DNA of 33,639 nucleotides, from NCBI GenBank assembly GCA_009843735.1, contig VYCW01000133.1:1-33639 (forward strand), given 5' to 3'. The notes beneath the pieces are model-generated. The model ran no database searches. It was not told the origin of the DNA and saw only the letters and a program-made list of their open reading frames with translations. This document shows, one piece after another, positions 1 to 33,639 of this stretch. Origin of the DNA: Acidimicrobiaceae bacterium (lineage in GTDB: Bacteria; Actinomycetota; Acidimicrobiia; Acidimicrobiales; Aldehydirespiratoraceae). The position numbers were made by a program, and so were the translations under genes. Position 1 is the first letter of the stretch, and each line of letters starts with the position of its first letter.

Positions 1-793
1 CCCAAGTGCCGTAGATGCGCGGCCCGAGGATCGGGTAGAAGATCGACCGGAACGTCAGCGGCAGTCCCCGGTTGTAGGCGAAGAAGCCCAGAGCCAGCGC
101 CGTCAGCCCGTAGAGGGCCCAACCGTGAACCCCCCAATGGAGGTAGGTGGTGGCCAGTGCAGCCTTGCCGGCCTCTACGCTGCCGGGCTCCACATCGAAC
201 AGCGGCGCCGGGGACGTGAAGTGGAAGATCGGCTCAGCGACCCCCCAGAACATCAGCCCGATGCCCAGCCCCGCCGACAGCAGCATCGCGTACCAGGAGA
301 CAGTGGAGAACTCCGGCAAGGCGAAGGGACCGCCCAACTTGATCTTCCCGTAGCGGCTGAACGCGAAGTACATCGCCACCAGCAGGAAGATGTTGAAGTC
401 GAGGATGTAGAACCAGCCGAGCGACCCGTTGATGAAGTCGAGAATCTCGCTGAACACGTCCTGGGTGGCCTCGACGAAGATCGACAGGCAGATGAAAACC
501 ACCAGGAACCCCGACGCCCAGAACGTGACCTGCGGATGGATGTCGAACCCGGCCCGCACGATGTTGCGGTCCCCGGGCTCCCGGTCGGCCACCTCCGGGT
601 AGAAGTCGATGTCGGGATCGACCTGCAGACCCTCGAATGACTTGCGGTTGCTGATCGCCTCCTCGCGGCGGCGCTCCTCCTCCTCCTCCCAATCATGCAA
701 CGCGAGGGTCGCCTCGGTCAGATCGATGTCGGTGTCGTCCGGCGATCGGTGGATGCGCGGATCCTCCGACGCCGGGTTGCCTGCGTCGTCCAT
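1..793 (-). CDS. BCCT-family betaine/choline/carnitine transporter, partial (C-terminus beyond left edge)
   Basis: The leftward reading frame from an ATG at 793 stays open to the window edge, giving 264 residues. Residues 1-80 are a hydrophilic, acidic cytoplasmic tail with a run of Glu. Membrane segments follow at about 87-107, 128-148 and 165-188. The third carries GLGIGLMFWGVAEP (175-188), the hallmark of the BCCT family (BetP, OpuD, BetT), which moves quaternary-amine osmolytes with Na+ or H+. The next visible stretch, HWGVHGWALYGLTALALGFFAYNRG, fits the following helix and loop of the family. The gene is divergent from the OpuAC-channel fusion, with 211 bp between their starts. The neighbourhood (a second betaine importer, OpuA type) supports a compatible-solute substrate, but the exact substrate cannot be read from this part. 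Confidence 0.93.
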   Translation of the reverse strand, partial: MDDAGNPASEDPRIHRSPDDTDIDLTEATLALHDWEEEEERRREEAISNRKSFEGLQVDPDIDFYPEVADREPGDRNIVRAGFDIHPQVTFWASGFLVVFICLSIFVEATQDVFSEILDFINGSLGWFYILDFNIFLLVAMYFAFSRYGKIKLGGPFALPEFSTVSWYAMLLSAGLGIGLMFWGVAEPIFHFTSPAPLFDVEPGSVEAGKAALATTYLHWGVHGWALYGLTALALGFFAYNRGLPLTFRSIFYPILGPRIYGTW

Positions 794-1004
794 GACGGTC
801 CTCCGGGTTGTCTCCCCTAGGCCTGGACGGGCTCGGCACACATGCGCCGAGCCTCCCGGTGCCAGGCGTCGCGACCGTAACACGGATTATGAGAGCGTGC
901 AGATGGATCGAGATGGAGCTATATAGTATTCAATACTTTTATCTCGGCTAAAGCGCAGCGCTCGGATGGGCTAGCCTCGCATCGCGTCTATCCGGGGGCC
1001 GCCG
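794..1004. promoter_or_regulatory. Divergent intergenic region with palindrome AGTATT-C-AATACT
   Basis: This 211-bp region separates the divergent BCCT transporter and channel-fusion genes. It contains an AT-rich island (about 918-950) that stands out in this GC-rich DNA. Within it is a perfect 6-1-6 palindrome, AGTATT-C-AATACT, at 925-937. It overlaps TATAGT (922-927), which resembles a -10 box for the rightward gene, but I see no good -35 for it. An operator controlling one or both osmolyte genes is an inference. Confidence 0.4.
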
Positions 1005-3080
1005 ATGCGACGAGCCTCAATCGCCGTCGTGCTGATCATGGTCGCCATGCTGGCCCTGCCCCTGGGCCAAGCGGCCGCGCAGGATCCGTCCGACGATGCC
1101 CCTCGGGTTCGGATGGCCCGAGCCACCTGGGACACCGGCTGGTTCCAGGCTGAGGTCTACCAGCTGCTCCTAGAGCGGCTCGGTTACCAGGTGGACGGCC
1201 CGGTCACCATGGACAACGCGGAGTTCTACGAGGCGGTAGCGGCGGGCGAGGTCGACTTGTGGGCCAACGGGTGGTTCCCGGCACACGAAGCGTTCATCGC
1301 CGACGCGGCCCCCGTATCCCGGGTCGGCACCGCGGTGGACGACGGCGCCCTCCAGGGCTACTTCGTCGACGCCGCGACGGCGGAGACGCACGGGATCTTC
1401 AACCTGGGAGACCTGGCCGACCCCGCGGTGGCTGCGCTCTTCGATCACGACGGCGACGGCCGGGCCGACCTGGTGGGCTGCAACGTCGGATGGTCCTGCG
1501 CGGCCACCATCGACCACCATCTGGAGGTCTACGGCCTCGCCGGCACGGTGGAGCAGGTTCAGGGCGACTATTCGCCCCTCATCACCGAGACCATCAACCG
1601 TTTCCGGTCCGGTCAGCCCGTCCTCTACTTCACGTGGACGCCCAACTGGACGGTGGGCGAACTGGTTCCCGGCTCCGACGTGGTGTGGCTGGAGACCCCG
1701 TTCCCGTCGTTGCCCCCGGACCAGGCCGAGGCACTGGATCGGACGGCCATCGCCGGGATAGATGGCTGCGCCAACGATCCCTGCCAGACCGGCTGGCCTC
1801 CCAACGACATCCGGGCCGTCGCCAACTCCGACTTTTTGGACGCCAACCCGTCGGTGCGCACGCTGCTGGAGCAGGTAGTGATCCCCCTCGCCGACATATC
1901 GGCGCAGAACGTCCGGATGGTGACCCTGGGCGGGGATCCCTCCGACATCCGGCGCCACGCCGAGGAGTGGGTGGCCGCCAACGCGGCCCTGGTCAACCGT
2001 TGGATCACCGCCGCAGACCCCGATGCGATCGGGCTGGACGACACTGCGGGCGACGCCGCCGAGGCTGGAGGCACGCTGTCGGTGGCGGCCCGGGCCCTGC
2101 CGCCCTTCGTGATCTACGAGAACCGCACGTACAGCGGGTTCGAGGTGGAACTAGTGCAGTTGGTCGCGGCCAAGCTGGGCATGTCGGCCGAGATCTACGC
2201 AGTCGACACGGTGGCCAAGCAAGTCGACGACATCAGCCGGGGAGTGGCCCAGGTGGGTCTGGGCGGGGTGGCCGTCACCGAGTCGCGCGAGGAGGTCGTC
2301 GACTTCTCGCTGCCTGTGCTCGACTCGGGCTTGACGATCCTGGTCCTCAACCAGTCGTCCCGGGGCCTGGCCGACCGGATCGCCGCGTTCTTCAGAGCCA
2401 TCGCCTCGTCGGATCTGCCCTGGCTCCTGGTGGTGTTCGGGGTTGCGGTGCTGGTGGCCGCCCACTTGATCTGGTGGCTGGAGCGCCATAACAACCCCGA
2501 CTTCGCGACTCCCTACCGCCGCGGCATCTGGGACTCGTTCTACTGGTCGGTGGTGACCATGAGCACCGTCGGGTACGGCGACAAGGTCGCTCGGGGGACG
2601 AAGGGCCGTGTGCTCGCTCTGCTGTGGATCGGTCTCGGCACGCTCGTGTTCGCCAGCTTCACCGCGGCCATCGCCTCCTCCCTCGCGGTCAACGAGCTGA
2701 GATCGGAGATCTCCGGGCCGTCGGACCTGTTGGGCCGCCGGGTGGCCACCGCCACCCACTCGGCCGGCGAGGCGTACCTGCCCTCCATCGGGGTGGGCCC
2801 GGTGCTCGTGGACGACATCGAGGACGCCTACCCCCTCCTGCTGGAGGGTGAGGTGGACGCGGTCGTGTTCGACGCTCCCGTGCTCCAGTTCCACGCCGCC
2901 CGGGAGGGGGCCGGCGAGGTCGCGACGGTGGGCGCCGACTTCCAGAGGGTCCAATACGGCCTGATGCTCAGCGAGGATGATCCTGAGCTTCAAGAGAGGA
3001 TCGATCTAGCCCTGCTCGACCTGGCCGAGAGCGGCATCTACCAGAGGCTCCACGACGCCTGGTTCGGCTCGCAGCCCTAG
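1005..3080 (+). CDS. Glycine-betaine-binding (OpuAC) domain fused to GluR0-like ligand-gated K+ channel
   Basis: 691 residues. Residues 1-26 are a Sec signal peptide (AAA/Q cleavage likely). Residues ~33-340 form an OpuAC-type osmolyte-binding domain, with Trp at 42, 46, 86, 90, 163, 211 and 215 as candidates for the aromatic cage that holds quaternary amines. Residues ~356-452 are the S1 lobe of a second binding domain, with TESREEVVDFS and Arg428 at the position of the iGluR carboxylate-binding Arg. TM1 is 471-493, the pore helix ~509-520, and the filter TVGYG (521-525) is K+-selective in type. TM2 is 536-559, with SFTAAIASS (551-559) matching the iGluR gating motif SYTANLAAF. S2 is ~563-688, with Asp623 where iGluRs bind the amino group. 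Weak GGGGG ribosome site, ATG start. The S1-TM-P-TM-S2 order is that of cyanobacterial GluR0; the extra OpuAC domain is the novelty. Gating by betaine is inference. Confidence 0.93.
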   Translation: MRRASIAVVLIMVAMLALPLGQAAAQDPSDDAPRVRMARATWDTGWFQAEVYQLLLERLGYQVDGPVTMDNAEFYEAVAAGEVDLWANGWFPAHEAFIADAAPVSRVGTAVDDGALQGYFVDAATAETHGIFNLGDLADPAVAALFDHDGDGRADLVGCNVGWSCAATIDHHLEVYGLAGTVEQVQGDYSPLITETINRFRSGQPVLYFTWTPNWTVGELVPGSDVVWLETPFPSLPPDQAEALDRTAIAGIDGCANDPCQTGWPPNDIRAVANSDFLDANPSVRTLLEQVVIPLADISAQNVRMVTLGGDPSDIRRHAEEWVAANAALVNRWITAADPDAIGLDDTAGDAAEAGGTLSVAARALPPFVIYENRTYSGFEVELVQLVAAKLGMSAEIYAVDTVAKQVDDISRGVAQVGLGGVAVTESREEVVDFSLPVLDSGLTILVLNQSSRGLADRIAAFFRAIASSDLPWLLVVFGVAVLVAAHLIWWLERHNNPDFATPYRRGIWDSFYWSVVTMSTVGYGDKVARGTKGRVLALLWIGLGTLVFASFTAAIASSLAVNELRSEISGPSDLLGRRVATATHSAGEAYLPSIGVGPVLVDDIEDAYPLLLEGEVDAVVFDAPVLQFHAAREGAGEVATVGADFQRVQYGLMLSEDDPELQERIDLALLDLAESGIYQRLHDAWFGSQP

Positions 3081-3083
3081 ACG

Positions 3084-3096
3084 CGCCCATCGGGCG
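3084..3096. terminator. Small GC hairpin between convergent genes
   Basis: CGCCC-ATC-GGGCG lies between the stop of the channel gene (3080) and the end of the convergent permease gene (3103). The stem is only 5 bp and there is no T-tract on either strand. It may help end transcription from both sides, but this is weakly supported. Confidence 0.3.
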
Positions 3097-3102
3097 GCTT
3101 GC

Positions 3103-5316
3103 CTAATCGATGCCTAGCTGGGCCTTGCGTTCCCGTGCGTAGTTGGTGATGAGCTGATCGGCGGTGAGCCCGATGACGGCCACGTTGAACCCTGCGACGA
3201 TTCCCTCGCCGACCAGGGCCTGCTCGGTGCGGGCCAGCAGGATGTCGTCGCCGAGGCCGTCGATGCCGCCGATGAAGGCGGAGATGATCACCAGCAGGAG
3301 TCCGAACAGCAGCACCTGGTTCATGCCCAGCATGATCTCGGGGAAGGCCATGGGGAACTTGACCTTGCGCAGCACCTGTGAACGGGTGCAGCCCGACATC
3401 TCGGCGGCCTCGATCATGTCGGCGGGCACGTTGCGCAACCCGAGCATCGTGTAGCGCACCGCCGGGACCGTCGCGTAGATCACGATGGCGGTCAGCGCAG
3501 CCACCGGTCCTACCCGGAACAGCATCACCACCGGTATCAGGTAGATGAACGAGGGCAGCACCTGGAACGTGTCCAGCACCACCTGCACCGCGGCGTAGCG
3601 CCGGTCGCTCGTCGAGGCGAAGATCCCGATCGGGACTCCGATGACGACACTGACGATCAGGGCCGCCACGACTAGGTAGAGCGTCTCCATCGACTCGATC
3701 CAGAACCCCGAGAACGCCAGGTAGGCCACGAACAGCGAAACGATGGCCGCCAGCCTCCATCCGCCGAAGCGCCAGCCGACCGCGGCGACGAGGACCAGCA
3801 GCCCGATCCAGGGCAGCGCCTGGAAGGCGTCGCGCATCGGGAACAGGATCTCGAGGATCATGAAGTCCCGGATGTGGCCCAGCGGGGACTTCAGGTTTAG
3901 CTGCACCCAGTCGACCATCCACTCCCAGAACGGCTCGGTGCTGACCGTCGCCCCCTTGCGGCCGTCGATCAGGACGATGTCGGTGCCGGGCAGGCGCAGC
4001 TCCCAGAGCCGGTCGGTGCTGACTATCCCGCCCCTGGGCAGCAGCGCGGCGTACTCGGTGAGCCGGGCCAGCACGATCCCGGCTGCGACCACCGCTGAGC
4101 CCCCGATCCAGTACGGGTGCCGCGCCGTCCAGCTCTTGGTCATGTCGATGTGCTCGGGCCTGCGGGCACCCAGGGCCTGGCCCAGCCGGTCGAGCATGAT
4201 GGCCATCAACACGATGGCGACCCCCACCTCCAGGGCTTTGCCGATCCTGAGGCTCTGCAGGTAGTTCAACAGCGGCAGGCCCAAGCCTCGGGTGCCGACG
4301 AAGGACGCCAGAACGGTCATGCCGAAGCACTGCATCAGCACCTGGTTGATGCCGACCAGCAACTGCGGGCGCGCCGCCGGCATCTCGACGCGCCACAGCA
4401 TCTGCCATTTGGTGCAGCCGGACATCAGGCCGGCCTCTCGCACCTCCGGCGAGACCGAGCGCAGGCCCAGGATGGTGAGCCGGGCCATGGGCGGCACCGC
4501 GAACAGGACGGTGGCGATGGCGCCGGCCTCGTCGCCGATGCCGATGAACACCGAGATCGGCAGCAGGTAGGAGAAGTGCGGCATCGACTGCATCACGTTG
4601 AGCACTGGCACCAGCAGGGCCTCGAACCACCTTGCCTTCACCGCGGCGAGACCTGAGGCCCAGCCGATCAGCGCGGCCAGCGGCGCCACCACGAACACGA
4701 TCGACAGCGTGATCATGGAGTCCTTCCACACGCCGAAGACAGCCAGGTACAGCGAGCACCCGCCGGCCAGCAGCGCCAGCCGCCAGCCGCCCAGCTTGGC
4801 CCCGGCCACCGCGAAGAGGCCCACGAGCACGACCCAGGGCACCGCGCCCCAGCCGAAGGTGTTGAACATGGCCAGATACAGCGAGCAGGCTCCGGCCAGC
4901 GCCGCCAGCCGCAAGCCGCCGAGCATGGCGCCGATCCCGGCGAGGAGGCCGATGATCACGATCCAGGGCACCGGACCCCAACCGAAGGAATCCCCGCCCG
5001 AGATCAGCAGCTGCTCGCTCAGGTCCAGGGGGTACTCCAGCCAGCCAGACACCGTCCGGGTGACGTCCTTGAAGTTGAACAGCCCGAGCAGCTCCTCGTC
5101 CTTGAGGTACAGCAGGGCCTCGTTGGCCCAGTCGGGCAGGAACCTGAAGTCGCCCAGCTTTGACAGCCAGTCGGGGAACAGGCCCGGAGCGGCCTGATGG
5201 ATGATCTGAATGACGATGTAGGGCGACAGCAGCAACAGCGCCATGCGCCAGCCCCGCGTGCGGTGGAACCGCTCCAGGAGGCTCTCAGGTGCCGCGGACT
5301 CGACGGTCGCAGCCAT
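3103..5316 (-). CDS. OpuA/ProW-type glycine betaine ABC permease with two transport domains in one chain
   Basis: 737 residues from the ATG at 5316, which shares one base with the TGA of the upstream ATPase gene (TGATG), so translation is probably coupled. A longer in-frame start at 5361 would lie inside the ATPase gene and is less likely. Two inner-membrane permease domains are visible. Each has an EAA coupling loop that contacts the ATPase: REAGLMSGCTKWQMLWRVEMP in the first half and EAAEMSGCTRSQVLRKVKFP in the second. Two such domains in one chain differ from the usual homodimeric ProW/OpuAB. Residues 111-153 and 154-196 are a tandem duplication of a 43-residue hydrophobic hairpin, both beginning FGWG and ending CSLYLA plus four residues. 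Substrate is inferred from the adjacent OpuAC lipoprotein. Confidence 0.93.
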   Translation of the reverse strand: MAATVESAAPESLLERFHRTRGWRMALLLLSPYIVIQIIHQAAPGLFPDWLSKLGDFRFLPDWANEALLYLKDEELLGLFNFKDVTRTVSGWLEYPLDLSEQLLISGGDSFGWGPVPWIVIIGLLAGIGAMLGGLRLAALAGACSLYLAMFNTFGWGAVPWVVLVGLFAVAGAKLGGWRLALLAGGCSLYLAVFGVWKDSMITLSIVFVVAPLAALIGWASGLAAVKARWFEALLVPVLNVMQSMPHFSYLLPISVFIGIGDEAGAIATVLFAVPPMARLTILGLRSVSPEVREAGLMSGCTKWQMLWRVEMPAARPQLLVGINQVLMQCFGMTVLASFVGTRGLGLPLLNYLQSLRIGKALEVGVAIVLMAIMLDRLGQALGARRPEHIDMTKSWTARHPYWIGGSAVVAAGIVLARLTEYAALLPRGGIVSTDRLWELRLPGTDIVLIDGRKGATVSTEPFWEWMVDWVQLNLKSPLGHIRDFMILEILFPMRDAFQALPWIGLLVLVAAVGWRFGGWRLAAIVSLFVAYLAFSGFWIESMETLYLVVAALIVSVVIGVPIGIFASTSDRRYAAVQVVLDTFQVLPSFIYLIPVVMLFRVGPVAALTAIVIYATVPAVRYTMLGLRNVPADMIEAAEMSGCTRSQVLRKVKFPMAFPEIMLGMNQVLLFGLLLVIISAFIGGIDGLGDDILLARTEQALVGEGIVAGFNVAVIGLTADQLITNYARERKAQLGID
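4729..4986 (-). repeat. Tandem 129-bp repeat inside the permease gene (two 43-residue membrane hairpins)
   Basis: Two adjacent 129-bp units (4858-4986 and 4729-4857) encode similar 43-residue segments with the shared pattern FGWGxVPW, GxxLGGxRLAxLAGxCSLYLA. The units are diverged, so this is an old duplication rather than an assembly error. A third, more distant version of the same hairpin precedes the second permease domain (PWIGLLVLVAAVGWRFGGWRL). Confidence 0.7.
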
Positions 5317-6365
5317 CAGTCCTCGCCGGAGTCTGTGCCCTCGGGCTCGCTCGTGCCCCACACGGCGTCGATCACGGCGTCGCGGGTGAGGCTCCCCACC
5401 GCCACGCCGTCGTCGACCACGAGCATCGGGCTCGAGCTGGCCAGCACCGTCGGGGCGATCTCGCGCAGTAACGCGCCGGCGTCCACCGTCCCCGCGCCGG
5501 CATCGGCGTCGGCCACGTCGCCCATCACGCTGCCGGCGGTGAGGATGCGGTCGCGCTGCACGTCGCGGGCGAAGGCCCGGACGTAGTCGGTGGCCGGGTG
5601 CGTGACCAGTTCCTCGGCCCGGCCGATCTGCACGATCTGGCCCTCATAGAGGATGGCGATACGGTCGGCCAGACGGATCGCCTCGCTGAAGTCGTGGGTG
5701 ATGAACACAATGGTCTTGTGCAGCACCGACTGGAGCCGTAGGAACTCGTCCTGCATCTCCCGCCGGATCAGCGGGTCGAGCGCGGAGAAGGGCTCGTCCA
5801 GGAACCACACGTCGGGCTCCACCGCCAGCGACCGGCCGATGCCGACGCGCTGCTGCTGGCCGCCGGAGAGCTCCCTGGGGTAGTAGCCGCCGCGCCCCTC
5901 TAATCCCACCAGCGAGAGGATCTCGGCGGCCCTCCTCTGGCGGGTGGCGCTGTCGACCCCCTGCACCTCCAGTGGGAACACGATGTTCTCGGCCACGGTG
6001 CGATGGGGGAACAGCGCAAAGTGCTGGAACACCATGCCCATGCGGTGGCGCCGGATGTCGATCAGTTCCTTGCCCGACGCGGCCAGCAGATCGACTCCGC
6101 TGAAGTGGACGCTGCCCGCGGTCGGCTCGATCAGGCGTGACAGGCAGCGAACCAGCGTCGACTTGCCCGAGCCGCTCAGCCCCATCAGCACGAGGATCTC
6201 GCCCGGCATGACATCGAGACTTGCCGCCACCACGGCCGGTATGTACCCGGCGTCCTTCACCAGGTCGACGCTGGGATCGCCGTCGTGCTGGCGGAGGAAC
6301 TTCTCGGGATCCGGTCCGTACAGCTTCCAGACGTCCCGGCACGAAATCATCGCGTCCGTGGTCAC
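5316..6365 (-). CDS. Glycine betaine/proline ABC transporter ATPase (ProV/OpuAA type)
   Basis: 349 residues from a GTG at 6365; an in-frame ATG five codons later (6350) is an alternative. It powers osmolyte import through the downstream permease. Walker A is GLSGSGKST with Lys68, the signature is LSGGQQQRVGIGRSL, Walker B is WFLDEPFSALDP with Asp190-Glu191, and the H-loop is VFITHDF. The N-terminal WKLYGPDPEKF extension is typical of ProV/OpuAA. After about residue 265 the tail (RILTAGSVM ... PMLVVDDGVAVGSLTRDAVIDAVW) resembles a single compact CBS-like unit; OpuAA proteins generally carry a CBS pair implicated in ionic-strength sensing. The stop overlaps the start of the permease gene by one base. 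It is separated from the upstream binding-protein gene by 104 bp holding a strong hairpin. Confidence 0.95.
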   Translation of the reverse strand: MTTDAMISCRDVWKLYGPDPEKFLRQHDGDPSVDLVKDAGYIPAVVAASLDVMPGEILVLMGLSGSGKSTLVRCLSRLIEPTAGSVHFSGVDLLAASGKELIDIRRHRMGMVFQHFALFPHRTVAENIVFPLEVQGVDSATRQRRAAEILSLVGLEGRGGYYPRELSGGQQQRVGIGRSLAVEPDVWFLDEPFSALDPLIRREMQDEFLRLQSVLHKTIVFITHDFSEAIRLADRIAILYEGQIVQIGRAEELVTHPATDYVRAFARDVQRDRILTAGSVMGDVADADAGAGTVDAGALLREIAPTVLASSSPMLVVDDGVAVGSLTRDAVIDAVWGTSEPEGTDSGED

Positions 6366-6392
6366 GTCGCTGCCATCCGCGCCTCCAGAGAA

Positions 6393-6427
6393 CCGGCCGG
6401 GGGAAGCGTCCGCTTCCGCCCGGCCGG
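6393..6427 (-). promoter_or_regulatory. Strong intercistronic hairpin between binding-protein and ATPase genes
   Basis: On the + strand, CCGGCCGGGGGAAGCG (6393-6408) faces CGCTTCCGCCCGGCCGG (6411-6427), a nearly perfect inverted repeat with one bulged base. It lies 43-77 nt downstream of the binding-protein stop and upstream of the ATPase start. There is no T-tract. Such hairpins in ABC operons often protect the 3' end of the binding-protein message so that it is made in excess; that role here is inference. Confidence 0.6.
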
Positions 6428-6450
6428 CACTCTAGCTACTGAGTCGTAGG

Positions 6451-6458
6451 TAGTACTA
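6451..6458. promoter_or_regulatory. Palindrome TAGTACTA in opu intercistronic gap
   Basis: A perfect 8-bp palindrome in a locally AT-richer stretch, just downstream of the binding-protein stop at 6470. It shares the TAGTA/TACTA core with palindromes upstream of the binding-protein gene (8542-8583) and of the channel gene (925-937). It could be an operator or chance. Confidence 0.25.
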
Positions 6459-6469
6459 TGTCATCCCTT

Positions 6470-8464
<1,995 letters not shown>

Positions 8465-8539
8465 TCATTTGCTCGTCAACGAACCGAACGTTCTGCGCAA
8501 CTCCCGTCGTGGGTGTAAACGCTCGTGCCCGGTTTCCTC

Positions 8540-8583
8540 AGAGTAGTAGTAGCTATCATTTAATTCAAGTGGCTACTACTACT
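8540..8583 (-). promoter_or_regulatory. Candidate opu operon promoter embedded in a 12-bp inverted repeat
   Basis: On the minus strand, TTGAAT (8568-8563) and TACTCT (8545-8540) are separated by exactly 17 bp, matching a sigma70-like -35/-10 pair about 100 nt ahead of the lipoprotein start. Perfect arms AGTAGTAGTAGC (8542-8553) and GCTACTACTACT (8572-8583) with an 18-bp AT-rich spacer surround it, so a bound repressor would cover the promoter. The rest of 8438-8642 shows only the GGAGG ribosome site. Confidence 0.5.
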
Positions 8584-8642
8584 AACTCGCCACCCGTGGT
8601 CGACTGGGACCCGGGGCTGTCAAGCGAGCAGGGTCTAGACGG

Positions 8643-10016
8643 TTATGCCGGTGGCGGCAGAGCCGCGTGTGCGCCGGCCGCCACCGTTTCCTCGTCGGCG
8701 CTTACGCAGCGACCGTCGCGCACGACTACCTCACCGGCCACCGTCACCAGTTCGGCCCTGTCCGACAGGCCAGTCATCAGCAGGCCGGCGACTGGGTCGT
8801 GCACACCCACCCGGTCCACCGACGTGATGTCCCACGCGGCCAGGTCAGCGGCCGCACCCGGCTCGATCACGCCCAGGGCAGTGCGGCCAAGACAGTGAGC
8901 CGAGCCTCGAGTCGCCATCGCCAGCAGTTCCCGGACGGACAGCCATCGGTCCGGATCGGCGCTCGACAGGCGGTGGGCCAGCGCGGCTACCCGCAAGTCA
9001 CCCAGCTGGTTGCAGCCGTCGTTGGAGGCCGACCCGGTCGTGCCGAAACCGACCGTGCAGCCCTCCTCCAGCCACTCCCGCACGGACGCCAGACCGAATC
9101 CCATGCGCAGGTCGGGGGCGATGAGGTGCACCAGTCCCACGCCTGCGGCGGCGTAATCGGCAACCTCGGCAACCGGAGCGTCCACCATGTGGGCCAGCCA
9201 AGTGGTGTCGCGGTGCCAGCCGGCTTCGCCGATGACCTGCCACGGTGTGCGGCCGTAGCGCTGACGGCAGAACTCGGTGTCGATCTGCTCGTAGAGGTGC
9301 GTGTGCAGGCCCACTCCGGGATGCTCGGCCGCCAGTTCGGCGAAGATGGCGTACAGCTCCGGGTGATCGACGTGCGGTCCGCAGGGCGCCAGGTGGATGC
9401 GGATCCGGGCCATCGGGTCGGGATCGTGATACTCGCTGATCAACTCCGAGGAGTGGCGCACCACCTCGTCGATGGTCTGGCAGGTCTCGTCGGGTGCCAT
9501 GCCGCCGTCGCGGTGGCCCATCGTCATGGTGCCTCGCCCGGCGTGTAGACGGATTCCCACCTCTCTCGCAGCCTCGATAGTGGCCTCGATGTAGGGCGCC
9601 GTCACCCCGCCGGGGAAGAAGTAGTGCTGATCGGCGATGGTGGTCACCCCGCACAGCAGCGACTCCACCATGCCGGCGCGGGCCAGTGCCGCCACCGACT
9701 CCGGGGTGAAGTACCCGTCGCGCCACCACCGCATGCACAATTGCCCGAGGCCTGAGAGCCAGGTCTCGAGGGTGGCTCGTTCCAGCTCGGCGATACAGCG
9801 CAGACCCACCTGGTAGAGATGCTGGTGGGCGTTGATCATCCCCGGCAGCACCAGCAGACCGGAAGCATTCACCACTTCCTCGCCGGGCGCGGGCTGCAGC
9901 TGTCCGATCTCGGCGACTCGCCCTCCAGCGATGCGCAGATCGACGTCCCGCAGTTCCCGGTCGTCCGCATCGAAGGTCACCAGATGAGCGATGTCGCGCA
10001 GGAGGAGGCCGGGCAC
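8643..10016 (-). CDS. Amidohydrolase/deaminase-family protein with the usual metal-binding Asp replaced by Thr
   Basis: 457 residues from a GTG at 10016, chosen because the conserved N-terminus (LLLRDIAHLVTFDADD) starts there and longer starts would run into the upstream gene. It resembles the subtype III cytosine/guanine/8-oxoguanine deaminase and triazine hydrolase group. Visible features are the HxH pair His64/His66 in NAHQH, HTH (238-240) followed by Glu243, a further His in GLVHLIAPD, and a C-terminal composite-domain strand (GAAADLAAWD). The family normally reads GxDGSASND near the fourth metal ligand; here it is GTTGSASND, with Thr327 in the Asp position. The gene is last in a leftward run behind two LLM oxidoreductases. 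Substrate unknown; deaminase or dechlorinase activity is uncertain given the missing Asp. Confidence 0.85.
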   Translation of the reverse strand: MPGLLLRDIAHLVTFDADDRELRDVDLRIAGGRVAEIGQLQPAPGEEVVNASGLLVLPGMINAHQHLYQVGLRCIAELERATLETWLSGLGQLCMRWWRDGYFTPESVAALARAGMVESLLCGVTTIADQHYFFPGGVTAPYIEATIEAAREVGIRLHAGRGTMTMGHRDGGMAPDETCQTIDEVVRHSSELISEYHDPDPMARIRIHLAPCGPHVDHPELYAIFAELAAEHPGVGLHTHLYEQIDTEFCRQRYGRTPWQVIGEAGWHRDTTWLAHMVDAPVAEVADYAAAGVGLVHLIAPDLRMGFGLASVREWLEEGCTVGFGTTGSASNDGCNQLGDLRVAALAHRLSSADPDRWLSVRELLAMATRGSAHCLGRTALGVIEPGAAADLAAWDITSVDRVGVHDPVAGLLMTGLSDRAELVTVAGEVVVRDGRCVSADEETVAAGAHAALPPPA

Positions 10017-10068
10017 GCCCGCCAGTCTGCCCCATGAGCGCTGGAGCCCTGTAGGGCGCGGCGTGTGG

Positions 10069-11010
10069 CTAGGCGAGCAGGGCCTCGACTGATGCGGCCC
10101 AGCCGACGTGACCGCCGAGGGTGGCGGGGTCGAATCCGGGCACCGCCAGCGACGACACGCCCAGCTCGCAGGCGATGGCCGCGATCGGTGCGGGGTCACC
10201 ACTCTCGAAGACCAGATCCTCGAGCGCGGCGGGCGGGACCAGGCCTCCGGCGGCCGCGGTGTCGCCCCGTACGAGCTGTTCCCGGATGTCTGCGACGAGA
10301 CTGCCGTCCAGTCCCCACTCCTGGCGCACTTCCGCCGCGGTGTTGAGGGATGCGTAGACGGCGACGTGCATGATCGACGCGTGCGGGGCGTCGTCGTGGC
10401 GGACGAGCGGGGCCCAGATCAGCTCCGGCGGTCGGGCTCGGTGGGCGGCGCCGTCACCGATGACCGAAACCGAGCGCCGGAGATCCGACGCGGGGATCGC
10501 CCAAAGCAGAACCCGGTCGGCCAGCGCCCCGGCCGCACGCATCATCTGGTCGCCCCGCCCCGCCATCAGGATCGGGACGGCATCCAGGTCGACGTCGAGA
10601 CCGCGGCCGGAGGCCGCGTCGAGCGTCCCGTCGCCGGCGACCCCGCGCAGGAACGCCACGAGCTCGGTGACCAGCGCGGGCGCGTCACGCCGGGAGATCC
10701 CGGCTGCGGCGGTGACCTCCGATCCACCGGCCGCGATCCCGCAGAACACCCGCCCGGGCGCCATCTCCTGCAGGGTGGCCAGCGCAGAGGCGGTGTGGAA
10801 CCGGTGGCGCAGGTACGGGTTCGTCATGGCCGGCCCGAGTTCGATCCGCTCCGTGGCCGCCGCGACCTGGCCGAGCAGCATCCACACGTCGCGCCACCAG
10901 AAGGCATCGGCGACGCCTATCCACTGCGCCCCCGCGTCCTCGGCGGCCTGTGCGAGGGCCACCGCCTGGCTGGCATCCGGGTTGGCCACGTGATTGATCA
11001 CGCCGACCAT
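10069..11010 (-). CDS. LLM class (luciferase-like) flavin/F420-dependent oxidoreductase
   Basis: 313 residues; the ATG at 11010 shares one base with the TGA of the upstream LLM gene, so the two are probably translated together. The family folds as a TIM barrel and uses FMN or F420 to oxidise, reduce or monooxygenate small molecules. Typical blocks are AEDAGAQWIGVADAFWWRDVW (19-39), RIELGPAMTNPYLRHRFHTASALATLQEMAPGRVFCGIAAG and PILMAGRGDQMMRAAGALADRV. Similarity to MER-like, F420-using actinobacterial proteins is suggestive, but the cofactor cannot be fixed by eye. It lies between another LLM gene and the amidohydrolase. Confidence 0.9.
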   Translation of the reverse strand: MVGVINHVANPDASQAVALAQAAEDAGAQWIGVADAFWWRDVWMLLGQVAAATERIELGPAMTNPYLRHRFHTASALATLQEMAPGRVFCGIAAGGSEVTAAAGISRRDAPALVTELVAFLRGVAGDGTLDAASGRGLDVDLDAVPILMAGRGDQMMRAAGALADRVLLWAIPASDLRRSVSVIGDGAAHRARPPELIWAPLVRHDDAPHASIMHVAVYASLNTAAEVRQEWGLDGSLVADIREQLVRGDTAAAGGLVPPAALEDLVFESGDPAPIAAIACELGVSSLAVPGFDPATLGGHVGWAASVEALLA

Positions 11011-11990
11011 CAGCTGCCTCCCAGCTCGGCGGTCATGGCTGCGAAGGCCTCGGCGGCATGGTCCACACCGTCGCGCAGGTCATCCTGGAGCAGGGCGAGG
11101 CCGATGCTCGTGGGCCGATGCTGGCGCACGAGTTCCGCCAGCCTGCTTCCCACCACCGGGGGCTCGCCCACCAGCATCATCCGTTCGAGCACCGTGTCGT
11201 CGACCAGCCTCCGTGCTGGCTCGGGGTCGCCGTCGCGGCTCGCCTTCGCGGCTGCCTGCACCGCGGCCAGGTCGAGCCCGAGCTCATCGCGCACCTCCGG
11301 TGGCGTGTCGAGCAGCCCCCAGATCATCTCGGGCCGGTGCCGCTCCACCGCCTTCTCGGTGAACGCCACGCTCGGGTAGAGCGCGATGTCGATCGGGCGG
11401 ACCGAGCGGGCCCAGCTGACCACAGCCGGGTAGCGGAACGGGGGCATGCCGGACACGAAGGCACCGTCGGCCCGCTGCGACGCGAGGCGGTTCAGGCGGG
11501 GGCCGCGGGCGCCCACGAACACGGGGAGCGGTGCACCGGCTGCCGCCTCGGTGATCGCCACGTCGGGGGGCGAATACCCGGCCGCAGGCTCGTGGGCGGC
11601 CACGGCGCGGGTGATGTCAAGGAACTCGCTCATGCGGTGCAGCGGTCGGGAGGCCTCCAAGCCGAACGGCGACAGCGACAGCTGGCCTCCCGCACCGACC
11701 CCCAGCACCGCCCGGCCGCCGCTGAGCTCGTGGATGGTGAGCATGCTCGCGGCGGTCACACCGGGGTGGCGCACATAGGGGTTGGTGATGCCGGTGGCCA
11801 GCCGGATCCGGTCGGTGATTACCGCGGCCGCGGCCAGCACCGCGAACGGGTCGCGGGCGGGGCCCTCGTCGCCTACCCACAGCTCGTCGAGACCGAGATC
11901 CTCGACATGGCGGGCCAGATCGACCAGCTCGGGCGCCGGTGCCTCCGGGAACACCCACACGCCGACCGCGGGAGCGGTGTCGCCGCTCAC
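11010..11990 (-). CDS. LLM class flavin/F420-dependent oxidoreductase
   Basis: 326 residues from a GTG at 11990 that lies 23 bp from the divergent start of the AhpD-like gene. Family blocks include LARHVEDLGLDELWVGDEGPARDPFAVLAAAA, RIRLATGITNPYVRHPGVTAASMLTIHELSGGRAVLGVGAGG and PLPVFVGARGPRLNRLASQRADGAFVSG. It is paralogous to the following gene with the same NPYxRHP/H core, and the stop/start overlap (TGATG) suggests a stoichiometric pair. Role unknown; membership of a degradative pathway with the amidohydrolase and serine hydrolase nearby is inference. Confidence 0.9.
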   Translation of the reverse strand: MSGDTAPAVGVWVFPEAPAPELVDLARHVEDLGLDELWVGDEGPARDPFAVLAAAAVITDRIRLATGITNPYVRHPGVTAASMLTIHELSGGRAVLGVGAGGQLSLSPFGLEASRPLHRMSEFLDITRAVAAHEPAAGYSPPDVAITEAAAGAPLPVFVGARGPRLNRLASQRADGAFVSGMPPFRYPAVVSWARSVRPIDIALYPSVAFTEKAVERHRPEMIWGLLDTPPEVRDELGLDLAAVQAAAKASRDGDPEPARRLVDDTVLERMMLVGEPPVVGSRLAELVRQHRPTSIGLALLQDDLRDGVDHAAEAFAAMTAELGGS

Positions 11991-12013
11991 GGCACCGGCC
12001 TACCATCGTGGTC

Positions 12014-12592
12014 ATGGCCTGGATCGACACCGTCTCGTGGTCCGACGCCGAGGGCCCGCTCCGGGACGCCTACGACTGGCAGGCGGCGGCGCTGGGGGAG
12101 CCGGCCGAGTTCACGATGCTCGGGAGCTTGTATCCCGCCATCGTCGAGGAGCGGCTCCGGCTCTACCGCACCGTCGAGCACTGCCCGTCGCAGCTCACTC
12201 CGATCGAGCGCCAGTCGGCCGCCCTCGTGACGTCCCGGCTGAATGGCACCGACCACTGCGCCTCGGGGCTGCGACTCAAACTCGAGTCGCTCGGCCTGGC
12301 CGCCGCGGTGCTCGACGCCATCGACGCCGACCCGGCCAATGTGAACTCCGGCGACGACCGCTTCGACGCGATCTGCGCCTACGCCGCCAAGCTGACGCGG
12401 TCGCCTGACGCCATTGTCGAGGACGATGTTGATCGGCTGCGCGAGCACGGGCTGAGCGACCTGGACATCCTCGATCTCAACAACATGGTCGCCTACTACG
12501 CCTACATCAACCGGGTGGTGATGGGCCTCGGGCTGCGCAGCGAGATGACCACCACCCGGCAGGCCACGAGCGCGGTTCCCGGCGAGCGCTGA
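12014..12592 (+). CDS. AhpD/carboxymuconolactone-decarboxylase-like protein with incomplete CxxC motif
   Basis: 192 residues from the ATG at 12014. An all-helical AhpD-like fold is suggested by LTPIERQSAALVTSRLNGTDHCASGLRLKLESLG. Peroxidase-related members carry CxxC plus a nearby His (NGCxYCxxxH). Here the first Cys position is Thr79, Cys82 remains, and the His position is a hydrophobic or basic residue, so classical disulfide chemistry looks impossible. It is divergent from the LLM pair, with 23 bp between start codons, and convergent with a third LLM gene 12 bp away. It may be a non-redox CMD-type partner of the LLM enzymes; function unassigned. Confidence 0.85.
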   Translation: MAWIDTVSWSDAEGPLRDAYDWQAAALGEPAEFTMLGSLYPAIVEERLRLYRTVEHCPSQLTPIERQSAALVTSRLNGTDHCASGLRLKLESLGLAAAVLDAIDADPANVNSGDDRFDAICAYAAKLTRSPDAIVEDDVDRLREHGLSDLDILDLNNMVAYYAYINRVVMGLGLRSEMTTTRQATSAVPGER

Positions 12593-12603
12593 CACCGGGC
12601 CGC

Positions 12604-13407
12604 TCATAGACGCGGCATCACTTCGGCGGCGAGGACTTCCACGGTTCGCAGCGAGCTGGTGTCGTCCTGTCCGGGGATGATCGAGAGGTCTCGCACTCCC
12701 AGTGCGGCGTAGCGGCCGATGGTGTCGACCATCTCGTCCACCGAACCGGTGGTCGCGTGCCACTCGACGACGTCGCCGGTCACGTCGTGGGCGCCGTACT
12801 CGAGCCGGGTCCGGTGGGCCAGGAACTCCCCGCCCGCGTCGAAGAACTGCCGCGCCACCGGCGCGAGCTCGTCGGGAGTGGCCCGCGACGACAGGAAGGG
12901 AAGGCCCAGCGTCGCCGCTCGGGTCATCGTCCTCGCCGCTCCGGCCAGCCACACCGGCGGCGGACCGGTGCCGGCCGGTCCCGGCGACAGGGTCTCGTCG
13001 ACGAGAAGGCGCCGGAGGGCCGCCAGGCGGTCGTCGAACACGGCCGCACGATCTCCGAAGGCGATGCCCCCCGCCTCCAGGTCGTGGGCCCAGAATCCGG
13101 GCGTGACGACGAGCACGAGCCCGCCGCCCGCCATCCGGTGGAGCGTGTTGGCCTGCTTGGCCAGCCAGGCCGGGTCGCGTAGCGGGAGGATGGCGGCCGC
13201 GATGCCGGTGCGGGCGGTGGGAAAGCGCCCGGCCAGCCAGGCCAGCTCGGTCAGGCTCTCCATTGCTCCGGCCCAGCCCACGAAGTCGGGGTTGGCGAGG
13301 TAGCCGTCACCGAGCCACAGCGTGTCAAGACCGCCCTCCACCGCGATCCGGCTCAACTCGAGCGTGGTCTGCTGGGTCGTGGCGAACGGCGAGATCCCGA
13401 CCCGCAT
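12604..13407 (-). CDS. LLM class flavin/F420-dependent oxidoreductase (third paralogue)
   Basis: 267 residues. The start was placed at the ATG at 13407 because the protein then begins MRVGISPFATTQQTTLELSRIAVEGGLDTLWLGDGYL, the usual first strand and helix of LLM proteins. The frame is open further upstream into the beta-lactamase-like gene, but that extension shows no homology. Other blocks are GIAAAILPLRDPAWLAKQANTLHRMAGGGLVLVVTPG and PPVWLAGAARTMTRAATLG. It is somewhat short for the family (usually ~280-350). Downstream of the serine hydrolase on the same strand (65-bp gap), so possibly cotranscribed. Confidence 0.88.
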   Translation of the reverse strand: MRVGISPFATTQQTTLELSRIAVEGGLDTLWLGDGYLANPDFVGWAGAMESLTELAWLAGRFPTARTGIAAAILPLRDPAWLAKQANTLHRMAGGGLVLVVTPGFWAHDLEAGGIAFGDRAAVFDDRLAALRRLLVDETLSPGPAGTGPPPVWLAGAARTMTRAATLGLPFLSSRATPDELAPVARQFFDAGGEFLAHRTRLEYGAHDVTGDVVEWHATTGSVDEMVDTIGRYAALGVRDLSIIPGQDDTSSLRTVEVLAAEVMPRL

Positions 13408-13472
13408 CTCATCGATGCTAGGGGGATCGCCCGGGTGCGGTGGCGTTGCGGCTGCGATGATCGATCGCCTGC

Positions 13473-14651
13473 CTACAGATGGCGGTAGGTGGCGGTCTCG
13501 ACGGCGAGGTAGAGCTGCAGCGAGCGGGCGTCGGCGAACGGGAGTTGCTGGCTCATGTAGGTGCCCGAGACCTGGTTGTCCATGTCGATCCAGAAGAAGG
13601 AGTTGGCTATGCCAGCCCACATGAGCCCGCCGGCGGGGCGGCCGGTGGGCAGCGGCTCCTCGTTGATCTGGAAGGTCAGGCCCCATGACTTCTGGACGTC
13701 GGGGAAGAACTCGGCGTCGTTGGTGAGCTCGGGCATCGCCGAGTGCAACGCGACCACCCGCAGGTCTCCGATGTGGTTGGCCGTCATCTCATCGACGGTG
13801 TCGGGGCGCAGCACCTTCACGCCGTTGCGGCTGCCCCGGCCGAGGATCATCTGAAGGAACCGGCAGTAGTCCCGGGTCGTGCTGTAGAGCCCGCCGCCGC
13901 CGGAAGGGAATCTCGGTTCGGGGGAGCGGGGGAGGTCTCTGGCGGCGAGCGAGCCGTCGGGCAGCCGGACATGCACCACCGACAGGCGTGACTGCATCTC
14001 GTCGCTGAGGCTGAAGGCGGTCGAGTCCATGCCCAGCGGACCGAGGATGTGCTCGTCGAAGTAGTCGTCGAGCCGCTGGCCCGAGACCTCCTCCACCATG
14101 CGGCCCACGTAGTCGATGCTGATGCCGTACATCCAGCGCTCCCCGGGATCGAACAGCGCCGGCACGGTGGTGGTCGCCACCAACTCGCCGCTGGTCATCG
14201 AGTCGGTGCCGGTGGCCTGGTGATAGCGGAGCAGGGTCTCGCTCCAGTACGGGTAGCCGAACCCGGCGGTGTGGGTCAGCAGACGGCGCAGCGAGATCTG
14301 GCCCCTGGCCGGGCGCACCACCGGCTGCCCGTCGCGGTCGAAGCCCTCAAGCACTCCCGCGTCGGCGAGGTTGGGCAGCACGCTCGAGGCGGGCTCGTCG
14401 AGGTGGAGCTCGCCTCGCTCCACGAGCTGCATGGCCGCCGTGCCGGTGATGGCCTTGGTCATCGAGGCGATCCAGCAGACCGTGTCGAGCGTCATCGGTA
14501 GGGCGCTGGCCCCGGCAGCCGCGGTCCGGCTCCCCGCAGCCGCGGCGGCGAGCAGCCCGTCGCCGGTGACCACCTGGGCCGCCGCCCCGACGACGTCGCC
14601 GGCGCTCACACCCCGGTCGAGGATGTTCTGCACCTCGGTCTGAAGCGTCAC
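13473..14651 (-). CDS. Serine hydrolase of the class C beta-lactamase/esterase family
   Basis: 392 residues from the GTG at 14651, seven bases after the upstream GcvT-like stop, with an AGG ribosome motif. The catalytic motif SxxK is Ser63-Met-Thr-Lys66 within VCWIASMTKAITGTAAMQLVERGELHLDEP, as in family VIII esterases, EstB and DD-peptidase-like proteins. Tyr175 in WMYGISIDYVGRMVEEVSG is the likely second catalytic motif. The lines RRLLTHTAGFGYPYW and FPSGGGGLYSTTRDYCRFLQMIL are typical of the beta-lactamase domain. There is no signal peptide, so it is probably cytoplasmic and acts on a small ester or amide rather than on beta-lactams or peptidoglycan. Substrate unknown. Confidence 0.9.
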   Translation of the reverse strand: MTLQTEVQNILDRGVSAGDVVGAAAQVVTGDGLLAAAAAGSRTAAAGASALPMTLDTVCWIASMTKAITGTAAMQLVERGELHLDEPASSVLPNLADAGVLEGFDRDGQPVVRPARGQISLRRLLTHTAGFGYPYWSETLLRYHQATGTDSMTSGELVATTTVPALFDPGERWMYGISIDYVGRMVEEVSGQRLDDYFDEHILGPLGMDSTAFSLSDEMQSRLSVVHVRLPDGSLAARDLPRSPEPRFPSGGGGLYSTTRDYCRFLQMILGRGSRNGVKVLRPDTVDEMTANHIGDLRVVALHSAMPELTNDAEFFPDVQKSWGLTFQINEEPLPTGRPAGGLMWAGIANSFFWIDMDNQVSGTYMSQQLPFADARSLQLYLAVETATYRHL

Positions 14652-14658
14652 GGGTGCC

Positions 14659-15894
14659 TCAGCCTCTGCGTTTGTCCTCGATGAAGGGGAGGTCAGCCAC
14701 GGTGACGCCGACATCAGCCGATTCGCTCTCGGCGTGCCATTCCATAGCCAGGGCGGTGCCTGCCTGGGCCAAGTCGGTCCTGACCTGACAGAGACCAATC
14801 ATCTTTCTGAGCACGGGGCTCCAGCAGACGCTGCTGGCGTGCCCGACATGGTGGCCTTCGTGCTCTAGCGGATAGCGGGTCCAGCTGATCCGGCGTGAGA
14901 TCTCCGGTGGGGCTCCGATCCTGTCATAGAGCGAGACGATGTCATTCCAGTTGACTTCCAGGCCCATCAGCGCCCGCGCCGGTCCCCGCTGGTGTTCTTC
15001 GAGCAGCGCATCGCGGCCGACGAAATCGGCCGGCTTGTCGAAGTCGACGAACCGGCCGAGATTGAGTTCGAGCGGCGACGACAGCGTCTCACTGTCGGTG
15101 CTCTCGTAGGCAGCGACCAGAGCGTCGGGTCCGGCTGTCATGTACTCGAGGCCGGGCATGAGGATTCCCGCTTCGACCCGGGCGATGTTCTGTGCGTTGT
15201 GCCCGCACGGAACGATGCCGTGGGGTTCGCCCGCGGCCATGATCGCGTCGTAGACCTCCAGCGCGACTTCTCTCGGCACCCAGAACTCGAAACCAGGCTG
15301 GCCGGTGAAGCCCACCCGCCAGACATAGAGTTCGACCCCGCCGGGAAGCTGTGCCCTGCGGCCCCGGGCGAAGCGAAGACTCTGCCAGTCCTCGCCTGGG
15401 ATCAATGCCTCCAGGACATTCAGTGACTTCGGGCCCTGCATCGCCAGAACGCCGAACTTGGCGGAGATGTCTTCGATCTCGACGTCGAACCGGCCGCGAT
15501 GCTGCTCGAACCACAGCGTCATCGGGTTGCCACTGTTGACATAGCTCCCGTCGTCGAGCCGGAAGACCGGATGCTCGTCGATCAGCTTCCCGTCGTGGTC
15601 ACACCACGGCGTGTAGTAGAGCTGGTTCACCTCGATCTTGGAGACGTCCCTCGGCAACAGATAGTCCAGGAAGTCCGCTGCCCCGGGCCCCGAGAACGAG
15701 TACTTCGTCATAGGCGACTTGTCCTCGACCATGACTCCGTCGTGGATCGCGCCCAACTCGACCTCGAGCCCGACGAACACCTCCGGCAAGTGGTACTGGT
15801 CCCATGCGACCCACCGCGCTGCATGGTTCAGCTGCGCCGTCCGCCGGTTGAACATCGTCCCGGTGAACACCGAAGGATCGAAGTCTGCCGTCAT
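14659..15894 (-). CDS. GcvT-like tetrahydrofolate-dependent demethylase/aminomethyltransferase
   Basis: 411 residues; the ATG at 15894 has AGGAGG about ten bases upstream. Conserved GcvT lines are visible: SPMTKYSFSGPGAADFLDYLLPRDVSKIEVNQLYYTPWCDHDGKLIDE, FGVLAMQGPKSLNVLEAL, and the folate-site region IARVEAGILMPGLEY with its conserved Glu. The C-terminal barrel includes LEHEGHHVGHASSVCWSPVLRKMIGLC. Relatives outside the glycine cleavage system move methyl groups from N-, O- or S-methylated compounds (DMSP demethylase DmdA, LigM, sarcosine/dimethylglycine enzymes) to tetrahydrofolate. Which substrate it uses is not visible; a methylated osmolyte is an attractive guess given the betaine importers nearby. 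The upstream region carries a copy of the LysR promoter segment. Confidence 0.88.
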   Translation of the reverse strand: MTADFDPSVFTGTMFNRRTAQLNHAARWVAWDQYHLPEVFVGLEVELGAIHDGVMVEDKSPMTKYSFSGPGAADFLDYLLPRDVSKIEVNQLYYTPWCDHDGKLIDEHPVFRLDDGSYVNSGNPMTLWFEQHRGRFDVEIEDISAKFGVLAMQGPKSLNVLEALIPGEDWQSLRFARGRRAQLPGGVELYVWRVGFTGQPGFEFWVPREVALEVYDAIMAAGEPHGIVPCGHNAQNIARVEAGILMPGLEYMTAGPDALVAAYESTDSETLSSPLELNLGRFVDFDKPADFVGRDALLEEHQRGPARALMGLEVNWNDIVSLYDRIGAPPEISRRISWTRYPLEHEGHHVGHASSVCWSPVLRKMIGLCQVRTDLAQAGTALAMEWHAESESADVGVTVADLPFIEDKRRG

Positions 15895-15950
15895 CGCGTG
15901 GTTTCCTCCTCGGTGGCCCTAGGACCATAGCCGGTGGCTGTTGTGAAGAT

Positions 15951-16044
15951 TTAGACATGCTAATTATGAATGGCTGACCCGCAAGTTGCAGCTCTGTTCA
16001 GAGGTTTAGTCGCAAGAAGGCAGTCTATGGTGAATGGCTGATGG
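15951..16044. repeat. Diverged ~94-bp repeat, copy 1 (upstream of GcvT-like gene)
   Basis: Aligns without gaps to 17242-17335 with about 73 of 94 positions matching by hand count, including identical blocks TTAGACATGC, ATTATGAA and GCTCTGTTCA. On the minus strand both copies hold an ATG starting Met-Ser-Lys; in copy 2 this is the LysR start. Here the Met-Ser-Lys frame continues only into unrelated sequence. Likely a duplicated promoter/leader. Confidence 0.75.
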
Positions 16045-16307
16045 ACCGCAGCGCCCTCCGGAGAATCGGTGTCTCCATCGAGCAATTCTTCCGCTTCCTC
16101 ACGCTGCTGGGCCGGGGACTCAGGGAACGACCCGGCCGGGAGGTGACTGCGAGAGAACGCGCTCAGGCCGCCAACCGCACACGCAAGGCCATTTTCCTGA
16201 CGAAGTTCGGTCCCTACACCGGCCCCGAGAGCGACAAAGTGCTCGGCATGGAGTTGAGGGACGGGCACAAGCGTCCGCAGACCGACCCCAAGAACGTGCC
16301 TTCATGA
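16041..16307 (+). CDS. Hypothetical small basic protein (uncertain)
   Basis: An 88-residue frame starting at an ATG at the end of repeat copy 1 and overlapping the last six bases of the convergent LysR gene. It encodes a basic protein (MDRSALRRIGVSIEQFFRFL ... KFGPYTGPES). I recognise no family, and no ribosome site is evident. If it is not a gene, 15895-16301 holds only the repeat and otherwise nothing that I can identify. It could be a remnant of a larger gene moved with the repeat. Confidence 0.3.
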   Translation: MDRSALRRIGVSIEQFFRFLTLLGRGLRERPGREVTARERAQAANRTRKAIFLTKFGPYTGPESDKVLGMELRDGHKRPQTDPKNVPS

Positions 16308-17249
16308 ACGGCGATGGCCGCCACTCTGACCCGGACTGTGGACGGGTCCCGGACGGAGCCTGCCCGTAAGCAGCGTGATGAAGTCCCGAACGTGTGGCGG
16401 AGTCGGGCGGTTCTTCGGAAGGTAGGCGTTGATCACGTCCGGCTGCGGCATCGTGAGGTCGGTCAGAGCTACGAGCAGCCCGGCGTCGATGCGCGGTTGG
16501 ACGGACCGGGCCCAGCCCAGAGCGACACCCTCGCCGCGTTCGGCCACATCAAGGCACACCTGGTAGGAGCTGAACGTCATGCCGTCAGTCCTCGACGGGC
16601 TGTCGGTGCCGAACGATTCGAGGAACTGGGACCAGTCGATCCAGTCCTTGTTGTCGTAGGCGACGTGGAGCAGTGGGAGTTCCCTGAGATCGGCGGCCGA
16701 CAGCTCGGCGGGCAGCCGGTCGGCGAAGGTGGGCGAGCACACGGGGTACACCGAGTCGTCGCCGATCGGCACGACCTCGTACGGGTTGGGCCCGCTGCGC
16801 CAGTACTGCAGGCCGACGTCGAAGTCCTCCCTGGTGGTCTCGATTGGCTCGAAGGAGGACAGCATCCGGATCTTGAGCTCGGGGTTGGCGCGCTGGAAGT
16901 CGCCTAGAACGGGCGCCACGAGACTGGTCGCCAGGGACAGGTCCGAGAAGATCGTCATGCTCGACGCGTCGGTGCGGCGACGCAGCAGATCGGTCGTCCG
17001 GGAGATCTCGCCCAGCGCGAGCCGCACTGACGCGGCAAGGACCTCGGCGTCGGGCGTCGGGACGACGTCGTACCTGTGGCGCTCGAACAGCGTCACCCCG
17101 AGATCCGCCTCCAGTTCCGCGATCCGCCGGCTCACGGTGGCCTGGGAGTAGTGGAGTTCTTCGGCGGCGCGGGTGAAGTTCTGGAGCCGGTATGCGGCCT
17201 CAAAGGGCACCAGCGTGACCAGAGGTGGTAGTCGTGGGTACTTAGACAT
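16302..17249 (-). CDS. LysR-family transcriptional regulator
   Basis: 315 residues from the ATG at 17249. N-terminal winged HTH at about residues 15-60 (FTRAAEELHYSQATVSRRIAELEADLGVTLFERHRY), then a linker helix and a two-lobed periplasmic-binding-like effector domain (~90-300) beginning MTIFSDLSLATSLVAPVLGDFQ. The pattern resembles GcvA-type LysR regulators. It lies downstream and on the same strand relative to its own promoter repeat (17242-17335), a copy of which precedes the GcvT-like gene, so a regulatory link between the two is plausible. Effector unknown. Confidence 0.93.
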   Translation of the reverse strand: MSKYPRLPPLVTLVPFEAAYRLQNFTRAAEELHYSQATVSRRIAELEADLGVTLFERHRYDVVPTPDAEVLAASVRLALGEISRTTDLLRRRTDASSMTIFSDLSLATSLVAPVLGDFQRANPELKIRMLSSFEPIETTREDFDVGLQYWRSGPNPYEVVPIGDDSVYPVCSPTFADRLPAELSAADLRELPLLHVAYDNKDWIDWSQFLESFGTDSPSRTDGMTFSSYQVCLDVAERGEGVALGWARSVQPRIDAGLLVALTDLTMPQPDVINAYLPKNRPTPPHVRDFITLLTGRLRPGPVHSPGQSGGHRRS

Positions 17250-17335
17250 GCCGATTATGAATTACTGAGCCACAATCTGCAGCTCTGTTCAAGGGTTTCG
17301 TCTCTAGGGGTCAGCATACAGTGAATGACTGATGG
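17242..17335. repeat. Diverged ~94-bp repeat, copy 2 (promoter/start of LysR gene)
   Basis: Partner of 15951-16044, and includes the first codons of the LysR gene. LysR regulators often bind their own promoter, so conserved blocks such as GCTCTGTTCA and ATTATGAA are candidates for binding or promoter elements. The remaining gap 17336-17464 up to the next gene end shows nothing recognisable. Confidence 0.75.
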
Positions 17336-17464
17336 GATCACGTCGCCTCGATCCCTGACAGACATAGCGACAGCCATGTGGTGTGCCCTGGTATCGCGCG
17401 GCCGGGCGCGCATCGGCCACGAGTGCCTCTGGTTGAGTGCTTGGACCGTCGCGGGGGTGGGGAC

Positions 17465-18016
17465 TCAGCGGCTGAGCCGCTTGTCGAGGAGGCTCAACAG
17501 CTTGGTGGTGGTGTTCCAGTTGCGGATGGTCATGCTCTGGTATTGCGGGGTGCTGGCAATCCGGCTCAGCCGGCTTTGCGGTAGCCGCTCGCTGAGACGG
17601 GAGAAGTAGAGGACCCCGGTGCCGGGCCACGCCTGGTCGACGCCGTCTCGCAGGTCGACGGCTCGCAGGGCCTGGCTGCTCGACAGCGGCGCCTTCAGGA
17701 AGATCACATCGGAGTGATGGGTGTCCGGCGCCGCGCCGAAGGAGTCCGGTGCCCGGGTGACAACGTTGCGGAGCTGCCGGTGCGAGCGCACCACCACGAC
17801 GAGCGAGAGGCCGAAGGCGCTCTCCAGCATCGTCTCGATGCGACGCTCCAGCGAGGTCGGCGGTTCGTCGGACTCGAACAGCACGTTGCCGGACTGGATG
17901 TAGGTGCTGACCGCGACGTAACCGGCGTCCTCGAACGCGGCGCGCAGGTCGGCCATGCGCACGATGTTCTTGCCGCCCACATTGATTCCCCGCAGCAGCG
18001 CGACATAGGTCGGCAT
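17465..18016 (-). CDS. DUF1697 family protein
   Basis: 183 residues from the ATG at 18016, which shares one base with the stop of the HTH gene upstream. The start MPTYVALLRGINVGGKN-IVRMADLRAAFEDAGYVAVSTYIQSGNVLFES is diagnostic of DUF1697, a family of about 175-180 residues with no established biochemical role. The C-terminus RNWNTTTKLLSLLD is also typical. It is the last gene of a three-gene overlapping operon with a 53-residue protein and an HTH protein. Confidence 0.92.
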   Translation of the reverse strand: MPTYVALLRGINVGGKNIVRMADLRAAFEDAGYVAVSTYIQSGNVLFESDEPPTSLERRIETMLESAFGLSLVVVVRSHRQLRNVVTRAPDSFGAAPDTHHSDVIFLKAPLSSSQALRAVDLRDGVDQAWPGTGVLYFSRLSERLPQSRLSRIASTPQYQSMTIRNWNTTTKLLSLLDKRLSR

Positions 18017-18276
18017 CAGGTTCGGAGGGAATCCGTTTCGACGATCGCAGTGACCGTCTTTCGACCCAGCCCGGATGCCTCGGCGATCTGTCGCAGCGAA
18101 GCACCGGCGCGATGGGCGGCGCGGATCATGTCGTCGCGGATCGCGATCTCCTTGTCGGCCCGCTCGGCACTCAGGCCCACCACGGCGAGTGCGGTGCTGA
18201 CCTCGTAGTCGAGTCCGGACCGGTACTTGACCATTCTCGCGATCGCGGCGGATACTTCGGCTTCGCTGTAGCTCAT
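18016..18276 (-). CDS. Small helix-turn-helix protein
   Basis: 86 residues; ATG at 18276 with GGAGG a few bases upstream. The C-terminal third (GASLRQIAEASGLGRKTVTAIVE, about residues 58-80) is a helix-turn-helix resembling those of small Xre/MerR-like or recombinase-type DNA binders. The N-terminal half is acidic and helical. Its start overlaps the stop of the upstream 53-residue gene (ATGA), and its stop overlaps the DUF1697 start. It is a candidate autoregulator acting on the palindrome at 18453-18475. Family not named. Confidence 0.75.
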   Translation of the reverse strand: MSYSEAEVSAAIARMVKYRSGLDYEVSTALAVVGLSAERADKEIAIRDDMIRAAHRAGASLRQIAEASGLGRKTVTAIVETDSLRT

Positions 18277-18434
18277 CGCTCCTCCCGCAGGCCAGCGGCC
18301 AGCTTGTCGCGTACGCCCAGGAGCGTCGCGACTCGCGGCGACAAAGTGCCGGTCGCCTCTGTGACATTGAGATGGGCGACGACCATCCCCAGCAACTCCA
18401 GTGCCTCGATCCGCTCCAACTCAACGCTGACCAT
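18273..18434 (-). CDS. Hypothetical 53-residue protein, first gene of HTH/DUF1697 operon
   Basis: MVSVELERIEALELLGMVVAHL is the start, and the protein ends in AAGLREER with the stop overlapping the next start (ATGA). The ATG at 18434 was preferred over a start at 18473, because the longer form would translate the operator palindrome. No clear ribosome site is visible; TACAGT lies eight bases upstream, so the message might be leaderless or nearly so. Predicted mostly helical; possibly a partner of the HTH protein. Function unknown. Confidence 0.6.
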   Translation of the reverse strand: MVSVELERIEALELLGMVVAHLNVTEATGTLSPRVATLLGVRDKLAAGLREER

Positions 18435-18452
18435 TGGCCCATACTGTACCAC

Positions 18453-18475
18453 TGGTGGTCCATATAGGACCACCA
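18453..18475. promoter_or_regulatory. Operator-like palindrome TGGTGGTCC-ATATA-GGACCACCA
   Basis: Perfect 9-bp arms around a 5-bp AT core. It is overlapped on one side by a second palindrome, ACCAC-TG-GTGGT (18448-18459). It lies just upstream of the 53-residue gene, between it and the ogt stop, overlapping the expected promoter. The neighbouring small HTH protein is the obvious candidate binder (inference). Confidence 0.6.
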
Positions 18476-18490
18476 GGCGCTCTGAGCGCC
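18476..18490 (-). terminator. Hairpin directly downstream of ogt
   Basis: GGCGCT-CTG-AGCGCC forms a perfect 6-bp stem one base beyond the ogt stop and abuts the operator palindrome. There is no T-tract, so it is a possible end of the ada-alkA/ogt transcript or part of a larger operator structure. Confidence 0.4.
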
Positions 18491-18491
18491 C

Positions 18492-18998
18492 TCAGCGGTC
18501 CAGGGCCCCCTCGTGTTGCAGCAGGAGCGTCTTGGTGTCCAGCCCGCCGCCGAACCCGACAAGTGAGCCGTTGGCGCCGATCACCCGGTGGCACGGCAGC
18601 ACGATCGGCACGGGGTTGCGGCCGTTGGCCTGCCCTACGGCGCGCACCGCCTTGGGTCGACCGATCAACGCGGCCTGCGTGCCGTAGCTGCGGGTGCTCC
18701 CGTAGGGAATGTCACCGAGCGCCCGCCACGCGGCTACCTGGAACTCGGTGCCGCGCAGATCGAGGGGGAGGTCGAAGCGGGTACGACCGCCGTGGAAGTA
18801 CTCGGTGAGTTGCTCTGCTGCCCGGACGAGGACGGGGTGGTCGGAGCCGTCGAGCATGTCGGTGGGCAGCTTGACCGAGGTCTCCTCGCCTCTCCAGATC
18901 ACCGCGCGCAGTCCCCGGTCGGTGGCCACGAGGCCGAGCGGCCCGATCGGGCTGTCGATGGTGGTGTGCCAGTGCGTGTCGTCTCCGTAGCGGCTCAT
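18492..18998 (-). CDS. ogt: Methylated-DNA--protein-cysteine S-methyltransferase
   Basis: 168 residues; the ATG at 18998 overlaps the stop of the Ada-AlkA gene by four bases (ATGA). Removes alkyl groups from O6-alkylguanine to its own cysteine in a suicide reaction. The active site is LPCHRVIGANGSLVGFGGG with Cys136, and the DNA-binding HTH and Arg finger region is SYGTQAALIGRPKAVRAVGQANGRNPVPIV. Standard Ogt/MGMT length. Coupling to the Ada-AlkA gene makes an adaptive-response operon. Confidence 0.96.
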   Translation of the reverse strand: MSRYGDDTHWHTTIDSPIGPLGLVATDRGLRAVIWRGEETSVKLPTDMLDGSDHPVLVRAAEQLTEYFHGGRTRFDLPLDLRGTEFQVAAWRALGDIPYGSTRSYGTQAALIGRPKAVRAVGQANGRNPVPIVLPCHRVIGANGSLVGFGGGLDTKTLLLQHEGALDR

Positions 18999-20566
18999 GG
19001 CTTCCCTCTCTTCCGGGTCGAACTGTGGGTTGGTCTCAGGGCTGGTTGGACTGGCCGCCGATCGAGCGGGTCGATGGACGAGAGTCGCTGATGCGAGCGT
19101 GCGGCCGAATGCCAGAGATGCTGCGCGGCCCAGGATCGGTACGGCCGCCAGGACTCGGCCCGTGCCTGCAGTTCACGGGTACTGCACGGCTGGCCTGTGA
19201 GGTGCTCGACGGCGCGTCGCAGCCCCAGATCGGAGGCCGGGAAGGCGTCGTCGTGGCCGAACACCCTCATGGCGATGAGGTGAGCGCTCCACGGCCCGAT
19301 TCCTTCGAGTTCGCACAGCTGCGTCACGGTGTCGTCGAGGCTGTCTGCGGCCTCCAGGTCGAGCTCGCCGCACGACACCGCCCGTGCGACCCCGATGATC
19401 GTGTCGATCCTGCGTTGCGTGAACCCGAGTCCCTCGAGGCCGCGGGCTCCTGCGTCGGCAAGCGCAGCCGCGCTGGGGAACAGATGCGTCAAGCAGGCGC
19501 TCTGTGACGTCTGGTGCGAGGGTCGCGATGCCCCGTGGCATACCGTCTCGGTGCCGGTCTCGTCGGCGGCATCCAGGGGGGTGCCGAGACGCTGAGCGAT
19601 GCGACCGCACAGCGTCGATGCCGCGGCCACCGAGACCTGCTGACCGGCCACGATCCTGATGACTGTCTCGAACCGGTCCCACGATCTCGGCACACGCAAC
19701 CCGGATGCGGCCCGCATCAGCGGTCCGATGACGGGATCGTCGTTCAGCACGGACGGGCGGTCGGGGTCCGCGTCGGTGCCCAGCAGAGCGCGGGCGCGGT
19801 GCACGTCGTCGATGATCGAGTCGTAGGTCGGCAGGTGCAGCCGCAGACGCAGATGCTCACCGTCGGCCGCGTCGGCCACCTCGGCGATGCCGGGGTGACC
19901 GCACACGCTGATGGAGCGCGCGTAGATGCCGTTGACGGACTCCACGCCGGGGATCGCACGCGGAGCCTGGTGAGCTAGGAAGGCGCCGAAATCGAACGGC
20001 GCCATGTAGGGGACCGACAGCACGAGGCCGCCGTCGATGCCGGGCCGCTGGCCCCGCCGCCGCTTCGAGCGCAGTTCGGTTGGCGTGAACCCGAAGATCG
20101 AGGTCATGGCCCGGTGGAGCTGTCTCGGCCCGCCGAGTCCGGCGGCTCGCGCGATCGCGTCGAACGACAGGTCTGTCTCGTCGATCAGCCGGCGGGCGAA
20201 GTGGGCGCGCCGGGATCGGGCGATGGCGCTCGGCGTCGTGCCGATGTGCAGCTCGAACAGGCGTCGCAGGTGCCGGGCGCTGTAGCCCACGTAGGACGCC
20301 AGTGCCTGCTCGTCGTGGTCGTCGAGATAGCCGTCGGTGATCCGCAACAGCGCGGCGGCCACGGGCTCGGGGACGTCGAGGCCTGTCAGCGATCCGGCCC
20401 TGCGTTCGGGCCGGCAACGCAGGCAGGGCCGGTAGCCGGCAGCCTCAGCCGCAACCGAGCTGGGATATCGAGCCGTGTTACGTGCCAGCGGCGTCGCCGA
20501 GCACTCGGCCCGGCAGTAGATGCCGGTGGTGGCCACCGCTTCGACCTGCATAGGACCGAACTGCAC
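18995..20566 (-). CDS. Ada-type regulatory methyltransferase domain fused to AlkA 3-methyladenine glycosylase
   Basis: About 523 residues from a GTG at 20566; the ATG at 20551 is an alternative. The zinc/methylphosphotriester domain has Cys18, Cys22, Cys48 and Cys51 (TTGIYCRAEC ... YRPCLRC), with Cys18 at the acceptor position of E. coli Ada Cys38. An AraC-type double HTH follows (~70-160: LASYVGYSARHLRRLFELHIGTTPSAIARSRRA, then LSFDAIARAAGLGGPRQLHRAMTSIFGFTPTELR). The AlkA N-domain and HhH-GPD glycosylase come next, with hairpin LEGIGPWSAHLIAMRV and catalytic Asp446 in PASDLGLRRA. The N-terminal ~15 residues seen in most Ada proteins, before the TTGIYC block, are shortened. An Ada-AlkA fusion with ogt behind it is a known actinobacterial arrangement for alkylation damage. 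Confidence 0.93.
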   Translation of the reverse strand: MQFGPMQVEAVATTGIYCRAECSATPLARNTARYPSSVAAEAAGYRPCLRCRPERRAGSLTGLDVPEPVAAALLRITDGYLDDHDEQALASYVGYSARHLRRLFELHIGTTPSAIARSRRAHFARRLIDETDLSFDAIARAAGLGGPRQLHRAMTSIFGFTPTELRSKRRRGQRPGIDGGLVLSVPYMAPFDFGAFLAHQAPRAIPGVESVNGIYARSISVCGHPGIAEVADAADGEHLRLRLHLPTYDSIIDDVHRARALLGTDADPDRPSVLNDDPVIGPLMRAASGLRVPRSWDRFETVIRIVAGQQVSVAAASTLCGRIAQRLGTPLDAADETGTETVCHGASRPSHQTSQSACLTHLFPSAAALADAGARGLEGLGFTQRRIDTIIGVARAVSCGELDLEAADSLDDTVTQLCELEGIGPWSAHLIAMRVFGHDDAFPASDLGLRRAVEHLTGQPCSTRELQARAESWRPYRSWAAQHLWHSAARSHQRLSSIDPLDRRPVQPALRPTHSSTRKRGKP

Positions 20567-20599
20567 ACTCGCAGTGTGCCGTCTCCTCACCGGCAATGT

Positions 20600-20653
20600 C
20601 GGACAAGAACGGACATCAACCCGAGGCGCTGAAGACATGTCCGAAAATGTCCG
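20600..20653. promoter_or_regulatory. Paired CGGACA operator array in ada/decarboxylase divergent region
   Basis: CGGACA occurs at 20600-20605 and 20610-20615, and its complement TGTCCG at 20638-20643 and 20648-20653. Each pair is a direct repeat with a 10-bp period (one helical turn, 4-bp spacer), and the two pairs face each other across 22 bp. AraC-type double HTH domains bind direct half-sites one turn apart, so this is a candidate Ada operator, 34-87 bp upstream of the Ada-AlkA start. The rest of 20567-20767 holds TAGATT at 20733, a possible -10 for the decarboxylase gene. Confidence 0.55.
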
Positions 20654-20767
20654 GCTCTGCCGATAAGCCCCGGAGGGACGCTGCTGGGACTCCAAGTTCC
20701 CGGGCCGCCAAGATGCGAATGGTACTCCGCACTAGATTTGGATAGGAGCGTCGGAAGGGGACACACG

Positions 20768-22189
20768 ATGTTGCAAATGGCACCGGACGAGATGCGCGAG
20801 CTGGCGCACCATGTGACGGACATTCTGGTGGAGCGAGTCGAGGGTCTCGGGAGCCGACGGGCTTGGGAGGGAGACTTCAAGGACGCTCTGGCCAATCTGC
20901 TGGACGAGGACCCGCCGGAGACCGGCCAGCCGGCGCGCGATGTGATCGATCGGGCAGTGCAGGACGTGCTGACCAACACTCTGCGACTCGATCATCCGCG
21001 ATCGTTCGGTTTCGTGCCGACGTGCCCGACGTGGCCGGGCGTTCTGGCCGACTTCATGGTGTCGGGATTCAATGTGAACGCCGCGACTTGGGTCACGGCG
21101 AGCGGCCCCTGCCAGCTCGAGGAAACCGTCGTCGGCTGGTTCCGAACGTGGTTCGGGCTGCCCGAGAGCGCGGGCGGGCTACTGACCAGCGGCGGGTCGG
21201 CGGCCGCGCTGCATGCGTTCGTGGCGGCGCGCGAGGCGGCCGGCAATCCGGATCGGGCCGTGGCCTACATGAGCGATCAGAGCCACAGCGCGCAGATCCG
21301 GGCCGCCCGCATCGTGGGCATCGCACCCGATCGGATCCGGGTGCTTCCGTCCGACGCCTCCGGCCGGATCGATCCCGGCGAGGTCGCGGCTGCGATCGCA
21401 GCGGACCGGTCCGCGGGTTGCACGCCCCTGGTCGTGTGCGCCAACGCCGGCACGGCGGCTGCGGGCGCCGTCGATCCGCTGCCGGAGCTGGCCGACATCT
21501 GCGCGGCGGAGGGAGTGTGGTTCCACATCGACGGGGCTTACGGCGGATTCGCCGTGCTGGCATCGCGGGGCGCGGCGGCGCTCGAGGGCATTGAGCGGGC
21601 GGACTCGATTAACGTTGACCCGCACAAGTGGCTGTTCCAGCCGTACGAGGCCGGTTGCATCCTCGTGCGCGACGGCAGCACCCTGGAGAGCGCCTTCGCG
21701 ATGCATCATGACGTGTTGCAGGATTCGGTATGGGGCGCCAGGCACGCCAATCCGGTGGACCGGGGCCTTCAATTGAGCCGCAGTTTCCGCGCGTTGAAGA
21801 TCTGGATGTCGATCCAGGCTTTCGGGCTGGCGGCGTTCCGTGCCGCCATCGACAACGGACTCGACTTGGCGGAGCGAGCCGCGGAGCACGTGCGAGACAG
21901 CAGCACATTGGAGCTGGTGTCGGCGTCGCTGAGCATCGTGTGCTTCCGCATCAACCCCGGCGACCTCAGCGAGGATGCCCTCACCAACTTGAACCGCGAG
22001 GCGCTAGCTCGGATCTTCTGGGGCGAGCGGGCCTTCCTGACGTCCACGATGGTCAATGGGCAATTCGTGCTGCGGCTGTGCATCATCAACCACAACTCGA
22101 CCTGGGACGACGTACGCGAGACGCTTGAAGTGGTCGAGCGGTACGCCGAAGAGGCCACCGGCGCTTCATCGACCACCGGTACTGACTGA
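20768..22189 (+). CDS. Group II PLP-dependent decarboxylase (aromatic-amino-acid/glutamate decarboxylase family)
   Basis: 473 residues from the ATG at 20768, which has GGAAGGGG a few bases upstream; the longer frame from 20738 lacks a ribosome site. Family blocks are LDHPRSFGFVPTCPTWPGVLADFM, the GLLTSGGSAAALHAFVAAREAA cofactor loop, VWFHIDGAYGGFAVLA (Asp holding the PLP ring nitrogen) and SINVDPHKWLFQPYEAGCILVRD with the Schiff-base Lys287. The C-terminal domain includes WMSIQAFGLAAFRAAI. Similar enzymes decarboxylate tyrosine, DOPA or tryptophan, or make aldehydes; the substrate cannot be chosen from sequence alone. Divergent from the Ada-AlkA gene. Confidence 0.93.
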   Translation: MLQMAPDEMRELAHHVTDILVERVEGLGSRRAWEGDFKDALANLLDEDPPETGQPARDVIDRAVQDVLTNTLRLDHPRSFGFVPTCPTWPGVLADFMVSGFNVNAATWVTASGPCQLEETVVGWFRTWFGLPESAGGLLTSGGSAAALHAFVAAREAAGNPDRAVAYMSDQSHSAQIRAARIVGIAPDRIRVLPSDASGRIDPGEVAAAIAADRSAGCTPLVVCANAGTAAAGAVDPLPELADICAAEGVWFHIDGAYGGFAVLASRGAAALEGIERADSINVDPHKWLFQPYEAGCILVRDGSTLESAFAMHHDVLQDSVWGARHANPVDRGLQLSRSFRALKIWMSIQAFGLAAFRAAIDNGLDLAERAAEHVRDSSTLELVSASLSIVCFRINPGDLSEDALTNLNREALARIFWGERAFLTSTMVNGQFVLRLCIINHNSTWDDVRETLEVVERYAEEATGASSTTGTD

Positions 22190-22190
22190 T

Positions 22191-22207
22191 CGCCGCCCCA
22201 TGCGGCG
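22191..22207. terminator. Hairpin between convergent decarboxylase and DUF2461 genes
   Basis: CGCCGC-CCCAT-GCGGCG directly follows the decarboxylase stop and precedes the end of the convergent gene at 22227. It is GC-rich and symmetrical, so it could act on both strands; no T-tract. Confidence 0.4.
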
Positions 22208-22226
22208 CCCGCCCGGGGGCCGACGA

Positions 22227-22910
22227 TCAGTAGGGCAGGCCCACGGCGTGGGTCAGGAACTCCATGTAGGGCGAGGCGGCGCGGCAGGCGTCGGCGAAGT
22301 AGTCGATGAACCCCGGCTGGGTGACCTCCTCCTCGTCGAAGACGCAGCTGGCCACGTGGTCCTTGCGCTTGAGGTCCTCGACGCGGGGGTGCTCGGGATC
22401 GAACCCCTTGGGCGGGCGCTTCAGCGAGTCCCCCTCCAGGTCGAACTCCTCGGCGAAGTCGGGATCGTTGACCGCCGCCTCCCAGCCGGCCTGATCGGCG
22501 ACGATGCGCTCACGGATCCGTCCCAGCGCGGCGGTGTCGGGCCGCCACAGGCCGACCCCCGCGAAGACCTCGCCGGGGGCCAGGTGCAGGTAGAAGCCGG
22601 GCGCGTGGACCGACTTGCCGGCCTCGTGGCGGAACTGGACCGCGGCCTGGGTCTTGTAGGGCGTCTTGTCCTTGGAGAAGCGCACGTCCCGGTAGATCCG
22701 GAACATGGAGCCGCCGTTGGCCCGGGTATCGGCCACGAAGTGCTCGCTGATCGAGTGCAGGTAGGGCTCGAAGTCCTCGATGAACGCCAGCAGCGGTTCT
22801 TTGAGGTGCTGCTCGTAGCGGCCCTTGTTCTCACCGAACCACTCGCGGTTGTTGTTGGCCCGCAACTCGAGGAGGAACTCGAACAGCTCGTGGCCGAAAT
22901 GGGATTGCAT
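22227..22910 (-). CDS. DUF2461 family protein
   Basis: 227 residues from the ATG at 22910 (a GTG directly upstream at 22913 is equivalent). Diagnostic blocks are FEFLLELRANNNREWFGENKGRYEQHLKEP near the N-terminus, MFRIYRDVRFSKDKTPYKTQAAVQFRHEAG in the middle and GFYLHLAPGEVFAGVGLWRPD. The family (about 220 residues, TIGR02453-like) has no established activity. Cytoplasmic, with no signal or membrane segment. Divergent from the small membrane protein with 74 bp between starts. Confidence 0.93.
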   Translation of the reverse strand: MQSHFGHELFEFLLELRANNNREWFGENKGRYEQHLKEPLLAFIEDFEPYLHSISEHFVADTRANGGSMFRIYRDVRFSKDKTPYKTQAAVQFRHEAGKSVHAPGFYLHLAPGEVFAGVGLWRPDTAALGRIRERIVADQAGWEAAVNDPDFAEEFDLEGDSLKRPPKGFDPEHPRVEDLKRKDHVASCVFDEEEVTQPGFIDYFADACRAASPYMEFLTHAVGLPY

Positions 22911-22984
22911 CACGGCGTTCTATCCCAAGAACGCCTCACCGACCTAATGTGCACCGACCTCATAGGTAGAGGGGGATCGACTTG

Positions 22985-23518
22985 ATGGCGTTCTCGATCG
23001 GTGCCGCAGTAGAGCGATGGGCGACCCGGAGAACCGTGGTCTCGGCATTGGTTGGCGTTGTTGGCTGCGTGGCGGGCCTCGCCTGGCGGCAGTCGCGGCT
23101 GGCGGGACTGGACCTGCTCGACGGTCGGGGTTGGTACACACCCGAAGAGGCGGCGGCCCTGTTCGACGCCCTCGACCGGCTCGACGCGAGCGCCAGGGCC
23201 GTCTACGCGGCGACCGCGCTCACCATCGACATGGTCTTTCCGGCCTCCTACGGCCTGCTGCTCGCAGTCCTGCTGTTCCGTCTGTTCCCGGGCGGGGCTC
23301 GGCTGTACGTGCTGCCGCTGGCGGTCGCGCTGGCCGATGCGCTGGAGAACATCACCGTCGCGGTGCTGGCGCTGAGCCACGACGGCACGCCGTCTCCGCT
23401 GGCCTGGCCGGGCGCGGTGTTCACCTTGGTCAAGTGGGTGCTGTTGCTGGCCACGCTGGCAGCGATATGCGTCGGCGGGATGCGCTGGCTGTGGGCCCGC
23501 ACACGGCACTCACGCTGA
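22985..23518 (+). CDS. Small integral membrane protein, unknown
   Basis: 177 residues from the ATG at 22985, with GAGGGGG twelve bases upstream. Four likely membrane segments lie at about 18-35 (VVSALVGVVGCVAGLAW), 75-100 (AATALTIDMVFPASYGLLLAVLLFRLF), 105-128 and 140-165 (AVFTLVKWVLLLATLAAICVGGMRWLW). Between the first two is an acidic extracytoplasmic loop (WYTPEEAAALFDALDRLDASAR). The ALADALENITVAVLAL segment recurs in small uncharacterised actinobacterial membrane proteins. No function assigned. Confidence 0.8.
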   Translation: MAFSIGAAVERWATRRTVVSALVGVVGCVAGLAWRQSRLAGLDLLDGRGWYTPEEAAALFDALDRLDASARAVYAATALTIDMVFPASYGLLLAVLLFRLFPGGARLYVLPLAVALADALENITVAVLALSHDGTPSPLAWPGAVFTLVKWVLLLATLAAICVGGMRWLWARTRHSR

Positions 23519-23564
23519 TCAGCGGTTCGCCCTCCAGCGCTGCCAAAAGCCGGTCGGACTCGAA

Positions 23565-24440
23565 CTATCCCAGGAACCCCCGCAGAGCCGCCAGGACCCG
23601 CTCGGGCGCCTCCTCAGCGACGAAGTGGCCGCAGTCGGCGAACTCGTGCACCTCGACGTCGGTGAGCTCTGATCGCCAGCGGTCGAGTTCCTTCGTCCGG
23701 AAGGCGATGTCCTTGGAGCCCCAGAAGATGAGTGTCGGCTTGCCGCAGAAGGCGGCGCGGTCCTGCCAGATCTCCTGAAGCCAGCCGGTGGCGCCGACAA
23801 TGTGGCCCGGCAGCGCGGCGTTGGCGGCGCGGGCCGCCGCGCTGGGCTGGGCGTTGCGGTAGTGCTCCATCACCTCGGAAGTCATCACCTCCTTGTTCCC
23901 GACCGCCCTAGGCATGACGCCGTTGACAAAGAAGTTCGCTCGCTTGATGAGGTACTGCCCCAGCGGGCTCGCCATCATCCTGCTGAAGAACCAGAAGTGA
24001 GGGTCGCGATTCACCGACCAGCACCAGGTGTTGGCGATGACCAGCCCCTTGACACGATCCGGGTTCCGGCGGGCGAAGTCGAGCCCGATCGGTCCGCCCC
24101 AGTCCGTCAAGAACAGCGTCATGTCCTGTAGGGCCAGATCGTCCAACAGCGTCGCGAGTGCCTCGGCGTGCGCGGCCGGATGGTGGTCGTCCTTGCGGTC
24201 GCTGCGAGACGAGAGCCCGAAGCCGATGTGATCGGGCGCGACGCAGCGGAACTCCGAGCGCAGTCCCGTGATCAGGTGCCGGAACTCGAACGACCACGCC
24301 GGATTGCCGTGCACGAAGACGACCGGTTCCCCCGAGCCCTCGTCCACGTAGTGCATGGCCTGGCCGCGCGGCGTTGTGAAGAACCGACTCTCAAAGGGAA
24401 ACAAGTCGTCCGACACCCACGCCAGCCGAACCCCGCGCAT
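23565..24440 (-). CDS. Haloalkane dehalogenase-like alpha/beta hydrolase
   Basis: 291 residues from the ATG at 24440; a GTG at 24452 would add four residues. The dehalogenase pattern is present: oxyanion/halide loop HGNPAW with Asn46, nucleophile elbow TDWGGPIG with Asp113 and halide-holding Trp114, acid Asp244 in WGSKDIAF and base His272 in GHFVAEEAPE. An Asp nucleophile instead of Ser, together with the Asn/Trp pair, sets it apart from esterases. Such enzymes cleave C-halogen bonds hydrolytically to an alcohol. The cap domain (about 130-215) is rich in Trp and Phe. No signal peptide. Substrate unknown. Confidence 0.88.
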   Translation of the reverse strand: MRGVRLAWVSDDLFPFESRFFTTPRGQAMHYVDEGSGEPVVFVHGNPAWSFEFRHLITGLRSEFRCVAPDHIGFGLSSRSDRKDDHHPAAHAEALATLLDDLALQDMTLFLTDWGGPIGLDFARRNPDRVKGLVIANTWCWSVNRDPHFWFFSRMMASPLGQYLIKRANFFVNGVMPRAVGNKEVMTSEVMEHYRNAQPSAAARAANAALPGHIVGATGWLQEIWQDRAAFCGKPTLIFWGSKDIAFRTKELDRWRSELTDVEVHEFADCGHFVAEEAPERVLAALRGFLG

Positions 24441-24617
24441 GACACTGCTCACCCAGCGAGGCTAGCGGGGCCTGGTTCCGGTCGGGGGCGTGCGAACCGG
24501 GAGCGGCCAATGGACCGGTCGGCCCGATCCGCAGGCTGCGCCGGCCATGGCTCCGCACCAGGTCGACGATCTCGTCGGCCCCAGCGATCGGCCGCCTCCG
24601 CCTCCCAGTGTTGGCAG

Positions 24618-25397
24618 CTAGCGGTCGGCCCGCCGGGACGGCATCGGGACGAAGGCGCTGGTGCGGGCCGCGTACTCGACGTAGCCGGGGCGGCGCTTGC
24701 CGATGCTGCGTTCCAGCACGGTCACTCCCGAGACCTTCAGCAGCAGGATCGTCATGACCAGCGGGCCAGCGACGGTCCACCACGCCCCGGCCGCCACGGC
24801 GACCACCCAGATGCCCCACCACACCATGCTGTCACCGAAGTAGTTGGGGTGGCGGCTGTATCGCCACAGGCCCCGGTCCATGACTTTGCCCTGGTTGGCC
24901 TCGTCGGCCTTGAAGCGGCGGAGCTGCTCGTCGCCCACCGACTCGAAGACGAGCCCCACCGTCCAGACGGCCGCTCCGATCCAGTCCAGCCACCGCAGCG
25001 GTGACGGGTCGGGGTCGCCCAGCACCGCCTGGACCGGCAGTGACACCACCACCGCCAGCACCGCTTGCAGCCCGAACACGACCAGAAGGCTCCACAGCCA
25101 GAACGGTTGCAGGCGCCGCCTCAAGGCCTGATAGCGGAAGTCCTCGGGCGCGCCCCATTTGCGGGCGGTGAGGTGGGCGCTCAACCGCAGGCCCCACACC
25201 GACACCATCACCAGCATCAGAGATGCCCGGCCGCTGTCACTCCCGTCGCTCCACACCCACAGCGACCAGGCCGCGGCGACGAACACCATCGGCCACAGCG
25301 GATCGACGATCGACACGTCGCGCTTGGGCAGGCTCACCAGCCAGCACCCGGCCATCAGCACGCCTGCCACCAGCGCCGCGATCGGAAGCGCGCTCAT
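24618..25397 (-). CDS. DUF1295 / steroid 5-alpha-reductase-like membrane protein
   Basis: 259 residues from the ATG at 25397, with GGAG seven bases upstream. Six or seven membrane helices. The signature near the C-terminus is GLWRYSRHPNYFGDSMVWWGIW, the shared nucleotide-binding motif of the DUF1295/isoprenylcysteine methyltransferase/5-alpha-reductase superfamily. VSIVDPLWP near residue 30 and LRLSAHLTARKWGAPEDFRY are typical of DUF1295. Possibly reduces a lipid or steroid double bond; unproven. The gap to the neighbouring hydrolase start (24441-24617) shows nothing recognisable. Confidence 0.92.
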   Translation of the reverse strand: MSALPIAALVAGVLMAGCWLVSLPKRDVSIVDPLWPMVFVAAAWSLWVWSDGSDSGRASLMLVMVSVWGLRLSAHLTARKWGAPEDFRYQALRRRLQPFWLWSLLVVFGLQAVLAVVVSLPVQAVLGDPDPSPLRWLDWIGAAVWTVGLVFESVGDEQLRRFKADEANQGKVMDRGLWRYSRHPNYFGDSMVWWGIWVVAVAAGAWWTVAGPLVMTILLLKVSGVTVLERSIGKRRPGYVEYAARTSAFVPMPSRRADR

Positions 25398-25469
25398 GTC
25401 GGGCTCCAAGATTGCCTCCGAACACCAAGATCGCCCTCGTGGGACATGCGCGAATTGCAGACGCGGTCG

Positions 25470-26051
25470 TTAGCCGGCCCGAACTGCTGCGATGAGGGTG
25501 GTGGTCATGGTCGGTGTCACATCTGCCGGGTCGGTGGTGCCGGTGGCGATAGGGAGTCGTTGGCTGTTGAGGGCATGGAGCAGCATCTCCACGACAACCG
25601 GAGATGCGGCGTCTGATCGGAAGGCGCCTTGTTCGACGCCGGCGGCCATGATGTCGCCGACGAGCTCGCGGACCGGTTCGAGTTGCTCCTCGACGTGGAT
25701 CTGGTGGTTGAACCCGACGGCCGGTGCGAGGTCAAGTGGGGAGGCGTGGTGGCGGAAGCCGTGCAGGGAGCCGGCGATGAACGCTTCAAGTCGCTCGGTC
25801 GGGTCGCTGATCGCCTCGAGCTCGGCCCGGCGGTTGTTGGCGAAGGTCTCCATCTCGCGCTCCACGTAGGCGTGGAGCAGCGCTGGGATGTCGTCGAAGT
25901 AGTTGTAGAACGCCGATCGGGCGACGCCGACCCGGGCGGCGACCGCCGTGACCGTCGTGCCCTCGACGCCGACCTCGTGCATGAGGTCGCCGAACGCGTC
26001 GATGAGCATGGCATGGGTGGCTTGACGCTGGCTGTCTGAAATTCCGACCAT
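25470..26051 (-). CDS. TetR-family transcriptional regulator
   Basis: 193 residues from the ATG at 26051. N-terminal HTH at about 14-58 (LIDAFGDLMHEVGVEGTTVTAVAARVGVARSAFYNYFDDIPALLHAYV) followed by an all-helical ligand/dimer domain (~75-190). Divergent from a three-gene ABC exporter with a palindrome in the gap, the usual layout of a TetR repressor that controls an efflux system and its own gene. Confidence 0.95.
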   Translation of the reverse strand: MVGISDSQRQATHAMLIDAFGDLMHEVGVEGTTVTAVAARVGVARSAFYNYFDDIPALLHAYVEREMETFANNRRAELEAISDPTERLEAFIAGSLHGFRHHASPLDLAPAVGFNHQIHVEEQLEPVRELVGDIMAAGVEQGAFRSDAASPVVVEMLLHALNSQRLPIATGTTDPADVTPTMTTTLIAAVRAG

Positions 26052-26062
26052 AGGTCCGTTGT

Positions 26063-26079
26063 TACGACGATGTGTCGTA
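26063..26079. promoter_or_regulatory. Candidate TetR operator TACGAC-GATGT-GTCGTA
   Basis: Perfect 6-5-6 inverted repeat in the divergent gap between the TetR gene (start 26051) and the exporter permease. It overlaps a GTG at 26072 that could be read as a longer permease start, which favours the downstream GTG at 26096. Confidence 0.6.
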
Positions 26080-26095
26080 TGTAGGGTTCGTTGCC

Positions 26096-27214
26096 GTGTG
26101 GTTGGCTCTCAGAGAGATTGCCCGATCGAAGGGACGTTTCGCACTTCTCGGCGGCGCCATCGGCTTGCTGGTGTTCTTGAACCTGTTCCAGCAGGCGCTG
26201 CTGAACGGCTTGGTTACCGACTTCATCGGAGCGGTCGAGAACCAGAACTCGCCGGTCCTGGTGTTCAGCGAGCAGGCCCGCAAGAACGTCGAGGGCAGCT
26301 TCCTCAGCCAAGACCAAGCCGACGCGATCGCCGCTGTCGAGGGCGTGGCTGACACCGCGCTGATCGGGCAGAACACCTTCACCGTGCTGGCCGGCGGCGA
26401 CGATGCGGACGCTGTCTTGTTCGGCTACGAGCTCGGTGGACTCGGTGAGCCCACTGCGCTGGTTGAGGGCACGCTGCCACAGGGCGCCAACCTAGCCGTG
26501 GCCACCGAGGCGGATGCCGACGCCGGGTTCGGGATCGGCGATGAGATCACGATCCTGGCTGATGGCGGTCCGGTCATCACCGTGGTTGGCCTGGCGTCGG
26601 AGTCCCGGTGGGCTGTGACTCCGACGCTGTTCGTCTCCTACGAGACCTTCGAGGCCGCCCAGCTTGCGGTCAATCCTGGGTCGGAGGTCGTGCTTCCGTC
26701 GCTGGTCGCTGTGCAGCCCGACGATGGGACCGACCTTGATGCCTTGACCGATGCGATCGATGCCTCGGTACCGGGCACCGAGGCGCTCACCAACCAGGAG
26801 GCCATCGATGGGAACCCCGCTGTCGTCAACACCAGCCAATCGTTCAACATCATCCTCACGCTGGGGTTCGTGGTCGTGTTAGTGGTCGTGGCCTTCTTCT
26901 TCTTGATCCTCACCGTCCAAAAGGCCAGGCCACTGACGCTGCTACGAGCGGTCGGCGCGCCGAGGGCGTTCCTGGTCAGGAACCTGGTCATTCAGATCGT
27001 GCTGGTGATGGCGGCCGGGATAGCGGCCGGTCTGGTCCTGACCTTTCTTGCCGTCGTCACCGCACCGGTGGGTGACGTCGCCATCTCCGTCCGGCCTTCG
27101 ACGGCGATCAGCACGGTTCTCACGCTGTTTGTACTGGCCCTGATCGCTGGGATCGCATCGATCAGAAGAGTCCTGCGCATCGACCCGATCGACGCCACTG
27201 TCGATGCCGCTTAG
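26096..27214 (+). CDS. ABC exporter permease (FtsX/MacB type), first of two
   Basis: 372 residues from a GTG at 26096; a GTG at 26072 would add eight residues but lies inside the operator-like palindrome. It begins with WLALREIARSKGRFALLGGAIGLLVFLNLF (cytoplasmic helix plus TM1). A large extracytoplasmic MacB-PCD-like domain (~40-250) follows, then three TM helices with the FtsX signature (FNIILTLGFVVVLVVVAFFFLILTVQKARPLTLLRAVGAP ... RRVLRIDPIDAT). Pairs with the following permease and ATPase to expel or extract a substrate at the outer face of the membrane (lipid, peptide or drug). Regulated by the divergent TetR gene by inference. Confidence 0.92.
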   Translation: MWLALREIARSKGRFALLGGAIGLLVFLNLFQQALLNGLVTDFIGAVENQNSPVLVFSEQARKNVEGSFLSQDQADAIAAVEGVADTALIGQNTFTVLAGGDDADAVLFGYELGGLGEPTALVEGTLPQGANLAVATEADADAGFGIGDEITILADGGPVITVVGLASESRWAVTPTLFVSYETFEAAQLAVNPGSEVVLPSLVAVQPDDGTDLDALTDAIDASVPGTEALTNQEAIDGNPAVVNTSQSFNIILTLGFVVVLVVVAFFFLILTVQKARPLTLLRAVGAPRAFLVRNLVIQIVLVMAAGIAAGLVLTFLAVVTAPVGDVAISVRPSTAISTVLTLFVLALIAGIASIRRVLRIDPIDATVDAA

Positions 27215-27260
27215 ATCCTGTGATGCCAGCCGTTTGTCGTAACCCGCTTGGGAGGATCCT

Positions 27261-28361
27261 ATGCGTCTGGCTATGAGGGAGTTGATTCGCCGTCCTGCCC
27301 GGTTCGTTTCCGCCGCTGGGCCGTTGACGCTGCTGGTGCTGTTGATGTTGTTCTTGGGTTGGCTCCTAGATGGGCTGTTCCTTGGCTCGACCGGCGCCAT
27401 CCGGGCCCATGGTGCTGACGGCTTCGTCTTTTCGGCTGACGCCCGAGAATCACTGTTGCGCTCGTCGGTCGACGAGGGTGACCTCAACGCCATCGCTGCA
27501 GTCGACGGTGTCGAATCGGTGAGCGGCATCGGTGTGTCACTTCTCGGAGCCGAGGTCCCGGGCGAAGATGACGTCGCCAACGTTGTCGTTGCCGGCTATC
27601 AGCTCGCTGGCGGCGTGCTCCCCGAGCCGCCGGCCCCGGGCACTGCATGGGCTGATCGCCAGTTCAACGCCCTCGGTGCCGGCATTGGCGACGTGGTGCT
27701 CGTCGGGCCGGCCGCGACCCCCATTGAGATCGTGGGGTGGGTCGATGACACCAACTACCTCCTGCTGAACACGCTGTGGGTCGACCCCGAGACCTGGCGC
27801 GAGATCCAAAACGCCAACCGACCGGACGCCATCGTGGCGCCCGGCGAGTTCCAAGTCGCTGCCGTCACCACGGTCGACGGAATCGACGAGGCGGCGGTCC
27901 GCTCGGCGATCGATGCCACCCTCGGCACCGAGACCTTGACCGAACAGGAGGCTGTCCTCGCCATCCCCGGCGTGCCGGAGCAGAACGCCACGATCGGCGC
28001 AGTGATCTACGCAACCGCAGTCGTCGTCGCGCTTGTAGTCGGCCTGTTCTTCGCCTTGATCACCTTGGAACGCACAGGGATCTATGCCCTGTTGAAAGCC
28101 ATCGGCGTCCACAATCGCAGCCTCGCCGTTGGACTCGTCACCCAAGCACTGCTGGTGGCATTAGTGGCGTTCATCGCTGGCGGCGCATTCGGTCTGTTTC
28201 TCGGCAGCGTGATGCCGGCCGAGGTCCCACTCGAGTTGAGCGTTGGCCGCGCAGTGTTCGTCCTGATCGCGGTCGCCGTAGCGGCCGTGGCCGGCAGCTT
28301 GGCTTCGCTCAGACGAATTGTCCGCATCGACCCTGCCTCGGCCATCGGTGCCGGGGTGTGA
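27261..28361 (+). CDS. ABC exporter permease (FtsX/MacB type), second
   Basis: 366 residues; the ATG at 27261 has GGGAGG five bases upstream. Same layout as its neighbour: MRLAMRELIRRPARFVSAAGPLTLLVLLMLFLGWLLDG (TM1), an extracytoplasmic domain (~45-245), then three TM helices with FALITLERTGIYALLKAIGVHNRSLAVG and a terminal RRIVRIDPASAIGAGV. The two permeases are paralogues and presumably form a heterodimer. Its stop precedes the ATPase ATG by ten bases. Confidence 0.93.
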   Translation: MRLAMRELIRRPARFVSAAGPLTLLVLLMLFLGWLLDGLFLGSTGAIRAHGADGFVFSADARESLLRSSVDEGDLNAIAAVDGVESVSGIGVSLLGAEVPGEDDVANVVVAGYQLAGGVLPEPPAPGTAWADRQFNALGAGIGDVVLVGPAATPIEIVGWVDDTNYLLLNTLWVDPETWREIQNANRPDAIVAPGEFQVAAVTTVDGIDEAAVRSAIDATLGTETLTEQEAVLAIPGVPEQNATIGAVIYATAVVVALVVGLFFALITLERTGIYALLKAIGVHNRSLAVGLVTQALLVALVAFIAGGAFGLFLGSVMPAEVPLELSVGRAVFVLIAVAVAAVAGSLASLRRIVRIDPASAIGAGV

Positions 28362-28371
28362 GGAGGAGACC

Positions 28372-29061
28372 ATGCCTGCTCTTGAGTTCCACGAGGTCAA
28401 CAAGACCTACCGAACCGGCGGTACCGACATCGTCGCGCTCGACCATGCCAATCTGACGGTGGACGACGACGAGATCGTGGCCTTGCTCGGGCCATCGGGC
28501 TCGGGAAAGACGACTCTGTTGTCTATCGCGGGTGGGCTGCTGACCCCGACCAACGGCGCCGTGCACGTCGGGGGCAACGACATCACGTCCTACTCCGCGA
28601 AGGAGCTGACACAGTTCCGGGCCCGAAGCGTGGGATTCGTCTTCCAAACCGTCAACCTGGTGCCCTTCCTCACCGCCAGGGAGAACCTCCTGGTGGTAGC
28701 CAGGATCACCGGCCTGCCCAGCAAGACCGCAGCCCGACGGGCAGACACGCTCTTGAAGGAACTCGGTCTCGACCACCGCGCCCAGAACCTGCCGACGCAG
28801 CTCTCGGGCGGCGAGCGGCAACGCGTCGCCATCGGCCGAGCACTCATGAACGAGCCGGAGCTCGTCCTCTTCGACGAACCAACCTCAGCCCTCGACACCT
28901 CCCTGGGTGAACAGGTGATGGAACTGATCCGCAAAGAAGTGAAGGGTCGAGAAACGGCGTCAGTCATCGTCACCCACGACACACGCATGACCGCCCACGC
29001 CGACCGGACCATCCACATCGTCGATGGTCGCCTCGATGCCGGCGCTGCCCAACCGGCCTGA
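28372..29061 (+). CDS. ABC exporter ATPase (MacB/LolD type)
   Basis: 229 residues from the ATG at 28372, with AGGAGGAG a few bases upstream; this start removes a spurious N-terminal extension overlapping the permease. Walker A is GPSGSGKT (40-47), the Q-loop lies in VGFVFQTVNLVPFLTARENLL, the signature is QLSGGERQRVAIGRAL, Walker B is LVLFDEPTSALD and the H-loop is VIVTHD. Length and VNLVPFLTA are typical of MacB/LolD ATPases. It completes the permease-permease-ATPase operon under the divergent TetR. Downstream (29062-29180) no gene is visible. Confidence 0.96.
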   Translation: MPALEFHEVNKTYRTGGTDIVALDHANLTVDDDEIVALLGPSGSGKTTLLSIAGGLLTPTNGAVHVGGNDITSYSAKELTQFRARSVGFVFQTVNLVPFLTARENLLVVARITGLPSKTAARRADTLLKELGLDHRAQNLPTQLSGGERQRVAIGRALMNEPELVLFDEPTSALDTSLGEQVMELIRKEVKGRETASVIVTHDTRMTAHADRTIHIVDGRLDAGAAQPA

Positions 29062-29180
29062 CCAGACCGCCGACAACTCGAGTGGGAGGCACCGGACCCC
29101 CCTCAGCAGCGCCCGGCTAGCCTCAAGACGCCAAGATGCGGTCGGTTTGCGCTATTCGCGCAGCAAATCGCGCACGCCCC

Positions 29181-29200
29181 GCCCTCGGCCCTCGGCCCTC
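29181..29200 (+). repeat. Tandem copies of the tRNA 5' heptamer GCCCTCG
   Basis: GCCCTCG at 29181-29187 and 29188-29194, then GCCCTC at 29195-29200, run straight into the tRNA whose first seven bases are again GCCCTCG. Each copy could in principle pair with the 3' acceptor strand. Confidence 0.8.
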
Positions 29201-29272
29201 GCCCTCGTAGCTCAGTGGATAGAGCATCGGTCTCCTAAACCGTGTGCGCAGGTTCGATTCCTGCCGGGGGCA
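29201..29272 (+). tRNA. tRNA-Arg (anticodon CCT)
   Basis: Cloverleaf by eye: acceptor GCCCTCG/CGGGGGC (one G-U), D arm GCTC...GAGC, and anticodon loop CTCCTAA with CCT at 29234-29236. The T arm is GCAGG-TTCGATT-CCTGC, and the discriminator is A. The outermost anticodon-stem pair is U-U. The CCA end is not encoded. Reads AGG codons. 72 nt, one shorter than usual. Confidence 0.93.
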
Positions 29273-29320
29273 CTCGTTCCTTTGGGGTGACGGACTCTGT
29301 CGAGCGGGCTCCGGTGGCCG

Positions 29321-30376
29321 TCAGGATGGCTCGATCGGCGCGAGCGTGAAGGAGATCCGGTCGTAGTACAGGCGAGTGAGTCCCTCGAAGCCCGAGTCGG
29401 TGCCCACGATCAACCACGCGCTGCCGGAGTCGTCTGCCTTCACGACGACCGGCCTGTCCATGCTGTCGAGGGTCTTGAGGCGAAACTCGTCACCCACGAT
29501 GTCGGGATGCCCCACGTTGCCGACCACCGCCATCTGCGAGCCGCTCCGGGACTGGTTGCCCTTGTCGATGTTCATCCGGAGATGGCCGCTGCTGTCACGC
29601 GCGGCCTCGGGTTCTGCGGTGGAGGCGCCCGCCTTCACGTACACGCTCGAGCCGGGGGAGCCGCCGATCCCGACTGATGCCAGGGCGGCGTTGGTGGCCA
29701 GATCGACGGTCGCCGACACGGTGTAGGAAGCCGCCGGGGTCAAGTCGTCCACCCGTCGCTTCAGGTACATGAACAGGTCGTCGCTGCGGTTGTGGCCTTG
29801 GACGTACATGCCTGCGCCGTCGAGTCCGTCGGGTAGGGCCTGGTGCCCGCCGTCGAGTTCGTAGATCGACTGGTCGTAGTCCTCCGGCAGGTCGGCGAAG
29901 TCAACCATCCAACCATCGGCATCGGACTCGAACGAGAAGTCGAACTCAACCAGGTCCGGGCCGGGCTCGGGACTCTCCTCGCTGCCGTCGGGCGCCTCCG
30001 GCTCGGTGGTAGTCGGTTCAGGTGCCTCCGTCTCGGGCTCTTGGGGCTCGGTGATAGTCGGCTCAGGCGTCTCGGGTTCGGGTGCTTCCGGTTCGGTGGT
30101 TGTCGGCTCAGGCGCGTCGGGCTCGGGCGTCACCGGCTCGGTCACGGCCGGTTCGGGGGTTGTTGGCTCGGGCGTGACCGACTCGGTCACGGTGGGCTCA
30201 GGGGCTTCCGGCTCGGTGGTATCCGGTTCGGCAATGGCCGGCTCGGGCGTAGCTGGCACGCTGGGTGCGTCGTCGGACGCGCAGCCCACGATGGCGATTG
30301 CCACGAGTGCGATCATCGGCAGCGGCCATCGTCTCGGGCGCTGCGCAGGCAGGGATCCTCGCGTCACCGACACCAC
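29321..30376 (-). CDS. Surface lipoprotein with long Pro/Glu/Thr linker and beta-rich C-terminal domain
   Basis: 351 residues from a GTG at 30376. A basic N-terminus and hydrophobic stretch end in lipobox AIVGC, lipidated at Cys32. Residues ~38-145 are a low-complexity linker of imperfect EPTTTEPEAPEP-like units that would extend away from the membrane. The C-terminal ~200 residues (FDFSFESDADGWMVDFADLPEDYDQSIYELDGG ... GMYVQGHNRSDDLFMYLKRRV ... YYDRISFTL) look like a jelly-roll, carbohydrate-binding-like sandwich, a pattern seen in many uncharacterised secreted proteins. No catalytic motif recognised. Convergent with the tRNA. Confidence 0.85.
   Translation of the reverse strand: MVSVTRGSLPAQRPRRWPLPMIALVAIAIVGCASDDAPSVPATPEPAIAEPDTTEPEAPEPTVTESVTPEPTTPEPAVTEPVTPEPDAPEPTTTEPEAPEPETPEPTITEPQEPETEAPEPTTTEPEAPDGSEESPEPGPDLVEFDFSFESDADGWMVDFADLPEDYDQSIYELDGGHQALPDGLDGAGMYVQGHNRSDDLFMYLKRRVDDLTPAASYTVSATVDLATNAALASVGIGGSPGSSVYVKAGASTAEPEAARDSSGHLRMNIDKGNQSRSGSQMAVVGNVGHPDIVGDEFRLKTLDSMDRPVVVKADDSGSAWLIVGTDSGFEGLTRLYYDRISFTLAPIEPS
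29985..30262 (-). repeat. Imperfect minisatellite coding for Pro/Glu/Thr repeats
   Basis: Short degenerate units around GGCTCGG and CGGTTCAGG repeat within the lipoprotein linker. It is a coding low-complexity region, expected to vary in length between strains; not a CRISPR. Confidence 0.7.
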
Positions 30377-30429
30377 AGGAACTTCAACCGTACCGGCGGT
30401 AGCTGCCTCCTAGGTCGGGCCGCGGGGGT

Positions 30430-31353
30430 CTACGGCAGCCTTCTGGCTCGCCCCTTCAGCCAGACCGCCAGCCAGATGAGACACAGCATCCCCACTGCGG
30501 CCCACTCGGCCCGGTCTGCGATACGGACCGCCTCGGGGACATCGTCGGGGTCGGGCCGCGGTCCGTCCCCCAGCAAGGGGCGATTCTCCTCTGTGTCTCC
30601 GTAGCGCAGCGGGCCGCCCAGCTCGCGGCCTAGGGCTGCGGCCATCGCTGCCTCGGCCACGCCCGCATTCGGGGACGGGTGGGCCTTCGCGTAACGCCGC
30701 ACGGCAGCGAGGATCTCCCGGGCCCGGTCGGGACGCAGCACGGTCACCAGTCCGGCGAAGATCCGGGCCGGCACGTAGTTGGCTATGTCGTCGAGGCGGG
30801 CCGCGGCCCAGCCGAAGTTGCCGTACCTCTCGTCGCGCCGGCCCACCATGGCGTCCATCGTGTTGATGGCCCGGTAGGCGACCGCTCCGGGCGCGCCCGC
30901 GACCGCGGCCCAGAACGCAGGGGCGATCACCGCATCGACGCTGTTCTCGGCCACTGACTCAATGACCGCGGCTGCGATTCCCGAGTCGTCCAGCTCCGAC
31001 GGGTCGCGGCCCACCAGCGAAGGCAACTCCGTCCGGGCTGCAGCCAGGTCACCCGCCGCGGCCAGTTCACCGACGCGGGACGCCACCCGGCGCAACTCCC
31101 GACCCGCGGCCACCGCCCACGTGGCCACCGCGGTCGATCCGGCGACCGTGCCCGCGGCCGCCCCCATGACCGCACCCGACAATGCGTAGACGGCTCCGTT
31201 CAGGCGGCGGTCGGCCCACAGCGCCTCCTCGACCCGTTCCATGGTGCGGCCGAAGCCGGCCACCGGATGGACGTCCGCGGGCGGCTCGCCGACGAGGCGG
31301 TCCAGCACCAGCCCGGCCGCGGCCGCCAGGCATCGCCGTCCCAGCCGGTTCAC
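30430..31353 (-). CDS. cbiB: Adenosylcobinamide-phosphate synthase (CbiB/CobD family)
   Basis: 307 residues from the GTG at 31353; a much longer frame upstream overlaps the CbiZ gene and lacks homology. Joins aminopropanol (or its phosphate) to adenosylcobyric acid in the membrane. Diagnostic blocks are GLVLDRLVGEPPADVHPVAGFGRTMERVEEALW (N-terminus), DSGIAAAVIESVAENSVDAVIAPAFWAAVAGAPGAVAYRAINTMDAMVGRRDERYGNFGWAAARLDDIANYVPAR (the most conserved core) and KAHPSPNAGVAEAAMAAALG. Multiple hydrophobic helices, normal length. Last gene of the leftward corrinoid set after CbiZ and the CobD/CobC-like enzyme. Confidence 0.95.
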   Translation of the reverse strand: MNRLGRRCLAAAAGLVLDRLVGEPPADVHPVAGFGRTMERVEEALWADRRLNGAVYALSGAVMGAAAGTVAGSTAVATWAVAAGRELRRVASRVGELAAAGDLAAARTELPSLVGRDPSELDDSGIAAAVIESVAENSVDAVIAPAFWAAVAGAPGAVAYRAINTMDAMVGRRDERYGNFGWAAARLDDIANYVPARIFAGLVTVLRPDRAREILAAVRRYAKAHPSPNAGVAEAAMAAALGRELGGPLRYGDTEENRPLLGDGPRPDPDDVPEAVRIADRAEWAAVGMLCLIWLAVWLKGRARRLP

Positions 31354-31396
31354 AACATGGCCCCAGGCGCTGAGCCGATCATTGGCAGCGGCACGC

Positions 31397-31981
31397 TCAA
31401 TCCCGCGGGCCGGCCCCGGCCCACACCGCTCGATAGACCGCCTGGCCGAGCCGCGAGCCCCACTGCGACCGCGGACCGGAGAAGCGTTCTGGCGCACCCC
31501 CGAAGGGCCATACCACTGTCACCGCGTCGGTGGCGGTGCCGGTCCCGGGCACGCCCCGGTCGCCCAGAGCCTGAGCCTTGGCCTCGGTGGCTGTGATCAC
31601 TGCGTTGACCGCGGCCCCCGGATCGAGCGCCACCGGCATCTGCACGACCAGGTTGATCGTGCCCGGTGCGCTCGTCGCCTCCGTCGCCGCGGCGGGATCG
31701 GCGGCCCAGGTTGGATGGCTGATCCCCACCGTGGCGTCGACCGACACGCCTTCGCAGTCGGCGCCTACCAAGCCGTTCAGGTCGACCGCGGTGAACATGG
31801 CGACACCGGCGCCGTCCAGGTCGAGTTCGGCCGCGACCTCCGCAGCATGCTCGGCCAGGTCCGTGCGCCCGTAGTCCGACGCCACGCCGATGTTGAGCAC
31901 CCAGTCGATCCGGCCGAAGCCGCCACCCACCGGCGCCGACGACAAAGCCGGCACAGGCACCGGCCAACGCCACACGAGCAC
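31397..31981 (-). CDS. cbiZ: Adenosylcobinamide amidohydrolase (CbiZ)
   Basis: 194 residues from the GTG at 31981, chosen because the CbiZ fold begins at WRWPVPVPALSSAPVGGGFGRIDWVLNIGVASDYGRTDL; longer forms have unrelated composition. Further blocks: AGVAMFTAVDLNGLVG and, near the end, GVPGTGTATDAVTVVWPFGG, the best-known CbiZ motif. CbiZ cuts the aminopropanol side chain of adenosylcobinamide or pseudocobalamin, giving adenosylcobyric acid, so that imported corrinoids can be rebuilt with the cell's own lower ligand. Sits between the CobD-like and CbiB genes, which supply the reattachment steps. Confidence 0.92.
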   Translation of the reverse strand: MLVWRWPVPVPALSSAPVGGGFGRIDWVLNIGVASDYGRTDLAEHAAEVAAELDLDGAGVAMFTAVDLNGLVGADCEGVSVDATVGISHPTWAADPAAATEATSAPGTINLVVQMPVALDPGAAVNAVITATEAKAQALGDRGVPGTGTATDAVTVVWPFGGAPERFSGPRSQWGSRLGQAVYRAVWAGAGPRD

Positions 31982-32031
31982 GCCGCGATGGCCTGCCGCG
32001 GCAGGGACCAGACAGGGCTCGACGCGATCGC

Positions 32032-33000
32032 TCAAGGGTTGGAGCCGTTGCTCAAACGGCTCAGAGCCCGTTCCAGGCGGTCCAGGCCTGCGCTGTCGGG
32101 CACGGCCACTCGCACATGGTCCGGCATTCCGAAGCTGGTGCAGTCGCGGACGACCACCCCCTGCTGGGCGAGACGCTCCCGAAGGCCCGGCGCTCGCACC
32201 AGCACCCAGGGCGCATCGGCCGCGCTGACCTGCCAGCCGCTTCGGCGGAACAGGTCGGCGAGCTCCACCCGGCTGGCAGCGATAGCCCGCGACCAGCCGG
32301 CCAGGTCTGTGCACTCCAGAAGCTCCGCCAGCACAGCCAGCCCCAGAGAACTCACCGCCCACTGGGGCTGATGGCGAGCGAACCGCCCCACATCGTCGGC
32401 GATCACATAGCCGAGCCGCAGCCCCGGGCAGGCGAACACTTTGGTCAGCGATCCGACGACCACGCCCTGGCGCCCAGCCGACCACCGTCCAATGGCTAGC
32501 GGATAGAAGGCCTCGTCCCATACGTCGGCCACCTCGTCCGCGCCGGCCAGCACCCCGCTGGGGTTGTGGGGGTCACTGCGCCACACCGGCCCGTCCGTGC
32601 CCCGGGGGTGCAGGCCGAACTCCGGCTCCGAACGGACCTGCCCTCCGATCTCACGGGCCACCGCGGCCACTGCCGCCGCCCCGCCGTTGGTCAGCAGCAG
32701 CCGCTCGGGCTCGACTCCGATGGCCTCGGCCAGCATGCGGGCCGCATCCGACGGATCCGGATAGCGCCGCAGGGACTCCAGGTGGCGGGCCGCGACCGCA
32801 CCGACGTCGGGTGCGAACGGGTTGAGGTTCTGCGACAAGTCGAGGATCGAGCCGGGGTCGAACCCGAGCGCCTCAGCCAGCCGGGAACCGTCGCCGCCGT
32901 GCGGTCCCGGCGGCGGGATCGAGCGCGGCCCGTCCGAGGCTCGGCGAGCCGGGACGGCCGGCCCCGCCCGGTCGGACAGTCGCGCCGATGCTGCATCCAC
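32032..33000 (-). CDS. Class I/II aminotransferase-fold enzyme, threonine-phosphate decarboxylase-like (CobD/CobC)
   Basis: About 322 residues from a GTG at 33000; a GTG at 33021 is equally possible, and the start is not well fixed. Blocks include GPHGGDGSRLAEALGFDPGSILDLSQNLNPFAPD, typical of CobD/CobC, LLTNGGAAAVAAVAREIGG, DPHNPSG, VWDEAFYPL, and SLTKVFACPGLRLGYVIAD with the PLP lysine. CobD makes (R)-1-aminopropanol O-2-phosphate from threonine phosphate; HisC-like relatives are similar. The following CbiZ and CbiB genes favour the cobalamin role. Somewhat shorter than E. coli/Salmonella CobD (about 364), with a compact segment before the NPSG motif. Confidence 0.88.
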   Translation of the reverse strand: MDAASARLSDRAGPAVPARRASDGPRSIPPPGPHGGDGSRLAEALGFDPGSILDLSQNLNPFAPDVGAVAARHLESLRRYPDPSDAARMLAEAIGVEPERLLLTNGGAAAVAAVAREIGGQVRSEPEFGLHPRGTDGPVWRSDPHNPSGVLAGADEVADVWDEAFYPLAIGRWSAGRQGVVVGSLTKVFACPGLRLGYVIADDVGRFARHQPQWAVSSLGLAVLAELLECTDLAGWSRAIAASRVELADLFRRSGWQVSAADAPWVLVRAPGLRERLAQQGVVVRDCTSFGMPDHVRVAVPDSAGLDRLERALSRLSNGSNP

Positions 33001-33115
33001 GGGCGCCGATCGTACTGCCACCGAGCCGGCTGCTCGCTCGGAACGAACCGGGCTGCTTCGGGCGTATCTTGCTGAGATGATCGTTCGCCCACCGGTGCCA
33101 GGCTGAGGCCGGTCG

Positions 33116-33639
33116 ATGCCCGTGGTAGACCCCTTCGCCGAGACCCGCCTGGGGCCGGTGACCCTGCGCAACCGGATCATCAAGGCGGCCACCTTTGAGG
33201 GCGTGATGCCCGAGGCTCTCGTCACGCCCGAGCTGATCGAGTACCACCGGGCGGTGGCCGCGGGCGGGGCCGGTATGTCGACCGTCGCTTACCTGGCGGT
33301 GGCCCCCGAGGGGCGCACCCACGCCGAATGCATCTGGCTGCGTCCGGAGGCGGTGCCCGGACTGCGCCGGCTTACCGACGCCATTCACGCCGATGGCGCG
33401 GCCGCCGGCGCCCAGATAGGCCACGCTGGGCCGGTGGCCAACTCCCGGTCCAACAAGGCCGCGTCGCTGGCGCCCAGCCGGCGGTTCAACCCGCTGGCCA
33501 TGCGGGTCATCCGCTCCGCCACCGACGCCGACATCACCCGCGTCACCAACGACTACGCCCGGGCCGCCCGCCTCGCCGCCGACGGCGGCTTCGACGCCAT
33601 CGAGATCCACCTCGGCCACAACTACCTGCTCAGCGCCTT
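33116..33639 (+). CDS. Old Yellow Enzyme-family NADH:flavin oxidoreductase, partial (cut by right edge)
   Basis: The first 174 residues are visible from the ATG at 33116, with GAGG upstream. FMN-barrel signatures: FAETRLGPVTLRNRIIKAATFEGVMPEALVTPELIEYHRAVAAGGAGMSTVAYLAVAPEGRT, then AQIGHAGPVAN (substrate/flavin His region), and AARLAADGGFDAIEIHLGHNYLLSAF with His-x-x-His-Asn in the conserved active-site loop. Relatives reduce enoates, dienoyl-CoA or N-demethylate betaines (stachydrine/dimethylglycine-type enzymes), so the substrate is open. The [4Fe-4S] and NADH domains, if present, lie beyond the window. Confidence 0.9.
   Translation, partial: MPVVDPFAETRLGPVTLRNRIIKAATFEGVMPEALVTPELIEYHRAVAAGGAGMSTVAYLAVAPEGRTHAECIWLRPEAVPGLRRLTDAIHADGAAAGAQIGHAGPVANSRSNKAASLAPSRRFNPLAMRVIRSATDADITRVTNDYARAARLAADGGFDAIEIHLGHNYLLSA

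Follow-up and report, generated by a model that had tools for sequence, protein, structure and literature searches.

This locus raises the question of whether a single bacterial protein can join a betaine-binding clamshell to a potassium channel, and what such a protein would do for the cell that carries it. The gene lies at positions 1005-3080 of the window, by which we mean the whole stretch of DNA that was analysed, 33,639 nucleotides of contig VYCW01000133.1 from an Acidimicrobiaceae bacterium. The original prediction, made from sequence alone, was that one protein here carries a signal peptide, an OpuAC osmolyte-binding domain and a full S1-TM1-pore-TM2-S2 module of the ionotropic glutamate-receptor kind. 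The gene, its parts and the region upstream of it are laid out as follows.

2..883, minus strand: front part of a divergent BCCT gene for a betaine/choline-type transporter (PF02028, E 4e-57, matching 174 of 485 positions), truncated where the contig ends
794..1004, no strand: stretch separating the BCCT gene from the channel gene, which are divergent (start context)
1005..3080, plus strand: ProX-GluR0 fusion channel gene, ATG start, 691 residues in a single frame without internal stop
1005..1079, plus strand: signal peptide, residues about 1-25, a hydrophobic core ending AAA-Q read off the sequence, with a model helix at 2-16
1104..2018, plus strand: ProX/OpuAC betaine-binding clamshell, residues 34-338 (Pfam, NCBIfam and PDB matches, alignment, Foldseek)
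2019..2069, plus strand: linker joining the two clamshells, residues 339-355 (modelled at low confidence)
2070..2354, plus strand: S1 half of the amino-acid-binding clamshell, residues 356-450, holding R428 (Pfam, PDB match, alignment)
2415..2492, plus strand: TM1, residues 471-496 (model helix)
2514..2579, plus strand: pore helix and TVGYG filter, residues 504-525 (sequence, Pfam, alignment, model)
2598..2705, plus strand: TM2, residues 532-567, including the SFTAAIASS segment at 551-559 (sequence, alignment, model)
2706..3068, plus strand: S2 half of the amino-acid-binding clamshell, residues 568-688, holding D623 (Pfam, PDB match, alignment)

Four Pfam matches, all above the curated cut-offs, define the domains of the channel protein: OpuAC at residues 34-324 (E 9.8e-47, 160 bits against a cut-off of 21.2), SBP_bac_3 spread over 363-688 (E 1.3e-23), a pattern that is expected because the channel interrupts the clamshell, Ion_trans_2 at 481-560 (E 3.8e-14) and Lig_chan at 473-577 (E 2.8e-12). 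The N-terminal part is recognised by NCBIfam as a ProX equivalog, at 343 bits against a cut-off of 215, and in PDB sequence comparisons residues 40-337 match E. coli ProX (1r9l, E 3.3e-61), while the remainder matches the ligand-binding domain of a bacterial glutamate-receptor homologue (2pyy, E 4e-36), which we take to be a GluR0-type domain from Nostoc, as well as animal NMDA receptors. The S1 and S2 halves flank TM1, the pore loop and TM2 by Pfam, PDB and structural model, and R428 and D623 are aligned with the arginine and aspartate of the 2pyy amino-acid site. The protein is, as an architecture, a GluR0-type S1-TM1-pore-TM2-S2 channel with a K+ filter and an added ProX N-terminal domain; that it conducts is inferred. 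The predicted combination of domains thus held, with the signal peptide resting on sequence and model, as did the placement of two extracytoplasmic clamshells on one pore and the positions given for TVGYG (521-525), SFTAAIASS (551-559), R428 and D623. An absence of OpuAC or channel homology in profile searches, which would have refuted the prediction, was not found.

The fusion is present in 13 of 51 genomes from the family to which the window belongs, at full length in 12, the window counted; the other 11 full-length orthologs are 76-96% identical to the window protein, and one ortholog (G157) is split across two contigs. Nei-Gojobori estimates of dN/dS for seven ortholog pairs run from 0 to 0.21 in each of the ProX, S1, TM and S2 parts, and therefore both halves of the protein are under purifying selection.

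The fusion is not peculiar to this genome, as a census of the architecture showed. A scan of genome_contigs returned 76 loci: in 60 the two domains share a single frame, and 55 of those are full length. The scan kept the best 80 of 115 confirmed stretches and relied on only two peptide patterns, WDTGWFQ and IWDSF[YW]W, so that relatives without those patterns are missed and the conservation of residues 42-48 is partly due to selection. By the genome_contigs labels the fusions span Actinomycetota, Cyanobacteriota, Chloroflexota, Thermodesulfobacteriota, Bacteroidota and Kiritimatiellae, the last of these being cut by a contig end; many records are metagenome-assembled genomes (MAGs), and single taxon labels may be wrong. 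Within Actinomycetota the bearers are Acidimicrobiia, Nitriliruptorales, Salsipaludibacter albus and Haloactinopolyspora alba, together with Phytoactinopolyspora endophytica, where the gene is in two frames. Among Cyanobacteria they are Symploca, Leptolyngbya and Halomicronema, and further fusions occur in Chloroflexi, in Bacteroidetes and in Deltaproteobacteria, the latter comprising Desulfosarcinaceae and others such as the Olavius algarvensis symbiont Delta 3. Four fusion genes, at L148, L152, L153 and L155, are in pieces or in two frames, reflecting sequencing error or decay.

Larger genome samples were searched with a channel-module probe, and because scoring was confined to the 5 to 8 top first-look candidates of each genome, the counts are lower bounds. 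At least 27 of 296 genomes in the class sample matched, 19 of which carry the fusion (called from an open frame of at least 690 and checked by profile), and in one more, G373, the channel half is cut by a contig end. The phylum sample gave at least 17 matching genomes of 396, with 5 fusions. GluR0-type matches were found in at least 44 of 244 sampled genomes of the cyanobacterial phylum (2 with a frame over 700), in at least 11 of 247 from the phylum of the Delta 3 symbiont (1 with a frame over 700) and in 3 of 22 from the order of Haloactinopolyspora, with frames of 630 to 735. In the genomes sampled, the distribution of the fusion within phyla is sporadic. Several of 12 fusion-bearing genomes examined also hold unfused GluR0-type channels.

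Site conservation was taken from an alignment of 57 fused proteins, consisting of the window protein, 55 from genome_contigs and one from a further locus. Left out of this alignment and of the trees were L113 and L143, which are cut, the broken or partial genes of L148, L152 and L153, L155 with its gene in two frames, and L144/L150, where a single MAG has the halves on separate contigs. W90, W163, C159 and C165 are each invariant (57/57), every protein has an aromatic residue at 211 (48 W, 8 F, 1 Y), and H94 is present in 49 proteins and differs in 8. In the channel part, R428 is found in 57/57 and D623 in 56/57, and the six positions of TVGYGD are conserved in 56, 56, 57, 56, 57 and 56 of the 57. 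W90, W163 and W211 align with tryptophans of E. coli ProX 1r9l, which we take to be its cage residues, and the C159/C165 pair likewise matches that protein. The Trp-prism principle by which betaine-type ligands are bound has been described (PMC2861598), and by analogy with ProX/OpuAC structures W90, W163 and W211, accompanied by H94 and the cysteine pair, would form a betaine cage, a proposal for which there are no binding data. Free ProX proteins near the fusion, 39 in number once the fronts of the cut or broken fusions L144 and L155 are left out, all retain W90, H94, W163 and both cysteines, and in all of them position 211 is aromatic (34 W, 5 Y). Among the 18 most distant fused rows, identity to the window is 40-62% in the ProX half, 35-53% in S1 and 35-47% in S2; in 17 of these rows ProX is the part most like the window, ahead of both S1 and S2, and in the remaining one (L147) it ties with S2.

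An AlphaFold2 model built on the 57-row alignment (mean pLDDT 79.3, pTM 0.47) forms both clamshells, TM1, the pore helix and TM2, with no helix after S2. Its top Foldseek match is 1r9l, ProX with glycine betaine (TM 0.88 on target), and the next are AMPA receptor LBD-TMD structures. Residues 213-217, the linker at 343-354 and the filter at 522-525 score below 50 pLDDT, and the relative placement of the two clamshells is predicted without confidence, given the pTM of 0.47 and the linker scores below 50.

The descent of the two halves was followed in separate trees. Besides 28 unfused rows, the channel tree contained 31 fused ones (27 of the 60 genome_contigs fusions, L072, L180, L193 and the window); for the ProX tree the fused set comprised 27 genome_contigs fusions, L072, L193 and the window. 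By descent the channel part groups with unfused GluR0-type channels of the same module, in a tree that does not include Synechocystis GluR0 itself, and all 31 fused channels fall in one clade with support of 99/100. Three unfused cyanobacterial channels (L181, L182 and L184) nest inside this clade on branches of moderate support; two changes suffice to explain the tree, and 8% of bootstrap trees need one. The nesting suggests that these three may have lost their ProX domain, and since they lack it, the pore can do without it. In the ProX tree the fused domains do not form one clade alone (3 changes), and eleven unfused ProX rows, of Chloroflexi and Alphaproteobacteria, are placed among the fused rows by weakly supported branches. 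A separate clade (100/99) is formed by the free ProX of the BCCT-ProX-channel gene set. The simplest reading of the channel tree is a single fusion followed by interphylum transfer and one later loss of ProX, which the ProX tree neither proves nor excludes.

The neighbourhood of the fusion is marked by BCCT genes. In the window the likely start of the BCCT gene is an ATG at 793 behind GGAGG, and the same genome's sole other BCCT match is a BCCT tail that lies, with a ProX gene after it, at one end of contig C47. These probably continue the window BCCT, so that one gene order is split over two contigs; this is inferred from the order in relatives, and the gap has not been closed. With flanks of 0.1 to 7.6 kb compared, a BCCT gene is present in the retrieved flank of 43/60 fused loci, within 1.3 kb in 42 of them, and a further OpuAC-type protein in 38/60, one of which (L153) is only a fragment from the front of a broken channel gene; in the flanks of 17 unfused loci neither was found. 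When only GluR0-type loci with 3 kb or more of flank in each direction are counted, BCCT is present at 37/45 fused and 0/12 unfused loci. Nine of the 17 fused loci without BCCT in the flank have a contig end within 1.5 kb of the gene. Eight others (L130, L137, L140, L145, L147, L148, L152 and L153) have more than 5 kb on each side, and therefore the link to BCCT is not universal; these are cyanobacterial, Desulfosarcinaceae, Bacteroidota and Phytoactinopolyspora loci and one from Acidimicrobiia with a broken gene. Among nine genomes that bear the fusion with no BCCT beside it, eight carry a BCCT at another place and the ninth lacks one.

Gene order within this linkage varies. BCCT is divergent from the channel in most Acidimicrobiia loci, the order is convergent with ProX adjoining the channel in L122, L123, L127 and L128, and BCCT, SBP and channel follow each other on one strand in L096, L098 and L111, as they do in L146 and L154, where the SBP is a more distant OpuAC protein. 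BCCT precedes the channel in L133 and L143 and follows it in L136, L142, L151 and L165. Because the linkage persists through several gene orders, a functional tie between BCCT and channel can be argued. At the ortholog locus L084 the BCCT is complete (PF02028, E 2e-187) and passes the general TIGR00842 cut-off. Its best equivalog is the betaine model, at 546 of the 650 bits required, ahead of choline BetT (464 versus 695) and carnitine (274 versus 541); as the betaine cut-off is not reached, the BCCT substrate is not settled. Free ProX genes directly beside the BCCT gene (L084, L088, L056, L072 and others) may point to SBP-assisted secondary transport.

Two other features of the window were considered and dropped. 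The convergent OpuA-type ABC operon at 3103-8437 was a candidate for a conserved partner, and a relative of its permease was found in 0/70 other fused-locus stretches at E <= 1e-10 (60 of them from genome_contigs, the others L084-L093, whose genomes are in part the same ones). A palindrome at 925-937 was a candidate operator and is not conserved in the more distant orthologs looked at. The operon has oddities of its own. Its OpuAC protein (6470-8437, minus strand) has two nearly identical tandem OpuAC domains, whose 300-nt copies are 98-100% alike at a spacing of 906, indicating a very recent duplication or an assembly artefact, and its permease (3103-5361, minus strand) has two BPD_transp_1 stretches in one chain of 752 residues. 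Elsewhere, a Chloroflexaceae MAG (L161, 330-2465, plus strand) encodes a lipoprotein-like chain of 712 residues with ProX followed by an amino-acid-binding SBP and no channel match, another pairing of a ProX and an amino-acid clamshell. In Halomicronema sp. CCY15110 and a near relative, a conserved gene of 754 residues lies opposite the fusion end (L204, 8145-10409; L212, 10290-12554).

Each kind of domain in the fusion was already known, and what is new, as far as the open full-text literature searched goes, is the ProX N-terminal domain on a GluR0-type channel. The protein resembles GluR0 of Synechocystis and 2pyy in its S1-TM1-P-TM2-S2 order, K+-type filter and the arginine and aspartate of the amino-acid site, but GluR0, the product of slr1257, has no N-terminal domain (PMC6385376), whereas the fusion has a ProX clamshell of 305 residues before S1. 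K+-selective prokaryotic glutamate receptors such as GluR0 and 2pyy make up Group 1 of Ger et al. 2010 (PMC2950845). With E. coli ProX (of ProVWX; 1r9l) and the OpuAC proteins of ABC importers the fusion shares the whole domain, the Trp cage positions and the cysteine pair; those proteins, however, serve an ABC permease, while the fused ProX is joined to a channel and its recurring neighbour is a BCCT. Service of the fused domain to an ABC importer is not supported at the locus, though a distant importer is not excluded. Animal and plant ionotropic glutamate receptors carry an N-terminal domain of LIVBP type and an M4 helix. The fusion likewise has two clamshells in series and the LBD-TMD fold, but it differs from them in the family of its N-terminal clamshell, in its K+ filter and in the lack of M4. 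BCCT carriers include BetP, BetT and OpuD; a full BCCT neighbours the channel at L084, without reaching the betaine equivalog cut-off, and the front part of one in the window.

The prediction that this architecture is undescribed also held, as far as the open full-text literature searched, which leaves out most subscription papers and bioRxiv preprints, contains no ProX/OpuAC-channel fusion. In Ger et al. 2010 (PMC2950845), 22 prokaryotic receptors with the S1-TM1-P-TM2-S2 topology are listed; betaine, OpuAC and ProX are absent from the main text of that paper and OpuAC from the domain list of its Figure 6. In a survey of solute-binding proteins (PMC9602780) the word 'channel' does not appear in the main text.

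One outstanding question is what the second clamshell does. We lean, by a modest margin, towards a two-clamshell, K+-selective, ligand-controlled channel that senses an external betaine-like solute and works with a betaine importer. Such a protein would be a tetrameric K+ channel of the GluR0 kind, the tetramer being inferred, with its gate under two stacked extracytoplasmic clamshells. The membrane-proximal S1S2 clamshell would take an amino acid, as in GluR0, and the outer ProX clamshell would take glycine betaine or a close quaternary-ammonium relative, ligand identity again being an inference. The ProX clamshell would occupy the place of the animal-receptor N-terminal domain, and its closure would alter channel opening; the sign of that gating is inferred. 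Dual control by betaine-like and amino-acid-like ligands, as originally predicted, is thus supported, with ligand binding and gating remaining inferred, and the BCCT linkage, which that prediction did not include, adds support for a ligand of the betaine type.

Several observations on GluR0 and on salt stress bear on the physiology, which is inferred throughout. GluR0 conducts K+, has both ends outside, is functional in E. coli only with its clamshells and changes cell volume following KCl upshock, and salt-stressed bacteria first take in K+ with glutamate, which compatible solutes later replace as K+-glutamate leaves (PMC13099474). Betaine import by Na+-coupled BCCT carriers carries positive charge inward. 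Under the favoured reading the channel and a BCCT importer, with a separate ProX in many genomes, would couple external betaine to K+ flux: K+ accumulated early in salt stress would exit while betaine enters, and its exit would offset the inward positive charge of betaine import. The direction of flux is inferred, and since PMC13099474 reads GluR0 as a path for passive K+ influx at high KCl, it may vary with conditions.

The alternative that survives best is that the ProX domain does gate the channel and that its natural ligand is choline, carnitine, DMSP, TMAO, proline betaine or an osmolyte of a marine host. This remains open as a possibility, given the unsettled substrate of the BCCT neighbour (546/650, 464/695 and 274/541 bits for betaine, choline and carnitine) and the variation in and around the putative cage, position 211 being F or Y in 9/57 proteins and H94 differing in 8/57. 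Against it, the ProX equivalog cut-off is passed widely, the choline-binding model of NCBIfam reaches only 28.7 of the required 379 bits on the channel protein, E. coli ProX has the same cage and cysteine pair, and betaine is the best BCCT equivalog. A second alternative holds that the ProX domain is non-gating and acts in assembly, stability or surface placement, the channel answering only to an amino acid. It finds support in a chimera of a viral K+ channel and a glutamate receptor that works without an N-terminal domain (PMC6385376) and in the three unfused channels nested in the fused clade. However, a scaffold needs no intact cage, and yet the cage is near-invariant in 57 proteins, nor would one look for the ProX half to be the part closer to the window in 17 of the 18 most distant rows, and we consider this reading unlikely. 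Less likely still is that ProX is a tethered donor that passes betaine to the BCCT or another importer, with the channel providing charge balance. BCCT and often a second ProX gene do adjoin the fusion, but a free ProX is often already there for such a task, eight fused loci lack BCCT despite more than 5 kb on both sides, and BCCT carriers are known to work without a binding protein. The weakest alternative, a misassembly or frameshift chimera of two adjacent genes, which would also have refuted the original prediction, is made conceivable by the free ProX gene that does lie close by in many genomes, and is all but excluded because independent orthologs are found as 55 full-length one-frame fusions in separate records, among them those of strains Salsipaludibacter albus AS10, Haloactinopolyspora alba DSM 45211 and Halomicronema sp. 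CCY15110, and because dN/dS is 0 to 0.21.

A bolder form of the favoured gating mechanism can be entertained as a possibility, no more. The channel might be a coincidence detector that opens at all, or opens fully, only when external betaine and leaked glutamate are present together, the moment at which K+-glutamate is swapped for betaine. With the BCCT and the free ProX it might then form a three-part osmolyte-exchange machine, its second clamshell having been added independently of the animal N-terminal domain.

The BCCT-ProX-channel gene set of Actinomycetota, which recurs in Deltaproteobacteria with a more distant OpuAC protein, is a candidate functional unit. Modulation by a second clamshell is, to our knowledge, not known outside the eukaryotic receptors, which use another clamshell family, and with the fusion one can study how glutamate-receptor pores came under the influence of an additional clamshell. 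Should the pore prove to be controlled by the ProX clamshell, the protein would be a compatible-solute-gated K+ channel, in which the K+ and betaine arms of osmoregulation would meet in one molecule.
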